DNA of 64,000 nucleotides from assembly GCF_010093025.1 (NCBI RefSeq), contig NZ_CP048114.1:4216001-4280000 (forward strand). The letters are read 5' to 3'. The notes beneath the pieces were generated by a model, which saw only the letters and a program-made list of their open reading frames with translations, had not been told where the DNA came from and ran no database searches. Below, piece by piece: positions 1-64,000 of this stretch. Within the stretch, counting starts at the first letter, position 1. The number at the start of each line of letters is the position of its first letter. The stretch is from Edaphobacter sp. 12200R-103. GTDB taxonomy: Bacteria > Acidobacteriota > Terriglobia > Terriglobales > Acidobacteriaceae. A program made the position numbers and the translations under genes.

Positions 1-719
1 GACAATTGCATAGCCGCTGCCATTGGAAGCAGGAACCACAGCCAGCGGTGGAAGCGAGGTGCAGGTTCGGCATCGTCGGCTTCTTCCTTCAACTGGATGG
101 AAGAAGAGCGCTGGTTCTGAACAATGAGCCAGGAAAGGCCCGCGAAGACGAAGAATCCGGCAGCCCACAGGGTGCGCTGCAATCGCAGGGTCAGGTAGGG
201 CTCGACCACAACCGGGTAAGCGAGCAGCGCCAGCAGTGAACCAATGTTGGAGAGGGCGAAGAGCCGGAACCAGACAGTGGCTGGGCGCCCCGAGGGGTCG
301 GCCTCATTACGGGAGAGCCAGCGCTGCAGCAGCGGACTCGTGGAGGCGAGAAGAAGGAAAGGCAGCCCGATCGTTCGGGTGAGACTCCAGAAGATGGTTG
401 CGACAGGATGAGCCGAGCTACTGAGCCCCGGTCCGAAGATCAGCCCAAGAACGAGAGCGATGGGGGCCAGCCCTAAAACGATACGGTGTGCGTTCCGCTG
501 ACGTCCGGCATCGACCGTGCGGGTGTCACTCGCCAGCCAGTGTGCGTAGAGATAGCCCAGCAGCAGTGTGGTCTGGAAGAAGACCAGGCAGGTCAGCCAC
601 ACGGCTGAGGAGCCTCCCAGAATAGGAAGGATCTGCTTGGCGGCGAGTGGCTCGATTAAAAAGAGAAGGAAAGCTGAGAGGAAGGCGGTGGTTGCGTAGA
701 GAAGGCGGGTCGAGGGCAT
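1..719 (-). CDS. Fused MFS/spermidine synthase-like membrane protein, partial (N-terminal part)
   Basis: An open frame of 239 codons runs leftward from ATG at 719 and leaves the window with no stop, so only the N-terminal part is visible. The protein starts MPSTRLLYATTAFLSAFLLF and continues with EPLAAKQILPILGGSSAVW, a stretch I recognise from membrane proteins annotated as fused MFS/spermidine synthases. At least five hydrophobic segments follow, with a charged loop before the window edge. In this family a C-terminal polyamine-synthase-like methyltransferase fold comes later; that part is outside the window and is not verified. Substrate and role are unknown. The family call rests on the N-terminal signature only. 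Confidence 0.75.
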   Translation of the reverse strand, partial: MPSTRLLYATTAFLSAFLLFLIEPLAAKQILPILGGSSAVWLTCLVFFQTTLLLGYLYAHWLASDTRTVDAGRQRNAHRIVLGLAPIALVLGLIFGPGLSSSAHPVATIFWSLTRTIGLPFLLLASTSPLLQRWLSRNEADPSGRPATVWFRLFALSNIGSLLALLAYPVVVEPYLTLRLQRTLWAAGFFVFAGLSWLIVQNQRSSSIQLKEEADDAEPAPRFHRWLWFLLPMAAAMQL

Positions 720-857
720 GGACGAGGTGCAGCAAGGATACTTGAGCGCTGCGGAACATGCTTCCTGAGATTTGCTATGGGGGACGTTGGCTGGAGTTCC
801 GGGGGAGACAACTTCTGCGGTCTGTGGGAGCACGGTTGCTGCTGCGGGCACGATACA

Positions 858-884
858 GGGATTCTTCGCGTTGCTCAGAATGAC
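858..884 (+). repeat. Intergenic palindromic repeat copy (TTCGC...GCTCAGAATGAC type)
   Basis: The sequence gggattcttcgcgttgctcagaatgac closely matches 13175-13201 and shares its core with copies near 15473, 31768, 44434 and 57312. It lies between two leftward genes. This copy has one change in the inner palindrome (GCGTTGC instead of GCTTCGC). Confidence 0.7.
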
Positions 885-921
885 GAGGTTCTTGACCCTG
901 TTGCCCTTCGGGTGCAGGAGG

Positions 922-1134
922 TTAGGAGAGCGTTTTGCGGGTAACCTTTTCTCCGAGAATGGCGGCCTGGGCTAGAAATGCCACTCCAAGCAGTGCGACG
1001 ACAATGTGGACGAAGATGGCTCTCGACTCCATGGCTGGTCTCAGGAAGTTCGCGTTCGTCGATTCGATCAGGAGAAACACTCCCATCGCGACCGAGACAA
1101 CGATCCGAAATTTGAGAAGGCGCGGCCTCTTCAT
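922..1134 (-). CDS. Small two-helix membrane protein, unknown function
   Basis: The 70-residue frame has a basic N-terminus (MKRPRLLKFR), a first hydrophobic segment at about residues 10-24, and a second at about 40-60, ending in a short basic tail. This fits a small inner-membrane protein with both ends in the cytoplasm. The only ribosome-site candidate is a weak AAGAGAA about 10 bases upstream. It sits between the repeat at 858 and purA, which is divergent. I recognise no family. Regular hydrophobic pattern and lack of overlap with another gene support it as real, but the evidence is modest. Confidence 0.5.
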   Translation of the reverse strand: MKRPRLLKFRIVVSVAMGVFLLIESTNANFLRPAMESRAIFVHIVVALLGVAFLAQAAILGEKVTRKTLS

Positions 1135-1333
1135 ACGATTATGTTCTCTTGGCCAGCCAGAGCTTGCAAGGCAAAAGGCATGGAACTCTTTTCGGACGAA
1201 GTTCGGATCGTGTTTACGCGATATATGATGGAAGAGGCGCGTTTTCGTTCAGGAGCCATCCGCGTACGTTGCGTCCATCCGATTCCTGCCCTCTTGGGGC
1301 CGGCCAGAACCACCTTTGGAGAAGATATCCGTC

Positions 1334-2644
1334 GTGAGTCAACCGAGATCTGCGGTCATTTTGGGTGCCCAGTGGGGCGATGAAGGCAAAGGCAAGATTG
1401 TGGACGTCCTGTCGGAGAGATTCTCCGTGGTGGCGCGCTATGCAGGGGGTCACAATGCCGGCCATACGGTCATCATTGGTGGAAAAAAGTTCGTCCTGCA
1501 GCTGATTCCGTGCGGTGTTCTGCGCCCTGAGTGCAAGGGCGTCATCGGCAATGGCGTCGTCCTGGACCCGATGGCCTTTCTGAACGAGGTCAAGAAGCTG
1601 CGCGATGCGGGACTGCCCGTTGACGAGCAGTTGTTTGTTTCCAATCGTGCGCAGGTGATTCTGCCGTACCACCGCATGATCGAACTGGCGGCGGAGAATG
1701 CTCCGGGACGGACGAAGATCGGCACGACCAGCCGCGGTATTGGCCCGGCGTATGAAGACAAGATGCACCGCAGTGGTCTGCGGGTGATCGATCTGTTGAA
1801 CCCTGCGCTGCTGCGTACTCACATTGAGAACGCCTGCCACGAGAAGAACACGATTGCCCATGCGTTGTTCGGGACCGAGCCGCTGGACCCGAAGACCATG
1901 TACGAGGAGTATGCGCGGGCAGCCGAGCAGGTAGCTCCGTTTGTGACAGACACGGCCGTCCTGCTGAACAAGGAGTTGGATAACGGCGGAAACGTGATGT
2001 TTGAAGGCGCCCAGGGTGCGCTGCTGGACATCGACCACGGAACCTATCCCTTTGTGACCTCCTCGTCGGCGACCGCTGGCGGAGCCGTGACGGGCACTGG
2101 CGTTGGTCCGACGCGGATCGACACCGTGATTGGTGTTACCAAGGCCTACGTCACACGTGTGGGCGAAGGCCCCTTCCCGACGGAGATCTTCGATGATTCC
2201 GCCGATATCCTGCGCGCTCGTGGCCAGGAGTATGGTGCGGTTACGGGGCGTCCGCGCCGTTGCGGATGGCTGGATCTTCCGCTTCTGCGCTACAGCAACA
2301 TGATCAATTCCACGGAATGGCTTGTTGTGACCAAGATGGACGTGATGGATGCCCTGGAAGAGATTCCGGTTTGCACCGGCTATAAGATCAACGGCAAAGT
2401 AACGGATGTAATTCCGGCAGATATGCGCGGATTTGACTCGATTGAGCCGATTTATACCAAACTGAAGGGCTGGAACGAGTCGACCGAGGGAATCACGGAG
2501 TGGGAGAAGTTACCGAAGCTGGCCCAGGATTACCTGCGCTTCCTCGAGAAGGAATCCGGCGCAAAGATCGGCATGGTCTCGACCGGACCGGACCGCGACC
2601 AGACTATTACGCTGCCGGAGTTCGGCGCTGCATTGAAAGGATAG
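1334..2644 (+). CDS. purA: Adenylosuccinate synthetase
   Basis: PurA joins IMP and aspartate using GTP to form adenylosuccinate, the first committed step to AMP in the cytoplasm. The N-terminal GTP-binding signature GAQWGDEGKGK is intact, followed by the IMP-site GHNAGHTV, GTTSRGIGPAY and GQGALLDIDHGTYPFVTSS-type segments, and a C-terminal nucleotide site (VSTGPDRDQTI). The length, 436 residues from this start, matches the roughly 430 usual for the family. I chose GTG at 1334 because GGAGAAG lies 9 bases upstream; an in-frame TTG at 1316 would add six residues but would contain that site. The next gene starts six bases after the stop, so the two are probably cotranscribed. Confidence 0.97.
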   Translation: MSQPRSAVILGAQWGDEGKGKIVDVLSERFSVVARYAGGHNAGHTVIIGGKKFVLQLIPCGVLRPECKGVIGNGVVLDPMAFLNEVKKLRDAGLPVDEQLFVSNRAQVILPYHRMIELAAENAPGRTKIGTTSRGIGPAYEDKMHRSGLRVIDLLNPALLRTHIENACHEKNTIAHALFGTEPLDPKTMYEEYARAAEQVAPFVTDTAVLLNKELDNGGNVMFEGAQGALLDIDHGTYPFVTSSSATAGGAVTGTGVGPTRIDTVIGVTKAYVTRVGEGPFPTEIFDDSADILRARGQEYGAVTGRPRRCGWLDLPLLRYSNMINSTEWLVVTKMDVMDALEEIPVCTGYKINGKVTDVIPADMRGFDSIEPIYTKLKGWNESTEGITEWEKLPKLAQDYLRFLEKESGAKIGMVSTGPDRDQTITLPEFGAALKG

Positions 2645-2650
2645 CCGGAG

Positions 2651-2938
2651 ATGATCAGTTTCACGGTACGGATGAGGTTCAGTGCGGCGGATCACGACGA
2701 GATCGCTGAGATACTCCGTAAATTGACCGAGGCTTCACGCCAGGAGCCCGGATGCGTGACCTACGTGCCACACTTTGTTGAAGGTGATGCAAACATGGTT
2801 GTGATCTATGAGCAATATGCCGACGAGGCTGCGCTGGATCACCATCGCAATTCGCTGCATTTCAAGGAATATGCCGTAGGTGGACTGTACCAGAAGATGC
2901 TGGACAGGCAGCTCGAAAACCTGACGGCGGTTTGCTGA
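2651..2938 (+). CDS. Antibiotic biosynthesis monooxygenase (ABM)-domain protein
   Basis: This 95-residue protein has the compact ferredoxin-like ABM/YgiN layout: an initial strand (MISFTVRMRF), a helix ending EASRQEPGCVTYVPH, strand VVIYEQYADEAALDHHRNS, and the typical HF-containing helix near residue 76. Family members act as dimers and are often quinol or small-aromatic oxygenases or have unknown substrates; no substrate can be inferred here. The start is six bases after the purA stop, with GCCGGAGATG giving a GGAG close to the ATG. The gene probably shares the purA transcript, which may be only positional. Confidence 0.8.
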   Translation: MISFTVRMRFSAADHDEIAEILRKLTEASRQEPGCVTYVPHFVEGDANMVVIYEQYADEAALDHHRNSLHFKEYAVGGLYQKMLDRQLENLTAVC

Positions 2939-3037
2939 GGAAGACAGGCAGGAACATCGCGCTCCGGATTTGACGAAGGATTCTATAAAAGTTCTTTTGA
3001 CTCGGGATTCCATCTCGGTCTACTATCCGGTACGCTC

Positions 3038-3598
3038 ATGGTGCCCCGAACATCATCCCGGATCCCTTCGCTTTCACGGAGCGCGCTGGCTGCGACCCTC
3101 CTGCTGCTCTGCTTTTCTTCCAATCTGCGCTCGGAGCAGGACAAAAAACATCATCACAAACAGGATGTAAAAAAAGAGGTTGAGCGCCTTGAGCAGCGCT
3201 GGCGAACGGCGCAGCTGGCGGGCGATGTTGCTACCCTCGACCGCATGTTGGCAGACGACTTTATTGGAATATCCATGTCCGGGGAGGTCCACACCAAGGC
3301 GCAGCAGCTGGACAGAATCCGGAGCAAACGGCTGGTCCTGACCCGGATCGACCTGGACGATATGAAGGTAAAACTGGTCGATTCGGTGGCAATTGTGACC
3401 AGCCAGGCCCTGGTGGAGGGAACAAGCGAAGGGACGCCAGTTCGGGGTACTTATCGGTACACGAGAGTCTACCGTCAGCTGCCGTCCGGAGAGTGGAAGA
3501 TCACCAGTTTTGAGGCGACGCGGATTCGGCCGTCCAGGTCCGCTACTGGAAAACAGGCTCCTGCGGGAACCGTGGTTCAGGAGCCGCAGTTTGGCTGA
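3038..3598 (+). CDS. Secreted SnoaL/NTF2-like (DUF4440-type) protein
   Basis: A 186-residue protein with a basic N-terminus and a hydrophobic segment at about residues 17-29 (ALAATLLLLCFSS), consistent with a signal peptide. The mature part starts with a His/Lys-rich stretch and then has the DUF4440 pattern: a helix with LEQRWRTAQLAGDVATLDRML, the ADDFIGISMSGEVHTKAQQL turn, paired strands around VAIVTSQALVEG, and a final strand with W-KITSFEATRI. Proteins of this fold are small cone-shaped binding domains or enzymes with diverse ligands; no catalytic residue is evident. A clear terminator follows at 3625. The ribosome site before 3038 is weak, so the start could be later. Confidence 0.75.
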   Translation: MVPRTSSRIPSLSRSALAATLLLLCFSSNLRSEQDKKHHHKQDVKKEVERLEQRWRTAQLAGDVATLDRMLADDFIGISMSGEVHTKAQQLDRIRSKRLVLTRIDLDDMKVKLVDSVAIVTSQALVEGTSEGTPVRGTYRYTRVYRQLPSGEWKITSFEATRIRPSRSATGKQAPAGTVVQEPQFG

Positions 3599-3624
3599 GA
3601 GATTGCCGGTTGTGATGGCATGAA

Positions 3625-3647
3625 AAAGCCCTGCATCGCAGGGCTTT
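3625..3647. terminator. Intrinsic-type hairpin terminator between converging genes
   Basis: Perfect 9-bp stem: aaagccctg (3625-3633), loop catcg, cagggcttt (3639-3647). A-rich sequence precedes and T-rich sequence follows, so it can serve both the DUF4440 gene on the plus strand and the small gene on the minus strand ending at 3676. Confidence 0.8.
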
Positions 3648-3675
3648 ATGTATTGGGGTCTCTCAAGAAAGAACT

Positions 3676-3963
3676 TCAGGCGATCTTTTCGATCCTGTTT
3701 TCAACGACCGTGTGCGATTCATATACGACCGGAAGGTTGAGGGCGAGCAATCGACGGAAGAGTGAGCGTGTTTCGCCTGTCAGTCGCGCGTCTTCCGATT
3801 CGTGAGGAAATAATGAGATGGGAGTTATGGACCGGGCTGCGGTGTGGACTCCAGCTCCGGTGAAATAGATACGAGGCTCGGGAGAGCGTGTCCCGGCAGC
3901 GCGAAGCGGCGGCGGGAACCCGGGCCGGACCGAGGACGGAGGAATTTTAGGCAGAGCATTCAT
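3676..3963 (-). CDS. Small protein of unknown function
   Basis: A 95-residue frame whose start is well supported: AGGAGGG lies five bases before the ATG at 3963. The sequence is proline- and arginine-rich in the first half (MNALPKIPPSSVRPG...) and ends in a short amphipathic part with LFRRLLALNLPVVYESHTVV. There is no signal peptide, membrane segment or metal motif. I recognise no family. It lies between converging hairpin 3625 and the HIT gene, which points the same way and ends 41 bases upstream of its start, so it could be the last gene of that transcript. Confidence 0.55.
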   Translation of the reverse strand: MNALPKIPPSSVRPGFPPPLRAAGTRSPEPRIYFTGAGVHTAARSITPISLFPHESEDARLTGETRSLFRRLLALNLPVVYESHTVVENRIEKIA

Positions 3964-4004
3964 GGTTGCCCTCCTACGGCAATCTGCCCAGACTTAGCAG
4001 GGAT

Positions 4005-4613
4005 TTATATGCAGTTTGATGCATCCCCCTGACGCTTCGTTGCGCAATCGTGGAAGAAGCTGCGCAACTTTTCCCAGGTAATGTCAAGGGTTTCGGGAAG
4101 CACACGTGTCTCTGCAGTAACCGTCATGAAGTTGGTGTCGCCGATCCAGCGCGGAAGGACGTGCATATGGATGTGATCGGCTACGCCCGCGCCGGCGGCT
4201 TCACCGAGATTCATGCCAAGGTTGATGCCATTGGGACGATAAATGGATCGCAGAGCGCGCTCGACGGTCCGGGCCAGCTCGATCATCTCGTGTGCTGCCT
4301 CCGGGGGGGCCGCAGCCAGGGAGTCGGTGTGAAAGTAGGGCAGGATGAGCACGTGGCCAGTGGCGTAGGGATAGGCGTTCAGGCACAGGAAGCAGTGCTG
4401 GCCGCGGTAGACGATATGGGAGTAGCGTTCCGCGGTATCTACCGGCATTCCGCCCGCGATGGCGTAATCTGTGGCCGCAATCATGTTGCAGAAGACGCAG
4501 TGCTTGTCTTCTGCAGCGGGCCAGGCGGAGAGTTCGGGAGCGACGCCGGTGCGCGCCTTCTCCTCCGTGCGGGTGATGTAGGCGTAGCGCCAGGGGGTCC
4601 AGAGACGATCCAT
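4005..4613 (-). CDS. HIT family nucleotide hydrolase/phosphorylase
   Basis: The protein has 202 residues from ATG at 4613 (MDRLWTPWRYAYI), a start typical of the Ap4A-phosphorylase-like HIT branch; a longer frame to 4718 has no recognisable sequence. It carries CVFCNM near the N-terminus, a probable metal or structural pair, the LILPYFH strand, NLGMNLGEAAGAGVADHIHMHVLPRW with the histidine triad HIHMH, whose middle histidine is the nucleophile in the family. HIT enzymes cleave nucleoside phosphates or phosphoramidates in the cytoplasm; the exact substrate cannot be read from sequence. It is divergent from rpsA across a roughly 300-base gap. Confidence 0.88.
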   Translation of the reverse strand: MDRLWTPWRYAYITRTEEKARTGVAPELSAWPAAEDKHCVFCNMIAATDYAIAGGMPVDTAERYSHIVYRGQHCFLCLNAYPYATGHVLILPYFHTDSLAAAPPEAAHEMIELARTVERALRSIYRPNGINLGMNLGEAAGAGVADHIHMHVLPRWIGDTNFMTVTAETRVLPETLDITWEKLRSFFHDCATKRQGDASNCI

Positions 4614-4916
4614 AGGTGAGCCGAGTATAGCGGGAGAGCGCGGATGTGCAGGAGAGTGCAGCTTAACAGTGCTGTAAAAGCTGGGGATTTTGCGCTCAGG
4701 TTCGGTTGACGTATGCAAGGCGAGGTTCTATCGTTAATTACGAGCCTCTGCGTGTGGGACCCAAGTGCAGCCGCTCCTTCTAGAAAGATGTAAAATTCGT
4801 TCCTGCCTGGGCGCTTGATCAGGAATGGGAGTTCAGTCCCTTAAAACCGGCTGAGCGGTTCCGAGAAAAGCCCGCCTAAGATGGAACGGAGGCTTGGGTT
4901 CCGGAGTCCGCAATCA
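4614..4916 (+). other. Divergent intergenic region: HIT gene / rpsA leader
   Basis: About 300 bases without a gene. It must hold the promoters of the leftward HIT gene and of rpsA. A TAAAAT at about 4790 is a possible -10 element for rpsA; no convincing -35 or leader structure was seen. Confidence 0.4.
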
Positions 4917-6824
4917 ATGGTAGATAACCATCATCCCGATCAAACCGAGAGCAAACCCCTGACCACCGAATTGGAAGTCCTAGCGCCCGAAGCGACAGCT
5001 GCGAATGCAGAGCTGTCTTCTGAATCCACCACCAACCAGCAGCATGAGATCGCCCAGCCCGTGGAGTCTCCCGTTGCGGCAGCTACTGAAGCCGCAGAGG
5101 AACCCGACTACGACTCCGCTGACTTTGCCGAGGCTCTGGCAAACTTCGACCGCGAACAGGCGGCCGAGTCTGCCGCAGCACAGAGCCTGACCGCCGAAGA
5201 GGTCATCGTCAACGGTACAGTCGTCAAGATTACGGACAAGCATGTTGTTGTCGATATTGGGCTGAAGTCTGAAGGTCTCATTCCGCTGGAGCAGGTGCTG
5301 GATATCAACGGCGTGCCTAAGTTCCAGACAGGTGATCAGGTCGAGGTCGTCGTCGAGCGCGAAGAGGCCGAAGGCGGTTACCTGGTGAGCTACGAGAAGG
5401 CCTTGCGCCATAAGGTGTGGGACAAGCTCGAGGCCGCGGCCAACGACAAGGTTCCCGTCAAGGGAATGGTTCTGAGCCGGGTTAAAGGCGGCCTGACCGT
5501 CGATATCGGCATCAAGGCGTTCCTGCCCGGATCGCAGGTTGAGATTCGCCCCGTTCGCAACCTCGACGGCTACATCGGCCAGGAGATCGAAGTTCGCGTT
5601 ATCAAGCTAAATAAGAAGCGCGGAAATGTCGTTATCAGCCGCAAGGAACTGCTTGAAGAGGAGCAGAACGCCAAGCGGTCGGTAACCCTGACCACCCTGG
5701 AAGAGGGAACCATCCTTACCGGGACCGTGAAGAACCTCACCGACTACGGTGCATTCGTCGATCTGGGTGGACTGGACGGCCTGCTTCACATCACCGATAT
5801 GAGCTGGGGGCGCCTGACCCATCCGCGTGATCTGGTCAACGTCGGCGACGAAATCCAGGTGAAGGTCCTGAAGTTCGACAAGGACAAGCAGCGCGTGTCC
5901 CTGGGCTTCAAACAGCTGACGCCGGATCCGTGGCTAGACGCTACCGAGCGATATCCGATCGGTGCGCAGGTTCGTGGACGCGTCCTCTCCGTCACCGACT
6001 ATGGTGCGTTCGTCGAGCTGGAGCAGGGAATCGAGGGGCTGGTCCACGTCTCCGAGATGACCTGGTCCAAGCGGATGAAGCATCCGTCGAAGCTGGTCAA
6101 GCCGGGTGACGAGGTCGACACGATCATCCTCAGCGTCAACCCGAATGATCGCCGCATCTCTCTGGGCATGAAGCAGCTTCAGGATAATCCGTGGGAGCAA
6201 CTGGAGGATAAGTATCCTGCCGGCGCCGTGGTTGAGGGCCGTGTCCGCAACCTGACCGACTTTGGCGCCTTCATCGAGATCGAAGACGGTATCGATGGCC
6301 TGGTGCATGTCTCGAACCTGAGCTGGACGAAGCGCATCAAGCATCCTTCCGAAGTTCTGAAGAAGGGCGAGAAGGTGAAGGCTGTCGTTCTGGGTGTCGA
6401 GCCGGAGAACCGACGGCTTTCGCTGGGAGTCAAGCAGCTGCAGCCTGATGTCTGGGATACCTTCTTCGCGCAGCACCGCGTGGGCGATGTCGTCAAGGGC
6501 AAGGTCCTGCGCACAGCGCAGTTCGGCGCCTTCATTGAGATCGCAGAAGGTGTCGAGGGTCTTTGCCATGTCTCTGAAGCTGTGGATGAGAACAATGTTC
6601 CCGTCAAGCTGGACGTTGGCGATGAGCACGAGTTCCGCATTGTGAAGATGAACCAGGACGAGAAGAAGGTCGGCCTGAGCATCCGCGCAGTGGGAGAAGA
6701 GGCGAGCCGCGCCGAGGTGGAGAGCTACAAGGAGCGGGATCATAAGGGATCATCCTCCTCGTCCTCAAGCGGAACCACACTGGGCGATCTGATCAACTGG
6801 AAACGCTCAGAGTTCGGCGAGTAG
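4917..6824 (+). CDS. rpsA: 30S ribosomal protein S1, six S1 domains
   Basis: S1 binds mRNA on the 30S subunit and helps initiation on leaders with weak ribosome sites. Six OB-fold S1 repeats can be read in order, starting at about residues 66, 148, 233, 318, 403 and 488 of this frame. Repeats 3-5 are the most canonical, with the TDYGAFVDLG / GLLHITDMSW and TDFGAFIEIEDGIDGLVHVS patterns. An acidic, Ala/Glu-rich N-terminal extension precedes repeat 1, and a poly-serine linker leads to the end TLGDLINWKRSEFGE. I prefer ATG 4917 (GGAG 10 bases upstream); ATG 4881 would add 12 residues and has no good site. A strong terminator follows. Confidence 0.95.
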   Translation: MVDNHHPDQTESKPLTTELEVLAPEATAANAELSSESTTNQQHEIAQPVESPVAAATEAAEEPDYDSADFAEALANFDREQAAESAAAQSLTAEEVIVNGTVVKITDKHVVVDIGLKSEGLIPLEQVLDINGVPKFQTGDQVEVVVEREEAEGGYLVSYEKALRHKVWDKLEAAANDKVPVKGMVLSRVKGGLTVDIGIKAFLPGSQVEIRPVRNLDGYIGQEIEVRVIKLNKKRGNVVISRKELLEEEQNAKRSVTLTTLEEGTILTGTVKNLTDYGAFVDLGGLDGLLHITDMSWGRLTHPRDLVNVGDEIQVKVLKFDKDKQRVSLGFKQLTPDPWLDATERYPIGAQVRGRVLSVTDYGAFVELEQGIEGLVHVSEMTWSKRMKHPSKLVKPGDEVDTIILSVNPNDRRISLGMKQLQDNPWEQLEDKYPAGAVVEGRVRNLTDFGAFIEIEDGIDGLVHVSNLSWTKRIKHPSEVLKKGEKVKAVVLGVEPENRRLSLGVKQLQPDVWDTFFAQHRVGDVVKGKVLRTAQFGAFIEIAEGVEGLCHVSEAVDENNVPVKLDVGDEHEFRIVKMNQDEKKVGLSIRAVGEEASRAEVESYKERDHKGSSSSSSSGTTLGDLINWKRSEFGE

Positions 6825-6843
6825 TAATACTCACATGAAACTG

Positions 6844-6870
6844 GAAGGGCCGCCCATCGGGCGGCCCTTC
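6844..6870. terminator. Strong hairpin terminator after rpsA
   Basis: Twelve-base-pair GC-rich stem gaagggccgccc / gggcggcccttc with a three-base loop (atc), followed by ttattg. It can also serve the leftward gene ending at 6923. Confidence 0.9.
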
Positions 6871-6922
6871 TTATTGTCAGTTGATTTCGTACTTTGTGTG
6901 ATGCAGGAATAGTTGCCCGATC

Positions 6923-7864
6923 TTATGCAGGGATGGAGTGCATGAGAGGTGAAGATGCTGCAGCCGAGGCAGAGGATATCTCCGTCGGAGCTACATGCGT
7001 CATCTTGGTGGAGGCGCGCCGCATCACCTCGAGCTCGGCCGGAGCAAAGATCTCGGGAGAGATACCGCCCACCGCAACGTATCCAGGCTCATCGCCAAGC
7101 GCCAACGAGATCTGGTTCCAGCGAAGGAAGGGGGATGTCGTCGGAAGAACGATAAGACGCCGCTTCGGCTCCGGGAATGCAAAGTAAGCCGACCAGATGG
7201 TGAGAGTCAGGCAGATAGCAATTCCATTGATGATGTTGATCATAGAACTCATATCTGAACTGTGCGATAACCAAGCTGAATCGACGAGGTTGATTGTCGC
7301 CAGAAATCCTAACCCAAAACTAACCCCGAAGATCCGGCTACCGTGTGAAAGTCCCATCGGCCGAATTGCAAAGCAGACAAAAAGCAGAAGGCATAAAGTC
7401 AAAATGCTCGAGGTCTGCTGCAATTGAGTAATCATCGACACCATAAATTTGATGCCAGTAATGTGCGGGCTGAAAGCGACTCCCATTGCTACGGCAACAG
7501 AGATAACTGCTACCCAACGGAAGATCAGGATACCCAAAGTCTGGAGACCTCTCAACGGCGCCATCGCCAGTTTAAAGATGCTGTAGATCACGAGAAGCGA
7601 AAGGATGGCCTCTAGGGCGTAACTCAGCCAATAAGCATAGAAATAAATTTGATAAGCCAGATGCTTCTCGATAACCTGCCGCCCGCCGCCAGCAAGATAC
7701 AGAACTGGTAAGCAGATGGCTGAAGACATGATCTTCACGCACAGCAGAGAAACCAGGTAGATATAGTTTCTAACCTCTTTGCTGCGCAGCAGGAAAGAAA
7801 GCACCATTGCGCAGAGAATAGGTTCGAGATAAGAAAGCGTGCTGATGAATGCTTCTTGAGTCAT
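6923..7864 (-). CDS. Seven-helix membrane protein of unknown function
   Basis: The 313-residue protein has seven hydrophobic segments (about residues 12-25, 36-58, 70-98, 108-128, 150-166, 180-201 and 208-231) and then a long hydrophilic C-terminal tail that should be cytoplasmic. No catalytic, transport or signalling motif is visible, and I cannot assign it to a named family. It begins 132 bases downstream of the last unit of the five-copy secreted microprotein array and points the same way, so it may be read from the array's promoter. A receptor, exporter or immunity role for those peptides is possible but is inference only. It is followed by the rpsA terminator hairpin. Confidence 0.75.
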   Translation of the reverse strand: MTQEAFISTLSYLEPILCAMVLSFLLRSKEVRNYIYLVSLLCVKIMSSAICLPVLYLAGGGRQVIEKHLAYQIYFYAYWLSYALEAILSLLVIYSIFKLAMAPLRGLQTLGILIFRWVAVISVAVAMGVAFSPHITGIKFMVSMITQLQQTSSILTLCLLLFVCFAIRPMGLSHGSRIFGVSFGLGFLATINLVDSAWLSHSSDMSSMINIINGIAICLTLTIWSAYFAFPEPKRRLIVLPTTSPFLRWNQISLALGDEPGYVAVGGISPEIFAPAELEVMRRASTKMTHVAPTEISSASAAASSPLMHSIPA

Positions 7865-7996
7865 CGATCGCGTCCCCAGTAGACGTTAATAAGCCTAGCT
7901 CAATCCAGGGGCGGAGACAACAAATCTTAACGAGCAAAGTGCATTTTTTTGCAGTGTTTCGGTCGTACACCTAATCCGTACTTACCACCAACATCT

Positions 7997-8173
7997 CTAG
8001 CGAGCGATGCCACAGGCGTTGGGGTCGTCAGGAGCGCACATGGGGATAGGCAGGGCGCTGTTGCGGGCGATGTTGACCTTGGCAGAGCTGGTGGCAGCAG
8101 AGGAGATCTGGGTGGAAGCGAAGGCTCCGGTGACAACGAGGGCGGCGACGACGGAACGGATGATGCTCTTCAT
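7997..8173 (-). CDS. Secreted microprotein, array copy 5 (promoter-distal)
   Basis: This 58-residue frame starts MKSIIRSVVAALVVTGAFAS, a basic end plus hydrophobic core typical of a Sec signal peptide, with likely cleavage after SAATSSA. The predicted mature part is about 26-28 residues, starting near KVNIARNSA and ending PMCAPDDPNACGIAR, with two cysteines seven residues apart that could form one disulphide. It differs from copies 4 and 3 mainly at the stop (TAG instead of TAA), as the repeat ends here. AAAGGA lies nine bases before the ATG. No family is recognised; a peptide signal, antimicrobial or envelope component are all open. Confidence 0.75.
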   Translation of the reverse strand: MKSIIRSVVAALVVTGAFASTQISSAATSSAKVNIARNSALPIPMCAPDDPNACGIAR

Positions 8174-8223
8174 GGGTATGGGTCCTTTAGTTGCTTGAAT
8201 TCAGTAATTTACGAAAGCTGCTT

Positions 8224-8400
8224 TTAGCGAGCGATGCCACAGGCGTTGGGGTCGTCAGGAGCGCACATGGGGATAGGCAGGGCGCTGTTGCGGGCGATGT
8301 TGACCTTGGCAGAGCTGGTGGCAGCAGAGGAAATCTGGGTGGAAGCGAAGGCTCCGGTGACAACGAGGGCGGCGACGACGGAACGGATGATGCTCTTCAT
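8224..8400 (-). CDS. Secreted microprotein, array copy 4
   Basis: The 58-residue product appears identical to copy 3: signal peptide MKSIIRSVVAALVVTGAFAS, linker with SSAATSSAKVNIARNSA, and the two-cysteine tail PMCAPDDPNACGIAR. The 50-base upstream spacer (with AAAGGA before the ATG) is also shared, so translation is likely to be initiated independently in each unit. Near identity at the DNA level, including silent sites, means this copy is a very recent duplicate or kept uniform by recombination. Confidence 0.75.
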   Translation of the reverse strand: MKSIIRSVVAALVVTGAFASTQISSAATSSAKVNIARNSALPIPMCAPDDPNACGIAR

Positions 8401-8450
8401 GGGTATGGGTCCTTTAGTTGCTTGAATTCAGTAATTTACGAAAGCTGCTT

Positions 8451-8627
8451 TTAGCGAGCGATGCCACAGGCGTTGGGGTCGTCAGGAGCGCACATGGGGA
8501 TAGGCAGGGCGCTGTTGCGGGCGATGTTGACCTTGGCAGAGCTGGTGGCAGCAGAGGAAATCTGGGTGGAAGCGAAGGCTCCGGTGACAACGAGGGCGGC
8601 GACGACGGAACGGATGATGCTCTTCAT
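8451..8627 (-). CDS. Secreted microprotein, array copy 3
   Basis: I translated this copy codon by codon: 58 residues, signal peptide MKSIIRSVVAALVVTGAFAS, then TQISSAATSSAKVNIARN, then SALPIPMCAPDDPNACGIAR and TAA. The tail has Pro, Asp and two Cys residues and no hydrophobic anchor, so the product should be released to the periplasm or beyond. The codon choice is GC-rich and like that of neighbouring core genes, so there is no sign of recent transfer of the unit itself. Confidence 0.78.
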   Translation of the reverse strand: MKSIIRSVVAALVVTGAFASTQISSAATSSAKVNIARNSALPIPMCAPDDPNACGIAR

Positions 8628-8677
8628 GGGTATGGGTCCTTTAGTTGCTTGAATTCAGTAATTTACGAAGCTGCTTT

Positions 8678-8854
8678 TTAGCGAGCGATGCCACAGGCGT
8701 TGGGGTCGTCGGGAGCGCACATGGGGATAGGCAGGGCGCTGTTACGGGCGACGGTGACCTTGGCGGAGCTGGTGGAGGCAGAGGAGATCTGGGTGGAAGC
8801 GAAGGCCCCGGTGACAACGAGGGCGGCGACGACGGTGCGAATGATGTTCTTCAT
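8678..8854 (-). CDS. Secreted microprotein, array copy 2 (diverged)
   Basis: This copy starts MKNIIRTVVAALVVTGAFAS and has SSASTSSAKVTVARNSA before the same PMCAPDDPNACGIAR tail. Compared with copies 3-5 it has N for S at position 3, T for S at 7, S for A at 27 and TV for NI before ARN. The C-terminal 18 residues are unchanged, which points to constraint on the mature peptide and relaxed constraint on the signal region. The spacer differs slightly (an extra T before the stop and AATTGC instead of AGTTGC). Confidence 0.78.
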   Translation of the reverse strand: MKNIIRTVVAALVVTGAFASTQISSASTSSAKVTVARNSALPIPMCAPDDPNACGIAR

Positions 8855-8904
8855 GGGTATGGGTCCTTTTAATTGCTTAAATTCAGTAATTTACGAAGCT
8901 GCTT

Positions 8905-9081
8905 TTAGCGAGCGATGCCACAGGCGTTGGGGTCGTCGGGAGCGCACATGGGGATAGGCAGGGCGCTGTTACGGGCGACGGTGACCTTGGCGGAGCTGGT
9001 GGAGGCAGAGGAGATCTGGGTGGAAGCGAAGGCTCCGGTGATAACGAGGGCGGCGACGACTGTGCGAATAACGAACTTCAT
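8905..9081 (-). CDS. Secreted microprotein, array copy 1 (promoter-proximal)
   Basis: The first unit read encodes MKFVIRTVVAALVITGAFAS followed by SSASTSSAKVTVARNSA and the invariant PMCAPDDPNACGIAR tail. Its upstream region is unlike the spacers of the other copies: GAGGTTAACATC before the ATG, then AT-rich DNA with a 6-bp inverted repeat at 9158-9177, so the promoter for the whole array probably lies here. The frame stays open to 9153, but the added residues do not look like a signal peptide, so I use ATG 9081. Confidence 0.78.
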   Translation of the reverse strand: MKFVIRTVVAALVITGAFASTQISSASTSSAKVTVARNSALPIPMCAPDDPNACGIAR

Positions 9082-9416
9082 GATGTTAACCTCGGGAAAT
9101 TTTTTTCCTATGTTGCAAAAGATTTCGCTGGACAGATCAGCTGAAGTAAACATATGATGGACTCGTATATAAGTCCAATGGAATGAATGGTATATAAATG
9201 TATTTAGCGGGTAGAGTTACTGACGTAACAGACGATTTTGAACAGGGTCGAAGACTAACGTGCAAGCGCATCACGGAATTATGGCCAGATGATTGCTTGA
9301 GCGTTTAAAGCGTGACGTTGAAGGCCTGGAGCAAGAACAGATTTTCTCGCGGCACTGAACTCAGGACCCACTCAAAACCAATCCAGCCGGACTCAACAGG
9401 GTCGGTTAAATAGGAA
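9082..9416. other. AT-rich intergenic region upstream of the microprotein array
   Basis: About 335 bases with no credible gene. The part near 9100-9210 is AT-rich (runs of T, TATATAAATG and CGTATATAAG), fitting a promoter region for the leftward array. The rest, 9220-9416, shows nothing I can name. Confidence 0.5.
9158..9177. promoter_or_regulatory. Inverted repeat, candidate operator of the microprotein array
   Basis: tggact-cgtatata-agtcca: a perfect six-base inverted repeat with an eight-base AT-rich centre, 77 bases upstream of the first microprotein start. Position and form suit a regulator site or a promoter element; no regulator can be named. Confidence 0.35.
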
Positions 9417-9446
9417 GGCGCAATCCCCATGGAAGAGGATTGCGCC
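9417..9446. terminator. Hairpin terminator after infC
   Basis: Ten-base-pair stem ggcgcaatcc / ggattgcgcc with a ten-base loop, 24 bases past the infC stop on the minus strand. The T-tract is weak in the minus direction (TTCCTATTT) and better in the plus direction (CTTT). Confidence 0.7.
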
Positions 9447-9470
9447 CTTTGTGCTTTCCTGGATGTCTGT

Positions 9471-10094
9471 TTAGGCCTGGGCTACAGAGCTGTTTGCAGC
9501 CGCCTCGGGTGCATGTCCCTTGTCGGGAGCCGCAGAGGCTTTCTTCGGTGCACTTTCCGCTTTCTTTGAAGGCGCGAGAATGGCATGGAGGGTAGTACCT
9601 TCCATGCGCGGCATAAACTCAACGGTACCGGCCTCTCCCACGTCCGTGATAAGGCGATTAATGATCTTATAACCGAGGTCGCGGTGCGCCATCTGACGGC
9701 CTTTGAAGCGCAGCGAGGCCTTTACCTTATCGCCTTCATTGAGGAAACGGATGGCCTGATTTTTTTTGGTCTGGTAATCGTGCTCGTCGACAGTGACAGA
9801 GAACTTCACCTCTTTAATGGTGATGACCTTCTGTTTCTTCCGCGCGGCCCGATCGCTCTTGTCCTTTTCGTAGAGGAACTTGCCGTAGTCCTGGATCTTG
9901 CACACGGGTGGAACGGCGTTCGGTGAGATTTCAACGAGGTCCAGAGAACGCTCCCGGGCCATCTTCAGGGCCTCAAACGGGGGCATTACGCCAAGCTGTT
10001 CGCCGTTTTCGTCGATGACACGAACTTCGCGGGCGCGGATTCGCTCGTTGGTACGAATAAAGGATTTTGCGGAACGTTTATCGATCGGTGGAAT
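9471..10094 (-). CDS. infC: Translation initiation factor IF-3
   Basis: IF-3 binds the 30S subunit and checks start-codon pairing. The frame holds the full two-domain protein: N-domain FIRTNERIRAREVRVIDENG then MPPFEALKMARERSLDLVEI, a basic linker (KKQKVITIKEVKF), and the C-domain with FLNEGDKVKASLRFKGRQ and GTVEFMPRMEG. The C-terminal Ala/Lys-rich tail of about 30 residues is longer than in E. coli. No ATG, GTG or TTG precedes the N-domain; instead ATT at 10094-10092 sits six bases after a perfect GGAGG (10101-10105), giving 207 residues. AUU starts are known for infC and allow autocontrol by IF-3. rpmI and rplT, which often follow infC, are absent here. Confidence 0.93.
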   Translation of the reverse strand: MPPIDKRSAKSFIRTNERIRAREVRVIDENGEQLGVMPPFEALKMARERSLDLVEISPNAVPPVCKIQDYGKFLYEKDKSDRAARKKQKVITIKEVKFSVTVDEHDYQTKKNQAIRFLNEGDKVKASLRFKGRQMAHRDLGYKIINRLITDVGEAGTVEFMPRMEGTTLHAILAPSKKAESAPKKASAAPDKGHAPEAAANSSVAQA

Positions 10095-10105
10095 AAGTCG
10101 CCTCC
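10092..10105 (-). promoter_or_regulatory. infC ribosome-binding site with rare AUU start codon
   Basis: On the minus strand GGAGG (10105-10101), six bases, then ATT (10094-10092). The N-domain of IF-3 is in frame directly after, and the first in-frame ATG (9986) would delete about 36 residues of conserved sequence. This fits the known AUU-based feedback of IF-3 on its own mRNA. Confidence 0.8.
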
Positions 10106-10406
10106 ACAGCCTGCCTCATAGGCTTGCCATGTGTATCTGTCTTGGATTTACAGTCGCCTGCAAGGAAGCGCTGCACATTGAAGTATAGCATTCCGTTGGA
10201 TGCGAGTGCGGCGGCGAATGATGTGCCCGGTGGACCAACGAGACAGGGCGATGAGAGCATCTTACGCAACGTTCCCTTATGCTTTTCATGCGCTGCATGG
10301 GATTTTTGTACGTTACGGATGTTGTGTATTGTAGGAGACGAATGAATACGAGTTCGCGTCTCTTCAGAGCGGATTTCTTTCCAGGCTGGGAGAAGAGAGA
10401 AGAAAG
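10106..10406. other. Divergent intergenic region infC / response regulator
   Basis: About 300 bases between two divergent genes. It contains short open frames in several phases, but none has a ribosome site plus recognisable sequence. An AT-richer part around 10295-10345 could hold promoters. No leader structure identified. Confidence 0.4.
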
Positions 10407-10955
10407 ATGAAGAAGCGCATCCTGCTGGTCGATGATGAGGTCGCTGTTCTGCTGACATTGAAGGCCGTGCTTGAGATCAATGGCTTTGATGTGGATACGG
10501 CGGCATCGGGACGGGAGGGCAAGCTGAAGCTGCGCTCCAACGAATACGACATGGTGATCAGCGATATGCGGATGGAGAGCGATCAGGCCGGAGCTGCGGT
10601 CATTGCGGCGGCCAGATCGGCTTCGTACCGGCCGGCAGTTGCTCTTCTGACGGCGTACCCGCTGGCAGAGGAGGACTGGCAGGATATGGGGGCGGACCGA
10701 ATGCTGGTAAAGCCCATGCATACGCGCCTTCTGCTGGAGCAGATCGATCGCTTAATGAAGAGCCACGAGACTAAGCGCGCGGGCAAAGGTTCAACGTTGA
10801 GCGCAGACGCTATATCCTCTGAAACCACGAAGAAATCAACCACCAAGTCGGGCGCGAAGAAGATGGTTAAGGCGCCAGACAGCAAAAAGACGGTGGCAAA
10901 GACCACCAATACCACTTCCAGAAAAGCGGCCCGGCCGTCCGCAGCGAACCGCTGA
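10407..10955 (+). CDS. Response regulator receiver domain with a lysine-rich tail
   Basis: Residues 1-115 form a CheY-like receiver: acidic pair D9-D10, phospho-acceptor D53 in MVISDMRM, T82 in LLTAYP and K102 in LVKPMHT are all present, so phosphorylation should work. There is no DNA-binding output domain. Residues 120-182 are a disordered Lys/Ala/Thr-rich tail (KKSTTKSGAKK, KKTVAKTTNTTSRKAARPS) of the kind seen in histone-H1-like proteins, which might bind nucleic acid. GAGAGAAGAAAG precedes the ATG. Downstream, convergent, is a lone histidine-kinase dimerisation domain; a functional link is inference from position. Confidence 0.85.
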   Translation: MKKRILLVDDEVAVLLTLKAVLEINGFDVDTAASGREGKLKLRSNEYDMVISDMRMESDQAGAAVIAAARSASYRPAVALLTAYPLAEEDWQDMGADRMLVKPMHTRLLLEQIDRLMKSHETKRAGKGSTLSADAISSETTKKSTTKSGAKKMVKAPDSKKTVAKTTNTTSRKAARPSAANR

Positions 10956-11006
10956 ACAACCGCGTTGTTGAATAACCGCTTTAGCTGAAATAGGTGGTTA
11001 CGCCTG

Positions 11007-11276
11007 TCAGGGCTGGGAGTTTTCCTTAACGTAATTTCGCAGGGCCAGGTTAATGTCCATGGCCTTGTTGACTCCGTTGTCCAGCATGCGGAGCCATTCG
11101 GAACCTGGCTCCTTCAGGCCGACCGTGCCTAACAGATAACTGGTCTGGACGATTACCTCAAGCGCGTTGCTGAGTTCGTGCGCCATCTTCCGGATCTCGA
11201 TGGCGAGATCTGCAGGGATGGTCTCACTTGCCTTACCGGGAGCCTGGGGTGGCGAACTGTTCGCAGGTTTGTTCAT
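11007..11276 (-). CDS. Lone HisKA/DHp-like helical domain protein
   Basis: A protein of 89 residues. After a Pro/Ser-rich start, residues 23-85 read like the dimerisation/phospho-acceptor domain of a histidine kinase: AIEIRKMAHELSNALEVI with H33 in the HEL-N position of the H-box, then a second helix (EWLRMLDNGVNKAMDINLALRNYV). No ATPase domain follows and the frame ends cleanly, so it is not a fragment broken by a visible frameshift. It could act as a phosphotransfer adaptor, a decoy for another kinase, or a structural relic. It converges on the receiver-only regulator at 10407. Confidence 0.65.
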   Translation of the reverse strand: MNKPANSSPPQAPGKASETIPADLAIEIRKMAHELSNALEVIVQTSYLLGTVGLKEPGSEWLRMLDNGVNKAMDINLALRNYVKENSQP

Positions 11277-11410
11277 GTTCTGGCAGCGCTCCTTGCAGTG
11301 ACCAGTCTAGACGACGATCGCGCGTAATTGACAGGCGACCTGTGCTTTGCGACACTAAAGACTCGCGGTTGCGGTGTTCAGCCTTATAAGGCAGAGCGTG
11401 TACGACCGTT

Positions 11411-11497
11411 GCCGAAGTGGCGGAATTGGCAGACGCGCATGGTTCAGGTCCATGTACTCGCAAGGGTGTGGGGGTTCGAGTCCCCCCTTCGGCACCA
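11411..11497 (+). tRNA. tRNA-Leu (anticodon CAG)
   Basis: An 87-base gene with acceptor stem gccgaag / cttcggc, discriminator A and encoded CCA (11495-11497). The anticodon arm catgg-ttCAGgt-ccatg gives CAG, reading CUG. The long variable arm and GGTTCGAGTCC T-arm are as expected for a class II leucine tRNA. A terminator hairpin follows at 11518. Confidence 0.96.
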
Positions 11498-11517
11498 AAA
11501 GATTGAAGCAGGCTCCG

Positions 11518-11547
11518 AGAGAGAAGCGATCATGCTTCTCTCTTTTG
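11518..11547 (+). terminator. Terminator after tRNA-Leu
   Basis: Perfect ten-base-pair stem agagagaagc / gcttctctct, six-base loop, directly followed by TTTT. It starts 20 bases past the tRNA CCA end. Confidence 0.85.
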
Positions 11548-11654
11548 CTTTGTGATCCTTTTTCCCTTGAAGATGTTGCTTTCAACGGAAGCCCCCTTGG
11601 GCTCGAGGATCTGTTTCTCTGCTATCGCGACGATACGCACTAAAATGAAGGTAT

Positions 11655-12464
11655 ATGCCGACCCGACTTGATGAGATTGTTGCGAATACGTCCCGTGAGG
11701 TGGCGGAACGAAAAGCCGTTGCAGATAAAGGTCTGATCGAGCAGAGAGCCGCTGCTCACACGCCGCGGGGTTTTGCTGCGCGGCTGAAAAGCGTAAGCCA
11801 GAATGGCCCTGCCATGATCTCCGAGATCAAAAAGGCCTCCCCATCGAAGGGCCTGATCCGCGAGGATTTCGATCCGTTGGCTTTAGCGAAGGGCTTTGAG
11901 GCTGGAGGCGCGGCTGCGCTCTCCATCCTGACCGATACGAAATACTTCCAGGGATCGCTGGCATACCTTGAAGCGGCCTCACAGGCGGTGAAGATCCCGT
12001 GCCTGCGAAAGGACTTCATCGTCGATCCCTTCCAGATGGTGGAAGCCAGGGCCTTTGGGGCCGATGCGATCCTGCTGATTGTGGCGGTCCATACCGATAC
12101 GGAGCTTGCGAGTCTGCGCAAGGAAGCTCACAACTACGCGCTGGATGTTCTCTGCGAGGTCCACTCCTCCGAGGAGCTGAAGCGGGCGGTCGATCTGGGG
12201 TTCGATGTGATCGGTGTGAACAGCCGTGACCTTCGCACCTTCGAGATGCACCCGGAGCTTCTGTTCGAGCTTGTGGATGCTATGCCCGCGGGCACGGTGA
12301 AGGTGGCTGAGAGTGGCCTGCGCGGTGCTGAGGAGATCGCAAAGCTGAGGGATGCGGGCTATGATGCGTTCCTCATGGGCGAGACTCTGATGCGACAGCC
12401 TGATCCTGGTGTGGCGCTGGCAGAGCTGCTGCGACATGGGTACTCCGAACGGGTCCTGCGATGA
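11655..12464 (+). CDS. trpC: Indole-3-glycerol phosphate synthase
   Basis: TrpC closes the indole ring of CdRP to give indole-3-glycerol phosphate. The 269-residue TIM barrel has the family signature motifs: MISEIKKASPSKGLI with the catalytic lysine, LSILTDTKYFQGS, PCLRKDFIVDPFQ with the second active-site lysine, GANSR-like VIGVNSRDL, and VAESGL plus FLMGETLM for phosphate binding. The stop overlaps the trpF start by four bases (ATGA), so the two are translationally coupled. No other trp genes are seen here; the rest of the pathway must lie elsewhere. Confidence 0.96.
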   Translation: MPTRLDEIVANTSREVAERKAVADKGLIEQRAAAHTPRGFAARLKSVSQNGPAMISEIKKASPSKGLIREDFDPLALAKGFEAGGAAALSILTDTKYFQGSLAYLEAASQAVKIPCLRKDFIVDPFQMVEARAFGADAILLIVAVHTDTELASLRKEAHNYALDVLCEVHSSEELKRAVDLGFDVIGVNSRDLRTFEMHPELLFELVDAMPAGTVKVAESGLRGAEEIAKLRDAGYDAFLMGETLMRQPDPGVALAELLRHGYSERVLR

Positions 12465-13132
12465 CATGGGGCAAGATCTGCGGCAACACGAGTCTTGCTG
12501 ACGCGCAGCTCGCGATCGAATACGGCGCGGATGCGTTGGGATTCGTCTTCGCGGAGAGCAAACGTCGCGTCACGCCTGGACATGTTGCTACGATTACGCC
12601 GCATCTCCCACAGAATGTCGAACGCGTAGGAGTCTTCTACAGCCGGGATGCGGCGGAGATTGCGTCTGTGGTCGAGCAGGCGGGATTGACGGCGGCGCAG
12701 CTTCACGGCGGCCTTGATCTTTCTCTGATCGAAGAGCTTCGTCATCGTCTCGGCAAAGAGTTCGGGCTGATCCAGACGCTGCACTGGGTCGTTGGAAGTG
12801 ACAGTGCGCAACGGCTGAAGGAAGAGCTTCGAGAGATTGCAGCTTTCGGGCTGGTCGACCGCGTGCTTGTTGATTCGAAGGTGGGATCGGCGGGCGGTGG
12901 GACGGGGGTCTCCTTCGATTGGGCGGCGGCTCGCAACGTTTTTCGAGAGGCTGCTCCCCAGCTCCGTATTATTGCTGCCGGCGGATTGCGTCCTGAGAAT
13001 GTCGGTGAGGCGATTCGTGCGCTGAATCCGTGGGGGGTCGATGTTGCGAGTGGCGTGGAAGCCGGGCCTGGTGAGAAGGATCCTGAGAAGCTGCGCGCAT
13101 TTTTGCGGGCGGCTAAAGCGGGTTCGCGGTAG
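12461..13132 (+). CDS. trpF: Phosphoribosylanthranilate isomerase
   Basis: TrpF turns phosphoribosylanthranilate into CdRP, the substrate of TrpC. The 223-residue barrel opens WGKICGNTSLADAQLA, with the catalytic cysteine of the KICG motif at residue 6, then GADALGFVFAESKRRVTP, QLHG, the acid residue region LVDSKVGSAGGGTGVSFDW, and IIAAGGLRPENVGEAI for phosphate binding. Translation is coupled to trpC by the ATGA overlap. A copy of the intergenic palindrome lies 43 bases downstream. Confidence 0.95.
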   Translation: MTWGKICGNTSLADAQLAIEYGADALGFVFAESKRRVTPGHVATITPHLPQNVERVGVFYSRDAAEIASVVEQAGLTAAQLHGGLDLSLIEELRHRLGKEFGLIQTLHWVVGSDSAQRLKEELREIAAFGLVDRVLVDSKVGSAGGGTGVSFDWAAARNVFREAAPQLRIIAAGGLRPENVGEAIRALNPWGVDVASGVEAGPGEKDPEKLRAFLRAAKAGSR

Positions 13133-13174
13133 AGTCTCTTCCCGAAGCACCCTAGGTGCTATTGGCAAAATACA

Positions 13175-13201
13175 GGGATTCTTCGCTTCGCTCAGAATGA
13201 C
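13175..13201 (+). repeat. Intergenic palindromic repeat copy
   Basis: gggattcttcgcttcgctcagaatgac, matching 858-884 in nearly all positions; the inner cgaagcg-type palindrome is intact (ttcgcttcgc). Located between trpF and the convergent prolyl oligopeptidase gene. Confidence 0.75.
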
Positions 13202-13260
13202 GGCTTCTAATAAGCCGACTGGTTGAAGATTTCGATGAGAGTTCAGGCGAAGATTGGTTC

Positions 13261-15372
13261 CTATACTGTTTCTTCAATGTGTAGCTGAACCTGCAGGTGG
13301 AGCGCCAGGAAGGTGAGCTGGTCGACGATGATTTCGACGCGCTTAGTCAGGGGCATCCCGCTGCCGTGTCCGGCGCGTGTCTCTACGCGGATGAGGATGG
13401 GATTGGGGCCAGTTTGCGTTGCCTGCATGGCTGCGGCGAATTTGAAGCTGTGCGCTGGATAGACGCGATCGTCATGGTCGCCTGTGGTGATGAGGGTCGG
13501 AGGATACTCAACGCCCGGCCTGATGTTGTGGAGTGGAGAGTAGCGGAAGATGGCGCGAAACTCTTCTTCCTTCTCGGTGGGAGCGCCGTAGTCCGTCTTC
13601 CAGGCCCAGCCGATGGTGAACTTGTCGAAGCGCAGCATGTCCATCACTCCAACAGCGGCAATCGCCGCTCCAAAAAGGTCGGGGCGTTGCAGCTCGCAGG
13701 CCGCGACCAGAAGGCCGCCATTGCTTCCGCCTGAGATTCCGAGGCGCGAGGGTGAGGTGTAACCGTTCGAGACGAGCCACTCGGCGGCGGCGATGAAGTC
13801 GTCAAAGACGTTCTGTTTGTTGAGGCGCGTTCCCGCTTCATGCCAGGCTTCGCCGTACTCTCCGCCACCGCGCAGGCTGGGCTGTGCATAGATGCCGCCC
13901 ATCTCCATCCATAGCAGGTTTCCTGCGGAGAAATCGGGCCGGAGGGAGATGTTGAATCCGCCATATCCGTAGAGCAGTGTGGGATTTTTGCCGTCCAGCG
14001 CGAGGCCCTTTTTGTAGCTCAGGAACATGGGGACGCGCGTGCCGTCCTTGCTCGTGTAGAAGACCTGCTTCGTTTCAAACTGTGCGGGATCGAACTTCAA
14101 CTTCGGCTGACGGAAGATGGTTGATTGGCGCGTCTTCATGTCGACGCGGTAGACCGTTGCCGGCGTGGTGAAGTTGCTGAACTGATAAAAGGTTTCGGTG
14201 TCAGTGCGCTTGCCTTCAAACCCAGCCGCCGTTCCGATTGCCGGAAGCTCGAGCCGTTCCAGCGGGGCGCCGTCGGCTGTATACAGCATCACCATACTCT
14301 GTGCATTGGCCAGGTAGTTCGCAATCAGCGTGTTGTCGATCATGCCGATGCTATCGAGTTTGTGCGCGCTCTCCGGGATGATGGTCTTCCACTGGCTGCG
14401 TGCAGGATCAGTAAGATCAACCTGCATGACGCGGCCGTTGGGAGCCTCGAAGGTGGTGTGAATCCAGAAGCGCGTGCCGTCGCTGTCGATGACGGAATAG
14501 ACTGCGTCCGCAGCGTCAGCGAGGGTTACGGTTGTGCCTTGAGGATCTTCAAGGTCACGAATCGAAAGCTGGTTGTTGGGGCTTGATCCCTTGGTCTGGT
14601 AGATCAGGAGGTATCGTCCGTCGTGACTGACGCCTGCGCCGAGGTTGATCTCCTTATCGTCGGGCCGGTCGAAGATGAGGCGGTCTTCGCTCTGCGGGGT
14701 TCCGAGTTTGTGGAGGAAGATCTTGTGGAAGTAGTTGGCCTCCTTGAGAGCATCTTCCTTTGGGCGGTCGTAGCCTTGATAGAAAAATCCGGAGCTGTCC
14801 TTGAGCCATGAGGCGGAGCTGAACTTGGACCAGGCCACGACATCAGGAAGATCGTCTCCGGTGGCGACGTCACGCACATGCCAGGTGATCCAGTCCGAGC
14901 CCGCATCGGCGATAGAGTAGGCGGCAAGGCTGCCATCGTCGGAGATGCTGAGATCGATCACGGCCACGGTTCCATCGACCGAGAGTGTATTGGGATCGAG
15001 CAGCACTTTGGGCTCGCCGTCCAAACCTTCGGTCCAGAAGAGGACACTCTGGTTTTGAAGGCCGGTATTGTGCCAGTAGAAGTAGCGCGATCCTTTGAGG
15101 ACCGGCGCGCTGAAGCGCTCGAAGTTGATCAGATCCATCATGCGGCGGTGCATGGCGTCACGAGCTGGAAATCCATCCAGAACGCTTCGCGTGAGTTGAT
15201 TTTCCTGCTCGATCCACTGCGTTACTTCGGAGGAATCGAGGTCTTCCATCCAGCGATATGGGTCGGAGACCTTGGTCCCGAAGTAATCGTCCACCTGATC
15301 AACGGTGCGGGCCGCGGGATAGGTGAGTGAAGGCAGGGTGGAGACTTCGGCGGTTTCGTTGGCAGGATTCAT
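13261..15372 (-). CDS. Prolyl oligopeptidase family serine peptidase (S9A)
   Basis: This 703-residue protein matches the S9A family in length and order: an N-terminal YPAARTVDQVDDYFGTKVSDPYRWMEDLD stretch (family hallmark), a seven-bladed propeller region at about residues 75-425, and a C-terminal alpha/beta hydrolase. The nucleophile is S550 in GISGGSNGG; the acid lies in GDHDDRVYP and the histidine in RAGHGSGMP. No signal peptide is evident, so it is probably cytoplasmic, cleaving after proline in short peptides. It is a single gene, with palindromic repeats just outside both ends. Confidence 0.95.
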   Translation of the reverse strand: MNPANETAEVSTLPSLTYPAARTVDQVDDYFGTKVSDPYRWMEDLDSSEVTQWIEQENQLTRSVLDGFPARDAMHRRMMDLINFERFSAPVLKGSRYFYWHNTGLQNQSVLFWTEGLDGEPKVLLDPNTLSVDGTVAVIDLSISDDGSLAAYSIADAGSDWITWHVRDVATGDDLPDVVAWSKFSSASWLKDSSGFFYQGYDRPKEDALKEANYFHKIFLHKLGTPQSEDRLIFDRPDDKEINLGAGVSHDGRYLLIYQTKGSSPNNQLSIRDLEDPQGTTVTLADAADAVYSVIDSDGTRFWIHTTFEAPNGRVMQVDLTDPARSQWKTIIPESAHKLDSIGMIDNTLIANYLANAQSMVMLYTADGAPLERLELPAIGTAAGFEGKRTDTETFYQFSNFTTPATVYRVDMKTRQSTIFRQPKLKFDPAQFETKQVFYTSKDGTRVPMFLSYKKGLALDGKNPTLLYGYGGFNISLRPDFSAGNLLWMEMGGIYAQPSLRGGGEYGEAWHEAGTRLNKQNVFDDFIAAAEWLVSNGYTSPSRLGISGGSNGGLLVAACELQRPDLFGAAIAAVGVMDMLRFDKFTIGWAWKTDYGAPTEKEEEFRAIFRYSPLHNIRPGVEYPPTLITTGDHDDRVYPAHSFKFAAAMQATQTGPNPILIRVETRAGHGSGMPLTKRVEIIVDQLTFLALHLQVQLHIEETV

Positions 15373-15472
15373 CTGTAGCGGAGGCCTCTGGCTGTGGATC
15401 GTGTGAACCGGGATGGTTCTGGTCCATTTTATTTGGAGGGGAGATTTTGGGGATGTATGGCGGGGCAGAGCC

Positions 15473-15511
15473 GCAGATCCTTCGACTCGCTTCGCTCGCT
15501 CAGAATGACAC
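15473..15511 (+). repeat. Intergenic palindromic repeat copy, long form
   Basis: gcagatccttcgactcgcttcgctcgctcagaatgacac. The centre cgagcgaagcgag / ctcgcttcgctcg is self-complementary. This long form is almost the same as the copy embedded in glmS at 31768-31806. Confidence 0.8.
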
Positions 15512-15669
15512 TTTCAGGATGTAAGAGAACGCTCCTGCGACCAGCAATCTGAATTAAAGCAACGGAGGGCCCATCTTATGAAGGTGAGCCCTCGTGCTGG
15601 TGCTCTGCGCATATCCGGGAGATCATGCGACAGAGTACGTTTGCGACAGCGTGACGGGGCGGCGCGAGA

Positions 15670-16023
15670 CTAACGGCGGTGGCCGTAAGCGTGCCCATGT
15701 CCGTGATGGCCGTGCCAATCGCGCGGTCCCCAGCCTCCCTGGGAATAACGCCAGCCGCGATCTTCATGAATCCATCGCGGATTGCGCCATGCTGCACCGT
15801 AGTAGGGGGGGCGCGCCCACCGGCCGGAGTACCAGACGTACTGTCCTTGTACAGGAGCCCAATAGCCCGGCACCCATACGTATCCAGCCTGTGGAACAGG
15901 GGGAGCAACTTCATACCGGACAGGAGGGGGAGGGGTTCCGATCATGATAGAGATCTGGCCGAATGCAGGTGCCGCAAAGGTTGAGGCGGCAAGCAGTGGT
16001 GCCAACAACCATTTCACTTTCAT
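15670..16023 (-). CDS. Secreted YXWGXW-type repeat protein
   Basis: This 117-residue protein starts with a clear signal peptide (MKVKWLLAPLLAASTFAAPAFG, cleavage near residue 22). The mature part is rich in Pro, Tyr, Trp, Gly and His, with the pattern GYVWVPGYWAP, QYVWYSGRWARPPY and WRNPRWI that defines the YXWGXW repeat family, and ends in a Gly/His-rich tail that may bind metal. Family members are exported proteins of unknown role, common in soil bacteria. It stands alone; start supported by AAGGAGCACG ahead of ATG 16023. Confidence 0.82.
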   Translation of the reverse strand: MKVKWLLAPLLAASTFAAPAFGQISIMIGTPPPPVRYEVAPPVPQAGYVWVPGYWAPVQGQYVWYSGRWARPPYYGAAWRNPRWIHEDRGWRYSQGGWGPRDWHGHHGHGHAYGHRR

Positions 16024-16235
16024 CGTGCTCCTTCGCGTTTGGTCCCAGGTACCGGCATGGACGCCCTCTGCCTCTGGAGACGCCTTTGATGGAGCGTTCT
16101 CTCAAGAGAAACGGAAAGAATTTCCTGCTAATGCCGAAAAGTTTCTTTTCGTTTCGTTGAGGAGCGCTTATTTTGCGTCCACGCGGTATTTCAGTGCAAG
16201 TTGCTAGCCAAACGAAGGATGTACCAAAAGGAAAG

Positions 16236-16257
16236 CCGCGCCCAGTGAGGAGCGCGG
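16236..16257 (-). terminator. Hairpin terminator after the LysM gene
   Basis: On the minus strand CCGCGC, ten-base loop, GCGCGG, then CTTTCCTTTT. It lies 22 bases downstream of the stop at 16280. Confidence 0.7.
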
Positions 16258-16279
16258 CGGGGGTGAGATTCAGAATGGA

Positions 16280-16672
16280 TCAGCCCTGTGGTGGAATATT
16301 GATCTGCTGACCTGCCTGGATGCGGTCCGGGTTGTCGATGCTGTTTGCCCTGGCAATGTCGCCGTATTTATTGGCATTGCCGTAGAAGTGTTTGCTGATC
16401 TTTGAGAGCGTGTCGCCGGATTTGATGGTGTAGGGCTGATTGTCACCGCCGGTCGTGACGATCTCGTGCTTGAGATCGGAGTATGACGGGTCCACTTCCT
16501 TGATGGTGTCCCATACCCGGTTGGCGATGACCTTTGAAGGCACGGTTGCCTTGATGTGCAACTGCTCGCCGGCAAGATCGACGGCCTCTACCTTCGCACC
16601 GAGGTCGGCGAAGCTGTTGATGGTCGAGATGACCGGGTTGTACTTCTGCTTCAACTGCTCCAGATCAGCCAT
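16280..16672 (-). CDS. LysM domain protein, BON-LysM (Kbp/YgaU)-like
   Basis: A protein of 130 residues without a signal peptide. Residues 1-75 form an alpha/beta region with DLAGEQLHIKATVPSK and ANRVWDTIKEVDP that resembles a BON domain; residues 78-128 are a complete LysM (YTIKSGDTLSKISKHFYGN ... AGQQINIPPQG). The domain order is that of E. coli Kbp, a potassium-binding cytoplasmic protein. AGGAGAAGACAGA precedes ATG 16672. The next gene upstream on the same strand is YidB-like, 87 bases away, and the two are probably cotranscribed. Confidence 0.82.
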   Translation of the reverse strand: MADLEQLKQKYNPVISTINSFADLGAKVEAVDLAGEQLHIKATVPSKVIANRVWDTIKEVDPSYSDLKHEIVTTGGDNQPYTIKSGDTLSKISKHFYGNANKYGDIARANSIDNPDRIQAGQQINIPPQG

Positions 16673-16759
16673 TCTGTCTTCTCCTGTGGTGGTGTCTGCA
16701 TCCGGCCGCTGTTCTCCTCAAGGAGCCGGGTGAGCGTTTCCTGTTGCGGATCGGTGGGG

Positions 16760-17167
16760 TTAGAGCAGCTTGCCCAGGACCTGCTGCGCCATGCCGCTGA
16801 ACGATCCTGGCTCCGTCGACTGACCGTTGGCAGCAAAATGCTGGACGACCATCGGCAGAATGAGAGCGAGGGCGGAGGTTACTACCGAAGGAGAGACGCC
16901 AGCCTTTTGTGCCGTCTGTTCGATGAGGCCTGTGGGGCCAAGCCCCTGCTGGACCTGTTCCGGGGTTGCCGTTTGCGCTTGTCCGCTGAGCCAGGTGTTT
17001 ACGTGCTCACCCAGGCCATTAGACTTCAGGCTCTCAAGCACTCCCGTGATGCCACTGGGGTGCGCGGAGAGCGCCTCGATAAAACCGCCAGCGATCTTTG
17101 CCTGATCGCCCTGTGCCAACGCTCCGGCCTGTCCTGCTAACGATTGAATGGAATCGAGAATTCCCAT
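16760..17167 (-). CDS. YidB-like (DUF937) protein
   Basis: 135 residues from ATG 17167, chosen because AAGGAG lies eight bases upstream; a longer frame to 17260 lacks conserved sequence. The protein starts MGILDSIQSLAGQAGALAQG and continues with GLGEHVNTWLSGQAQTATPEQVQQGLG and a helix-rich C-terminal half (SPSVVTSALALILPMVVQHFA), a pattern I know from the YidB/DUF937 family. The function is unknown; family members are small cytoplasmic helical proteins. It pairs with the LysM gene downstream. Confidence 0.8.
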   Translation of the reverse strand: MGILDSIQSLAGQAGALAQGDQAKIAGGFIEALSAHPSGITGVLESLKSNGLGEHVNTWLSGQAQTATPEQVQQGLGPTGLIEQTAQKAGVSPSVVTSALALILPMVVQHFAANGQSTEPGSFSGMAQQVLGKLL

Positions 17168-17368
17168 ACGTTTTTCTCCTTCCCCGATCTGCAACGAGGA
17201 AATGTCTTTCTGATTTGATCTAAATTCTGCACACGTAAGCTGTGCGCGAATCCTGGCCATTGAAAACGGTCATGGAATCTGAGACAGGATGGACTGGACA
17301 GGGGTTGCCGCAATTCTTTGCAAAAGTTTGGTTTCAGCCTGGCGCAGGGGTTGGTTAGACTGGCATCT

Positions 17369-17764
17369 ATGAGCGAGAAGAAGATTCCGGTTTCTACCGA
17401 AGCTGCTCCGGCAGCCATTGGTCCCTACTCACAGGCAGTTCGCGTTGGCGAGACGCTTTATGCATCCGGACAGGTGGGACTTGACCCGGTTACCGGCCAG
17501 ATTGTCGAGGGTGGTGTGGAGGCGCAGACAGTTCGCGTCTTTGAAAATATCAAGGCGGTGCTGGCAGAGGCAGGGCTTGGTTTCGAACATGTCGTCAAGA
17601 CGACGGTCTTTCTCAAGAATATGGGAGACTTTGCGGCGATGAACGCGATCTATGCGAAGTATCTTGCTCCCGAAGGAGTAGTGCCTCCGGCCCGGTCCAC
17701 GGTTGCTGTCGCGGCTCTGCCCAAGGATGCGCTGGTCGAAGTTGAGATCATCGCCCGGAGCTAG
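17369..17764 (+). CDS. ridA: RidA family enamine/imine deaminase
   Basis: RidA hydrolyses reactive 2-aminoacrylate-type enamines released by PLP enzymes. The 131-residue protein has IGPYSQAVRVGETLYASGQVGLDP, the VRVFENIKAVLAEAGLGFEHVVKTTVFL helix-strand, and PPARSTVAVAALPKDALVEVE with the key arginine of the PARS motif and the terminal glutamate. I use ATG 17369; the frame extends to 17318 without conserved sequence. The gene is divergent from the YidB-like gene and 60 bases ahead of msrB. Confidence 0.93.
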   Translation: MSEKKIPVSTEAAPAAIGPYSQAVRVGETLYASGQVGLDPVTGQIVEGGVEAQTVRVFENIKAVLAEAGLGFEHVVKTTVFLKNMGDFAAMNAIYAKYLAPEGVVPPARSTVAVAALPKDALVEVEIIARS

Positions 17765-17824
17765 GGCCGGGATGTGACCGGCTGTGCCGGCGGGCATCTA
17801 ATCCAGTGGAAAGGATGATCACCC

Positions 17825-18235
17825 ATGTCTGAGTCTGTGAAGTCGGAAAAGATGCATAAGACGGAAGCGGAGTGGCGCGAGTTGCTGACGCCTGATCAGT
17901 TCAACGTCCTGCGGGAGAAGGGAACAGAGCGTCCGTTCACCGGGGCTCTGCTCAATAACCATGAGACCGGGGTATATCACTGCGGAGCCTGCAATGCGCC
18001 TCTGTTTACCTCAGATAAGAAGTTCGATTCTGGGAGCGGATGGCCGAGTTTCTGGTTGCCGGTTTCGGCCGATGCTGTTGATGCACATGAGGATAGCTCT
18101 CATGGAATGCGGCGCATCGAGGTAACCTGCGCGAGGTGCGGAGGTCATTTGGGGCATCTCTTCCCGGACGGCCCACGGCCTACGGGAATGCGCTACTGCA
18201 TCAATAGCGCATCGCTCGCATTCGAGAAGTCGTAA
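17825..18235 (+). CDS. msrB: Peptide-methionine (R)-S-oxide reductase
   Basis: MsrB reduces the R-form of methionine sulfoxide in oxidised proteins. Zinc ligands C53, C56, C102 and C105 (CGAC, CARC) are present, with SGSGWPSFW for substrate and catalytic C125 in [11 protein letters not shown] second redox cysteine near residue 70 is absent (FDSGSGW), so recycling may rely directly on thioredoxin at C125. The length of 136 is normal. ATG 17825 follows GGAAAGGATGATCACCC. A bidirectional hairpin ends the unit. Confidence 0.95.
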
Positions 18236-18303
18236 GGAAGGCTGGGTTTAGGCGTCTGAATCTGGAGAGGGGATGATGCCGGACAAGCCAGCAAACAGCT
18301 AAA

Positions 18304-18332
18304 GCCCCAGTCCGCGGAGATGCGGCTGGGGC
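18304..18332. terminator. Bidirectional hairpin between msrB and rpmB
   Basis: gccccag-t-ccgc / gcgg-ctggggc: an 11-bp stem with one bulged base and six-base loop, followed by GATTTGTTT on the plus strand and by CTTT on the minus strand. Confidence 0.8.
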
Positions 18333-18378
18333 GATTTGTTTCTGAGCTGGATTTCAGATGGCCCGAAGGGACTCTCGG

Positions 18379-18567
18379 CTAAGCCTTGACGATCTTGCCG
18401 GTCTTGATGCAGCTGGTGCACACGCGTACACGCTTGCTGGCTCCTCCAACGACTGCCTTGACCGACTGCAGGTTTACGTTCCAGCGGCGGCGGGTGGTGT
18501 TGTGGGCGTGGGAGATGTTGTTGCCGAACTGCGGACCCTTGCCGCAGAGATCACATTTTTGCGCCAT
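18379..18567 (-). CDS. rpmB: 50S ribosomal protein L28
   Basis: A 62-residue basic protein with the L28 layout: MAQKCDLCGKGPQFGNNISH, TTRRRWNVNLQSV, and VRVCTSCIKTGKI at the end. Both cysteine pairs (C5/C8 and C51/C54) are kept, so this is the zinc-binding (C+) form, in contrast to zinc-free forms induced under zinc limitation. It stands alone without rpmG. Its leader (18568-18846) is nearly 280 bases long with no other gene; I saw no clear structure in it. Confidence 0.95.
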   Translation of the reverse strand: MAQKCDLCGKGPQFGNNISHAHNTTRRRWNVNLQSVKAVVGGASKRVRVCTSCIKTGKIVKA

Positions 18568-18846
18568 GTCTTAACTCCAATCTCTTATTGCAGCTTCTTT
18601 CCGCAGGGACGTCGCTCTCCCGGAGGAGAATCCGGGGCATCTCGCGTTCCGGCTGCGGAGGTGGGCGGGCTCAAACTGGGCCGCCGAGAATCTGCTGATA
18701 ACTCAAAAATTCGGGCGCTTGCAGGACGTAAACTCATCCTGAAGACGCTGGTAGTTCATTATAGCAAAGAATCCATGACTGGAAGGTCCAGCTTGGAGGG
18801 CTGACAACTTGCGGCCGGTACCAGGCGCAAGTTGCTGATTCTATTA

Positions 18847-19401
18847 TCAGGCCGGTGTGCTGTGTCCTTCGCATTGAAGGACGCCGAGGTAGGTACTCCA
18901 CGGACCGACTGCCTGGCGATAGGAGTGGGCGAGGATGCGCGAAAGCTGGTGCATATGGGTGAGGTCGTGGGTAGCCCAGGTAGCCAGAAGTTGCGAGAGT
19001 GTGACCGGGCCGAAGGCCGGGTGGCGTCCCTGGAGGGACAGATCCGTTGGGGTGAGACCAAACGACTGCAGTTCGGCGAGATTCTGAGCGCGCAGATAGG
19101 AAAAGTCGTCGAGAAGCTGATCGAGGGACTTACCCTGGCTCTCGCGTCGTTGTCCCTCGCGGTCGACCGGGCGGAACAAAGGGATCTCCGAACCGCCTTT
19201 CGCCGAAAGAATCTGCCGTGCCCGGTTCATCCAGTCGGTGCGTTCGCAATAGGCCAGATGGCCGATCACTTCGAAGGGCGTCCAGGTGCCGTCTCCTTCA
19301 TTGCGATGGATCAAGGCTACTGGGAGTCCGCGAAGCTGAGCGTTGAAAGAGCCTGGTGCTCGGTCCAGAAGGGCGATCGTCTGTTGCAGGTCGTGTTCCA
19401 T
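18847..19401 (-). CDS. DinB-family metal-binding four-helix protein
   Basis: This 184-residue protein has the DinB/YfiT four-helix layout: a first helix with LLDRAPGSFNAQL, then GTWTPFEVIGHLAYCERTDW with the first metal histidine, and a last helix ATWATHDLTHMHQLSRIL with the second and third histidines. The three-histidine site (H-x(n)-H-x3-H) binds a divalent metal in relatives, some of which are thiol-dependent transferases. No partner gene identifies its substrate. It begins at 19401 and is divergent from the small exported gene at 19473. Confidence 0.82.
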   Translation of the reverse strand: MEHDLQQTIALLDRAPGSFNAQLRGLPVALIHRNEGDGTWTPFEVIGHLAYCERTDWMNRARQILSAKGGSEIPLFRPVDREGQRRESQGKSLDQLLDDFSYLRAQNLAELQSFGLTPTDLSLQGRHPAFGPVTLSQLLATWATHDLTHMHQLSRILAHSYRQAVGPWSTYLGVLQCEGHSTPA

Positions 19402-19472
19402 GGCTTGATCTCGTCCTGTTAGATTGCTGATCAGGGGAACGCGCCGCTAAAAATCTATCCAGAGGTTGAGAT

Positions 19473-19859
19473 ATGAGACGCAGAATGAACCAGGTAACCG
19501 CTTTTGGGATAGCTGCATTGTGTTCCGCCTCGGCAGCAGCTACCGATTTGACCATCCACCTGAAGGGCAATGAGCCGGTAAAACGGATGACGGTACAGTT
19601 TCAGTGCGATGCGCAGGCCACGGCGATGGGGCTTCCTTCGGGTGTGTTTGCAGTTGAGTATCTGAACGGCGCGGGGAACCATCTGGCTGTAGTCCCGGTT
19701 AAAGAAAACTCGATGATCTTCGTGACGGTGCCCTCGGGATCGGGGGCGAAGTACGCCTCCGCGCAGTACACATGGTGGGATGCGGGCAGCCGCGGCACGA
19801 CCTTTGCCTCCGATTTTCCCGGCCTGAAAGGAAGTTCAAGCTGTCATCGGGTAAAGTGA
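19473..19859 (+). CDS. Exported MliC-like lysozyme-inhibitor domain protein
   Basis: This 128-residue protein has a signal peptide (cleavage near residue 23, ASAAA). The mature part shows the MliC/PliC fold pattern: MTVQFQCDAQ, VFAVEYLNGAGNHLAVVPV, then SGSGAKYASAQYTWWDAG, which holds the serine-glycine and Lys/Arg-Tyr motif that enters the lysozyme active site, and a terminal cysteine (SSSCHRVK) that can pair with C46. MliC proteins inhibit host or predator C-type lysozymes; the role in a free-living bacterium is inference. No lipobox, so it should be periplasmic. GAGG lies seven bases upstream of ATG. Confidence 0.75.
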   Translation: MRRRMNQVTAFGIAALCSASAAATDLTIHLKGNEPVKRMTVQFQCDAQATAMGLPSGVFAVEYLNGAGNHLAVVPVKENSMIFVTVPSGSGAKYASAQYTWWDAGSRGTTFASDFPGLKGSSSCHRVK

Positions 19860-19922
19860 CGGCCGGACGTACATTTCGCGGCTCTCTGCCCAAGGCGTAG
19901 CATAGAGACAGAGGGTCCTGGA

Positions 19923-20777
19923 ATGAGATTGCGTCATTTGGGTGTTCTGGCCTTGCTTGGTCTTTTCTTCGGTGGGTCTGGTTTGACGGCGCAACAGATG
20001 GGGGATCACCCCATGGGGAGTGCGGCTCAGGTGCCTCCGAAGTACCTGAAGGATGCCGGGTTGGTGGAGCGGCTGAATCAGCCGCTACCGCTCGACGCGA
20101 CTTATACCGACGATGCTGGCCACCAGGTCAAGCTGGCAGAATACTTCCACCATCGTCCGGTTGCGATGGCGCTGGTCTACTTCCACTGTTCGATGCTGTG
20201 TCCACAGGTTCTGCACGGGATGGCGCAGTCGCTTCGCGGTGTGGGATTTACCCCCGGCAAGGACTATGACATCGTCATCTTCAGCATCGACCCGATGGAT
20301 ACCCCGAAGGACGCAGCCGAGGCGAAGAAGACGTTTCTCGATGAGTTGGGGCAGCCGAACGTGGGAGACAGCGTCCACTTCCTGACTGGGCAGCAGGCCT
20401 CGATCGATGCAATCAGCCAGGCGACGGGATTTCACTATGTTCGGGTTCCGGGTCCGGACGGCAAGATGGATCAGTTCGCGCATTCGAGCGTCATCATGTT
20501 TGCCACTCCGGATGGAAGAATGTCGGAGTATCTTGCGGGAATCGAGTATCCAACGCGGGATGTGCGACTGGCCCTGGTGAATGCCTCACACCTGAAGATC
20601 GCCTCCGCCAAGGATCTCTTTCTGCTGTACTGCTGCAACTATGTGCCCTCTTCGGGCAAGTACACGGTGGCGGTCCTGCGGATACTGTCGCTTGCTGCTC
20701 TTGTAACCCTGATCGCGATGGGAATCGGCCTATATCTCCTGAACCGGAAGCGCGGATCATCGCGACTTGCGGTCTGA
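19923..20777 (+). CDS. SCO1/SenC family copper chaperone-like protein
   Basis: A 284-residue protein with an N-terminal signal peptide (about residues 1-23), a thioredoxin-like SCO domain, and a C-terminal membrane helix (about 250-273) with a basic end, so it is anchored from the C-terminus in the periplasm. Copper ligands C89 and C93 in FHCSMLCPQ and H187 in QFAHSSV are intact. SCO proteins load copper into the CuA centre of cytochrome oxidase subunit II or act as thiol reductases. No oxidase genes are present in the window to decide between these. Confidence 0.9.
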   Translation: MRLRHLGVLALLGLFFGGSGLTAQQMGDHPMGSAAQVPPKYLKDAGLVERLNQPLPLDATYTDDAGHQVKLAEYFHHRPVAMALVYFHCSMLCPQVLHGMAQSLRGVGFTPGKDYDIVIFSIDPMDTPKDAAEAKKTFLDELGQPNVGDSVHFLTGQQASIDAISQATGFHYVRVPGPDGKMDQFAHSSVIMFATPDGRMSEYLAGIEYPTRDVRLALVNASHLKIASAKDLFLLYCCNYVPSSGKYTVAVLRILSLAALVTLIAMGIGLYLLNRKRGSSRLAV

Positions 20778-20837
20778 GCGAAGCAACTCGCCGTTCGGTG
20801 TCTTACTCTGATCAGAGAGAGACATACCGGAGGATTG

Positions 20838-21350
20838 ATGTTGGGCCACATACGAAAGACTATAAAAGCGGTGCAACCATGCGGATGCCTGCCATCGATT
20901 GCGATTGCAGGCATTCTTTTATTTTCGGCAACGGGAATGAGCGTGGCGCAGGGGCCGCCAGGACATGATCCTCATAATGCGCCGCCGGGACACGGCGGGA
21001 TACCGCCGGGCCAGGCAAAGAAAAATGGGTATGGCCACGTTCCGCCGGGCCAGGCGAAGAAGTTTGACGACTGGCGCTTCCGGCAGGAAGATCGCGAACA
21101 TTTCTACTCTCATTACCGGCAGGACGTGCAGCGCTGGAGAGGAAAACATCGACCTCACTTCGTACGCGGTGAGATGATTCCCCGAGGGTACGCTGTCCGT
21201 CCGGTGCCGCAGGCCTATTGGCAGAATGTGCCGCCTCCGCCACCGGGATATCAATACGGTTACTACGAAGGTAATGTGGTGTCTTACGATCCAACGACTC
21301 GCATCATCGCCGACGTTATCGACCTGGTGAGTGTTGCGGCAACCCGATAG
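20838..21350 (+). CDS. Secreted Pro/Gly-rich RcnB-like protein
   Basis: 170 residues from ATG 20838, chosen for GGAGG five to nine bases upstream. A signal peptide covers residues 1-38. The mature N-terminal half repeats PPGHD-PHNAPPGHGGIPPGQAKK and GHVPPGQAKK, and the second half has YAVRPVPQAYWQNVPPPPPGYQYGYY and VVSYDPTTRIIADVI. The last part matches the pattern of RcnB/DUF-type periplasmic proteins (GYRWVR-GDAVLIDPRTGVVVDVV in relatives). Role unknown. A terminator follows at 21374. Confidence 0.72.
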   Translation: MLGHIRKTIKAVQPCGCLPSIAIAGILLFSATGMSVAQGPPGHDPHNAPPGHGGIPPGQAKKNGYGHVPPGQAKKFDDWRFRQEDREHFYSHYRQDVQRWRGKHRPHFVRGEMIPRGYAVRPVPQAYWQNVPPPPPGYQYGYYEGNVVSYDPTTRIIADVIDLVSVAATR

Positions 21351-21373
21351 CGGACTGTTTGCAACACGATAGA

Positions 21374-21403
21374 GAAGGTCCGGCTGGATTGAGCCGGACC
21401 TTC
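21374..21403 (+). terminator. Strong terminator after the RcnB-like gene
   Basis: Twelve-base-pair stem gaaggtccggct / agccggaccttc with loop ggattg, then TTTGCG. It ends a plus-strand transcript 24 bases beyond the stop. Confidence 0.9.
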
Positions 21404-21594
21404 TTTGCGAATGGTGTTTTCGGGTCGTCAAATCCACGGATGCAGATTGAAGATGGCAGTCGAAGGATGACATGCTCGGAAGGACTGGAAGAATTGCATT
21501 TCCGAATCGATTGCAATATCTGCAACTGCCATCCTGCATCTTCGGGTCGGCCGCAGTCGGATCTTAGATACAGGCAGATATACCTGACACTGAA

Positions 21595-21624
21595 GCCCGG
21601 AAAGAGGAGACCTTCTTTCCGGGC
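21595..21624 (-). terminator. Terminator after the lactonase-like gene
   Basis: Ten-base-pair stem gcccggaaag / ctttccgggc, five bases past the stop of the leftward gene. The 190 bases between the two terminators (21404-21594) hold nothing I can name. Confidence 0.8.
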
Positions 21625-21629
21625 AACGA

Positions 21630-22784
21630 TCATATTGCTGCGATGCCGTTGAAGCCTGCTGATTTGGGGAGATCGCCTGCCTCGCCAAGATGGGTTAGCG
21701 TCCCGTTGTCTTCAATCCGGAACATCCCGATATTTCCCGCATTGGAGTTGAGAGTGTAGACGTACTTGCCGTCCGCGCTCACAGCGATGTCCAGGTTGGT
21801 GCTTCCGGCAGGGTTGTTTCCGACAACGGTCGATCCGAGCGGAGTAAGAGTGCCGTCCTTGCCAATCGCAAAACCTGAGATGGAATCGCTTCCGGCGTTG
21901 GAGGTATAGACGTACTTACCGTCCGGCGTAATCGCATTCCAGCAGTTGGCATTGGCCAGTGCAGGGACGCTTTGACTGACCGCTGTGAGCTTGCCGTCAG
22001 GGCCGACGCTGTAAGAAGAGATGGCAGACGCGTTGTCCGCTCCCGCAGGACCGGTCTCCGAGACAATTGCCTTTCCATTAGGAGCGAAGGTGACCGAGAA
22101 CGTGCCGGGAGCCGGCTTTGCATTGACAACAATGGGGCCCAACGTTCCGTCCGGATTTACCCGGAAGGCGTCGATATTGTCCGCAAGGCGCTCGGTGACC
22201 AGCAGGAAGCGTCCGTCCGGGCTGAACGCGATGGAGGCTCCTCCAGTAACGTTTGCGGTAAGAAAAGCGGTGCTGTTCTTGATGGGCCGAAGCTGCGCCC
22301 CCAGATCGAGCCGAAATCCAGCGACGTTACCAGCTCCTCCCGAGTTGAGGACATAGACGAGATTGCCGAACTGCGCGACTGCCACCGGCTGGCTTCCCCT
22401 TGAGGGAGTCTTGCTGACGAAGACAAGGTTCGAACGACGTACGCTGAACACCGAAACAGTTCCGCTGCCTGCATTGGCCGCAAAGAGGATGGAGTGGTCC
22501 TGGCTGAGAGTGAGAGCTCCCTGAGCTTCCAGCGGATCGGTGACACCACCGCTGCCGCGGCCTTCCGTATCGTAACGCCCGGCTTCGGTGAGGTAGCCGT
22601 TGGCGGCGCGATCGTAGGCGACGATCTCATTCTTTTTCGCGTCGTTGGTCATGACGAAGACAGCACCTCGTCCTCTGGCCTGTTGCGAAAAGGCAGAGAG
22701 CGATGTGAACTGGGCGGATGAGGAGATGGTGCCGATTCCCAGTGCGGCGACGGAGAGAATCAGTGGGCGGACAAATCGTTTCAT
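21630..22784 (-). CDS. Secreted lactonase-family seven-bladed beta-propeller
   Basis: 384 residues from ATG 22784, supported by AAGGAG eight bases upstream; the longer frame to 23003 is not conserved-looking. A signal peptide covers residues 1-24. The rest is a propeller of repeated blades with SPDGRFLLVTERLADNIDAF, TPDGKYVYTSNAGSDSISGF and SADGKYVYTLNSNAGNIGMF, as in the 6-phosphogluconolactonase (Pgl)-type family. Export argues against a role in the cytoplasmic pentose phosphate pathway; many such proteins have no proven substrate. It is divergent from the small gene at 23018. Confidence 0.85.
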   Translation of the reverse strand: MKRFVRPLILSVAALGIGTISSSAQFTSLSAFSQQARGRGAVFVMTNDAKKNEIVAYDRAANGYLTEAGRYDTEGRGSGGVTDPLEAQGALTLSQDHSILFAANAGSGTVSVFSVRRSNLVFVSKTPSRGSQPVAVAQFGNLVYVLNSGGAGNVAGFRLDLGAQLRPIKNSTAFLTANVTGGASIAFSPDGRFLLVTERLADNIDAFRVNPDGTLGPIVVNAKPAPGTFSVTFAPNGKAIVSETGPAGADNASAISSYSVGPDGKLTAVSQSVPALANANCWNAITPDGKYVYTSNAGSDSISGFAIGKDGTLTPLGSTVVGNNPAGSTNLDIAVSADGKYVYTLNSNAGNIGMFRIEDNGTLTHLGEAGDLPKSAGFNGIAAI

Positions 22785-23017
22785 CGAACGGACTCCTTGG
22801 GGAGATAGCGCAGGGCTTCGAGTGTCGGTTTCGACGGCCGGCGAAGTCGCGCACTCATGAGAGTCCCGCGCTCGGAAAGAAGTCACACCTCCCGGAATCT
22901 TTTGCGCAGATCGGGAGTTCCGTCGGATCGTCGGCAAGGCGTAGCATGGTCGACGAAGAGATTCGTAAAAGTAACGCTGCTTGAACTGTTCATTGAAGAC
23001 CAACGAGGAGGTCCGCT

Positions 23018-23248
23018 ATGGCTCTTAGCTTCGCTGCGGATATTCGCCCACTTTTTCGGGAGGGGGATATCGAGTGCATGGAGGGTATGGGGGTGAATCT
23101 GGGTGATCCTGCCTGGATGTGCGTTCCGGACAACGCGCAGAGTGTGTATGAGAGTGTAGCGAACGGCTCGATGCCTCCGGACGATGCCTGGCCTGCGGAG
23201 CGGGTAGCGCTTTTTAAAGCGTGGATGGATGCGGGGTATCCGGCATAA
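23018..23248 (+). CDS. Small acidic protein of unknown function
   Basis: A 76-residue protein with a very good ribosome site (GAGGAGGTCCGCT before ATG). It reads ALSFAADIRPLFREGDIECMEG near the start and ends WPAERVALFKAWMDAGYPA. The 'DIRPLF' start and 'W-DAGYP' end resemble the edges of c-type cytochrome-like domains seen in planctomycete and acidobacterial proteins, but the CxxCH haem motif is missing; only two cysteines are present (positions 20 and 35). No signal peptide. Function not known. Confidence 0.68.
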   Translation: MALSFAADIRPLFREGDIECMEGMGVNLGDPAWMCVPDNAQSVYESVANGSMPPDDAWPAERVALFKAWMDAGYPA

Positions 23249-23318
23249 CGCATGATCGCCTGACTGCAGCCGCGAGAGTCTTCCTTCTCGCGTTACGTTC
23301 TATCGAATCGCCGCAGTT

Positions 23319-23963
23319 TTATTTTGGCAGCTCAAGGCCGGCCTGTTCGCGGACCATGTATTCGGCGTACCACTCCGGCCAGTTGGGGTCGGGCTGACCG
23401 ATCCGGGCCTCGTGGCGCCCGTGAGCTTCGGAGGCGCGCCGAAGTGCGGCGGTGAGATCGCTTGCGGAAGAGAAGGTCGTCGTCGCCGGATCGAGCCGGC
23501 CCGGCAGGCGGCTGGTGATCTCCTGAAGGAGCCAGCCATTGCCGTCGGGATCGTTGAAGGAGGCGAAGGAACGATAACTGGCGCCGGCAGGATCGGGGCC
23601 GATGACGCGCTTGCTTCCGAAGAGAAAAGGTTTGTCCGTTCCGGTGTAGACATTGGCTTCGCTGTGGAAGATTTTGCTGATCTCGACGCCATGCCCGAGC
23701 AGCTCCGCACGGGCGGCGGCGATGTCGGAGACGATGAGGTAGAGACCCTGAACAGTGCCCGGAGTTGCCGCAGTGACGTTTTTGCCGAAGATGATGGAGC
23801 AGCCGGAACCCGGCGGCGTGAACTGGATAACGCGGTAGTCTTCGCCGGAGGCGAAATCGGCGTCGAGCCGCCAGCCGAGCCTGGAGTAGAACTCTTTTGC
23901 GCGGTCCGCGTCTGAGACGGGGAGAACGACAATCTCAAACTTCATATCGACTGGGCTGCTCAT
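23319..23963 (-). CDS. VOC (glyoxalase/bleomycin-resistance) superfamily protein with helical tail
   Basis: 214 residues from ATG 23963 (GGAGA eight bases upstream). Residues 6-135 form a VOC domain: KFEIVVLPVSDADRAKEFYSRLGWRLDAD, VIQFTPPGSGCSIIFG, GLYLIVSDIAAARAELLGHG, and SFASFNDPDGNGWLLQEI, where the final glutamate is a typical metal ligand. After a linker, residues 160-214 are a short helical tail ending PNWPEWYAEYMVREQAG, common in actinobacterial and acidobacterial relatives. Substrate unknown. A stand-alone gene. Confidence 0.85.
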   Translation of the reverse strand: MSSPVDMKFEIVVLPVSDADRAKEFYSRLGWRLDADFASGEDYRVIQFTPPGSGCSIIFGKNVTAATPGTVQGLYLIVSDIAAARAELLGHGVEISKIFHSEANVYTGTDKPFLFGSKRVIGPDPAGASYRSFASFNDPDGNGWLLQEITSRLPGRLDPATTTFSSASDLTAALRRASEAHGRHEARIGQPDPNWPEWYAEYMVREQAGLELPK

Positions 23964-24141
23964 GACTGTCTCCTGAGGAGTGAGCTGTCGCGCTCTCACA
24001 CCGTTGTGCGGGAAAACACCGGGAAGTGCCTTCCTGTGGGTGGATTTTGTAGGGGGTCTGCACGCCCTGAGCCCTGATGTCTGCCTCGCCTGGCAGATTA
24101 TTTGTGCTGCGATGGATTATCCGATGAATCGTTCTCCCGCG

Positions 24142-24492
24142 CTACATCGGGTTGGAGAGGGCTTCGACGCGAACAATCCTGCAGTCGACCTTTTTGTTCT
24201 GCGGGGACCACAGGCTGGCTTTGTCGCCGTCGATCTCGTAGCGCAGGGTGGTTCCGACGACGAAATCGGTAGCGTTGACGGATTTATTGGAGTCGGTGCG
24301 GCAGGTGTAGCTTTTGCCCTGGGTCTCGAAGAAGAGGTCGTAGGCCTGATGCTTGTGGCTCTTATCTTTCATGCCTGTTGTCTGGAGGTCCTTGAGGGGT
24401 ACGGAGCCTTTCAACTTTTCCGCGGCAAGCGCGGGCAGGGTGGCCAGAAGACCGGAGAGGACGAGGACGGCAGTGGCAGTGCGTAGGCGCAT
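24142..24492 (-). CDS. Exported small protein of unknown function
   Basis: A 116-residue protein with a clear signal peptide (residues 1-23, ALVLSGLLATLPALA then AEKL). The mature part has a Lys/His-rich stretch (GMKDKSHKHQAYDLFF), a cysteine pair (C64 and C104) and mainly beta strands (QGKSYTCRTD, TTLRYEIDGDKASLW, VDCRIVRVEAL), suggesting a small OB- or Ig-like periplasmic domain with one disulphide. AGGAGGAAGCC lies ahead of the ATG. I recognise no named family. Confidence 0.68.
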   Translation of the reverse strand: MRLRTATAVLVLSGLLATLPALAAEKLKGSVPLKDLQTTGMKDKSHKHQAYDLFFETQGKSYTCRTDSNKSVNATDFVVGTTLRYEIDGDKASLWSPQNKKVDCRIVRVEALSNPM

Positions 24493-24711
24493 GGCTTCCT
24501 CCTGCGCAGGATTGTATATGGAAGATGTGTCAAGGAATGCTCACGGTAATCGGGGAGGATTTCCCGGAAGTCATGAGGGAGGAATTTTCCGTTGACAGGT
24601 TCTTTTCGAAGGTGTTGTACTGCATGCGTTATACGCAATATTGATTGCGTTATTAACAACAAATAGAAAGCAAGTGAACTGGAGAATTCTGTCTCGACGG
24701 AGAAGAGGGCG

Positions 24712-25149
24712 ATGAAGCTGGTCTTTTATGCGCTGACGGTTGTGATCGGTATTGTGTTGACGGTTCATCTGGCGATGAACGGTAAAGTGGGGGCAACGTT
24801 GAATAACCCGCGGGTGGCAAATGCACTGTTCTGGTGTGTGGGCGCGCTGACGGCGGTGCTGATTGGGCTGAGCGGATGGGAGGCGGGAACGCTCAGGCCG
24901 CTGCGGGAGATTCATCCGGTGTTGTTGATGGCGGGCGTGTTTGGAGCGTGCCTGGTGTTCGGAATTGCGTTTCTGATTCCCCGGATTGGAGCAGGCCGGC
25001 TGACGCTGATCATGCTGGCGGGACAGATTGTGGGTGGACTGGTGCTGTCGCACTTTGGCTGGCTGGGCTCTCCACGTGAACCGGTGACGGCGCGTGGCCT
25101 GGTGGGGACGCTGATTATGTTTGCCGGGGTGATTCTGGCAAGTCGGTAA
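24712..25149 (+). CDS. DMT family transporter, YdcZ (DUF606)-type
   Basis: This 145-residue protein has five hydrophobic segments with the family's glycine-rich pattern: a first helix with LTVHLAMNGKVGATLNNPRVANALFW, then PLREIHPVLLMAGVFGACLVFG, ARLTLIMLAGQIVGGLVLSHFGW and RGLVGTLIMFAGVILASR. YdcZ proteins are half-size members of the drug/metabolite transporter superfamily and are often paired; no partner is next to it here, so it may work as a homodimer. Substrate unknown. Confidence 0.82.
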   Translation: MKLVFYALTVVIGIVLTVHLAMNGKVGATLNNPRVANALFWCVGALTAVLIGLSGWEAGTLRPLREIHPVLLMAGVFGACLVFGIAFLIPRIGAGRLTLIMLAGQIVGGLVLSHFGWLGSPREPVTARGLVGTLIMFAGVILASR

Positions 25150-25521
25150 AGGAAGCTGGGAGAGTTATCCGCTGGGTAGTCCTGGTCAGGAAGGGCCAGC
25201 GGCTCCGTGTGCGGCTCCGAGCTATCCCTTCTGGATTTCTGGTGCGAGAAAGGCGGTTCGAGCTTTCCATCCCAGGCAGCAAGCTGCTCGGGGACTCCAG
25301 ATTCGTATGGGTGGGGTTGGATGTGTGTGGCCATCTCCGCCCTGACTGTTGTCTCCAGATTCAGACGCGATTGGACTTTTGAAGGTGGGATAGGTACAAA
25401 CAATAACGGCATAACCAGACGAAATTCCGGGAAGTCTACAGCCGGATACCTTTGCCGATCCACCTTCCTCCCGCCTGCATCCGTTGCCCAATTCAAAACT
25501 GACGCACAATGGAGATCCGTC
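25150..25521. other. Intergenic region with REP-like fragments
   Basis: About 370 bases between the DMT gene and the gene at 25522. The parts ggttcgagctt (25255) and gggtggggttggatgtgtgtggcc (about 25311-25334) resemble the REP-linked sequence around 29070-29160, so it may be a decayed REP unit. An open frame crosses the region but shows no conserved sequence. Confidence 0.45.
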
Positions 25522-26016
25522 ATGTCCGAAAAAGCTACTGTTCCTCAGGCCCTGCACACAAGCAATGCAGAAGACCTTCCTCTCATACGGGCTTCGGCCA
25601 ACCAAGTTCAGAGTCCTCTCAATTTGAGGTTGACCATCGCCCAGGGAAAAAACCTGGAGATTGTTGCATATCTGGCCGACCCGCAACACTCCAAAGCAAT
25701 CAATGACGGACTGACTGCTGTCGGAACAGTCCACTTTGCCCGTTTCCTTCCAGAGAGCGGATTCCTTTTGGGAAAATCGCAGACTCTGTGGGTGTTGACC
25801 GAGTACGACGGCACATTCGACCAGTACATTGAAGACTTCGTCAATCAGATGGGCGATATCTTCGACGATCTGCTCTCTTTTGTGGCGGATCCCCCACCGT
25901 TGCCCGTGAAAAACAATATCCCGGCCTTCGAAGCGTGGGTTAATGCGCACAATGAAAAGAGCAATCTGTACTCGGCGTACCCCACTCTAACGGTGCAAGC
26001 AATCCTGAATAGCTGA
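25522..26016 (+). CDS. Protein of unknown function, possible dimeric alpha/beta-barrel
   Basis: 164 residues from ATG 25522 with GGAG upstream. It has LTIAQGKNLEIVAYLADPQH, then strand-like VGTVHFARFLPESGFLLGKSQ, LWVLTEYDGTFDQYIEDFVN, and a Pro-rich segment near the end. The alternation of strand, helix and 'TEYDGTFDQYI' reminds me of the ferredoxin-like domains that accompany peroxidases and P450s, but I cannot name a family. No signal peptide. Downstream, after a hairpin, lies a large exported mono-haem protein; the two may form one functional unit. Confidence 0.65.
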   Translation: MSEKATVPQALHTSNAEDLPLIRASANQVQSPLNLRLTIAQGKNLEIVAYLADPQHSKAINDGLTAVGTVHFARFLPESGFLLGKSQTLWVLTEYDGTFDQYIEDFVNQMGDIFDDLLSFVADPPPLPVKNNIPAFEAWVNAHNEKSNLYSAYPTLTVQAILNS

Positions 26017-26043
26017 GCGCCAGCTTCAATCATTGCCAAAACG

Positions 26044-26080
26044 ACCTGCTCAGGGCCCGTATCTATCGGGCCCTGCAGGT
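26044..26080 (+). terminator. Long GC-rich hairpin between two genes
   Basis: Nested stems acctg-ct-cagggcccg / cgggccctg-caggt with loop tatctat. No T-run follows, so termination may be partial; it could tune expression between the 25522 and 26188 genes. Confidence 0.6.
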
Positions 26081-26187
26081 GTTCCTGCGTGTGTTAAGGA
26101 GTCGATTGGCCACGGTGAGGAGGACGAAGAAATTTGTCCTGACACACCGTGCGAGATGTGTTTCTGCCTTAGAACAGGAGAGCAAAT

Positions 26188-27858
26188 ATGAAATACCTTT
26201 GCATGATTGCGCTGATGATGGCCGGAACCTTGCTTCCGGCGCAGACGATTCCTCAGGATGCGGCTCCTAATTGCCAAGTCGCTTCGACGACGTTCGACCA
26301 GTGGTTCCAATCGGGGCAACCTGTCGTGAACGGGGTCGTGAATCCCGCGAATAGCGTTGGTTTTACCGAGGGAAGCGTATGCAACTTCTATGCGTGGGCA
26401 AAACAAATGTTCCTCTGGGTGACATCGGAATCGGGCGGGTCACGCATCTTTGATTCAGCGACTTTCTATGATGTTTCTCCTCCGGACAGCAACGGCCAAA
26501 GGACGTTTCTGCCGCACGGCAAGGGTTCGTTTCTTCACTCGATGATGCTGCGGGCTGCAAAAGGTGGTCCCCATGATTTGCCGATCATCGAGGGCAGATC
26601 GGGCCAATTGTTCGAAGTGATGAAACCACCGATCGATCATTCAGGAAAGCAGATTGTCGTTGATAGCTCGGGCAACCTCGTTGAAGTGAGCAAGGCGTTT
26701 ATAACGCCGAACCACAAGCTGGCGTTTCAGGATAGAGCCGGCAATACGATCGCTCTGCCGTCTGTCGGGGCTCTCAGAAGCGATTCCGTGCCCACGGACA
26801 CGATCCTGACAGCAAGGGAGTTCATGGTTGACGGAAAGCCGGTGTTCGTCGACTCCAGCGGCAACATCATCGACGTGGAACAGGGGCAGGCAGGAGGCTC
26901 CGGAGTTTTGGAGACGCAGAAAGACGGCCTGGTCTATTACGCGACGATGACGAACGATGTCTACGCCTACTTCCTGACAGGAGTGAAAAATGGCGCCATT
27001 GCTGCCGCGCAATTTCCGACAACGCAGACAGACCTTGCCGCAATCCAGAAGTATGCAGCCGCGAATGGAAAGCCAAGCTTTACGGACGCACAGGCACTCA
27101 CCGTGGAATTGAAGAGTTCCTGGATTGAGGTCAACGATCTCAATAAAAAGAACTACATCACAACGACGGCCATGATTCCGGTTTACGACAGGTCGAATCC
27201 ACAGAAATGGGTTCTGAAAGGCCAGAGGAAGGCTACGCTGGGAATGCTCGGCATGCATATTGTGGGCAGCGTCCAAGGCCATCCGGAGATGATCTGGGCT
27301 ACGTTTGAACACTTCGGGGACACCCCCAATGCTGCGTACTCGTATACCAATACGAAGGGGAATACTGTAACGGTCCCTCAGAGCACGGCCGGGAACTGGC
27401 GGTTCTCCGCGACCAATTCGACCGGCCCGTTTAATGTCGTGCATATGACGGCAAAGGAGGCGAACATTCTCGCCCAGAGCGGGTATACGATCAGCCCCAG
27501 CGACTCCTTGAGAACCTACGCATGGGGTGCGGGACCCAACAATGCGGCGGCGAACAGCAACCTCATTTCGATTCATAACAGCGTCAACGCGCTCATGCCG
27601 AAGGGTGATATCCGCTCCGATTACTTCCTGATCGGGGCTACCTGGACGACGGCCGGCACGGCGCCTCCAACAGGACAGACAGGCGCGACCAACGTCGCCA
27701 ACTCGACGATGGAGACGTACCAACAGCACACTGGAGGTTGCTTCCTGTGCCATTCAGGATCAGGATCGCTGGCTCCAGCTACGCTCAGCCACGTCTTCGG
27801 GGGAGAGACGAACGGACTGCAGCCGCTGTTCCCGGCGAGCAGTGGCAACTCGAGGTAG
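26188..27858 (+). CDS. Exported mono-haem c-type protein of unknown function
   Basis: A 556-residue protein with a signal peptide (residues 1-19). The only haem c site is CFLCH at 518-522, near the C-terminus. The central part is unusual: it contains two near-repeats of the form KQIVVDSSGNLVEVSKA and KPVFVDSSGNIIDVEQG, and a conserved-looking block with LGMLGMHIVGSVQGHPEMIWATFEHFGDTP. I recall similar proteins as uncharacterised secreted cytochrome-like proteins in acidobacteria and proteobacteria. Role in periplasmic electron transfer is inference. GGAG lies eight bases before the ATG. Confidence 0.75.
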   Translation: MKYLCMIALMMAGTLLPAQTIPQDAAPNCQVASTTFDQWFQSGQPVVNGVVNPANSVGFTEGSVCNFYAWAKQMFLWVTSESGGSRIFDSATFYDVSPPDSNGQRTFLPHGKGSFLHSMMLRAAKGGPHDLPIIEGRSGQLFEVMKPPIDHSGKQIVVDSSGNLVEVSKAFITPNHKLAFQDRAGNTIALPSVGALRSDSVPTDTILTAREFMVDGKPVFVDSSGNIIDVEQGQAGGSGVLETQKDGLVYYATMTNDVYAYFLTGVKNGAIAAAQFPTTQTDLAAIQKYAAANGKPSFTDAQALTVELKSSWIEVNDLNKKNYITTTAMIPVYDRSNPQKWVLKGQRKATLGMLGMHIVGSVQGHPEMIWATFEHFGDTPNAAYSYTNTKGNTVTVPQSTAGNWRFSATNSTGPFNVVHMTAKEANILAQSGYTISPSDSLRTYAWGAGPNNAAANSNLISIHNSVNALMPKGDIRSDYFLIGATWTTAGTAPPTGQTGATNVANSTMETYQQHTGGCFLCHSGSGSLAPATLSHVFGGETNGLQPLFPASSGNSR

Positions 27859-28178
27859 TGGTGCTTCGCTTCGAGGGTAGCCGCTGTTTGAGGCAACTGC
27901 GAAGCTGGCCCAAATGCCGAGAGAGCCGTGGCCATTTGTGATGCAGAGCGCGATGCAACGTTCGTGGCGCGCTCTGCGTCGGCTTTTACGGCTCGAGCTT
28001 CGCTCGAATGCCCACATCGAGATATGGGGCACCCGATTCTTGCGAGTGAGTCAGATGTGGGCCACCCGTCCCACCGCCCTTTGAATTTCCTTGACCGGTG
28101 GAGTGTGGGGGCGTAGGTTTGGCGTCCTCCCCACAGGCCACCTTTGTGTGATCCGCCAATTGAATGCAGGAGGTTTCC
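27859..28178. other. Intergenic region with a REP-linked element
   Basis: About 320 bases. Positions 27990-28068 hold a REP-linked element described separately; the rest has no gene. AGGAGG at 28169-28174 belongs to the next gene. Confidence 0.5.
27990..28068 (+). repeat. REP-linked element (RAYT-associated family)
   Basis: Starts ggctcgagcttcgctcgaatgc and contains atggggcacccgattct and gtgggccaccc. The pieces ctcgagcttcgctcgaatg and atggggcacccgatt are also found at 29071-29137 beside the RAYT gene. The cgagc-ttc-gctcg part is a small hairpin. Confidence 0.6.
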
Positions 28179-28487
28179 ATGCGCATGATGATGCATGTTT
28201 CGTTGCCGGTTGAGACGTTCAACGCGGCGGTCAAGGACGGCTCGGCAGGAGCCAAGATAAAGAAGATTCTCGATCAGTTGATGCCGGAGGCCACGTATTT
28301 CATGGCGGATCGACAGGGGCGGCGGTGCGCGGTTCTGATTGTGGACCTGGCGGATCCGTCGAAGATCCCGACGCTGACCGAGCCGTGGTTCCTCACGTTC
28401 CATGCCGCGGTGGAGTTGCAGCCAGTGATGCTACCCCAGGATCTTGCGGCTGCGGGACTGGAAGGCTTGGGCAAGGAGTGGGCATAG
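28179..28487 (+). CDS. Small conserved-looking protein of unknown function
   Basis: 102 residues from ATG 28179, with GGAGG six to eight bases upstream, so the start is firm. The sequence is MRMMMHVSLPVETFNAAVKDG at the start, then GAKIKKILDQLMPEATYFMAD, RRCAVLIVDLADPSKIPTL and FHAAVELQPVMLPQDLAAAG. The strand-helix-strand order suggests a ferredoxin-like small domain. No signal peptide or metal site. I recognise no named family. It sits between REP-linked elements next to the RAYT gene but has normal GC codon use. Confidence 0.7.
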   Translation: MRMMMHVSLPVETFNAAVKDGSAGAKIKKILDQLMPEATYFMADRQGRRCAVLIVDLADPSKIPTLTEPWFLTFHAAVELQPVMLPQDLAAAGLEGLGKEWA

Positions 28488-28490
28488 CCG

Positions 28491-28531
28491 GGTGGCCCAT
28501 TCATGGCGCGGTTTCATCGCGACATGAGTGG
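28491..28531 (-). repeat. REP element, left inverted copy at the RAYT gene
   Basis: Reverse complement of the copy at 29093-29133 with few changes: cactcatgtcgcgat then gcgccatgaatggg(c)cacc when read on the minus strand. It overlaps the last codons and stop of the RAYT gene. Confidence 0.75.
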
Positions 28532-29038
28532 GTTCTTCGTGCGGTGCGCGAACCGTGTTCGGTCAAGCCATTGTGAGTCGCTCTGGATGGTCGTGGGCTC
28601 TCCGCTGGCGTAGTGGTTGAAGCTGCTCCAGCGGTAGTCTTCCGGTCCGGTGACGAGTCCTCGTGTTGCGGGGTTGCGGTGGATGTACTGGACCTTCTCG
28701 ACGAATTTTCCGGTGGTGAAGGTATTGAAGTCGTAGTACCGCGTCTGCCAGAACTTGTCGCGGGAGCCCTTGAGGAGTTTGGAGGACTCTCCTTTGAGGA
28801 CTCTTAGGAATGAGGCGAGGGTGCGGGTTTCCGGTTCGCTGGTCAGGAGGTGGACGTGCTCGGGCATCAGGACGTAGGCGTAGATGGTAAGCGCGTGCGA
28901 CTGACGGGCCTTCTCGATGACGAGTTCCACGGTGTTCTTTGGTTCCGGGGCTTCGAGGAAGGGAAGACGGCGGTAACAGCTGAAGGTGATCAAGCGGAGC
29001 TGGCCTGTTTGTTGTCTGCGCTCGAGGCCTATGGGCAT
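28514..29038 (-). CDS. REP-associated tyrosine transposase (RAYT, Y1_Tnp domain)
   Basis: RAYTs are single-copy HUH nucleases that cut and join REP sequences. From ATG 29038 the protein has 174 residues: an N-terminal RLITFSCYRRLPFLE block, the HUH metal site in YVLMPEHVHLL, the helix with FLRVLKGESSKLLKG, FWQTRYYDFNTF, and VQYIHRNPATRGLV with the catalytic-tyrosine region. The motif set is complete, so it may be active. Inverted REP copies lie at 28491-28531 and 29093-29133, the usual arrangement for such genes. The C-terminal five residues and stop are encoded within the left REP. A longer frame to 29095 reads through REP sequence and is unlikely to be the start. Confidence 0.9.
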   Translation of the reverse strand: MPIGLERRQQTGQLRLITFSCYRRLPFLEAPEPKNTVELVIEKARQSHALTIYAYVLMPEHVHLLTSEPETRTLASFLRVLKGESSKLLKGSRDKFWQTRYYDFNTFTTGKFVEKVQYIHRNPATRGLVTGPEDYRWSSFNHYASGEPTTIQSDSQWLDRTRFAHRTKNPLMSR

Positions 29039-29092
29039 GGTGTGGATTTTAGCCGGTGTGTGGGAGAACGGTTCGAGCTTCGCTCGAATGCG

Positions 29093-29133
29093 CACTCATG
29101 TCGCGATAAGGCTGCGCCATGAATGGGGCACCC
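29093..29133 (+). repeat. REP element, right copy at the RAYT gene
   Basis: cactcatgtcgcgataaggctgcgccatgaatggggcaccc; inverted relative to 28491-28531. It is preceded by gttcgagcttcgctcgaatg (29071-29090), a hairpin-forming block also found at 27990. Confidence 0.75.
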
Positions 29134-29189
29134 GATTGTGGGTGGGATTGGATGTGTGGGCCGGCCGTACATAATTTGCTTGATTATCA

Positions 29190-30350
29190 GTGGTTTATGG
29201 TCTAACGTATCTCTTGCTGATTCGTATTTTCTTCGCCCTGACCAAAACCTTTTTCGATGAATCATCCGAGCAATCAAAAGTCAAAGCAATTCTCGTCCGC
29301 GATTATTTTTGGGCTTGGGCGAAAGTGATACTGCCGACCGTTCAAAAGAACAGAAATGGCAAAATCGCGTACATCGACCTCTTCGCAGGCCCAGGTCGCT
29401 ACAAAGACGGTACGAAGTCCACGCCCTTATTAGTGCTCGAAAGCGCAATTGAAGATCCGAACATGCGCGATCGACTTGTGACTTTTTTTAACGATGCCAG
29501 CGCAGAAAATTCAGGAAATTTACATAGGGAGATCGCCGCTCTTCCCAAAGTGGGAACTCTCAAGTACACGCCTTACGTGATGTCAGAAGAAGTAGGCGCG
29601 AAGATCGTTGACAAGCTAGCAAAGATTCGATTGGTTCCTACGCTCTTTTTTGTAGATCCGTGGGGCTACAAGGGCCTTTCACTGGGATTGATCAATTCTG
29701 TCTTGAAGAACTGGGGCTGTGATTGCGTTTTCTTTTTTAACTACAACCGAATCAATATGGGGCTTCACAACGAAGCGGTCGAAGACCATATGAATGTTCT
29801 ATTCGGAAAAGAACGAGCAGATGAACTGCGAAAACGCCTCGCGGGCATGGCGCCCGAAGCAAGAGAAGCGGAAATTGTGGAAACATTGGCACAAGCACTA
29901 CGAGGGTTGGGTGCGAATTTCGTGCTTCCATTTTGTTTCAAAGATGAGCGAGGGAAGCGAACCAGTCATCATCTGGTCTTCGCGACAAAACACCCGCGTG
30001 GCTATCGCATTATGAAAGAGATCATGGCGAAGCAAAGCTCGGAAAATCACCAAGGTGTAGCCTCCTTCGGATATTGTCCCGCATCTTCTGTCCAAACGAT
30101 GCTTTTCGAACTGAATCGTCCCCTGGATGATCTACAAGGGATGCTTTCAAGTACATTTTCAGAGCAAACATTGTCCGTAGAACAGATTTACGAACGCCAC
30201 AACGTTGGAACACCTTACATCATGAAAAATTACAAGTCGGTCTTGCTATCCATGGAAGAGGCTGGACTGATAACTACAAATCCATCTGCCGACAAGCGAC
30301 GCAAGGGCACTATTGCCGATCACGTACGAGTCACTTTTCCCAAACGGTAA
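29190..30350 (+). CDS. tcmP: Three-Cys-motif partner protein TcmP
   Basis: The protein has up to 386 residues and matches the TcmP family, defined by genomic pairing with DUF5131 (Gp37/Gp68) proteins, as here. The N-terminal part has TFFDESSEQSKVKAILVRDYF, then IAYIDLFAGPGRY, which looks like motif I of a class I methyltransferase, and TLFFVDPWGYKGLSL, which looks like motif IV. The C-terminal part has a winged-helix-like end (MKNYKSVLLSMEEAGLI). The start is uncertain: GTG 29190 has no good ribosome site and TTG 29214 is possible. Hand counts of two lines gave 50 and 40 percent GC, against 65 in a glmS line, which suggests transfer. Function not established to my knowledge. Confidence 0.88.
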   Translation: MVYGLTYLLLIRIFFALTKTFFDESSEQSKVKAILVRDYFWAWAKVILPTVQKNRNGKIAYIDLFAGPGRYKDGTKSTPLLVLESAIEDPNMRDRLVTFFNDASAENSGNLHREIAALPKVGTLKYTPYVMSEEVGAKIVDKLAKIRLVPTLFFVDPWGYKGLSLGLINSVLKNWGCDCVFFFNYNRINMGLHNEAVEDHMNVLFGKERADELRKRLAGMAPEAREAEIVETLAQALRGLGANFVLPFCFKDERGKRTSHHLVFATKHPRGYRIMKEIMAKQSSENHQGVASFGYCPASSVQTMLFELNRPLDDLQGMLSSTFSEQTLSVEQIYERHNVGTPYIMKNYKSVLLSMEEAGLITTNPSADKRRKGTIADHVRVTFPKR

Positions 30351-30362
30351 GGGAGGCAGCCG

Positions 30363-31172
30363 ATGAGCTTAGGAAGCGCGATTGAATGGACTGATGCAAC
30401 ATGGAACCCAGTTAGAGGGTGCACTAAGATCAGCCCTGGTTGCAAGCATTGCTACGCCTCAACATTCGCCGAAAGATTTCGTGGCGTTAAGGATCACCCC
30501 TACGAACAAGGATTTGATCTCAGACTAGTACCTACTAAGCTAGACGATCCTTTGAGATGGCGATCTCCAAAAATGATCTTTGTAAATTCAATGAGCGATC
30601 TGTTCCATGACGAGGTGCCTGACAGCTACATCATCGATGTTGCAAGAGTAATGATTAGAGCGAACTGGCATACTTACCAAGTTCTGACCAAGCGATCTAC
30701 ACGATTAGCAAGGCTCTTAGAAACGAAGCTAAGGTTTGTTTCCACTGCTAGTAATGTTTGGTGGGGAGTAAGCGTTGAGGATAAAAGATACGGTGTTCCG
30801 CGCGTCTCTGATCTCCAGAAAGTAGCTGCGGGAACCCGCTTTCTATCTATTGAGCCTCTGTTAGAGGATTTAGGTCCTTTGAACCTAAATGGGATTCATT
30901 GGGTGATTGTCGGAGGTGAAAGCGGTCATGGTGCTCGGCCAGTGCGACGCGAATGGGTCGCCTCAATTAGGGATCAATGTAGAGAATTCGGCGTTCCGTT
31001 TTTCTTCAAGCAGTGGGGAGGCGTCCAAAAGAAAAAGAATGGCCGCTTGCTTGACGGCCGTACGTACGATGAATTCCCGCGGCCCAATAAGCTTGAGCCG
31101 ATTTTATTAGAGCGACATGGCAACATTTCAGTTACGTGGAATGGCGACCTACGGTGTTTCGAAGCTCCGTGA
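30363..31172 (+). CDS. DUF5131 (phage Gp37/Gp68-type) three-Cys-motif protein
   Basis: A 269-residue protein that opens with TDATWNPVRGCTKISPGCKH and CYA: cysteines in a C-x6-C-x2-C pattern, the hallmark of DUF5131, thought to resemble the iron-sulphur loop of radical SAM enzymes. Next come MIFVNSMSDLFHDEVPD, YQVLTKRSTRL, VWWGVSVEDKRYGVPRVSDL, LSIEPLLEDLG and VIVGGESGHGARPVRREWV, all family blocks. It begins 12 bases after tcmP with GGGAGG seven bases from the ATG, so the two form an operon of the same AT-richer composition. The gene ends 17 bases from the convergent glmS. A nucleic-acid or nucleotide modification role is inference. Confidence 0.9.
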   Translation: MSLGSAIEWTDATWNPVRGCTKISPGCKHCYASTFAERFRGVKDHPYEQGFDLRLVPTKLDDPLRWRSPKMIFVNSMSDLFHDEVPDSYIIDVARVMIRANWHTYQVLTKRSTRLARLLETKLRFVSTASNVWWGVSVEDKRYGVPRVSDLQKVAAGTRFLSIEPLLEDLGPLNLNGIHWVIVGGESGHGARPVRREWVASIRDQCREFGVPFFFKQWGGVQKKKNGRLLDGRTYDEFPRPNKLEPILLERHGNISVTWNGDLRCFEAP

Positions 31173-31189
31173 GTCGTTATCGTTGCCGC

Positions 31190-33328
31190 TCACTCCACCG
31201 TCACGCTCTTCGCCAGATTCCTTGGCTGATCTACATCGCATCCTCTTCTTACAGCGATGTGGTAGGCGAGGAGTTGTAGCGGGACTACTTCGAGGATGGG
31301 GAGGAGTAGCTCGGGGGCGGGCGGGATGTAGATGGTGTGCTCGACGAGCTGCTGGATTTCGGTGTCGCCCTGGATGGCGATGGCGATGACGCGGCCGCTG
31401 CGGGCGGTGACCTCCTGGATGTTGGAGAGGGTCTTTTCGTACTTGAGGACGCTGGCGGGGTCGTCGGGGTCCTTGGTGGCGATGCAGACGACGGGGAGCG
31501 ACTCGTCGATGAGGGCGTTGGGGCCGTGCTTCATCTCGCCGGCGGGGTAGCCTTCGGCGTGGATGTAGGAGATCTCCTTGAGCTTGAGTGCGCCTTCGAG
31601 GGCGATGGGGTAGTGGATACCGCGGCCGAGGAAGAGGAAGTCGTGCGCTCCGTGGAAGAGTTTGGCGAGGTGCTGGCAGTGCTCGTCGAGGGAGATGCGG
31701 GGGCGCTTGCGGCGCTCGGGACCGGGCCAGAGATGGTCGAAGGGCTGGGCAGAAGAGAGGATTGACCGCAGATCCTTCGACTCGCTTCGCTCGCTCAGGA
31801 TGACACTTTCATCTTGTCCGCCTAGTCCACGGGGACTGACGCCGGAGGGTTGTGCGCCGGTCGTAGCGGTGGGGGCGGCTACGCCTTCGGACATGCCGGT
31901 GGTGTTGGGGCGGTCGAGGGAGAGGAGGGATTCGAGCTTGGAGGGGAGCTTGCCGAGCTCGGTGGCGAGGTGGAGGGACTGCTCGGGGGTGACGGTGCCG
32001 CGGGTCTGGGCGAGGTGGAGCGCGAGGATGAAGAGCGCGGTGAGCTGCGAGGTGAAGGCCTTGGTGGAGGCGACGCCGATCTCGGGCCCGGCGTTGGTGG
32101 TGATGGTTCCGTTGGCGCGGCGGGTGATGGCGGAGCCGACGACGTTGCAGATGGCGAGGGTCTTGGATCCCTTGTCGATGAGCTCGTTCTGGGCGGCGAT
32201 GGTGTCGGCGGTCTCGCCGGACTGGGTGATGAGCAGGCCGATGGCGCGCGGGTTGGGGATGGGGTCGCGGTAGCGGTACTCGCTGGCGTAGTCGACGTCG
32301 ACGGGGAGGCGGGCGAGGCGCTCGATCATGAACTTGCCGGCGAGTCCGGCGTGCCAGGAGGTTCCGCAGGCGGCGATGGTGATCTGGGCGGCGTTGCGGA
32401 TGTCTTCGGAGGAGAGGTCGAGGTTGTCGAGGAAGACCTGTCCGGTGTCGAAGGAGATGCGCCCGAGGGTGGTGTCGCGGATGGCGCGGGGCTGCTCGTT
32501 GATCTCCTTCAGCATGAAGTGCTTATAGCCGGCTTTTTCGGCCTGGATGGGGTCCCAGGCGATGCGCTGCACCTTGAGGGGGAGCGGGCGGCCGTTGAAG
32601 TCGGAGAGGGTGACGCCCTGGCGGGTGATCACCGCGAGCTCGCCATCGGCGAGGAAATGGATGTTGCGGGTGTGGTGGAGGATTCCCGGGACGTCGGAGG
32701 CGAGGAAGAATTCGCCCTCGCCGATGCCGATGACTGCGGGAGGACCCATGCGCGCGGCGACGAGCTTGTCGGGGTCGTTGGCGGACATGACGCCGATGGC
32801 GAAGGCTCCGGTGAGGTGCTTGACGGCCTCGCGCACGGCTTCTTCAAGTGGTACTTGCCGTACGGGCGATGAGCCTTTGGCGTGGCTGTCCTGAGACAGC
32901 TCTCCCATTTCCTTGAGCTCCTGCTCGATGAGGTGGGCGATGATCTCGGTGTCGGTCTCGGTGACGAATTTGTGGCCCTTGGCGGTGAGATCTTTTTTGA
33001 GGGCGAGGTAGTTTTCGACGATGCCGTTGTGAACGACGACGAGCGAGCCGGTGCAGTCGCGGTGCGGGTGGGCGTTCTCCTCGGTGGGGCGGCCGTGGGT
33101 GGCCCAGCGGGTGTGGCCGATCCCGAAGGAGCCGTGCAGGGGATTGTCGGCGATGACGGTCTCAAGGTTGCGCAGCTTACCGGGCGCCCGGCGAAGCTCA
33201 AGTCCGGCGGAGTTGCCGGCGACGGCGATGCCTGCGGAGTCGTAACCGCGGTATTCGAGGCGACGCAGGCCTTCGATGATGACAGGAACAACAGGCTTCG
33301 GACCAATATATCCAACGATTCCGCACAT
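31190..33328 (-). CDS. glmS: Glutamine-fructose-6-phosphate aminotransferase with in-frame insertion
   Basis: GlmS makes glucosamine-6-phosphate for peptidoglycan and lipopolysaccharide. The N-terminal glutaminase starts MCGIVGYIG, so C2 is the nucleophile once methionine is removed; GHTRWATHG and the two SIS sugar domains ([22 protein letters not shown], and [21 protein letters not shown]) are intact, as is the end [11 protein letters not shown]. At 712 residues it is about 100 longer than usual. About 70 extra residues lie between the SIS domains (about 31700-31905) and include the translated palindromic repeat ([15 protein letters not shown]). A further insert of about 20 residues lies in the glutaminase domain (about 32850-32910). 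Confidence 0.95.
31768..31806 (+). repeat. Palindromic repeat embedded in the glmS coding sequence
   Basis: gcagatccttcgactcgcttcgctcgctcaggatgacac, one base different from the intergenic copy at 15473-15511. It is read in frame as part of a roughly 70-residue insertion between the SIS domains of GlmS. Confidence 0.9.
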
Positions 33329-33437
33329 ATGAGGAGTGTAGATGGAGAGGATGGGTTTTGCGCTGGAAGAAATTGTGACTTTTGGGGGAGTTGCGAGAGG
33401 TGAGAAGAGTGATGACAGGATGGTCTAATACAGGAAG

Positions 33438-34256
33438 ATGATCTCGGTCCTCATTCTTACGAAAAATGAGCAGCGCGACCTGCCGGAATGCCTGAAGTCG
33501 GTGGCGTGGTCGGATGATGTGCATGTGTTCGACTCGTACTCGACGGATGACACGGTAGCGATTGCGAAGGCTGCGGGCGCGACGGTGACGCAGCGGGTAT
33601 TCGACAACTACGCGACGCACCGGAATGCGGCGATGACCGAGGTGAAGTTCAAATATCCCTGGCTGTTTCTATTGGATGCGGACGAACGGCCTACGCCGGA
33701 ACTCTCGCGCGAGATGCAGCAGGTGGTGCTGGGTGCGGGTGAGGATGTCTCCGGGTTTCGTCTGCGGCGGCGGGATTTTCTCTTCGGGACGTGGTTGAAG
33801 CACGCGCAGATCTCACCGTTTTATATAAAGCTGGTGCGGCCGGAACGGGCGCGGTATACACGGGCGATCAACGAGGTGTTGGAGGTGGATGGGCAGATCA
33901 TGGATCTGGGATATCCGCTGGACCATTATCCGTTCTCGAAGGGAATCGCTCACTGGGTCGCCAAGCACAACACGTATTCGACGATGGAGGCAGAGCTGAT
34001 CTACAGGCAGCAGGGGCTGCGGAATCCATCATGGAAGACGGCGCTGCGCGATCCGGATTTTCACACACGCAGGCTGCATCAGAAGGCGCTGTTCTACCGG
34101 CTGCCGGGAAGGCCGCTGATCAAGTGGGTTTACATGATGTTTTATCGCGGGGCGGTTCTGGATGGAGCCGCTGGGGTGGCCTATGCCACGCTGCAATCGT
34201 TCTATGAGTACATGATTGTGCTGAAGACGAGGGAGCTTGAGCGCGGCGGCGCTTAG
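33438..34256 (+). CDS. Glycosyltransferase family 2
   Basis: A 272-residue GT-A protein: MISVLILTKNEQRDLPECL at the start, SYSTDDTVAIAKAAGA, the acceptor/metal motif LFLLDADERPTPEL (DAD), and a C-terminal part with HYPFSKGIAHWVAKHNTYSTMEA and a hydrophobic end (KWVYMMFYRGAVLDG). This is the WaaE/KdtX-like branch, usually adding a sugar to the lipopolysaccharide core at the inner-membrane face. kdsB for Kdo activation lies 5 kb away, so the gene may serve lipopolysaccharide. AGGAAG sits just before the ATG. Divergent from glmS. Confidence 0.87.
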   Translation: MISVLILTKNEQRDLPECLKSVAWSDDVHVFDSYSTDDTVAIAKAAGATVTQRVFDNYATHRNAAMTEVKFKYPWLFLLDADERPTPELSREMQQVVLGAGEDVSGFRLRRRDFLFGTWLKHAQISPFYIKLVRPERARYTRAINEVLEVDGQIMDLGYPLDHYPFSKGIAHWVAKHNTYSTMEAELIYRQQGLRNPSWKTALRDPDFHTRRLHQKALFYRLPGRPLIKWVYMMFYRGAVLDGAAGVAYATLQSFYEYMIVLKTRELERGGA

Positions 34257-34313
34257 TCAGAATCCAGTGCGGTGAACATTTTTCTGTCGTACGTTCAGCT
34301 CTTTTAGCCCTGC

Positions 34314-35312
34314 TCAGAGTGCCGCATTGTCGCTATGCACCAGCTCGTAGAGGCGTCGGGCGGGAGATTCGAGGGAAGCGTCATCGCTTACAGAGGCATT
34401 GGTACGGATGCGGGGTGCCTGTTTGGATGAGAAGAGAATGACGCTTTGGGGATTCATGACCAGCGCCGCTTTGAGCATTAATTTTGAGAGGATGGATGTT
34501 TCTGAGAGATTCATGCCAGTCTCTTGAGACCATAGACGAAGTTTTTCCGGGTCAGCCGCCAGCATCTCGCGCAAACGTTGAAAACGGGCGCTCAAAGCTC
34601 GGTGATGAATTCGGAAGGGTGCACCAGCAGGGATGACAGGATCGAAGATGGACCACTCATACTGCAGGACCGAGCAGTAGGCGGGACGACGGGCGAGAAG
34701 GTCATCAATCCGCAGATTGTCGCTGCCTACGCCGAACGCGCCCACTTTGCCTTGCGCAACGCTTTCCTCAAGGAAGCGCAGGAGTGAATCATCGGTAAGA
34801 TCGTCAGCTGTAGCTTCGTGCAGAAGCCAGATATCGACGTGGTCCGTTCGGAGTGCTGAGAGGCTGGACTCGAGCGACGCCCGAGCCTTTTCGGCGGTGA
34901 AGGAACGACGTTCCGCAGGTTGGGCCGATGCCTGCACGGCCACTTTGGCTGCAGAGGCGAGACGCTTCTTGGCCGCGGGAAACTGGCGGATGATGGGCCC
35001 TGCTATCGAACGTGCGAGGCGGAAGAAGGATTTGTTTTTAGGCGGGGGAATTCCGTACTTGGTTGTAACGGTGGTATCGGTACGGTGGCGAGCCAGAAAC
35101 TCACCCACGCAGCCTTCCGCTTCTCCGTAGCCATACATGGGAGCCACGTCAAAGTGGCGAATTCCAGCGTCATAGGCATGTTCGAGAACGGCAAGGGATG
35201 CACGACGGCCGATCGAACCCATCAAGGTAGAGCAGCCGAAGCCGAGGCGAGAGGTCGTCCGCCCCGTGGGACCCAGAAGAGTGGTCTGCATGTTCAGGTT
35301 CTCCGTTGTCAT
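34314..35312 (-). CDS. Aldo/keto reductase family oxidoreductase
   Basis: About 332 residues from ATG 35312; ATG 35291 with GGAG nine bases upstream is an alternative. The barrel has SRLGFGCSTLMGS, AYDAGIRHFDVAPMYGYGEAE with the catalytic Asp and Tyr, TTKYGIPPPK with the lysine, VDIWLLHEATADDL with the histidine, and GAFGVGSDN. The tetrad needed for NADPH-linked carbonyl reduction is therefore present. An inserted Ala/Lys-rich stretch follows the lysine strand. The C-terminal part is less typical. It starts 11 bases after the GMC gene stop and is cotranscribed with it. Confidence 0.87.
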   Translation of the reverse strand: MTTENLNMQTTLLGPTGRTTSRLGFGCSTLMGSIGRRASLAVLEHAYDAGIRHFDVAPMYGYGEAEGCVGEFLARHRTDTTVTTKYGIPPPKNKSFFRLARSIAGPIIRQFPAAKKRLASAAKVAVQASAQPAERRSFTAEKARASLESSLSALRTDHVDIWLLHEATADDLTDDSLLRFLEESVAQGKVGAFGVGSDNLRIDDLLARRPAYCSVLQYEWSIFDPVIPAGAPFRIHHRALSARFQRLREMLAADPEKLRLWSQETGMNLSETSILSKLMLKAALVMNPQSVILFSSKQAPRIRTNASVSDDASLESPARRLYELVHSDNAAL

Positions 35313-35323
35313 TTTTTCTCTGC

Positions 35324-36874
35324 TTAGATGGCGCTCAGATGATCTGCAAGGCGGACGGCCAGGGCGAGAAGCGTGTGCGTCGGGTTGGAGAAGCCGGAGT
35401 TGGGATAGACGGCAGCGCTGCAAACATAACCATTGTCCATTCCGTGGAGCCTCAGGTTGAGATCGACGACGCCGTCGGAAGGCGAGGAGGAGAGCCGCAT
35501 GCCTCCCATGTGATGGTAGTTGTCGCCACAGAGTGGACGGAAGCGATCGTAGTCGTCGAGGTCGGGATGAGGCACAACCCTGGCGACGGATGCGAGCGAA
35601 CGTTGCGCCACCTTGACGTATGTGCGGATCGCATCGATCTCGTTGTCGGAGACATGCCAGTCGAGGCGGGTGCGCAGCATTCCCAGGGAGTCCCGGTTTT
35701 CGGACAGCGTAATGGTGCTTTTAGAGAGCGGGTCTTGTTCCGTGTGAACGCCTAGTTCGATACGGCAACCTGGAGCAACATAGGCGCGGTGCTTCACGCT
35801 GTAGCGATAGATCTGGCGGGCGAGGAGCGGCGAATGACGTAAGAGAGCGAAGATCTCCGAAGAGCTCGCTTGTTTCCACTTGCCGCCGAGGAGCTTGCGG
35901 ACGGTCATTTTGAGCTGAGCCGCAATCGCTTCGGTGTCGCTCTTGTAGATGACCATGGCAGCGACATTCAGACTTCGTTGCTGCTTCTGAATGCGGGGAG
36001 AAAGGCGCAGCTTGGGCTGATATTTGAAGCCGCGGCTGAAGACGTTATCGAAGATGTTATGAAAGGCGGATGGATTCCGGGGTTCAAGCGTAGCTGCGGG
36101 TGCAATGATGTGGTCCTGATAGTGGTGTCCGAGCAAGCCGGAGCGGTTCCAGGGTTTGTCTGCCTGTTCGGGCTGCAGGAAGAAGCGGCAGGATTCGATT
36201 CCGCCCAGTGCGAAGACATATTGATGAGCCCGGAAGGTGGCCTCAACACCGGAAAGAGTTCGTGCTTTGACTCCCAGGATCTTTGAGCCTTCACGCACCA
36301 AAGCAGTGACATTGGCGTGAAGCCAGAGATCGACGGCAGGGGAGGTTTCTAAAAAACGTCGATGAAGGTAACTGAAATCGGGTTCCGGGCACCACCGTGA
36401 GAAAAATGATTCAAGATCGGGGAAGGCCGGTGATTTCAGATGAATCTCACGCCATACTGCTTCATCGGACAGGTTTGCCTGTGCCAGCCCTTCGAGAGTG
36501 ATGGCGCGAGAGTAATAGGGGGCAAGCTCCTGCTTTGAGATGGGCCATCCGCTTCCCGGAACCCACTCTCGATGGATAAAATCCTCATCGTCAAGCTCTA
36601 GAATCTGGCCACCCCATCGGGTTGTGCTTCCACCTTTGGCTCGGAAACGACCGATGTGGATCCCGTTGTGAGGGAGACCGATAATTTCGCTGCGATAAGG
36701 ATCCTGCGATTCCTCCTCGATTCGCGGGCCACCACCTTCCACCATAAGGACGTGTTTTCCCTGGCGGGCAAGCTCAATTGCGAGGACGATGCCAGCCGCC
36801 CCGGCACCTACGATACACACATCGGCGGGTTGTGCTGCAGTGTCGGGCAGGGCCTGCATGAGGTCGTGAATCAA
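35324..36874 (-). CDS. GMC family FAD-dependent oxidoreductase
   Basis: 516 residues from TTG 36874, chosen because AGGAGA lies eight to nine bases upstream; ATG 36859 lacks a site and the longer frame to 37216 is not conserved. The Rossmann motif VCIVGAGAAGIVLAIELARQG binds FAD; KGGSTTRWGGQ and the C-terminal HHMGGMRL and PNSGFSNPTHTLLALAVRLADHL segments with the catalytic His/Asn are intact. GMC enzymes oxidise alcohols, often sugars. The aldo/keto reductase follows in the same operon, which suggests linked oxidation and reduction of a sugar or polyol. No signal peptide seen. Confidence 0.9.
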   Translation of the reverse strand: MIHDLMQALPDTAAQPADVCIVGAGAAGIVLAIELARQGKHVLMVEGGGPRIEEESQDPYRSEIIGLPHNGIHIGRFRAKGGSTTRWGGQILELDDEDFIHREWVPGSGWPISKQELAPYYSRAITLEGLAQANLSDEAVWREIHLKSPAFPDLESFFSRWCPEPDFSYLHRRFLETSPAVDLWLHANVTALVREGSKILGVKARTLSGVEATFRAHQYVFALGGIESCRFFLQPEQADKPWNRSGLLGHHYQDHIIAPAATLEPRNPSAFHNIFDNVFSRGFKYQPKLRLSPRIQKQQRSLNVAAMVIYKSDTEAIAAQLKMTVRKLLGGKWKQASSSEIFALLRHSPLLARQIYRYSVKHRAYVAPGCRIELGVHTEQDPLSKSTITLSENRDSLGMLRTRLDWHVSDNEIDAIRTYVKVAQRSLASVARVVPHPDLDDYDRFRPLCGDNYHHMGGMRLSSSPSDGVVDLNLRLHGMDNGYVCSAAVYPNSGFSNPTHTLLALAVRLADHLSAI

Positions 36875-37154
36875 AGTCCGATCTCCTGAGATGTGAGTAA
36901 TCGCTGCGGGGAAAAGAGTGGTTTTTGAAAGCAAGCTGGTGCGGGTAGCCCATGCTTTTACAGGGGAGGAGACATTGATGCGGATTATATCGAGGTTAAA
37001 TTGAGTTCTCAAGAAACGGAAAGGTCTGTCGTGGAAGGCATTCACCGCAAAGAGAGGTTCCGTAATGTCTGCAGAAGGATGCCATTCGAGACACGATAGA
37101 TTTGTTAAAGAATTGTTCGCAAGATGCGTCGAAAGATTGAGGGTAGGCTTGGAA

Positions 37155-39533
37155 ATGATATTGAACTGGTTGAGTTCGTGCTTTCGGCGAGAAGCTTTGT
37201 TTCCGGGTGCCTGCACGGCCTTTCTGGTGCTTCTGGTGTTCTGCGGAATCTCTCCGGCTACGGCACAGACGCAGAATGCAGCAAGCGCCTATCGGGAGGT
37301 AGATCCGTTTATCGGTACCGGGCCGGAAGGGCATACTTTTCCGGGAGCGACGGTTCCGTTTGGGATGGTGCAGCTCAGTCCCGATACGCAGATTCGATAT
37401 TTCAAAGAGAGTTACAAGTGGGCAGCGGGCTATCGATACGAGGACACGACGATCCTGGGGTTTTCGCACACTCATTTTTCCGGGGCTGGCCACTCGGATC
37501 TTGGGGACGTACTGCTCCAGCCGATCTCGGGTGAGGTTCGGACGGAGCCGGGAGATATCGAACATCCTGGGTCTGGCTATCGCTCGCGGTTCAGCCATAA
37601 GACGGAAGAGGCAGCACCTGGCTACTATGCAGTTACTCTTGACGACTACAAGGTACGCGCAGAGCTGACAGCGACGGCGCGTGTCGGTGTTCATCGTTAT
37701 CACTTTCCTGCCGATAAACCACAGCACATTCTGATGGACCTTCGTTCGTCCATCTATAACTACGATGGCAAGGTGCTGTGGTCACGCATTCGCATTCGCC
37801 CGGACGGCACGATTACGGGAATGCGCGAGACCAGGGGGTGGGCGCCCGGGCGTCAACTCTACTTTGCAATGCGGTTTTCGCGGCCGGTTGTGGAGCATCA
37901 TCTGTACGATCGGGAACCTGCCGTGGCGTATCGCGGTTTCGCAACGCCGGGCACGAGTCCGGAGAATAGGCAGGCGATCGAAGGACGCGGCCTGGTTGCT
38001 GTCTTCGATTTCACACCTACGTCCGCACCGCTGATGGTGAAGGTTGCCCTCTCTCCCACGAGTGAAGAGAACGCAATCGCGAATATGGATGCCGAAGTGC
38101 CAGGATTCGACTTCGACCAGGTGCGGCGTGCCGCGCGTGCACAGTGGGAAAAGGAGCTATCGGTCCTCGATATCGATGCAGATCCCGCGATGCGCAAGAA
38201 TCTCTATACCGCGCTCTACCACTCGCTGCTGGCGCCCGGAACAGCGATGGATGTGGACGGCAGCTATCGGGGGCCGGATAACCAGGTCCATAAAGCCGAA
38301 GGCTTTCATTTTGTCTCGACCTTTTCGTTATGGGACACGTACCGCGCCGAACAACCGCTGATGACGCTGATTGAGCCGGAGAGCCGAACTGCCGATGTCG
38401 TTCGGTCGCTGGTAGCGTCGCAACAGGAGAGTCCGTTTGGCATTCTTCCCGTGTGGCAGTTCCAGGGAATCGAGACGTGGTGCATGATCGGATACCATGC
38501 CGTACCTGAGATTGCCGATGCGTACATGAAGGGCATTCGCGGATTCGATGCGGAAGAGGCGTTGAAGGCGATGGTGGCCAGCGCTACCTACGGACCGTAT
38601 GGGCATCTGGATGCGTACATGAAGCTCGGGTATGTCCCCATCGACCATGACGGTGAGGCGGCTTCGAAGACGATGGAGTATGCCTTCGACGACTGGACGA
38701 TCTCAAAAATGGCTGCGGCCATGGGGCATAAGGATATTGCATCGACGTTTGCAAAACGTGCGGAGAGTTGGAAGAACGTATTCAATCGGCAGAACGGCTT
38801 TGTCCAGCCGCGCTATGCCGATGGGAGATGGCGTGAACCGTTTGATCCGGCGCGCGCGGGGGCGGACAGCGGATTTACGGAAGGAAACGCATGGCAGTAC
38901 TCGTGGTATCAGCCGCAGGATGAAGCAGGGCTGATTCGTCTGCTCGGCGGCGACCATCAACTGATCGCGAAGCTGGATGCGATGTTCGATGCGAAGGTCG
39001 ATCCAAAGCAATATGCCGACGTTGAAGATATTGCCGGAATGATCGGGCAATATATTCACGGCAACGAGCCCAGCCACCACCTTGCTTATCTGTATGCCTA
39101 TGCAGGCCAGCCGTGGCGTACTCAGGAGCGTCTACAGCAGATTGTAGAGAGCCAGTACAGGCCCACTGTGGATGGACTGGTAGGAAACGACGACCTGGGG
39201 CAGATGTCCGCATGGCTCATCTTTACGTCAATGGGGTTCTATCCGGTAGCCCCGGCCTCGAATGAGTATGTGTTCGGACGCCCGTTTGTGAATCGTGCAA
39301 CAATACAGCTTCCAAACGGGAAGACATTTCGCGTTGTTTCGGAGAACATGAGCGCGGCGAATCACTATGTGGAGGGCGTAACTCTGAATGGAGCAAAGCT
39401 CGACCGCAGCTATCTGCAGCATAGCGAGATCATGAATGGAGGCGAACTGCGCTTCGTGATGGGGCCGAAGCCGAACCGCATGTGGGCAACGGGTGCATCA
39501 TCGCGGCCGTATTCGATGTCGGCAGGACATTAG
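37155..39533 (+). CDS. Glycoside hydrolase family 92 (alpha-mannosidase-like), secreted
   Basis: The frame is open from 37065; I prefer ATG 37155, which gives a signal peptide (FPGACTAFLVLLVFCGISPA). About 792 residues. GH92 signatures are in order: VDPFIGTGPEGHTFPGATVP, FSHTHFSGAGHSDLGD, YTALYHSLLAPG, FSLWDTYRAEQPLMTLIEPE, HLDAYMKLGYVPIDHDGEAASKT-type, GFTEGNAWQYSWYQPQD, and GNDDLGQMSAWLIFTSMGFYPVAP. These calcium-dependent exo-enzymes remove mannose (mainly alpha-1,2/1,3/1,4) from glycans by inversion. This suggests growth on fungal or plant mannose polymers. Divergent from the GMC gene. Confidence 0.95.
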   Translation: MILNWLSSCFRREALFPGACTAFLVLLVFCGISPATAQTQNAASAYREVDPFIGTGPEGHTFPGATVPFGMVQLSPDTQIRYFKESYKWAAGYRYEDTTILGFSHTHFSGAGHSDLGDVLLQPISGEVRTEPGDIEHPGSGYRSRFSHKTEEAAPGYYAVTLDDYKVRAELTATARVGVHRYHFPADKPQHILMDLRSSIYNYDGKVLWSRIRIRPDGTITGMRETRGWAPGRQLYFAMRFSRPVVEHHLYDREPAVAYRGFATPGTSPENRQAIEGRGLVAVFDFTPTSAPLMVKVALSPTSEENAIANMDAEVPGFDFDQVRRAARAQWEKELSVLDIDADPAMRKNLYTALYHSLLAPGTAMDVDGSYRGPDNQVHKAEGFHFVSTFSLWDTYRAEQPLMTLIEPESRTADVVRSLVASQQESPFGILPVWQFQGIETWCMIGYHAVPEIADAYMKGIRGFDAEEALKAMVASATYGPYGHLDAYMKLGYVPIDHDGEAASKTMEYAFDDWTISKMAAAMGHKDIASTFAKRAESWKNVFNRQNGFVQPRYADGRWREPFDPARAGADSGFTEGNAWQYSWYQPQDEAGLIRLLGGDHQLIAKLDAMFDAKVDPKQYADVEDIAGMIGQYIHGNEPSHHLAYLYAYAGQPWRTQERLQQIVESQYRPTVDGLVGNDDLGQMSAWLIFTSMGFYPVAPASNEYVFGRPFVNRATIQLPNGKTFRVVSENMSAANHYVEGVTLNGAKLDRSYLQHSEIMNGGELRFVMGPKPNRMWATGASSRPYSMSAGH

Positions 39534-39600
39534 TCCACCACCGCAGCGCAACGGAATTTGCTCTGGATCTGGGGTTTGTTGACCTCAGCCATCATCTCGA

Positions 39601-39645
39601 ACCGCGGATCCTTCGACTCCGCTACGTTACGCTTACGACGACACT
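39601..39645 (+). repeat. Decayed palindromic repeat copy
   Basis: accgcggatccttcgactccgctacgttacgcttacgacgacac keeps the left part (ggatccttcgactc) and right end (gacac) of the long form seen at 15473 and 31768 but the centre is changed. Confidence 0.5.
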
Positions 39646-39695
39646 CTCTAAAATGGAGGGGTTCAGCGTGGCTCTCAGATATATGTGAATGCGTC

Positions 39696-40412
39696 CTAGC
39701 GCGTCAGCACGGACTCCACCAGGCGTAGGTCTTCCTCCGTGTCGACCCCTATCGTATCGAAGGGCGTCGGCTCTACATAAAGGTTGACGCCGTTTTCGAG
39801 AAAGCGAAGCTGTTCGAGACGCTCCGTGTGTTCGAGCGTGCTGGAAGGCAGTGCAGGAAACCGTTGCAGCGCGGCTTTTCGATAGGCATACAGGCCGATG
39901 TGCTTCCAATAGAGGGCCGGATTCCCGTCGCGGTTGTAGGGGATGGTGGCGCGAGAGAAGTAGAGGGCCCGTCCGTCTTCCGCGGTGACCACCTTTACGG
40001 CGTTGGGATTGTGGATGTTCTCGGGGGTGCAGGGCACCTTGAGGGTCGTCACGTCAACGCCTGGCTTGGCAAAGGGTTGCAGCAGAGCGGTCAGGTGCTC
40101 CGGCTTCAGGAGCGGTTCATCTCCCTGGATATTGACGTAGATATCAGCGTCGACGATCTGTGAGACGGCGTGGACGCGATCGGTTCCGCTGGCGAGTGCA
40201 GGCGATGTCAGCTGGCAGGTCCAGCCATTTTCGTTGCAGAGGGAGGCGATCTCATCCGAATCGGTGGCGACTAGCAACTGGTCGAGTTGGGGGCAGGCAA
40301 CCGCTGCCTCCCACACCCATGCGAGCATGGGCCGGCCGGCGATGGGGCGAAGAATCTTGCGAGGTAGACGGGTAGAGGCGAGGCGAGCCGGGATAACGCC
40401 AACGACCCGCAA
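39696..40412 (-). CDS. kdsB: 3-deoxy-manno-octulosonate cytidylyltransferase (CMP-Kdo synthetase)
   Basis: KdsB activates Kdo as CMP-Kdo for the lipopolysaccharide core. 238 residues, as usual: VVGVIPARLASTRLPRKIL for CTP, MLAWVWEAA, ATDSDEIA, ALASGTDRV, IYVNIQGDEPLL with metal-binding Asp, FSRATIPYNRD, HIGLYAYR, LEQLRFLENG and FDTIGVDTEEDL. All blocks match. The start is TTG 40412, since no ATG or GTG fits; its ribosome site is poor. Presence shows a Gram-negative cell with Kdo lipopolysaccharide. Confidence 0.96.
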   Translation of the reverse strand: MRVVGVIPARLASTRLPRKILRPIAGRPMLAWVWEAAVACPQLDQLLVATDSDEIASLCNENGWTCQLTSPALASGTDRVHAVSQIVDADIYVNIQGDEPLLKPEHLTALLQPFAKPGVDVTTLKVPCTPENIHNPNAVKVVTAEDGRALYFSRATIPYNRDGNPALYWKHIGLYAYRKAALQRFPALPSSTLEHTERLEQLRFLENGVNLYVEPTPFDTIGVDTEEDLRLVESVLTR

Positions 40413-40529
40413 AGGGTGGCTCTCGCTGGACTTTTCCGGCAGCGTGGAATCAAGTATGATGGAATCTGGCTGTGCCAGTGGTGAATCTCCCCGATTCGAT
40501 TTTCCTGATGGGCACGGCTCTCTTCTACC

Positions 40530-40606
40530 GGCGGTGTAGCTCAGATGGTTAGAGCGACGGACTCATAACCCGTAGGTCGACAGTTCGATTCTGTCCACCG
40601 CCACCA
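40530..40606 (+). tRNA. tRNA-Met (elongator type, anticodon CAT)
   Basis: A 77-base gene with acceptor stem ggcggtg / caccgcc, A73 and encoded CCA. D-arm gctcagatggttagagc and T-arm cagttcgattctg are normal. The anticodon loop is ctCATaa on stem acgga/cccgt, with one A-C mismatch next to the loop. The fully paired acceptor stem indicates an elongator Met rather than initiator; a lysidine-modified Ile2 tRNA also has CAT and cannot be fully excluded. Confidence 0.92.
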
Positions 40607-40719
40607 TAGTTCTTCCTGCCCATATCGCGGAATCTTGGTACGAGAGTATCATTTCGGCAGGGTGTTTCGTCTAAACGCCTGTTGGGGGTGGTGTCTGCTC
40701 CCTGGAGAGTTCTGTAGAT

Positions 40720-41952
40720 ATGCCGAAGATTTCCAAGATCCTTCTGCTTTCCGTATCGGTCGTTCTGGTGCTCGCCGTCTTTCTGGGAATTAACTCCAGC
40801 GGCGTCAATGCGGCCACCGATGACCAGGACGGAGCGTACAAGCAGATCAATGTGTACAGCGAGGTACTTCGGCACATCCAGACGGATTATGTGGAGGTTC
40901 CCGATATTCCCGATGTGACCGATGGCGCTCTGCGCGGTCTGCTGGAATCGCTGGATTCGGACTCAAGCTATCTGACCGCCGCCGACTATAAGACCTATAA
41001 GGAAGACAAGGGAGGCAAGGCCCAGGTGGGCATCAATGTCTCCAAGCGCTGGGGATATGCCACCGTGGTTTCGGTCGTTCCGGGAAGCCCCGCCGACAAG
41101 GCGAATCTGAACGATGGCGACATTATTGAAGCGATCGGCGATCAGGATACGCGCAACATCTCGCTGGCGATGATCCGGATGATGCTCGAAGGACAGCCTG
41201 GAAGTGAGCTGTCGCTTGCGGTGGTGCGTCCGCGAAAGGCGATCCCGGATAAGGTCACAATGACCCGTACGCTGGTTTCGGAACCCGCCGTCGGCGAGAC
41301 CATGTATGAGAACGCTTCGATCCTTTACCTCAAGCCCATCATTCTGGATCATGAGCACGTGCAGCAGATCGAGTCGAAGCTGAAAGGAATGCAGAAGGCC
41401 GGCAACAAGAAGATCCTGATCGATCTGCGGGACGTGGCTGCCGGAGAGAACTCGGAGGCAATCCGGCTGGCGAATCTGCTGCTGAAGTCCGGCACGATCA
41501 CGACGCTGGAAGGACAGAAGGTCGAGAAACAGGTCTTCAGCGCTGACGCTTCAAAGGCGATTAATACAACGGCGCCGGCGGTTGTGCTGGTAAATCGGGG
41601 AACGGCCGGACCTGCTGAGATTGTTGCGGCAGCCCTGATGGATAACCATCGCGCGGAGGTTGTCGGAGAGAGGACCTTCGGCGAGGGGTCTCAGCAGAAG
41701 ACCTTTGAACTTCCCGATGGAGCTGCTCTGATCCTGTCGGTCGCCAAGTACGAGTCTCCCTCCGGGAAGAAACTGGAAGATGAAGGCGTTACGCCGGGAG
41801 TGCTTGTAGCTTCGAACATCGAAGACAATGAGCCGATCGACGAGGATGCTGCCGTACCGGAATCCAAGCAGCCTGAGACGAAGAAGCCCAGCGTTTCGGT
41901 GGATGAGCAGCTTAACAGGGCGCTTGATCTGCTGAAACAAAAAGCAGCATAG
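40720..41952 (+). CDS. S41 family (CtpA-like) PDZ protein, probably inactive protease
   Basis: A 410-residue protein with an N-terminal export signal or anchor (residues 6-25), an N-terminal helical part (VLRHIQTDYVE...LESLDSDSSYLTA), a PDZ domain at about 95-175 (VSVVPGSPADKANLNDGDIIEAIG), and a C-terminal S41 fold. The catalytic serine motif, usually G-[ST]-A-S-A-S-E, reads GTAGPAE (294-300) without any serine, and the catalytic lysine of the GERTFGKG motif is E322 (GERTFGEGSQQ). The DLRGNPGG loop is also altered (DLRDVAAGE). The fold is kept but the Ser-Lys dyad is missing, so it is likely a scaffold or binding protein. Confidence 0.9.
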   Translation: MPKISKILLLSVSVVLVLAVFLGINSSGVNAATDDQDGAYKQINVYSEVLRHIQTDYVEVPDIPDVTDGALRGLLESLDSDSSYLTAADYKTYKEDKGGKAQVGINVSKRWGYATVVSVVPGSPADKANLNDGDIIEAIGDQDTRNISLAMIRMMLEGQPGSELSLAVVRPRKAIPDKVTMTRTLVSEPAVGETMYENASILYLKPIILDHEHVQQIESKLKGMQKAGNKKILIDLRDVAAGENSEAIRLANLLLKSGTITTLEGQKVEKQVFSADASKAINTTAPAVVLVNRGTAGPAEIVAAALMDNHRAEVVGERTFGEGSQQKTFELPDGAALILSVAKYESPSGKKLEDEGVTPGVLVASNIEDNEPIDEDAAVPESKQPETKKPSVSVDEQLNRALDLLKQKAA

Positions 41953-42041
41953 ATTGGGCATGTTTTGGAGCTTTCTGGTTGGATGACTTTCCGTCGCGCT
42001 TGATCTGCTGACCCTGTCTGGACATGCTATGGTGAAGGGCA

Positions 42042-44390
42042 GTGCCGAGCTTACACAGACGCCAAGATGACGAGGTCAAGACGCTGACGGAGCCGTTCTG
42101 GCAGCGATTCCTTGGACGCCTGCTGGAGTGGAGAGAGTATCCCAGCCGCAGGCGTGCCCGCCTGGTCACCTTCTACGTTTTGCTTTCGCTGTCTGCGGTA
42201 TTTGGCGCTCTGTGCGGGCTGATGCTGGTCTACTCGATCGACCTGCCGGAGATCGATGACCTTACCCGCTACCACCCGAACACGACGACGGAGCTGGTGG
42301 ATGTGCATGGCCGTCCGTTCGGTTCGTTCGCGCTGGAACGCCGCGTTGTAGTCCCCTATTCTGAGTTTCCTCCGATTTTGAAACAGGCGATCCTGTCGAT
42401 TGAAGACAAGAGTTTCGAGAGCAACTGGGGTGTCAACCTGGTTCGCGCGCTGGGAGCGGCTTACCGCGACCTTCATTCGCAGGGCAAGGCGCAGGGCGCA
42501 TCCACACTGACGATGCAGCTCTCGAGGAACCTCTTTCTTTCCAACGAAAAGACCTTCGGCAGAAAGTTCCAGGAGGTCATTCTCTCGATGCAGATCGAGA
42601 GGAGGTTCACAAAGAACCAGATCTTCGAGCTGTATGCCAACCAGATCTATCTGGGGCGCGGGACCTACGGCTTTGAAGCGGGTTCGGAGTACTACTTCAA
42701 CAAGCACGTTCGCGACCTGACCCTGCCGGAGGCTGCGCTGCTGGCGGCCCTGCCGAAGGGACCAGAGTATTACTCTCCGGTCCGCCATCCAGACCGTGCG
42801 CTGAAGCGACGCGATCTTGTGCTGAGCGAGATGGAGCACGACGGCAAGATCACCAAAGAGCAGGAGGAGAAGGCGAAGGCTGCTCCTCTGGGACTGCACG
42901 TTCAATCTCCGCCGAACAGCATTGCACCTTACTTTGTAGAAGAGGTGCGGCGGCAGCTGGAGAAGGAGTATGGGGTTGAAGAGGTGCACGGAGCAGGTCT
43001 GCGCGTCTACACCACGCTTGATCTCGATCTGCAGGCCGTCGCGAATAAGGCGGTGCTAGACGGGCTTGCTGCCTATGAGAGGCGCGAGGGCTGGAAGGGA
43101 GACCTGCCGAACGTTGTCCTCTCCGGCGAAGATGTTGAAACGTATAAGCACCCGGACTGGACGCAGCCGATCACAAAAGGAACCTATGTGCACGGCGTCG
43201 TGACGGCGGTAGAGCCGAAGCGGGTGACCGTAAAGCTGGGAACCCAGATTGCGGTCCTGACACCGGAAGACTGGCAATGGACGACGTTTCCTACGGCGGA
43301 CAGCTTCCTTCGCAACGGCGATCTGGTCTATGTGAAGATCGTGCAGCAGGGGCCGGATGGGACATGGAAGGCTGCACTCGAACAGGACTCCGGCGCACAG
43401 GGATCTCTGATGGCCGTCGATAACGCGACCGGCGAAGTGGTGGCGATGGTTGGAGGACGCGACTTTGCCTTGTCGCAGTTCAATCGCGCCACGCAGGCGA
43501 AACGCCAGGTTGGCTCTTCTTTCAAACCCTACGTTTACACAACGGCCATCGAGGCGGGAGCGAAGCCGACGGACATTGTCGTGGACAGTCCTACGACCTT
43601 TCCGACGCCCAGTGGACCTTACACGCCACACAACTATGAAGCTAATTATCTGGGGCCGATCTCGCTGACGTATGCCTTTGCCGAGTCACGCAATATTCCT
43701 GCGCTCAAGCTGGCCGCGCATCTGGGAATTCGCAAGGTGATCGACACGGCGCATCGCTTCGGAGTGACCAGCGATATTCCCGCCTTCCTTCCGGTAGCGC
43801 TCGGCTCGGCGGACATATCGCTCTACGATCAGGTGGGAGCCTATAGTGTCTTTCCCAACGACGGCATCCGCATTGAGCCTCATTACATCCGCAAGGTGAC
43901 GCAGGCGGATGGTCTTCCGCTGGATGAAAAACCTGTCGACGTCCGCGAGGTGATCTCGGTGGAGACGGCGCGGACGATGATGCAGCTCTTTGAGGCGGTG
44001 GTTCGCATGGGAACAGGGGCTCGGGCTTCGCAGCTGAATCATCCTCTGGGCGGAAAGACCGGCACGACGAACAACTACACGGACGCGTGGTTTATCGGAT
44101 TCTCGCCTTCGGTGACGTGCGGCACGTGGATTGGCTATGACAGCCGCCAGTCGCTGGGTGATAAGGAGACTGGGGCGCGTGCGGCTCTCCCTGTCTGGAT
44201 GGAGTTTATGCAGGCGGCGATTGCGAATAAGCCGGACGAGCAGTTTCCGTCCGACAACGCTCCCAAGAGGCCGCCTCTTGGTGTCGCGGCGCGCGCGGTC
44301 CCCACGACGGCGAATCACGTTGCCAAAGAATCCTCCGACGATAACGACGATTCTGATCCCGCTCCCGTCAGAGCGCCATCACCTCGCTGA
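42042..44390 (+). CDS. Class A penicillin-binding protein 1A-type
   Basis: A bifunctional peptidoglycan synthase of 782 residues from GTG 42042. One membrane helix (about residues 43-65) anchors it in the inner membrane. The GT51 glycosyltransferase domain has AILSIEDKSFESNWGVN with the catalytic glutamate, GASTLTMQLSRNLFL and KFQEVILSMQIERRFTKNQI. The transpeptidase domain has the SSFK motif (S492 and K495), a SRN-type second motif (FAESRNIPALK), and GKTGTTNNYTDAWF. The end is Ser/Asp/Pro-rich. Downstream of the S41 pseudoprotease by about 90 bases, same direction, so both may be involved in wall growth. Confidence 0.93.
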   Translation: MPSLHRRQDDEVKTLTEPFWQRFLGRLLEWREYPSRRRARLVTFYVLLSLSAVFGALCGLMLVYSIDLPEIDDLTRYHPNTTTELVDVHGRPFGSFALERRVVVPYSEFPPILKQAILSIEDKSFESNWGVNLVRALGAAYRDLHSQGKAQGASTLTMQLSRNLFLSNEKTFGRKFQEVILSMQIERRFTKNQIFELYANQIYLGRGTYGFEAGSEYYFNKHVRDLTLPEAALLAALPKGPEYYSPVRHPDRALKRRDLVLSEMEHDGKITKEQEEKAKAAPLGLHVQSPPNSIAPYFVEEVRRQLEKEYGVEEVHGAGLRVYTTLDLDLQAVANKAVLDGLAAYERREGWKGDLPNVVLSGEDVETYKHPDWTQPITKGTYVHGVVTAVEPKRVTVKLGTQIAVLTPEDWQWTTFPTADSFLRNGDLVYVKIVQQGPDGTWKAALEQDSGAQGSLMAVDNATGEVVAMVGGRDFALSQFNRATQAKRQVGSSFKPYVYTTAIEAGAKPTDIVVDSPTTFPTPSGPYTPHNYEANYLGPISLTYAFAESRNIPALKLAAHLGIRKVIDTAHRFGVTSDIPAFLPVALGSADISLYDQVGAYSVFPNDGIRIEPHYIRKVTQADGLPLDEKPVDVREVISVETARTMMQLFEAVVRMGTGARASQLNHPLGGKTGTTNNYTDAWFIGFSPSVTCGTWIGYDSRQSLGDKETGARAALPVWMEFMQAAIANKPDEQFPSDNAPKRPPLGVAARAVPTTANHVAKESSDDNDDSDPAPVRAPSPR

Positions 44391-44433
44391 GTAAATTAGG
44401 TTGAATTCACCTATACAGACATGTTTTTGCAAG

Positions 44434-44570
44434 GTGTCATCCTGAGCGAAGCTTCTCGCAGTCTTATCGCGGGAAGCGCCGTCAAAGGATCTGCGGCCTG
44501 ATGACCCGCCAACCATTCCGAACCGCAGATTCTTCGACTCTGGGCTGACGCGCTTCGCTCAGGATGACAC
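44434..44570. repeat. Inverted pair of palindromic repeats
   Basis: Left arm ggtgtcatcctgagcgaagc at 44434 and right arm gcttcgctcaggatgacac ending at 44570 are inverse copies; inner parts aaggatctgcgg (44486-44497) and ccgcagattctt (44523-44534) also pair. The block could fold into a long hairpin between the converging PBP1A and ribF genes. Confidence 0.8.
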
Positions 44571-44667
44571 TTTCCCGGAGACTGGCAAAATCGTTCCGAA
44601 TCGATCGCCATAATGCATCTTTGAACGACCGCAATCGAGTGATGGATCTTGTAGATACACCAACGGT

Positions 44668-45648
44668 TTATGCAGACCGATTCTCAGCCCGGAGGCTTTC
44701 GCAAAGCGAAAAGTAGCGTTGTGCACGGCGTACGTCGTGTCCAATCTGCTCGCGCAAAGCCTCAGGAGAGGGCCAACGAATTTCATCGCGCAGACGTTTC
44801 AGGAACGCCAGATGGATAGGAGTCTGTTCGCTCAGAGCGATGGGGTGGAAGTTGAGGATGTGCGACTCGATCGTGAAGGAATCTTCGCCGAAGGTGGGGC
44901 GATTGCCCACATTGGTGACGGCTTGAAAACATTCACCATCGATCGTGAGCCAAGTGACGTATACGCCGATGGCTGGAATCAGCTCATCATAGGGAGCAAG
45001 GTTGATGGTCGGGACGGTGTACCGCGTGCCGTAACCCCGGCCGGATGCGGGCCGGCTGACCATGCCAAAGGGCCTTCCGAGAAGCGCGCGTGCTTCACTC
45101 ACGTTGCCTGCAGCGACAAGCTGACGGATTCGTGTGGAAGAGATCGGAGCGCCGCGGAGGACGATGGGGGATTCGATGACGACGCGGAATCCAAGTTCAT
45201 GTCCCAGCGCGTCGAGTGACTCGACCCCTGCCTCGGCCTTGTATCCGAAACGGAAGTTGTCACCCTCGTGGAGTTCGATCACTCCAAGCCGGTCTTTCAA
45301 GGTCTTCTGCGCGAAGTCTCGCGCACTGGTATGTGAAAGCTCTTCTGTAAAGGGGAGCACCAGGGCGGCGCTAAGTCCTGTTTCGGACAGCAGTTCAAGC
45401 TTCTGATCGAGTGGCGTGATAAGTGGACGCCTGCTCTCCGGATGAAGAACGCGCGCCGGATGAGGATTGAAGGTGATGGCGAGCGAACCTGCGTCGAGCT
45501 GCTGTGCGCGTGTGATGACCTGATGGATCATCTTCTGGTGCCCGCGGTGGACGCCATCGAAGTTCCCGATGATGGCAACTACCGGGCCGAAGGTGGAGGG
45601 AACTTCAGAGAGTGAGCGAAAGATCTGCATGCCTCTTGTGCCTGTCAT
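44668..45648 (-). CDS. ribF: Bifunctional riboflavin kinase/FAD synthetase
   Basis: RibF phosphorylates riboflavin to FMN and adenylates it to FAD. In 326 residues it has the N-terminal nucleotidyltransferase with VVAIIGNFDGVHRGHQKMI (HxGH), ITFNPHPARVL, FTEELSHTSARDF, LHEGDNFRFGYKAEAG and GAPISSTRIRQLV, then the C-terminal kinase with GMVSRPASGRGYGTRYTVPTINL and AVTNVGNRPTFGEDSFTIESHIL. It is the last gene of the leftward ygfZ-DUF1844-MBL-ribF run; its ATG directly follows the stop of the MBL gene. Confidence 0.95.
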   Translation of the reverse strand: MTGTRGMQIFRSLSEVPSTFGPVVAIIGNFDGVHRGHQKMIHQVITRAQQLDAGSLAITFNPHPARVLHPESRRPLITPLDQKLELLSETGLSAALVLPFTEELSHTSARDFAQKTLKDRLGVIELHEGDNFRFGYKAEAGVESLDALGHELGFRVVIESPIVLRGAPISSTRIRQLVAAGNVSEARALLGRPFGMVSRPASGRGYGTRYTVPTINLAPYDELIPAIGVYVTWLTIDGECFQAVTNVGNRPTFGEDSFTIESHILNFHPIALSEQTPIHLAFLKRLRDEIRWPSPEALREQIGHDVRRAQRYFSLCESLRAENRSA

Positions 45649-46452
45649 CTATGCAATCTCGAAGTTGAGCTGTAGCCCGTCGTAGGCAAGCCTGACGTAA
45701 GGAGGGAGGCTTGCCTCCGTCGCTGCATGATCGAGGTCGTGGCTGATGTGGGTAAAGAATGCCCTGCGTGGCTTGAGCTGTTCCACAAAGGCGAGCGAGC
45801 GCTCCAGATGCGAGTGGCTTGGGTGCGGCTGGCGACGAAGAGCGTCGAGGATAAGGATGTCGAGGTCCTGCAGAAGGGGGATGCTCTCGGCCGGAATATC
45901 GCTCATATCGGTGAGATAGGCAGCCGATCCGAAGCGATAGCCGGTGATGGTCTGCATGCCATGGGTCACTGGAATGCGCTGAAAGCAGGCTCCGAAGAGG
46001 TCGATTCCGGCACCCGGTGCGGCTTCGTCCAGCGGATGAAGCGTAACGCGGGCGGCAGTCGAATAGCGCTCACGTTCGCTGAAGGTATAGTCAAAGATCC
46101 TGCGCAGGGTATCGGCTGTCTCGGTGTCGGCGTAGATGGGGAGACTCTGCTTCAGTTGAAAGCTGAGGGGCCGCAGATCGTCAAAGCCGAGGATGTGATC
46201 GGCATGTCCATGCGTGTAAAGGACCGCATCGATATGACGGATATTCTCGCGGATGGCCTGCGCATGGAAGTCCGGCCCCGTATCGATGAGGACGATGTGA
46301 TGGTTGTAGGCCAGGCGAAGCGAAGGGCGCGTACGGCGATTGCGCGGATCTCCTGTGGACGAGCTTGCCGAGGTGCAGACCGCGCAGTCGCATCCGAGGG
46401 TAGGCACACCCATCGATGTGCCGGTGCCGAGAAAGGTGAGGGTCGCCTCCAT
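45649..46452 (-). CDS. MBL-fold metallohydrolase, PhnP-like
   Basis: This 267-residue protein starts EATLTFLGTGTSMGVPTLGC and CAVC, which match the opening of PhnP-type phosphodiesterases. The metal motif THGHADHILGFDDLRP gives HxHxDH; further ligands are in PVTHGMQT, YLTDMSDI and FFTHISHDLD. Relatives hydrolyse cyclic phosphodiesters, such as 5-phosphoribosyl-1,2-cyclic phosphate, but no phn genes are present, so the substrate is open. It is packed four bases after the DUF1844 gene and abuts ribF, so it is cotranscribed. Confidence 0.88.
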   Translation of the reverse strand: MEATLTFLGTGTSMGVPTLGCDCAVCTSASSSTGDPRNRRTRPSLRLAYNHHIVLIDTGPDFHAQAIRENIRHIDAVLYTHGHADHILGFDDLRPLSFQLKQSLPIYADTETADTLRRIFDYTFSERERYSTAARVTLHPLDEAAPGAGIDLFGACFQRIPVTHGMQTITGYRFGSAAYLTDMSDIPAESIPLLQDLDILILDALRRQPHPSHSHLERSLAFVEQLKPRRAFFTHISHDLDHAATEASLPPYVRLAYDGLQLNFEIA

Positions 46453-46455
46453 CGT

Positions 46456-47073
46456 TTAACGAACGATGCTGGGTCCGGGGCCGGGAACTCCCGCCTTTGT
46501 GGCGGCAGATCGTGCCAGTGCCTGTGTGATCTCCAGGAAGCCCATGCGGAGTTCGAAGAGCGCGCTCTCAAGCAGACGCTGCTCCGATTCGGACAGGTTG
46601 CCGGTCGCCTTTTCTGACAGAACTGTCAGCATGTCGATGCTCTGGCGGGCCCCCATCAGATCCACCTGCGGCTGCTGACCCTCCGGGGTAGCCCCACCCA
46701 GCTGAACGATGGTGGTCATATAAATTGACTGCACCAGCGTCTCGAAGTTCATTGCCGGAGGATGATCTCCGCCGGGGTTTGCAGCCCGAATGGCAAGATC
46801 AAGACGCTCCGCCGTGGCTTTGTACGCCGCCTCAGCCTGCGCGCTCTGTTCCGGGGTCGGGCCCGCGAGCATCTCTTCAGGAATCTCTTCCGATTCCTCC
46901 TGTGCTGCCGTCTCTGCGGATGGTGAGGGTGTTACAGCGAGGGGCTCTGATGCCTGCTCCCTTTCGCGCTCTTCAGGCTCTTCCTGTGAGGGCGTGGCAT
47001 CTGGGCGCAGTTCGCCATCTAAATTGAATTTGCGGCGGTCGGTGACGACAAAAGGCTTGTTCTGTTCGGACAT
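46456..47073 (-). CDS. DUF1844 protein
   Basis: In 205 residues, the N-terminal 100 are acidic and disordered (Glu/Pro/Ser-rich), starting SEQNKPFVVTDRRKFNLDGEL, which is a typical start for this family. The C-terminal helical domain reads FETLVQSIYMTTIVQLGG, VDLMGARQSIDMLTVLSEKATGNLSESEQRLLESALFELRMGFLEI, which is the DUF1844 signature. Function unknown; widespread in acidobacteria and deltaproteobacteria. It lies in the tight leftward operon between ygfZ (20 bases) and the MBL gene (3 bases). Confidence 0.88.
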   Translation of the reverse strand: MSEQNKPFVVTDRRKFNLDGELRPDATPSQEEPEEREREQASEPLAVTPSPSAETAAQEESEEIPEEMLAGPTPEQSAQAEAAYKATAERLDLAIRAANPGGDHPPAMNFETLVQSIYMTTIVQLGGATPEGQQPQVDLMGARQSIDMLTVLSEKATGNLSESEQRLLESALFELRMGFLEITQALARSAATKAGVPGPGPSIVR

Positions 47074-47093
47074 TAGGATCTCGCTTCATTGAA

Positions 47094-48146
47094 TCAGATG
47101 CTTTGGAGAGTGGTTCTGTCGCCAGCCTGAAAGAAGGGTGATGGCGCTGGATGTGCGATTCCACCTTCATAGTGAAGGGGATCATGACGGTCGAGCGCCT
47201 CGCGGCGCGCATAGCCGAGACCTATCTGGAGAGCTTCTCCGGTCTCGCTGATCAAGGGCAAAGCTGCCACACTGGTCAGTTCGCCTGCAGCCTTGTCGGC
47301 GGCCTGCAGAGCTACTCCCGGAGCCGGAAGTGTTCCCTCCAGACGAAAGGACGTAAGGGTGCGGTGAACATTGCCGCGCGAACGGATACGCTCGACGATC
47401 TCCTGGCCGAGATAGCATCCTTTGTTGAAGTGCAGAGCTCGCGCCTGGTTGGTCTCCTGCGGTAGATCGCGATCACGGATATCAGTGCCGTAGAGCGGCG
47501 TTCCTTCCAGCAGACGAAGGTACTCGATGGTCTGAGCGCTCACATGAGCCGCTCCTGCAGACTCAAGGGCTTGCCGCAACTTTTGAAGGTCGTCGGGATC
47601 TCCCACCCACAACTCGAACCGGGGAACCAGAGGACCGTGAGCTATATGGATATCCACTGTGGAGGTACCCCATGATTGCCGTTCGACCTTCAGCTCTTCT
47701 TGTGGAATAAGGGGCAGGCCAATCTTCGTAAGAAGTGAGGAAGCTTGAGGCCCAATCACTGTCAGTCCGTGGCGGCTGTCGCTGATATCGGCCAGCTCCA
47801 CATCATCCATGATGATGTAGTGGTCCAGATAAGGGATCAGGGTGGCGATCTGCTGACGGGGTGTCTCAATTAGCAGCTCATCCTGTAAAGCAAAGATGTT
47901 GCCGTCCCCTTGAATGCGTCCCTGCGCGTTCAGAAAGAAATTGTAGACTCCCGTGCCTGGTGCAAGCGCTTGTACGAAGTTGGTTGCCATTCCATTGAGC
48001 CAGCGAACGCGGTCCGCCCCCGTAACCCGTAGCCATCCTATCTGGTCTAACGAAGCGATAACTGCGCGATGCAGAAGAGCATCGAGCTCAGGATCAGAGG
48101 TGGGGGGCATTGCAGGGGGCGTATTGAAGGAGGTTGCTGTCGTCAT
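47094..48146 (-). CDS. ygfZ: Folate-binding protein YgfZ-type
   Basis: YgfZ-type proteins use folate to support Fe-S cluster assembly or repair. The 350-residue protein is related to glycine-cleavage T-protein: LDQIGWLRVTGADRVRWLNGMATN, YNFFLNAQGRIQGD, YIIMDDVELADISD, and the diagnostic loop FNKGCYLGQEIVERIRSRGNVHR containing KGCYxGQE with its essential cysteine. First gene of the leftward operon with DUF1844, MBL and ribF. Divergent from the lipoprotein zincin gene by about 70 bases. Confidence 0.92.
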   Translation of the reverse strand: MTTATSFNTPPAMPPTSDPELDALLHRAVIASLDQIGWLRVTGADRVRWLNGMATNFVQALAPGTGVYNFFLNAQGRIQGDGNIFALQDELLIETPRQQIATLIPYLDHYIIMDDVELADISDSRHGLTVIGPQASSLLTKIGLPLIPQEELKVERQSWGTSTVDIHIAHGPLVPRFELWVGDPDDLQKLRQALESAGAAHVSAQTIEYLRLLEGTPLYGTDIRDRDLPQETNQARALHFNKGCYLGQEIVERIRSRGNVHRTLTSFRLEGTLPAPGVALQAADKAAGELTSVAALPLISETGEALQIGLGYARREALDRHDPLHYEGGIAHPAPSPFFQAGDRTTLQSI

Positions 48147-48215
48147 GGTGGCAACGCGACGCCTTGAGCGAACTCTGCGTACACTTGATTATAGCGGTCC
48201 GACAGAGAGGCAGGT

Positions 48216-49796
48216 TTGCAGCCGGGGATGGGGAAAAAGAGGGTGGGGCACGTAACACGGTGGCTGGCAGGTTCGATTTTGGTGGCTGGTTGCACTGCTG
48301 CCGGTCTGGGACAGGCACCGGGACAGAGCAAGGCCGACGAGAACAAACCGCATGCCCCCATGACGAAGCAGGAGGCGAAGGAGCTGTTCCGGTCCGTCGA
48401 TCAGATTCTGAACTTCGTCTCCGCCGATACGAAGCTTCCCATTAAGCACAGCGTAAAGCGGAAGCTGATATCGCGGGACGAGGTCACCAAGTACCTCAAG
48501 AAAAAGTTCGATGAAGATGAAAGCACGCGCCGGATGCAGCGTTCCGAACTGGTTCTGAAGAAATTCGGTCTTCTGGATCGTGACTTTCATCTGCGGCCGT
48601 TTCTGCTGTCGCTTCTGACCGAACAGATCGCCGGTTTCTACGACAATAAAACCAAGACGGTCAATCTGCTGGACTGGATCGAGCCGAATGAGCAGAAGCC
48701 TGTTCTGGCCCACGAGCTTACGCATGCCCTGCAGGACCAGAAGGTCGACCTGACGAAGTGGTCCGATGTCAGTCTGCAGGGCGTCTCCCACAATGTGCAG
48801 GATGACAACCGCCATATCCAGGTGGACGAGGCAGACACAGCGAGAGAGGCGGTGGCCGAGGGGCAGGCCATGGCGACCTTTATCGATTACACCCTGCGGC
48901 CCTCGGGAAAGACCCTTGCCGATGCGCCTCCGGAGATGATGGCACGGCTGAAGGGGCTGGTTGCGGACACCTCGGGTTCTCCTGTGCTTGCCCGGGCGCC
49001 TCTGCTTCTACAGGAATCATTGCTGTTTCCCTATACGGACGGCCTTAATTTTGAGCATGCCGTTCTGCTGAAGGGGGGCAAAGATGCTGCCTTTGCCGGG
49101 GTGCTTGCGAATCCGCCGTCTTCAAGCTTCGAGATTCTTCATCCCGAGCAATACATCGCGCACACCCCCGTCCCGGTTCTGCGCATGCCGGATATCCACC
49201 CACTGCTGGGGAATGGATGGGAGCCCTATGATCTGGGCGTCATGGGCGAGCTGGATGTTCGCATCCTGGTGGAACTCTTCGGAGGCCGCGAGATCGCCGA
49301 TGGGCTGGCACCGGAGTGGCATGGCGGTATCTACTATGCCGCTCAGCGCAAAGATGCCAGTGCCGCCGACAAGGAGACGACCGGCTCGATCGGGCTGCTC
49401 TACTACTCGCAGTGGAAAAATCCTGACTCGGCGAGCTCTTTCATGCGAATCTATGCCAATCAGCTTCCCAGAAAGTATTCGGCGCTGACCCGGCGGCAGA
49501 AGGACGAAGCAGGCGCGGACGAGCAGGTCTATTCGACGAATGAAGGGGACGTGCTGCTGTCGATCTCAGGCTCGACCGTATTCGTGAGCGAGGGATTCGA
49601 TCTTGCCCTCGCTCGCAAGCTGCGCGACAGCATTCGCGATGAGCAGCCGACCGGCCCGGTCCGTCTTGCACAGACGGGGCATGAGCCGTCGTTGTCCCTG
49701 GCCCGCCTGCTGGGGGCCTATGGCATGGTCAAGCCCGCTTTGCTGGAACGATATACTTCCGAAGGGACCAGAGGTTCTGGGCCCGCCGCGAGATAG
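48216..49796 (+). CDS. Putative lipoprotein zinc metallopeptidase (HExxH)
   Basis: 526 residues from TTG 48216 (GAGG five to six bases upstream); ATG 48228 is an alternative. A hydrophobic segment ends in LVAGC, a fair lipobox with C26, so it may be membrane-anchored outside the cytoplasm. The zinc motif HELTHALQDQ (H166, E167, H170) is preceded by GFYDNKTKTVNLLDW and followed by EADTAREAVAEGQAMATF, where a glutamate can be the third ligand. The C-terminal 300 residues have no motif I can name but include an EWHGG loop and SWGDVLLS-like strands. Substrate unknown. It stands at the head of the long rightward gene run. Confidence 0.78.
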   Translation: MQPGMGKKRVGHVTRWLAGSILVAGCTAAGLGQAPGQSKADENKPHAPMTKQEAKELFRSVDQILNFVSADTKLPIKHSVKRKLISRDEVTKYLKKKFDEDESTRRMQRSELVLKKFGLLDRDFHLRPFLLSLLTEQIAGFYDNKTKTVNLLDWIEPNEQKPVLAHELTHALQDQKVDLTKWSDVSLQGVSHNVQDDNRHIQVDEADTAREAVAEGQAMATFIDYTLRPSGKTLADAPPEMMARLKGLVADTSGSPVLARAPLLLQESLLFPYTDGLNFEHAVLLKGGKDAAFAGVLANPPSSSFEILHPEQYIAHTPVPVLRMPDIHPLLGNGWEPYDLGVMGELDVRILVELFGGREIADGLAPEWHGGIYYAAQRKDASAADKETTGSIGLLYYSQWKNPDSASSFMRIYANQLPRKYSALTRRQKDEAGADEQVYSTNEGDVLLSISGSTVFVSEGFDLALARKLRDSIRDEQPTGPVRLAQTGHEPSLSLARLLGAYGMVKPALLERYTSEGTRGSGPAAR

Positions 49797-49808
49797 GAGA
49801 CGTTTACT

Positions 49809-50669
49809 TTGCACAAGGCCGAGATTGGAATTATTGGCGGCAGCGGACTTTACGCGATGCCGGGTTTGACAGATGTTCGCGAAGAGAAGGTGACAACGCC
49901 CTTCGGAGATCCGTCCGATGCCTTCGTTCTGGGTACCCTGGAAGGCCGGAAGGTAGCATTTCTGGCGCGTCATGGCCGTGGGCACCGCCTTCTGCCGACG
50001 GAACTCAACTTCCGGGCCAACATCTATGCGATGAAGATGCTCGGCGTTGAGCGCATTCTGTCTGTATCGGCCGTGGGGTCGCTCAAGGAAGAGCACAAGC
50101 CGACAGACTTTGTGATGCCGGACCAGTTTATCGACCGCACCTACGCGCGGATCTCTACCTTCTTCGGCGAAGGCATCGTGGCTCATGTTGCCTTTGGCGA
50201 TCCCGTCTGCGTAACGGTATCGCAGGCCTTCCAGGAGGCCTGCGATGCGAGCGGCGTGATCGGCAAAAGCGGTGGAACCTATGTCTGCATGGAGGGGCCG
50301 CAGTTCTCGACGCGAGCGGAATCGAACCTCTACCGCAGCTGGGGCGCCGATATTATCGGCATGACGAACCTTCAGGAGGCCAAGCTGGCCCGCGAGGCCG
50401 AGATCTGCTATGCCACCATGGCCATGGTGACGGACTACGACTGCTGGCGTGAAGGGCACGATGACGTTACCGTCGATCAGATCGTCGCGGTAATGCACCA
50501 GAACTCGCGCAACGCCGAGAAGGTCGTCCGCGCCGCTGTTGCTGCGCTTCCCAAAGAAAGGACCTGTGGCTGCGGCGATGCCATGAAGTACGCCATTCTC
50601 ACGGACAAGACGACAATCCCTGCCGAGACACGGCAGAAGCTATGGCCGCTGCTGGAGAAGTATCTGTAA
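49809..50669 (+). CDS. mtnP: S-methyl-5'-thioadenosine phosphorylase
   Basis: MtnP splits methylthioadenosine, the by-product of polyamine synthesis, into adenine and methylthioribose-1-phosphate. The 286-residue protein has AEIGIIGGSGLYAMPGL, FLARHGRGHRLLPTELNFRANIYAM, SAVGSLKEEHKPTDFVMPDQFIDRT, CMEGPQFSTRAESN and IGMTNLQEAKLAREAEICYATMAMVTDYDCW. The asparagine/threonine at MTNLQE and the YDCW segment favour MTA over plain purine nucleosides. Start is TTG 49809 with AGGAGA nine bases upstream. It heads a cotranscribed run with a PfkB-type kinase. Confidence 0.92.
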   Translation: MHKAEIGIIGGSGLYAMPGLTDVREEKVTTPFGDPSDAFVLGTLEGRKVAFLARHGRGHRLLPTELNFRANIYAMKMLGVERILSVSAVGSLKEEHKPTDFVMPDQFIDRTYARISTFFGEGIVAHVAFGDPVCVTVSQAFQEACDASGVIGKSGGTYVCMEGPQFSTRAESNLYRSWGADIIGMTNLQEAKLAREAEICYATMAMVTDYDCWREGHDDVTVDQIVAVMHQNSRNAEKVVRAAVAALPKERTCGCGDAMKYAILTDKTTIPAETRQKLWPLLEKYL

Positions 50670-50710
50670 TCCGCTGCCTAATTTACACACATATTTGAGA
50701 AAGAGGCTTG

Positions 50711-51655
50711 ATGTCCATTCTGGTCGTAGGATCGGTTGCATTCGACAGCATTGAAACTTCCAGCGGAGCCGTAGAGAACTGCCTTGGCGGCGCGGCCACT
50801 CACTTTGCGCTTGCTGCCAGCTACTTCACCGATGTTCGTGTGATCGCTGTGGTGGGGAAAGACTTCACCGAGGAGCACGAGGCGGTCTTTACCCGTCGCG
50901 GCATCGATACCCGGGGGCTGGAACGTGCTGACGGCCTCAGCTTTCACTGGTCGGGCTCGTATGTGAAGAACCTCAATGAGGCGCAGACGCTTGAGACCGA
51001 TCTGAACGTATTTCAGAACTTCGACCCCAAGATTCCGGAGTCCTACAAAGACAGCGACTATCTCTTCCTCGCCAATATCGACCCCGTTCTGCAGGCCCGC
51101 GTTCGTCAGCAGATGACCAATGTTCGCATGGTCTGTGGGGATACGATGAACTACTGGATCTCCGCACACGCGGCGAACCTGGCGAAGGTGCTGCGCGAAC
51201 TCGATGTCCTGCTGATCAACGATGGCGAGGTGCGGATGCTTGCCGAGGATCAGAATCTCGTTCATGCAGCGAGTAAGGTGCTCGAGATGGGGCCGAAGAC
51301 CCTGGTTGTGAAACACGGTGAGTACGGAGCGACGGCCTTCTTTGGCAAAGACTCCTTTTCGTCGGGCTTCCGCGCCCTGCATCCCTTCCGTGCGCCTGCG
51401 CTTCCGCTTGCGGAGGTAGTGGATCCTACGGGTGCCGGCGACTCCTTCGCCGGTGGTTTCTACGGCTATCTGGCCTCGCAACCGGAACTGACTCCGACGG
51501 TGTTCCGCACGGCGATGTTCTACGGAGGGGTCATGGGGTCCTTTGCGGTAGAGCGCTTCGGAACCGAGCGACTGCAGGATGTGAGCCGCGAGGAAATTGA
51601 CGAAAGATTCTGTCTTTTTAAGGAGATCTCCCACCTGGAGTATGAGAGGTCGTAG
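50711..51655 (+). CDS. PfkB/ribokinase-family carbohydrate or nucleoside kinase
   Basis: A 314-residue protein starting SILVVGSVAFDSIETSSG, with the GGAATHFALAASYFTDVRVI glycine pair, a nucleotide part LVVKHGEYGATAF and the catalytic signature VDPTGAGDSFAGGFYGYLA with the base aspartate. The substrate is not fixed by the motifs; its place right after mtnP suggests a nucleoside or a sugar derived from methylthioribose, but this is inference. GAGG sits seven bases upstream of ATG 50711. Its last 14 bases overlap the proposed start of the next gene. Confidence 0.88.
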   Translation: MSILVVGSVAFDSIETSSGAVENCLGGAATHFALAASYFTDVRVIAVVGKDFTEEHEAVFTRRGIDTRGLERADGLSFHWSGSYVKNLNEAQTLETDLNVFQNFDPKIPESYKDSDYLFLANIDPVLQARVRQQMTNVRMVCGDTMNYWISAHAANLAKVLRELDVLLINDGEVRMLAEDQNLVHAASKVLEMGPKTLVVKHGEYGATAFFGKDSFSSGFRALHPFRAPALPLAEVVDPTGAGDSFAGGFYGYLASQPELTPTVFRTAMFYGGVMGSFAVERFGTERLQDVSREEIDERFCLFKEISHLEYERS

Positions 51656-53285
51656 GCCAAATCGGCAGACCGGCGCCCGCGAAGAGCTGCCCCCGCTGAG
51701 CTTCGAGGTCCGTCCATCGAAGCGCGAAGAGGCGATGCCCTACGCGGTTGCTGCGATCGCATTCGCGTTTGCTGCGCTAATCGTGTGCATGGGCCGGAAC
51801 TATATGCTGCTCTACGGCGATGCCGTGGCCCACCTGGGGATTGCGCGCAGAATTCTGGATACGCGCAATCCCGGGCTGGTTCAGCTGGGTGGCGTGTGGC
51901 TTCCGCTGCCTCACCTGCTGATGTTGCCTTTCGTGCAGAAGATGCAGTGGTGGCAGAACGGCCTGGCTGGCGCGTGGCCGTCTCTGCTGGCCTATGTGCT
52001 GAGCGTTGCCGGCCTGTATCGCCTGGCACGACGCGTCGTGCCGACGCAGTGGGCGATGGTGGCTACGCTCTTCTATGCGCTGAACCCGAACCTTCTGTAT
52101 CTCTCGACTACGGCCATGACGGAGCCGCTGTTTCTCGCGATCATCATCTGGATGACTCTGCTGGCGATGGAGTGTGTCGCTGCAATCGGCGAGGCACGTC
52201 TGCCTGCGGTCAAAGGCAGGCTGATCGGTCTTGGCATCCTCATCCTGGCGGCTGTTTTTACGCGCTACGACGGCTGGATCTTCGGCGCAGCGGTGTGGTG
52301 TGTCGTCGCCTGGAAGCTCTTCCGGACACCGAAGGTTCACAGCCAGATCAATCTGTCCTTCGGCATCTTTACGCTCCTGGCGGTAGCCGGTCCCATCGCG
52401 TGGCTGGTCTACAATCAGCACTTCTTTCACGATCCTCTGGACTTTATGCGCGGCCCTTATTCCGCGCTGGCCATTGAACGGAAGACCTCGAAAGCGGGAG
52501 TACATCATCCCGGTTGGCACAATCCTTTCTGGGCGGCGATCGTCTACTTGCGAACCGCACAGCTGGATACATCGGCCTGGGAGACGGGGTTTGCCGTGGT
52601 CGCGCTTGCCTTCGGCGGTTTGGTGATTGCCATACGCAAGCGTCTGGAGACGGTTTCGACCCTGCTATGGGTTCCGTTGCCGTTCTACATCTATTCCATT
52701 GCGTATGGCTCCATTCCCATCTTTATCCCAAAGCTCTTTCCGCATTCGTTCTACAACTCGCGATATGGCGTTGAGATGCTGCCTGCCTTTGCCATCTTTG
52801 CCTGCATCGCGCTGAGCTGGATGCAGGAACGCGGCGCAGCTTCGCAGCCCCTTCTGGTCAGGCTGATGACGCCGGTCGCCCTTCTGCTGGTCGTCTTAAA
52901 CGCGATTGGGATGATGTACTACGTGCCCCTGGTACTCAAAGAGGCGATGGTCAACTCCACCACCCGCATCCCCTTTGAGCAGGCGATTGCGGACGAGATC
53001 AAAACCTTCCCGGCCGGCGCGCCGATCCTGATGTACAACTCGGATCACGTGGGTGCGCTGCAAAGGGCTGGCATTCCATTAAAGCAAACCATCAGCGAGA
53101 CGGACTACGATAGCTGGAAGGCGGCCCTGGCTGATCCTGCGAAGCACGCGGCCTATGTCGTCGCCATCGCGGGCGATCCGGTCTCCGAGGCAGTGGCGGC
53201 GCATCCGGAAGACCTGATAGAGATGTCGGTGCTGTGTACTACGCACCAGCCTTGCGCCCGCATCTATCGATCCTCCCGCTTCTAA
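51642..53285 (+). CDS. GT-C-type membrane glycosyltransferase-like protein
   Basis: About 547 residues with around ten hydrophobic segments. After the first helix comes NYMLLYGDAVAHLGIARRIL, an acidic 'D-A-x-A-H' loop placed as in GT39/PMT-like GT-C enzymes that use polyprenyl-phosphate sugars. Further blocks are GGVWLPLPHLLMLPF, STTAMTEPLFLA, FTRYDGWIFG and HSFYNSRYGVEMLPAFA. A soluble C-terminal domain (about residues 430-547) should lie outside. Acceptor and donor are unknown. The start is uncertain: ATG 51642 overlaps the kinase gene, and ATG 51735 after GAAGAGGCG is another choice. Confidence 0.8.
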   Translation: MRGRRPNRQTGAREELPPLSFEVRPSKREEAMPYAVAAIAFAFAALIVCMGRNYMLLYGDAVAHLGIARRILDTRNPGLVQLGGVWLPLPHLLMLPFVQKMQWWQNGLAGAWPSLLAYVLSVAGLYRLARRVVPTQWAMVATLFYALNPNLLYLSTTAMTEPLFLAIIIWMTLLAMECVAAIGEARLPAVKGRLIGLGILILAAVFTRYDGWIFGAAVWCVVAWKLFRTPKVHSQINLSFGIFTLLAVAGPIAWLVYNQHFFHDPLDFMRGPYSALAIERKTSKAGVHHPGWHNPFWAAIVYLRTAQLDTSAWETGFAVVALAFGGLVIAIRKRLETVSTLLWVPLPFYIYSIAYGSIPIFIPKLFPHSFYNSRYGVEMLPAFAIFACIALSWMQERGAASQPLLVRLMTPVALLLVVLNAIGMMYYVPLVLKEAMVNSTTRIPFEQAIADEIKTFPAGAPILMYNSDHVGALQRAGIPLKQTISETDYDSWKAALADPAKHAAYVVAIAGDPVSEAVAAHPEDLIEMSVLCTTHQPCARIYRSSRF

Positions 53286-53346
53286 TAAATCCAGCGCGGC
53301 CGGACGTGAAAGACAGGCCAAGGTGCTACCATCTGTCGCAGGTAAG

Positions 53347-54048
53347 ATGCTCGTTCCCCAGTTTCATTTCAGCCAGATCGATCAGGAATTAATGTCCACA
53401 GGCACTACGGCGCGTCTGCTGACAGCATGCGTTCTGGGCGGCATGATCGGTCTTGAGCGAGAGTTGCGGCACAAGGCAGCCGGTTTGCGAACGAACCTTC
53501 TGCTATGTCTCGGCTGTGCATTTTTTACGATGCTTTCGGCTGTGCTTGCTGGGGATGCGAACCCGGATAAAGGTCGCGTCGCCTCCAATATCGTGCAGGG
53601 GATCGGGTTTCTGGGAGCGGGAATCATTTTGCACACGCGGGATCGTGTGCTCGGCCTCACGAGCGCGGCAACGGTCTTTGTGGTCGCCTCCGTTGGCATG
53701 GCGTGCGGGGCCGGCCTCTATCTTGAGGCTGTGCTTGCGACCTTCATTACTCTGATCGCGCTGGCGGTGGTGGGTTATGTGGAATCTAAAGCACTCTGGA
53801 AGCACACGAGCATGCTTTATGAGGTTCGCGGAACGGATCGCAAGGCCATGTATGTCTGTGTGCTCAGTGTGCTCGATCGCATGGGAATTCCCCTGAAGAC
53901 TCCGCAGCACGAGAGCATACAGGGCTTCGAAAGGATGATGTTTGCAGTTCAGACGACGCGGAGGCGCCACGCGGAGTTGCTCAGTGAGCTTCGCAGCAGT
54001 GGAACAACCGATCAGGTTGTAGTCTCCCGCGATTCTGAGGAAGAATAG
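53347..54048 (+). CDS. MgtC/SapB family membrane protein
   Basis: About 233 residues. The N-terminal membrane part has the MgtC signature: LLTACVLGGMIGLERELRHKAAGLRTNLLLCLG, NIVQGIGFLGAGIIL and GLTSAATVFVVASVGMACGAGLYL; about five helices. The C-terminal domain (about 150-225) is soluble and ACT-like. MgtC proteins are linked to magnesium stress and to regulation of ATP synthase in pathogens; role in soil bacteria is less clear. ATG 53347 is preferred; the frame opens at 53323. Six bases separate its stop from the dapF-like gene. Confidence 0.88.
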   Translation: MLVPQFHFSQIDQELMSTGTTARLLTACVLGGMIGLERELRHKAAGLRTNLLLCLGCAFFTMLSAVLAGDANPDKGRVASNIVQGIGFLGAGIILHTRDRVLGLTSAATVFVVASVGMACGAGLYLEAVLATFITLIALAVVGYVESKALWKHTSMLYEVRGTDRKAMYVCVLSVLDRMGIPLKTPQHESIQGFERMMFAVQTTRRRHAELLSELRSSGTTDQVVVSRDSEEE

Positions 54049-54054
54049 AGAGCG

Positions 54055-54858
54055 ATGATTCCCTTTGTAAAAGCACATGCATGCGGTAACGATTTTCTGA
54101 TTCTGGAGGAGGCCGTCGCCGCGCGGCAGCATGCGGCACTGGCCCGTAAGCTCTGCAGCCGTAACACGAGTATCGGCGCCGATGGAATCGAATTCCTGGA
54201 GCGGAGGCCGAATGGAGAGTTTTTTCTTCGCCTCTTCAACGCCGATGGCAGTGAGGCGGAACTCTCCGGCAATGGAACGCGCTGCGTCGCCGCGTGGCTT
54301 GCGAGCTCTGAGGGCAGGGACCAGGTCGTCTTCGGCACGCACGGCGGGCCGAGAAGCTGCCGGGTAGTCGAGGATGCCGATCCGCTTTATCTGGTCGAGA
54401 GCGAGATGGGGGTTCCCCGCGTGATGGAGCGCACGATCGAGATTCCGGAGATCGGACAGGTCGCAGGCGCGATGGTCAATGTCGGAAATCCACACTTTGT
54501 GATCTTCGTGGAATCGGAGGACTTCAGCTCTCATGGACTCTCCTGGCAGGAGCTGGGAGGCCACATCAGCGTTAGTTCTTTGTTTCCCCACGGCACCAAT
54601 GTTGAGTTTGTGAAAGTTCTCTCCGGCGGAGAGATCGCATTCCGGATCTTCGAGCGCGGATGCGGGCCCACAACCTCGTCAGGGACGGGAACATGCGCGT
54701 CTTCGGCTGCAGCTATGGCGCTCAGGGGAGTCGATCGTGAGCTGAAGGCGGTTGCCGAAGGCGGTGCGCAGCGGACCGTATGGCTGAGCAGCGAAGAGGT
54801 GATGCGGTTGACCGGGCCGGCGGAGATTATCTGCCACGGAGAGGTCTTCGGCCTGTGA
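54055..54858 (+). CDS. dapF: Diaminopimelate epimerase homologue with Ser/Ser at both catalytic Cys positions
   Basis: DapF interconverts LL- and meso-diaminopimelate using two cysteines. This 267-residue protein has the whole fold: FVKAHACGNDFLIL, IGADGIEFL, FNADGSEAELSGNGTRC, AMVNVGNPHFVIFV, GTNVEFV and IFERGCGPTTSSGTGTC. But the residue before the first GNG is S71, not Cys, and the residue before GTG is S209, not Cys; I checked both codons (TCC and TCA). Cysteines lie nearby at C77, C203 and C214, though not at the catalytic places. The next genes are ldcA and mpl for muropeptide recycling. It may be a variant epimerase, another isomerase, or inactive. Confidence 0.85.
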   Translation: MIPFVKAHACGNDFLILEEAVAARQHAALARKLCSRNTSIGADGIEFLERRPNGEFFLRLFNADGSEAELSGNGTRCVAAWLASSEGRDQVVFGTHGGPRSCRVVEDADPLYLVESEMGVPRVMERTIEIPEIGQVAGAMVNVGNPHFVIFVESEDFSSHGLSWQELGGHISVSSLFPHGTNVEFVKVLSGGEIAFRIFERGCGPTTSSGTGTCASSAAAMALRGVDRELKAVAEGGAQRTVWLSSEEVMRLTGPAEIICHGEVFGL

Positions 54859-55805
54859 CGCAGGTTGTCCGGAACTTTCTTCGGCCGCGCCCTCTGCGGG
54901 CAGGTGCGACGCTCGGCGTGATCTCGCCGGCCAGCACGCCGAAGCGCGACCTGGTGGAGAGGGGGCTGGCGGAGCTGGAGGCGGCGGGTTACCAGATCAA
55001 GCTGGGAAGATATGCCTTTGGCGGCGGGCCGCTGTACTATGCAGGGACGCTCGCTGAGCGGCTGGAGGATCTGCACGCCGCGTTCGCCGACGATACGATC
55101 GACGGCATCATCTGCACTCGCGGTGGCTGGGGATCGGCCGAGCTTCTGGCTCATCTTGATGCTGACCTTATCCGCGCAAATCCCAAGGCATTTATCGGTT
55201 ACAGCGATCACACGTCGCTGCATACGTGGCTTCAGAATGAGATCGGCCTGATGAGCTTCTACGCTCCGATGGTGGCGGCTGACTTTGCGCGCGACGGAGG
55301 AGTTGACCGGTCGAGCTGGAAGAACACCTTTGAGGGAGCAAGCGAATGGACGCTCGATGCCGGTGATGGCTTGCGCATCCTGCAACCCGGAGTTGCAGAG
55401 GGAAACCTGCTGGGAGGATGCATCTCGATTCTGACGGCCGGCCTGGGAACACCTTACGCTCCCCAGCTTGGAGAAAGCATTCTGTTTCTGGAAGATATCG
55501 GGACCAAGCCCTACCAGTGGGACAGGATGCTTCTGCACCTGCGCTACTCAAGCAGGTTGGAAGACGTGCGCGGCATCGTCTTCGGAGACATGGCACAATG
55601 CGTCCCGCAGGAAGAGCAGGATCTTCTCGAGAGAGCGATTCTGCATGGCCTGAGAGGATTTCCCGGACCGGTTGCTATCGGCCTCCGCAGCGGTCATGTC
55701 GATGGAGCCAATCGTACGCTCCCGCTCGGAGCTTCGGTGCGACTTGATCTTACGAATAGCAGAAATCCGTCACTGAGCTTCCTTGAGCCTGCGGTTTCGG
55801 TTTAG
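54855..55805 (+). CDS. ldcA: LD-carboxypeptidase (S66 family)
   Basis: LdcA removes the terminal D-alanine from recycled murein tetrapeptides in the cytoplasm. 316 residues from GTG 54855, which overlaps the dapF-like stop (GTGA), so the genes are translationally coupled. The protein has PLRAGATLGVISPASTPKRD, ADDTIDGIICTRGGWGSAELL, and the nucleophile in FIGYSDHTSLHTWL; then EGNLLGGCISILTAGLGTPYAP, LFLEDIGTKPYQWDRML, and a final GLRSGHVDG with the catalytic histidine. All S66 blocks are kept. Next is mpl. Confidence 0.92.
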   Translation: MTQVVRNFLRPRPLRAGATLGVISPASTPKRDLVERGLAELEAAGYQIKLGRYAFGGGPLYYAGTLAERLEDLHAAFADDTIDGIICTRGGWGSAELLAHLDADLIRANPKAFIGYSDHTSLHTWLQNEIGLMSFYAPMVAADFARDGGVDRSSWKNTFEGASEWTLDAGDGLRILQPGVAEGNLLGGCISILTAGLGTPYAPQLGESILFLEDIGTKPYQWDRMLLHLRYSSRLEDVRGIVFGDMAQCVPQEEQDLLERAILHGLRGFPGPVAIGLRSGHVDGANRTLPLGASVRLDLTNSRNPSLSFLEPAVSV

Positions 55806-55821
55806 TCTTTCACTTGGTGCA

Positions 55822-57270
55822 ATGGGGAAACACGTCTATCTGATTGGAATCTGCGGCACGGCGATGGCCTCGCTGGCCGGAATGCTGAAGCAGCAGGGCT
55901 ACGAGGTTACTGGCTCGGACGTTGCGGCATATCCGCCGATGAGCGATCTTTTGCGCGAACTTGGTATTACGGTCCATGAGCCGTATGCGGAGCGCAACCT
56001 CGATCGCCGCCCTGATCTGGTAATCGTCGGCAACGCAATCTCGCGCGGCAACGTGGAGCTGGAGCGAGTGATGGACGAGCGCATCCCATTTACCTCGATG
56101 GCATCGGTGCTGCACGATGAGTTTCTTGTGAGCCGGCAGCCGCTGGTGGTGGCAGGAACGCACGGGAAGACCACCACGACCAGCATGCTGGCATGGATCT
56201 TTGAGACCGCTGCCCAGAACAACCCTGAATTTGCTCCCTCGTTCCTGATCGGTGGCGTCGCGGAGAACTTCGGAACCAGCTTCCGGGTTCGCCCGACGAT
56301 GCCCTTCATCCTCGAAGGAGATGAGTACGATACAGCGTTTTTCGATAAAGGGCCGAAGTTTCTGCACTACTTCCCTGATTCAGCGATCCTGACACATGTC
56401 GAGTTTGATCATGCCGACATCTACGCAGATCTTGAGGCGGTAAAGACAGCCTTCAAACGGTTCGTCAACCTGGTACCGCGGCGCGGACGGCTGGTTGCGT
56501 ATGATGCGAGCGAGAACGTCACCGAGTGCGTCGCCAAAGCCTTTTGCAAGGTGGAGCGTTACGGCCTTCGTGAGGATTCGTACTGGCGAATCTCTGACTT
56601 GCGCCACGAGGGAACTTCGACTCGCTGGACGCTGTGGCGCGCAGGGGAACGGTTCGCCGAGCTGACCCTGCCGCTGGCCGGAGAGTACAACGCTCTGAAC
56701 GCAACAGCGGCTGCAGCACTCTCCTCGGGCCAGGGAGTTTCGGTCGAGGCGATTGCAAAGGCGTTGGCGACCTTCCACAGTGTAAAGCGGCGGCTGGAGG
56801 TGAAAGCCGTGACGGAGGGCGTCACGATCATCGATGACTTCGCGCACCATCCAACGGCGATTCGCGAGACCCTGCGGGCGTTGCGGGAGAGCAGACCCAG
56901 GCAGCGGCTGATCGCGGTGCTCGAGCCACGTTCCAATACGCTGCGCCGGAATGTCTTCGAAGGGTCTCTGGTCGACAGCCTTGCGTTGGCGGACCGGGTA
57001 GTGATTGCAGGTGTCTTCAAGTCGGAGAGTATTCCTACCGCAGAGCGCCTCGATCCCGGCCATGTGGTTCAGGGCCTTTTGAGCCGTGGCATTTCTGCAG
57101 CGGTCTACCAGGATGCAGATGCGATTGTGGCGGCGCTTGCGCCGGAGCTGCGAAGCGGAGACGTTGTGGTGATTCTGTCCAACGGTGGATTCGGCGGAAT
57201 CTATCAGAAGCTGCCTCGCGCCATTACTGAGGCAGCCGTGGCAACCCGCGTCGCTATGCAATTTAGCTGA
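55822..57270 (+). CDS. mpl: UDP-MurNAc:L-Ala-gamma-D-Glu-meso-DAP ligase
   Basis: Mpl attaches the recycled murein tripeptide to UDP-MurNAc, bypassing MurC-MurE. 482 residues from ATG 55822: KHVYLIGICGTAMASLAGMLKQQGYEVTGSD for UDP-MurNAc, the P-loop VAGTHGKTTTTSMLAW, FILEGDEYDTAFFDKGPKF, which is typical for Mpl rather than MurC, HVEFDHADIYADLEAV, LPLAGEYNALNATAAAA, and the C-domain DDFAHHPTAIRETLRAL. Follows ldcA by 16 bases. Together with ldcA it forms a recycling pair, with the dapF homologue upstream. Confidence 0.95.
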   Translation: MGKHVYLIGICGTAMASLAGMLKQQGYEVTGSDVAAYPPMSDLLRELGITVHEPYAERNLDRRPDLVIVGNAISRGNVELERVMDERIPFTSMASVLHDEFLVSRQPLVVAGTHGKTTTTSMLAWIFETAAQNNPEFAPSFLIGGVAENFGTSFRVRPTMPFILEGDEYDTAFFDKGPKFLHYFPDSAILTHVEFDHADIYADLEAVKTAFKRFVNLVPRRGRLVAYDASENVTECVAKAFCKVERYGLREDSYWRISDLRHEGTSTRWTLWRAGERFAELTLPLAGEYNALNATAAAALSSGQGVSVEAIAKALATFHSVKRRLEVKAVTEGVTIIDDFAHHPTAIRETLRALRESRPRQRLIAVLEPRSNTLRRNVFEGSLVDSLALADRVVIAGVFKSESIPTAERLDPGHVVQGLLSRGISAAVYQDADAIVAALAPELRSGDVVVILSNGGFGGIYQKLPRAITEAAVATRVAMQFS

Positions 57271-57311
57271 TACAGAGATCTGCGCAATCCTTTCCGGTTA
57301 AAGTCCCAGAG

Positions 57312-57375
57312 GTGTCATCCTGAGCGAAGCTACTCGCGGCCTTATCGCGCTGGCGCGCTACGCTCAGGATGACAC
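57312..57375. repeat. Palindromic repeat with perfect 15-bp inverted ends
   Basis: gtgtcatcctgagcg (57312-57326) and cgctcaggatgacac (57361-57375) are exact inverse complements with a 34-base centre. Same family as the copies at 44434 and 31768. It lies between convergent mpl and the outer-membrane gene and could act as a transcript end. Confidence 0.85.
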
Positions 57376-57439
57376 TCCCGGAAAGGCTTTGGAAAACTGG
57401 CTAGCAATTATCCGCTGCTGTCCTCTTCAACCCACTCCT

Positions 57440-58783
57440 TTAATGAACCGTGTTCCGAGGATGCCAGAGAGCTCGCCTTATCGGAAGACCGACGGAGAAT
57501 TGCAGGTTTGGGGTGTCCGGGGTCAGACCTACGCCAAAGCTTAGATCGATGGTTCTGCCGGGAGCATAGAGATAAGAGGCTCCTAGCCGCAGAGACCCTT
57601 CCACCAGGAACGAAGCCGGGATGGTCTTCCCGTTCAGCGTCGTTGCGCGCGTAAACCGCTGGTCCCAGCCAATCGTCATCGAGGTCTCAGGATTGAGCGA
57701 GAGAATGGATCCGAGCTGGAATCCTACAGAATCGCCTGGATTGAAGTGACCGGGGATCATCAGGCCGGGATTGTCAGGATCGTTCGCCGGAACGGAGTGC
57801 GTTCCATCGAGATTCGCCGTATAGGAGAAGTTGCCGAACATGACGATCGGATCATTGGATTTGGCTGCCGTAAGGTTTCCCTGAACGGCATAGAAGCCTG
57901 TTCCCAATGCGGTCTGGCTGCTGTTCAGGTTGAAGCTGTCGATTCCGGTCGTGGTCTTGAAGCGCACATTGGCCAGCAGGTCCGGAATGTTGCCATGCTC
58001 AAGCGCCAGCTGACGTGACAGCCCGAAGGTAATGTCGCCCAGCCCAAAGGTACTCTGATTCGTCTGTGTGTTGTTGACGTCCACGGTCCGGTTCAACTGG
58101 TACCCATACGGAATATAGGTGTCGAACTGCAGCTTGTGCGGAAGACCGAGACGCGCCGAGAAAGTGGGGAGCAGAAGATCCTTGCGGACCCGCTGCGAAG
58201 CGATGTCGCCAACCACCAGCACCGGCAGGATCGCAAATCCATCGATATTGATCCGGTCCGTGGTAGAGCTGAAGTAGGAGGTCGTGTTGTCGAGCTCGAC
58301 CGTGCCCGGAGGCAGCAGCAGGCCGCCGCGAACGATGAGTGCCTGGTCGAGCGCCTGGCTCGCCTGACGCTCTTCCGCGTCGTAACCAGCGTTGGTCACT
58401 ACGGAGGTTACGGCCGCGGAGGCTCCCACACGCGGAGCAGGAGCGGCCGGAGCCGACGAAGAAACGGCAGATACAGGCTTATTGACGAGATCTTTCGGTG
58501 AGGTGGTGAAGCCGCCATTGACTCTCCACTCCAGCTCCTGCACCCTCTCAAGCAGGTTGCGAATAACGGCGTCTCGCTCCCGCAGAGCATCGTTCAGTCT
58601 CTGGTTGACCGCGGCCAGCAGAGACTCCTGCTGCGACATCGGCATTGTCTGATTTGCCGTTTGCTGATGCGTCTGTTGCTGAGGCGAAGCGCTGTGTTCC
58701 TGGGCCTGCATGGCCGAGGTTAACCAGAGAAGGCAGCAAAGAAGAGGTGCGACATCGTACGGCTTGAATTTCGTCATGTGCAT
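57440..58783 (-). CDS. FapF-like outer-membrane protein: coiled coil plus beta-barrel
   Basis: 447 residues with a signal peptide (1-28). Next is a Gln-rich stretch, then a coiled coil at about 52-90 (LLAAVNQRLNDALRERDAVI, LLERVQELEWRV), a Ser/Pro/Ala linker, and from about residue 150 a region of alternating strands (VELDNTTSYFSSTTDRINIDGF, TFGLGDITFGLSRQLA, SFLVEGSLRLGASYLYAPG) that looks like a 12-14 strand barrel. FapF of Pseudomonas, the pore that exports functional amyloid subunits, has this order: coiled coil, linker, barrel. It is last in the four-gene operon, 18 bases after the C39 gene. Without that context one would call it a general outer-membrane transporter. Confidence 0.8.
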   Translation of the reverse strand: MHMTKFKPYDVAPLLCCLLWLTSAMQAQEHSASPQQQTHQQTANQTMPMSQQESLLAAVNQRLNDALRERDAVIRNLLERVQELEWRVNGGFTTSPKDLVNKPVSAVSSSAPAAPAPRVGASAAVTSVVTNAGYDAEERQASQALDQALIVRGGLLLPPGTVELDNTTSYFSSTTDRINIDGFAILPVLVVGDIASQRVRKDLLLPTFSARLGLPHKLQFDTYIPYGYQLNRTVDVNNTQTNQSTFGLGDITFGLSRQLALEHGNIPDLLANVRFKTTTGIDSFNLNSSQTALGTGFYAVQGNLTAAKSNDPIVMFGNFSYTANLDGTHSVPANDPDNPGLMIPGHFNPGDSVGFQLGSILSLNPETSMTIGWDQRFTRATTLNGKTIPASFLVEGSLRLGASYLYAPGRTIDLSFGVGLTPDTPNLQFSVGLPIRRALWHPRNTVH

Positions 58784-58801
58784 CGATCTGGCCTTTTGGT
58801 G

Positions 58802-59500
58802 TCAGTAGAGGTAGTTCGGAGGAATCGCGACGCCGATCTCGCGCTGAATGGTGGTTTCGTCCGGGATGGTGCGAGAGGCGATGGTAGGGTGCTTTTCGGT
58901 CAGCATCAGATCGGTCGGTGGATGGACGATGAAGACGATTCCCTCTTTCCACAGCCTCTGGAAGCGGTCGACCTTCATGGTCAGGTTGCCGAAGCCTGGA
59001 TCGGCGATGATCACCCTGCCGTTGACGATCCTGTGCACGACGATGAAGTGATCGAACCCCTTCAGACGAATAGGAACGATGACAGACGTCTTCTGTGAAG
59101 CCAGCTCTTCGAGAGACATGCCGGCGTAACCTTCTGCGTGATAGCCGCGTGCCTGGGCAAAGCGCTTCAGGTCGAGCAGGGAGAATCCGCCGCGCGCGCG
59201 AACCTTGACGGGATCGACGCGATGCAGAATCCATACGACGATGGCCGTCTCGGGAGTGTTGTCTTTGAACTCGTAGGTAAGGAGGGTGCTCAGGGCCGCT
59301 GCTCCGCAGCTCATGTCCCACTTCTGTCGCACGACACCTTCGCCGCGAATCTCTTTCAGGCTGCGAATTCTTTTGCCAGCCTGCTCATCTGCGTTCTCCC
59401 CGGTTTGGGAGAACGCAGATGCTGTGACTACCAGAACGCTCGCCAGGGTCAGGGCGAGCGTTCTGAACCAGAGCCGGAACCGGGCAGCAGGAAGGAACAT
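58802..59500 (-). CDS. FapD-like C39 peptidase-family protein, exported
   Basis: 232 residues with a hydrophobic signal segment (about 14-31). The papain-like C39 fold is complete: VRQKWDMSCGAAALSTLLTY with C65, GFSLLDLKRFAQARGYHAEGY, IVPIRLKGFDHFIVVHRIVN with H151, and VIIADPGFGNLTM with D167. There is no ABC transporter attached. FapD in Pseudomonas fap operons is such a stand-alone C39 protein, and the LLDLKR, GFDHF and ADPGFGN blocks fit what I recall of it. The start overlaps the previous stop by one base (TGATG), so translation is coupled. It probably trims or handles the amyloid subunits in the periplasm. Confidence 0.88.
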   Translation of the reverse strand: MFLPAARFRLWFRTLALTLASVLVVTASAFSQTGENADEQAGKRIRSLKEIRGEGVVRQKWDMSCGAAALSTLLTYEFKDNTPETAIVVWILHRVDPVKVRARGGFSLLDLKRFAQARGYHAEGYAGMSLEELASQKTSVIVPIRLKGFDHFIVVHRIVNGRVIIADPGFGNLTMKVDRFQRLWKEGIVFIVHPPTDLMLTEKHPTIASRTIPDETTIQREIGVAIPPNYLY

Positions 59501-59943
59501 CAAGGTCTTCCATTCAGATTGGACTGCGTCAGTGTCGACACAGTGGAGTTGATGTTTACGTTGAGATTCAGCAGCACGTTGATCTTCGAGTTCACGGCAT
59601 TGATGTTTACCAGAGAACTGAGATTCTGCTGGGCATTGCCGTTCAGGCTGAGCGTTCCCATCGTGTTGCCGGCGAGGGGTCCGCTCTGAAGAGCCAGAGA
59701 GCCTGTGCTCGAGACCAGACCGTTGGGCGTAGGTGTCTGGCCTGCAAAGCGAACGACGCCCTCAGAGATTCCCGCCGTCACGCTGCCGGCAGTCACCTGG
59801 TCGAGAGCGGCGTCGCTGAGAGGCTTCGCCTTCGTCACGGTTTTGTTGTGAGCCTTGGGGGCCGGCGGCGTTTGAGCACCTGCAACCGCCAGTCCCGCTG
59901 AACTCAGCACTGCCAGAGTTGCCATCACAAGAATTCGTTGCAT
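59500..59943 (-). CDS. Small exported protein of the Fap-like operon (putative minor subunit)
   Basis: 147 residues from ATG 59943 (GGGAG seven bases upstream), signal peptide about 1-23. Residues 42-53 read LSDAALDQVTAG, like the leader motif ahead of a C39 cleavage site. The C-terminal half is Asn/Leu/Ser-rich and aggregation-prone looking: LALQSGPLAGNTMGTLSLNG, then INAVNSKINVLLNLNVNINS and a final LTQSNLN. Composition, export and place between the repeat protein and the C39 gene suggest a nucleator or minor subunit like FapB or FapE; I cannot say which by sequence. Confidence 0.72.
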   Translation of the reverse strand: MQRILVMATLAVLSSAGLAVAGAQTPPAPKAHNKTVTKAKPLSDAALDQVTAGSVTAGISEGVVRFAGQTPTPNGLVSSTGSLALQSGPLAGNTMGTLSLNGNAQQNLSSLVNINAVNSKINVLLNLNVNINSTVSTLTQSNLNGRP

Positions 59944-60032
59944 ACCTTGCTCCCGTGAAGGAGGAGGCCCGGCGTCTGCAAAGGGGGCCGGAGCGAAAGG
60001 CACCGGACCCAAGGTAGACGCCGAACGGTCCT

Positions 60033-61856
60033 CTAGCGAACCTGGCTGATGGTGTTGGACTGGTTGATGGTCGGGGCGGAGTTCATGTTGGACGTACGTG
60101 CAACGTTGACTCCGTTGGAGACCATGCCGCCCGCCGCATTGACGATGTTCAGCGCCTTTGCATTCTGCATGGCGCTGTCGGCAAGCGCGACGGTGTAGTT
60201 GTTGGTTGCTGTTACCGTCGAGCCATCGACCGCGACATACTTTCCGCTGGCGGAGTCGAAGGCGACGGCGCCCTGCTTGTCGTAGGTCAGGTCAAGCGAC
60301 TGTACGGTGTGGTTGGAGTACGACTTCGATTTGTTGCTCGATACGCTGGCAGCCAGGCTGGAGCTGTTGCTCTCGCTCGCCGCAAGGGAGTCGCTGGTCG
60401 AGTTGCTGGCATTCAGGCTTGCATTCTTCGCCGAAGACTTGCTCGCGCTCAAGGACGCATTCTCCGACTGGCTTGCATCCAGCGACGCCGACTTGCTGGA
60501 CGACTTGCTGGCCGCTGCATTCAGAGAGTTGGAGCTGCTCGAAGACTTGCTGGCTGCAGCATCGAGCGAGTTGGAGTTTGAAGCCGACTTGCTGGCTGCG
60601 GCATCCAGCGAGTTGGAGTTCGACGCCGACTTGCTGGCCGAAGCGTCCAATGCAGCGCTCGCCGAGTTGGATTTGCTGGCTGACAGGCTCTTGTCGGAAG
60701 AGCTGCTGTTGTTGGACGCAGAGTTCGAGGCCGAGTTGGAGGTATTCGAAGCCGTATTGGCCGTCGTGTTGCTGCCGTTGGTCGCCGAACCGTCGGAAGC
60801 CGACATATCATGCGCTGTCGTTCCGTTGGAGGCAGAGGTATTGCTTCCGCTGGTGCCACTGTTGTTGTACGCGGTGTTGCCCGTATTGGTGGCAGAGCCA
60901 TCCGGACCCGAGGAGACGGAGTTCGAGGTGCTGTTGGTGTTCTGCGTCGCATTGGCAGTGCCGGCATTGGACGCGGAGGAATTATCGGCAGCGGAGTTCG
61001 TCTTCGATGCGCTTGCGTTCAGCGCGGAATTCGAGCTGAGGGATCCGTTTGCCGATAGAGAGGCATTAGCGCTCTTCGAGGATGAAGCATTCGTGGAGAG
61101 CGAACGATTTGCACTCTTCGAGGAAGAAGAATCGGTAGACAGCGAAGCATTTGCATTCTTCGAGGCCGAGTTGGTGGTCGCCAGCGAAGCGCTGGAGTTC
61201 TTGGACGAGGTTGCGTCCGTCGAAAGCGAGGAAGACTTGCTCGCGCTCGTGGTCAGAGAGGCATCATGCGTATTGCTGTAGGTGGTTGCCAGGCTGTTGG
61301 TCTTCGTATGGTCGACGTTCAGGCTCTTGTTATTGCTGTTGGACGTCTGCAGCGATCCATTGAACGTGTCGGTGCTGGATGCGCTCTTGGTGACGTCCGA
61401 GGAAGTTGTCGCGGTCAGAGACACATTGGGGTCCCGCGAGTAGCCCGAGATGGATCCCATCTGCGCGCTGCTCTGCGTGACATCGTTGCTCTGGCTGACG
61501 TCTGCACCGCCATTGCTGGCTGGCGACGACATCGTGCCGCTGTAGACGTTGACACCATTGCCGACCAGCGCATCGGAGGAGTTGACGATATTTACTCCCG
61601 AAGCTCCGTTCAAAGAGCTTCCGCCCAGACTCACAGATCCCGTGTTATTGACGGTGGCGGTGGAATTGTTGGCCGCGACAGCGGTATTCTCCTCGCCGGC
61701 TGCAGTGACCTTGTCCATCTGGTTGTCACGAAGCGCGCGGGTCTTGCTCTGCTTCTTTTCGTTCTTGTTTGAGGAGTTGTTCGAATGGTTGCTCTGGGCG
61801 TATGCCTGTCCAGAGACGACTAAGGCTGTAACTAAAGCAGTTGCGATCGTTTTCAC
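60033..61856 (-). CDS. Ser/Ala/Asn-rich repeat protein, putative functional-amyloid subunit
   Basis: 607 residues from GTG 61856, with GGAGG (61862-61866) five to six bases upstream; a signal peptide covers 1-20 (ATALVTALVVSGQAYA). Residues 42-54, LRDNQMDKVTAAG, match the leader-like motif of the next gene product. Residues about 150-535 are low-complexity repeats built of Ser, Ala, Asn, Lys and Asp (for example SLDAAASKSASNSN). On both sides is a matching motif: NIVN (89-92) and NGVNV (100-104), and NIVN (570-573) and NGVNV (581-585). No cysteine. This fits an extracellular fibre protein of the FapC kind; direct homology is not proven. Confidence 0.82.
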   Translation of the reverse strand: MKTIATALVTALVVSGQAYAQSNHSNNSSNKNEKKQSKTRALRDNQMDKVTAAGEENTAVAANNSTATVNNTGSVSLGGSSLNGASGVNIVNSSDALVGNGVNVYSGTMSSPASNGGADVSQSNDVTQSSAQMGSISGYSRDPNVSLTATTSSDVTKSASSTDTFNGSLQTSNSNNKSLNVDHTKTNSLATTYSNTHDASLTTSASKSSSLSTDATSSKNSSASLATTNSASKNANASLSTDSSSSKSANRSLSTNASSSKSANASLSANGSLSSNSALNASASKTNSAADNSSASNAGTANATQNTNSTSNSVSSGPDGSATNTGNTAYNNSGTSGSNTSASNGTTAHDMSASDGSATNGSNTTANTASNTSNSASNSASNNSSSSDKSLSASKSNSASAALDASASKSASNSNSLDAAASKSASNSNSLDAAASKSSSSSNSLNAAASKSSSKSASLDASQSENASLSASKSSAKNASLNASNSTSDSLAASESNSSSLAASVSSNKSKSYSNHTVQSLDLTYDKQGAVAFDSASGKYVAVDGSTVTATNNYTVALADSAMQNAKALNIVNAAGGMVSNGVNVARTSNMNSAPTINQSNTISQVR

Positions 61857-61868
61857 TTCGTCCTCCAC

Positions 61869-62309
61869 AACGGGTTAGGGTTTGAAAGTGCTCGCCGTCG
61901 GCACAGTGTGTCCTGTGGTAGCGGCCAATTTTGACGTAAGGCTTCCTGTTCGCTCATGAACAGGAGCGACCGTCGACGTCGTTGTTTTGGTCCCGGGTGG
62001 CCCAGAGAGAAGCTACGTGTCCCGTGCCCTTCAGAAGGCGACAGAACGAAGCCTTGGAGAGGGCGAAGTAAAAGGCCCTATTCGTATATTTGGAAGTCGG
62101 CTCCACATCACATTCAGACCAATGCGCGCGGATAAGGCCCATGTAATACGTCCTCGCTCTAATGCAATCTGCATACCAAAAAATCCAGGCCTAAACACAA
62201 TGCGATTTGGGGCCCTCAGAGAACTTATCCGCAAGGATTTGCATGGAAAGTGAAATCCGAAAGTGAATCCAGGGCAGGAGAGGGAGCTTCCACCGTTGTT
62301 CCGGGGATT
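61869..62309. other. Intergenic region upstream of the Fap-like operon
   Basis: About 440 bases, divergent side of nothing: both neighbours run leftward. It should hold the operon promoter. A hairpin lies at 61941-61967. AT-rich tracts occur around 62090 and 62170-62200. An 88-codon plus-strand frame here has no ribosome site or recognisable sequence. Confidence 0.5.
61941..61967. promoter_or_regulatory. Hairpin in the leader of the Fap-like operon
   Basis: gct-t-cctgttc (61941-61951), loop gctcat, gaacagg-agc (61958-61967): seven paired bases plus three more after one bulge. It lies about 85 bases upstream of the GTG start and may be a leader structure or the end of an upstream transcript. 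Confidence 0.4.
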
Positions 62310-62918
62310 CTATTGGTCGAGAGACAGGTAGGCGGGGCCATGAAAGATGCTGCCAGTATCCCCAAGCAGGAGAAGATAAGGAAGATTGTGATCGTGCGTC
62401 AAAACAAGGCGCAGTCCCTCAGCGGAGGGCCCAACTTTGAAGACCGGGGTAGTGAGGACCGTCTGCCGCGGCCCAACGGGTGTCGAGAGACGCACCCCCT
62501 CCAGCCCTGATGCCTCATCCCAGCGGCGTCCGCGGGCATCCACCATGTACAGCTTCAAATGAGCGTCGCTGGAATTCCTTTTGTCGGAGTGATTGGTAAT
62601 GCGGACATAAACCTTTACGATCCGCTCTCCCCGGTTGCCAAGATATCCTGGGACGGTCTCGGTCCGGACGACCGAAAAGCAAAGGGAATCGAAGCAGTAG
62701 TCCCGGCCGGGCAGCACGACGCGCGGTTTGGCCGTCAGGGAGACGGACAGCAGGATACCTATATAGATAATCCAGATTGCCGCGATCCATCCAAGGTTCT
62801 TGCGCCCCTGGAAGCGTTCGCCGCGCCGGAAGGAGATGGTTACCCCGATGGCGCCCAATGCGGTCCAGCCCAGCAGGGCGTACAGCAAAAGCCTGGCAAA
62901 CCCCGCCCCTATCCCCAT
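62310..62918 (-). CDS. Membrane-anchored protein with a beta-rich external domain
   Basis: This 202-residue protein has two hydrophobic segments (about residues 7-28 and 41-61), then an external domain that starts with a cysteine pair in GRDYCFDSLCFSVV. That domain has VKVYVRITNHSDKRNSSDAHLKLYMVDARGRRW and LTTPVFKVGPSAEGLRLVLTHD, the strand pattern of DUF4352-like Ig-fold domains, which bind unknown ligands outside the cell. It is divergent from the ABC ATPase gene by 37 bases. Its stop lies about 440 bases from the Fap-like operon, so no shared transcript is needed. Confidence 0.72.
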   Translation of the reverse strand: MGIGAGFARLLLYALLGWTALGAIGVTISFRRGERFQGRKNLGWIAAIWIIYIGILLSVSLTAKPRVVLPGRDYCFDSLCFSVVRTETVPGYLGNRGERIVKVYVRITNHSDKRNSSDAHLKLYMVDARGRRWDEASGLEGVRLSTPVGPRQTVLTTPVFKVGPSAEGLRLVLTHDHNLPYLLLLGDTGSIFHGPAYLSLDQ

Positions 62919-62955
62919 GCAGCTGTCCCAGTCACGATAGACTTAAGGGTAACTC

Positions 62956-63720
62956 ATGGCGACTACATCTTCCTCCTCCTTGGACAGGACAGCCACCAAG
63001 TCCCCGATCATCGCTGCTGACCACCTCGGCAAAACGTATCGCTCCGGCAAGCTGGAGGTTCCCGCCCTGCGCGACGTCAGCTTTACTGCGGCTCCGGGGG
63101 AGTTTGTGGCCATTGTGGGGCCATCCGGTTCGGGCAAATCGACCCTGTTTTACATCCTTGGAGGGCTTACCAACGCCACGTCGGGCTCGCTGTTCATCGA
63201 TGGCGCCGAGTTTTCAAAGATGTCGGATATCGAGCGGACGCGTATGCGGCGGGCCAAGATCGGGTTTGTCTTTCAGCGATTTAACCTGTTGCCGACGCTT
63301 AGCGCCCTGGGAAACGTCGAGATCGCGCACGACATCGCTAATCTGGGCGCCGAAACGAGGAAGCCGCTCGACCGTGGGCTGCTGGACCATCTGGCGGACC
63401 TGATGGGCATCAGGGGGAGACTGGAACATCGTCCCAGCGAACTTTCAGGAGGAGAACAGCAGCGTGTGGCCATCGCCCGCGCCCTGATCTCTCGTCCGGC
63501 AATTGTGCTGGCGGACGAGCCTACGGGAAATCTGGATACGCAGAATTCCGACGCTGTCCTGGAGATGCTTCGCCGCTCCAGCCGCGAGTTGAACCAGACA
63601 GTCCTGATGATCACTCATAATCCTGAGGCCGCCCAGATCGCCGACCGCATCATTCACATGCGCGACGGCCAGATCAAATCCATTGAACAGGGCAGGGGAA
63701 TAGTCGTCCACGAAGATTAG
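62956..63720 (+). CDS. ABC transporter ATP-binding protein, LolD/MacB type
   Basis: 254 residues. Walker A is VGPSGSGKST, Q-loop region GFVFQRFNLLPTLSALGNVEI, signature ELSGGEQQRVAIARAL, Walker B VLADEPTGNLD and H-loop MITHNPEAA. The LLPTLSALxNVE wording and the 'PTGNLDT' block place it in the MacB/LolD/FtsE branch, which works with FtsX-like permeases in export or lipoprotein release. No permease is adjacent downstream in the visible part, so the partner lies elsewhere or beyond the window. The first 15 residues are Ser/Thr-rich and not part of the fold. Confidence 0.92.
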   Translation: MATTSSSSLDRTATKSPIIAADHLGKTYRSGKLEVPALRDVSFTAAPGEFVAIVGPSGSGKSTLFYILGGLTNATSGSLFIDGAEFSKMSDIERTRMRRAKIGFVFQRFNLLPTLSALGNVEIAHDIANLGAETRKPLDRGLLDHLADLMGIRGRLEHRPSELSGGEQQRVAIARALISRPAIVLADEPTGNLDTQNSDAVLEMLRRSSRELNQTVLMITHNPEAAQIADRIIHMRDGQIKSIEQGRGIVVHED

Positions 63721-63756
63721 GGGTCTTCCCCAATTACAGTGCTATGATCCTTGGGC

Positions 63757-64000
63757 ATGGATGGTCAGGATTTTCGAGGTTTTTATCGTTCACTTCCGGA
63801 CTCCGAGCTGCTGTCGATCTCTGAGGACTGGCAGTTTTTAGTCGATGATGCGAAATCGGCTCTTCTCGCAGAGTTAGAACGACGCGGAATCGAGTTCCAT
63901 GAGCCTCCGCCTCGATTGAAAGACTCCGACGATTCATCTCTTCCGTATCTGGATCTTGTTACTATTCGCCGGTATCGCGATCTCTCAGAGGCAATCGTTG
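63757..64000 (+). CDS. DUF2007-like (putative signal-transducing) protein, partial
   Basis: An open frame from ATG 63757 to the window end (81 codons), without a stop. It reads MDGQDFRGFYRSLPDSELLS, then SALLAELERRGIEF, an acidic linker, and LVTIRRYRDLSEAIV. The last part is how DUF2007 (putative signal-transducing) domains begin (strand, then 'RYRDLSEAxVAxGLLESAGI' in relatives). The N-terminal helix with SELLSIS and ALLAELERRG is common in acidobacterial proteins of this kind. The ABC gene ends 36 bases upstream in the same direction. Confidence 0.7.
   Translation, partial: MDGQDFRGFYRSLPDSELLSISEDWQFLVDDAKSALLAELERRGIEFHEPPPRLKDSDDSSLPYLDLVTIRRYRDLSEAIV

Follow-up and report, generated by a model that had tools for sequence, protein, structure and literature searches.

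The window analyzed here, a 64,000-nucleotide stretch of DNA from the soil acidobacterium Edaphobacter sp. 12200R-103, carries on its minus strand a densely packed operon of four genes (57440-61856), which a sequence-only reading had already described as a tight leftward Fap-like operon of a probable acidobacterium. Both the layout and the acidobacterial origin are borne out, the best named matches of the encoded C39 peptidase coming from Acidobacteriaceae and Edaphobacter. In order of transcription, the operon comprises P1, an exported protein of 607 aa that has homologues, starting with a GTG at 61856 and ending with a stop codon at 60033 (60033..61856, minus strand); P2, the small exported Asn/Leu-rich protein of that reading, here of 147 aa with one module, whose reading frame runs from its ATG at 59943 down to the stop codon at 59500 (59500..59943, minus strand); a stand-alone exported C39 peptidase of 232 aa (58802..59500, minus strand); and a FapF-like outer-membrane barrel protein of 447 aa (57440..58783, minus strand). 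P1 and P2 are separated by 89 nt, the ATG of the C39 gene at 59500 overlaps the P2 stop within a TGATG that constitutes a coupled start, and 18 nt lie between the C39 and barrel genes. The Sec signal peptides of P1 and P2 and the signal peptide of the peptidase were called by eye.

The peptidase matches the Pfam family Peptidase_C39 (8e-17), and its catalytic Cys, His, and Asp (C65, H151, and D167, as previously proposed along with the TGATG coupling) are, together with the oxyanion Gln (Q59), invariant in 12 of 12 aligned sequences, the window's included. The proposed coiled-coil outer-membrane barrel likewise holds: residues 168-434 match the FapF crystal structures of the PDB (E about 3e-17), the protein matches NF058560 (E 1.1e-24), and the heptads of a coiled coil at approximately aa 56-91 were recognized by eye in the alignment. 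Judged by sequence comparison, the barrel is distantly homologous to FapF and the C39 peptidase to FapD. Their equivalog scores are below the cut-offs, at 87 bits for the barrel against the 700 required for FapF and 105 bits for the peptidase against the 330 required for FapD, and the peptidase scores slightly better, although still below the cut-off, with FilB (120 bits vs 475); the barrel reaches 59 of 630 bits with FilC. The suggested relationship to FapD and FapF thus stands as homology but not as membership of either equivalog family.

Of 24 acidobacterial loci fetched, 18 have the four genes in order (one of the 18 with P1 in two frames), and all 22 named loci tested contain the gene set, the two groups of loci overlapping; five of the 22 are labelled proteobacterial, so that, by label, Proteobacteria also carry the system, a point missed in the sequence-only reading. 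Moreover, the P2 profile and the C39 profile each match 9 of 41 relatives, and the nine are identical. Such recurrence in 18/24 and 22/22 loci indicates that the gene order is not due to chance: the operon is kept as a unit and co-inherited, and the joint occurrence in related genomes on which the earlier interpretation hung is confirmed. Weak FapF-family matches in 12 of 29 genomes (E 1.6e-5 to 8e-4), each covering part of the model and two of which had their loci fetched, were not taken as members.

P1 had been read as a Ser/Ala/Asn repeat protein. Its size and composition agree with this description (164 Ser, 94 Ala, and 82 Asn among the 611 residues of the longer frame), but the repeats do not extend throughout: there is one module near each end, at aa 73-128 (61473..61640, minus strand) and aa 554-605 (60042..60197, minus strand), around a 425-aa linker (aa 129-553; 60198..61472, minus strand) that is 72% Ser/Ala/Asn/Thr. 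The N- and C-terminal module families are homologous (hhalign E 3e-18; 0 of 200 column shuffles equally good), and the P1 modules are partly similar to the single module of P2 (aa 96-147; 59503..59658, minus strand). Across 18 loci, the P1 open reading frame ranges from 238 to 611 aa. Structure predictions were poor both for a short natural P1 homologue of 207 aa (L067; mean pLDDT 46) and for P2 (mean pLDDT 57), and therefore provide no fold in favor of amyloid. As for the Fap repeat X15GX4NX3GX6NX7, its GX4NX3GX6N core has no match in any of the four operon proteins. Against 15 repeats from two fap loci, the P1 modules give a weak hint of similarity (hhalign probability 6-10%; 1, 2, and 5 of 200 column shuffles equally good in three comparisons) and the P2 module gives 1%. 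Matches of P1 to immunoglobulin chains in the PDB (E 0.02-0.7) were set aside as composition noise, and weak NCBIfam matches of P1 and P2, as well as weak Pfam matches of P2, were discounted.

What is new here, and was overlooked in the sequence-only reading, is that both cargo proteins carry a C39-type leader behind the signal peptide, at aa 42-53 of P1 (LRDNQMDKVTAA; 61698..61733, minus strand) and at aa 42-53 of P2 (LSDAALDQVTAG; 59785..59820, minus strand), with hydrophobic residues at -12, -7, and -4, Ala at -2, and Gly, Ala, or Ser at -1. The positions -12, -7, and -4 are those reported to be used in solved C39-leader complexes (PMC6363468, PMC6959990). The strict motif, which was written from the very P1 and P2 proteins that it scores, is present in 36 of 36 such substrates (all 18 P1 proteins among them) and in none of 2095 other mechanical ORFs, a background that includes 432 with a signal-like N-terminus. 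When P2 is anchored on TA[AGS] alone, positions -12, -7, and -4 are hydrophobic in 15 of 15 unique segments, vs at most 2 of 15 for the other positions from -15 to -1; this profile was used for P2 alone because the anchor fell within the signal peptide in 7 of 15 P1 segments. A loose pattern restricted to the residue classes at -12, -7, -4, -2, and -1 fits 79 of the 432 signal-like background ORFs, so that one leader call on its own carries little weight in a distant locus; the case for the leader depends on the strict motif that the proteins share and on the clade pattern described below. Unlike canonical double-glycine leaders, which have Gly at -2, the P1 and P2 leaders have Ala there in 36 of 36 cases. 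The window's peptidase resembles those of peptidase-containing ABC transporters (PCATs) such as LahT and ComA in C39 homology, catalytic triad, and leader positions, but is free-standing, with a signal peptide and no attached ABC transporter. From its letters, the leader appears to mark the cargo for the C39 protease of the same operon.

A midpoint-rooted C39 tree places the window's relatives among the wider family. Of 59 loci entered, 55 rows were kept: L102 yielded no row, and L076 (identical to L075), L088 (on the L048 contig), and L142 (the L080 locus) were dropped as identical. The window's C39 is absent from these rows and is represented by close relatives (L061, 83% identical), which fall inside a 24-row clade of moderate support (91/95). 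The clade of window-C39 relatives is separate from the FapD and FilB-like clades, and the FapD rows (L135 and L136) group with the RGG rows.

Leader type (VTA, RGG, or TGQ) largely tracks the C39 clade across these 55 loci. The three patterns (VTA, RG, and TGQ) were drawn up after many loci had already been inspected, and the held-out set therefore consists of loci unread before their design: there, the VTA type was found in 1 of 1 (L091), the RG type in 7 of 7 (L092, L093, L094, L095, L096, L097, and L099, some of them near relatives of each other or of seen loci), and the TGQ type in 2 of 3 (L143 and L146, not L144), when L098, L100, and L101, from another group, showed none of the three. 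On the opposite strand, the three patterns matched 1, 4, and 0 of 55. Off-type matches occur as well, of the VTA type in L086, of the GQ type in L065, and of the RG type in L146 and L085, and L147 and L141 miss the hydrophobicity threshold though both show stretches resembling a leader. FapE carries an RG-type leader in each of the two fap loci examined (LKDQELAQLRGK in L135 and LSDSELAQQRGR in L136), as does a small unnamed protein of L136 (LEDGDLASIRGR), and a FapA-like protein in L135 shows a less strict version; FapE and FapA are what we take these proteins to be from gene position and general appearance rather than from a profile. FapB and FapC of these loci show no leader, except one L136 FapC copy that matches the RG pattern inside its signal peptide. 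L136 itself counts as fap-like on account of its exact repeats, although its scores for FapF (373 bits) and FapD (283 bits) lie under the cut-offs.

Altogether, we think it likely that the operon encodes a self-contained secretion system for two surface proteins, forming its own branch on a Fap-like chassis, in which Sec export, C39 leader removal, and pore release probably lead to fibers. P1 and P2 would pass the inner membrane via Sec, after which the periplasmic stand-alone C39 would read a second signal just after the Sec peptide, namely the bacteriocin-type leader helix, with a predicted cut after VTA-A/G. The matured and largely unstructured proteins would then exit via the coiled-coil FapF-like pore, and outside the cell the Asn/Gln-rich modules at the ends of P1 and the single module of P2 may join into fibers, P2 being possibly a nucleator or anchor and the Ser-rich linker of P1 staying exposed as a hydrophilic brush. 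Leader cleavage, export through the barrel, and fiber or amyloid formation are steps that we infer. Weighing against this reading are the Ala at -2, the background of the loose pattern, the poor structure models, and the weak similarity of the modules to Fap repeats; moreover, FapA to FapD are reported to be unprocessed in Fap (PMC5557850), so that processing of the fiber protein would be a difference.

The same export route might also deliver products that are not amyloid but form a hydrophilic surface coat, adhesin, or tether that binds a partner or the cell through its end modules. The composition of the P1 linker, the lack of a confident beta fold in the models of P2 and the P1 homologue, and the unsatisfied Fap repeat pattern in P1 and P2 are all consistent with such a coat; however, two homologous Asn/Gln-rich modules around a variable linker recall the repeat-linker plan of FapC, and the pore comes from the family of an amyloid exporter, so that we regard the coat as possible but rather unlikely. 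A bacteriocin-like peptide exporter is suggested by the Neisseria nap island, in which a C39 peptidase (NapP) and a FapF homologue (NapF) are proposed to mature and export GG-leader products (PMC11798529), and the leaders of P1 and P2 are of the C39 type too. Yet the nap island yields small cationic peptides with a link to autolysis, whereas the window's products are large Ser/Asn-rich proteins (607 and 147 aa, both with signal peptides), the P1 modules are duplicated and conserved, and by eye neither a small cationic peptide nor an immunity gene is recognizable among the four genes, which makes this reading improbable.

Least probable of all, in our view, is a genuine orthologous Fap operon that lost fapA and fapE, even though a FapF-like barrel and a FapD-like C39 adjoin two Asn-rich exported proteins and a 2013 survey reported fapA missing in 6 of 16 genera (PMC3792158). 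The likeness to Pseudomonas fapABCDEF, which builds amyloid fibers, is real in the stand-alone periplasmic C39, the coiled-coil FapF-type pore, and the Asn/Gln-rich exported proteins with modules spaced by a variable linker. Nonetheless, P1 has two modules when FapC usually has three, repeat similarity is weak and never exact, fapE and fapA are absent from the four-gene operon by gene content, the C39 relatives lie outside the FapD clade, scores are far under the equivalog cut-offs, and both substrates carry VTA-type leaders, unlike the RG-type leader of FapE in L135 and L136. Filing the operon as Fap was thus rejected, but the "distant or parallel version" previously advanced describes it fairly. 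Fil, a putative pilus system (FilB/FilC, NF050078/NF050079), shares a C39 and a barrel of the same superfamilies and neighbor proteins that have both a signal peptide and a motif resembling a leader, but its C39 forms a separate clade and in 4 of the 5 loci the leader terminates in TGQ instead of VTA[AGS]; with the low FilB and FilC scores, this assignment was rejected as well. The "FilB" of PMC11784438 is a flagellin methylase, unrelated to this system.

Returning to the secretion system that we favor, the pairing of fapD and fapF is not in itself new, since a 2018 review describes co-located homologues in five additional phyla (PMC6173800). A 2025 GTDB survey assigns Fap to other phyla, the string "Acidobacteri" being absent from its main text (PMC12822426), and no paper on this operon was among the matches listed from the open-access PMC literature, which was queried without the leader letters. 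The operon gives Acidobacteriota a FapF-like export system, possibly an amyloid one, that has cargo of its own. As to the protease, a 2017 paper states that Fap proteins have no canonical C39 site and points to FapE or FapF as suspected FapD substrate (PMC5557850), the 2018 review states that this substrate was undetermined (PMC6173800), and the same 2025 survey, a review of December, gives FapE and FapF as presumed targets of FapD (PMC12822426). A leader on two otherwise different cargo proteins suggests an answer to what Fap-type C39 proteases cut, and because it is shared at the positions of solved C39-leader complexes, the protease-substrate question could be tested by a few point mutations. 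We lean toward a broad Sec-C39-FapF family of secretion systems whose periplasmic C39 clades would each cut a particular type of bacteriocin-like leader (VTA-G/A, RG-G/R/K, or TG-Q) behind a Sec signal, the acidobacterial branch being the one in which the fiber proteins themselves carry the leader. If true, this clade-leader rule would predict precisely where FapD cuts FapE, namely after LxDxELxxxRG-R/K.

Four consecutive genes on the minus strand of the window encode an exported 607-aa protein with a GTG start (P1, 61856-60033), a second exported protein of 147 aa (P2, 59943-59500), a stand-alone C39 peptidase of 232 aa (59500-58802) whose start overlaps the P2 stop (TGATG), and a 447-aa barrel protein (58783-57440); the host genome is a single contig of 4.55 Mb. 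The sequence-only reading, which had described a Fap-like amyloid operon, placed these ORFs correctly and was also right about the P2–C39 coupling through TGATG and the C65/H151/D167 numbering of the peptidase. Judged by sequence similarity, the peptidase and the barrel are homologues of Fap proteins: the former matches Peptidase_C39 at 8e-17, its active-site Q, C, H, and D being invariant in 12/12 aligned sequences, and the latter matches FapF crystal structures at about 3e-17. By NCBI's rule, neither reaches equivalog status in the NCBIfam scores, with 105 bits against FapD (cut-off 330) and 120 bits against FilB (cut-off 475) for the peptidase, and 87 bits against FapF (cut-off 700) and 59 bits against FilC (cut-off 630) for the barrel. 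The top named matches of the peptidase come from Acidobacteriaceae bacterium KBS 146 (83%) and Edaphobacter modestus (80%). A 2013 survey describes its own FapD and FapF profiles as unspecific, with 96% and 69% false positives, respectively (PMC3792158), and a 2018 review mentions fapD and fapF homologues lying together in five further phyla (PMC6173800).

The four-gene set is a real, well-conserved system. FapF-family matches were found in 10/41 relatives and, across a sample of the phylum, in 29/396 genomes (E <= 1e-3), 17 of which match at 1e-9 or better; these 17 belong to the window's genus, bar one from a different genus within its family and two that share a genus in another family. The P2 profile matched 9 of the 41 relatives, and the C39 profile the same 9. 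Among 24 fetched loci (22 from strong FapF-family matches and two from weak ones), 18 carry all four genes (P1, P2, C39, barrel) in the order seen in the window, two from the other family have C39 and barrel without P1/P2, two hold decayed copies, and the two from weak matches have none of the four genes. The complete loci represent 17 genomes, the window's included, one of which (G018) contributes two operon copies whose P1 frames measure 238 and 516 aa; with a listed contamination of 7%, this genome may be a mixture of two strains. One decayed copy (L047) retains pieces of P1 and a broken barrel and lacks C39, the other (L058) a barrel fragment, and both adjoin the gene pair found upstream of the operon in the window. 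Since this pair also recurs in the fetched stretch of 12/18 complete loci (some stretches being short), the operon's history points to descent and loss at a single site. In a scan of named genomes, all four proteins were found in each of the best 22 of 42 C39 loci by similarity, namely 17 from Acidobacteria, whose genomes partly overlap the 24-locus set, and five from a Proteobacteria MAG, a Deltaproteobacteria MAG, Marinobacter iranensis, Ectothiorhodospira haloalkaliphila, and a Pseudomonadales MAG; in one of the 22 (L075), the P1 frame opens near where the contig starts and matches only weakly at its N-terminus.

Behind their signal peptides, P1 and P2 both carry a bacteriocin-type C39 leader at aa 42-53 (LRDNQMDKVTAA and LSDAALDQVTAG, respectively). 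A strict leader motif occurs in 36/36 P1/P2 proteins encoded at the 18 loci (17 unique P1, 17 unique P2), a descriptive count given that the motif was derived from these very proteins, and in 0/2095 other mechanical ORFs from the window and the 24 loci, of which 432 begin with a signal-like N-terminus. A loose pattern of the five residue classes alone matches 79 of these 432, so that a loose match is no evidence. When P2 segments were anchored on TA[AGS] alone, positions -12, -7, and -4 were hydrophobic in 15/15 unique segments and the remaining positions from -15 to -1 in at most 2/15; +2 is also hydrophobic. The hydrophobic -12/-7/-4 positions are common to solved C39–leader complexes, where they are described as docking into a groove (PMC6363468, PMC6959990), whereas canonical leaders have Gly at -2 and those of P1/P2 have Ala.

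Leader type largely follows the peptidase phylogeny. In a midpoint-rooted tree of 55 C39 rows, where the window's C39 is represented by close relatives rather than its own row, these relatives form a 24-row clade with moderate support (91/95), beside a 19-row RGG group (90/91), two FapD, five FilB-like, and five other rows. Scanning the neighbours of the C39 genes, with patterns partly made on the same data, we found VTA-type leaders at 23/24 loci of the window's clade, 1/19 of the RGG group, 0/2 FapD, 0/5 FilB-like, and 0/5 others. Conversely, RG[GRK]-type leaders occur at 0/24, 18/19, 2/2, 1/5, and 1/5 of the same groups, and GQ-type leaders at 4/5 FilB loci, 1/24 of the window's clade, and none of the remaining groups. 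Opposite-strand controls gave 1/55, 4/55, and 0/55 for VTA, RG[GRK], and GQ, and the expected type was present at 8/8 loci not read beforehand in the VTA and RGG groups and 2/3 in the Fil group. With an RGG-only anchor, a mixed set of 54 segments, including many chance matches, peaked at -12 (27/54) and -7 (28/54), the next highest pre-cut position reaching 18/54. The same-clade C39 of a Crenothrix polyspora contig (L083) lies downstream of three small exported proteins with VTAG/VSAG leaders, which by eye are unlike P1 or P2. Three loci from the order of Marinobacter (L137, L138, L141) have Asp/Asn/Ser-rich repeat proteins adjoining C39, a putative further fibre-like class of cargo; L138 also encodes an identical 167-aa RGG-leader protein twice within 3.4 kb (3-503 and 2867-3367).

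Of the two fap loci compared, L135 has a FapF above the cut-off (762 bits) and L136 one below it (373 bits), with exact repeats present; in L136 (5627-11927), FapC-like and FapB-like genes flank C39 on both sides, as if partly tandem-duplicated. Leader-like stretches occur in FapE of both (LKDQELAQLRGK in L135, LSDSELAQQRGR in L136) and in the FapA-like protein of L135, yet FapA is described as unprocessed in an account of Fap (PMC5557850), which counts against a simple leader rule.

P1 has an N-terminal (aa 73-128) and a C-terminal module (aa 554-605) separated by a 425-aa linker, 72% Ser/Ala/Asn/Thr. The linker is the variable part, as P1 ORFs range from 238 to 611 aa across the 18 loci, including a 375-aa one from a P1 that a frameshift, or an error in sequencing, within the Ser-rich linker has split into two overlapping frames (L056, 4640-6312). 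Homology links the two module families (hhalign E 3e-18; 0/200 column shuffles equally good), and the P2 module is a partial, more distant version (E 4e-5, probability 69%, 28 columns, 0/200 shuffles). A P1 homologue of Granulicella sp. dw_53 (L070, 6113-7465) has three module cores (aa 243, 316, and 414), not two.

None of the window's four proteins contains the core of the Fap repeat pattern as published, and comparison with 15 repeats from the two fap loci gave probabilities of 6-10% for the P1 modules (1, 2, and 5 of 200 shuffles equally good in three comparisons) and 1% for the P2 module, at most a hint of kinship; predicted structures of P2 and a P1 homologue were poor models. Fibres of P1/P2 are plausible, with chances that we consider roughly even, and the main rival is that the products form a non-amyloid surface coat. 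As to the Fap-like reading, the operon is a relative of the Fap system and not itself Fap. Most likely, P1 and P2 would be exported across the inner membrane by Sec, the periplasmic C39 would bind and then cut their leaders, the unfolded remainders would pass the FapF-like pore, and assembly outside the cell would proceed via the paired modules, with P2 as a possible anchor or nucleator. The leader signal of P1 and P2 is testable, and it bears on the question of what FapD cuts.
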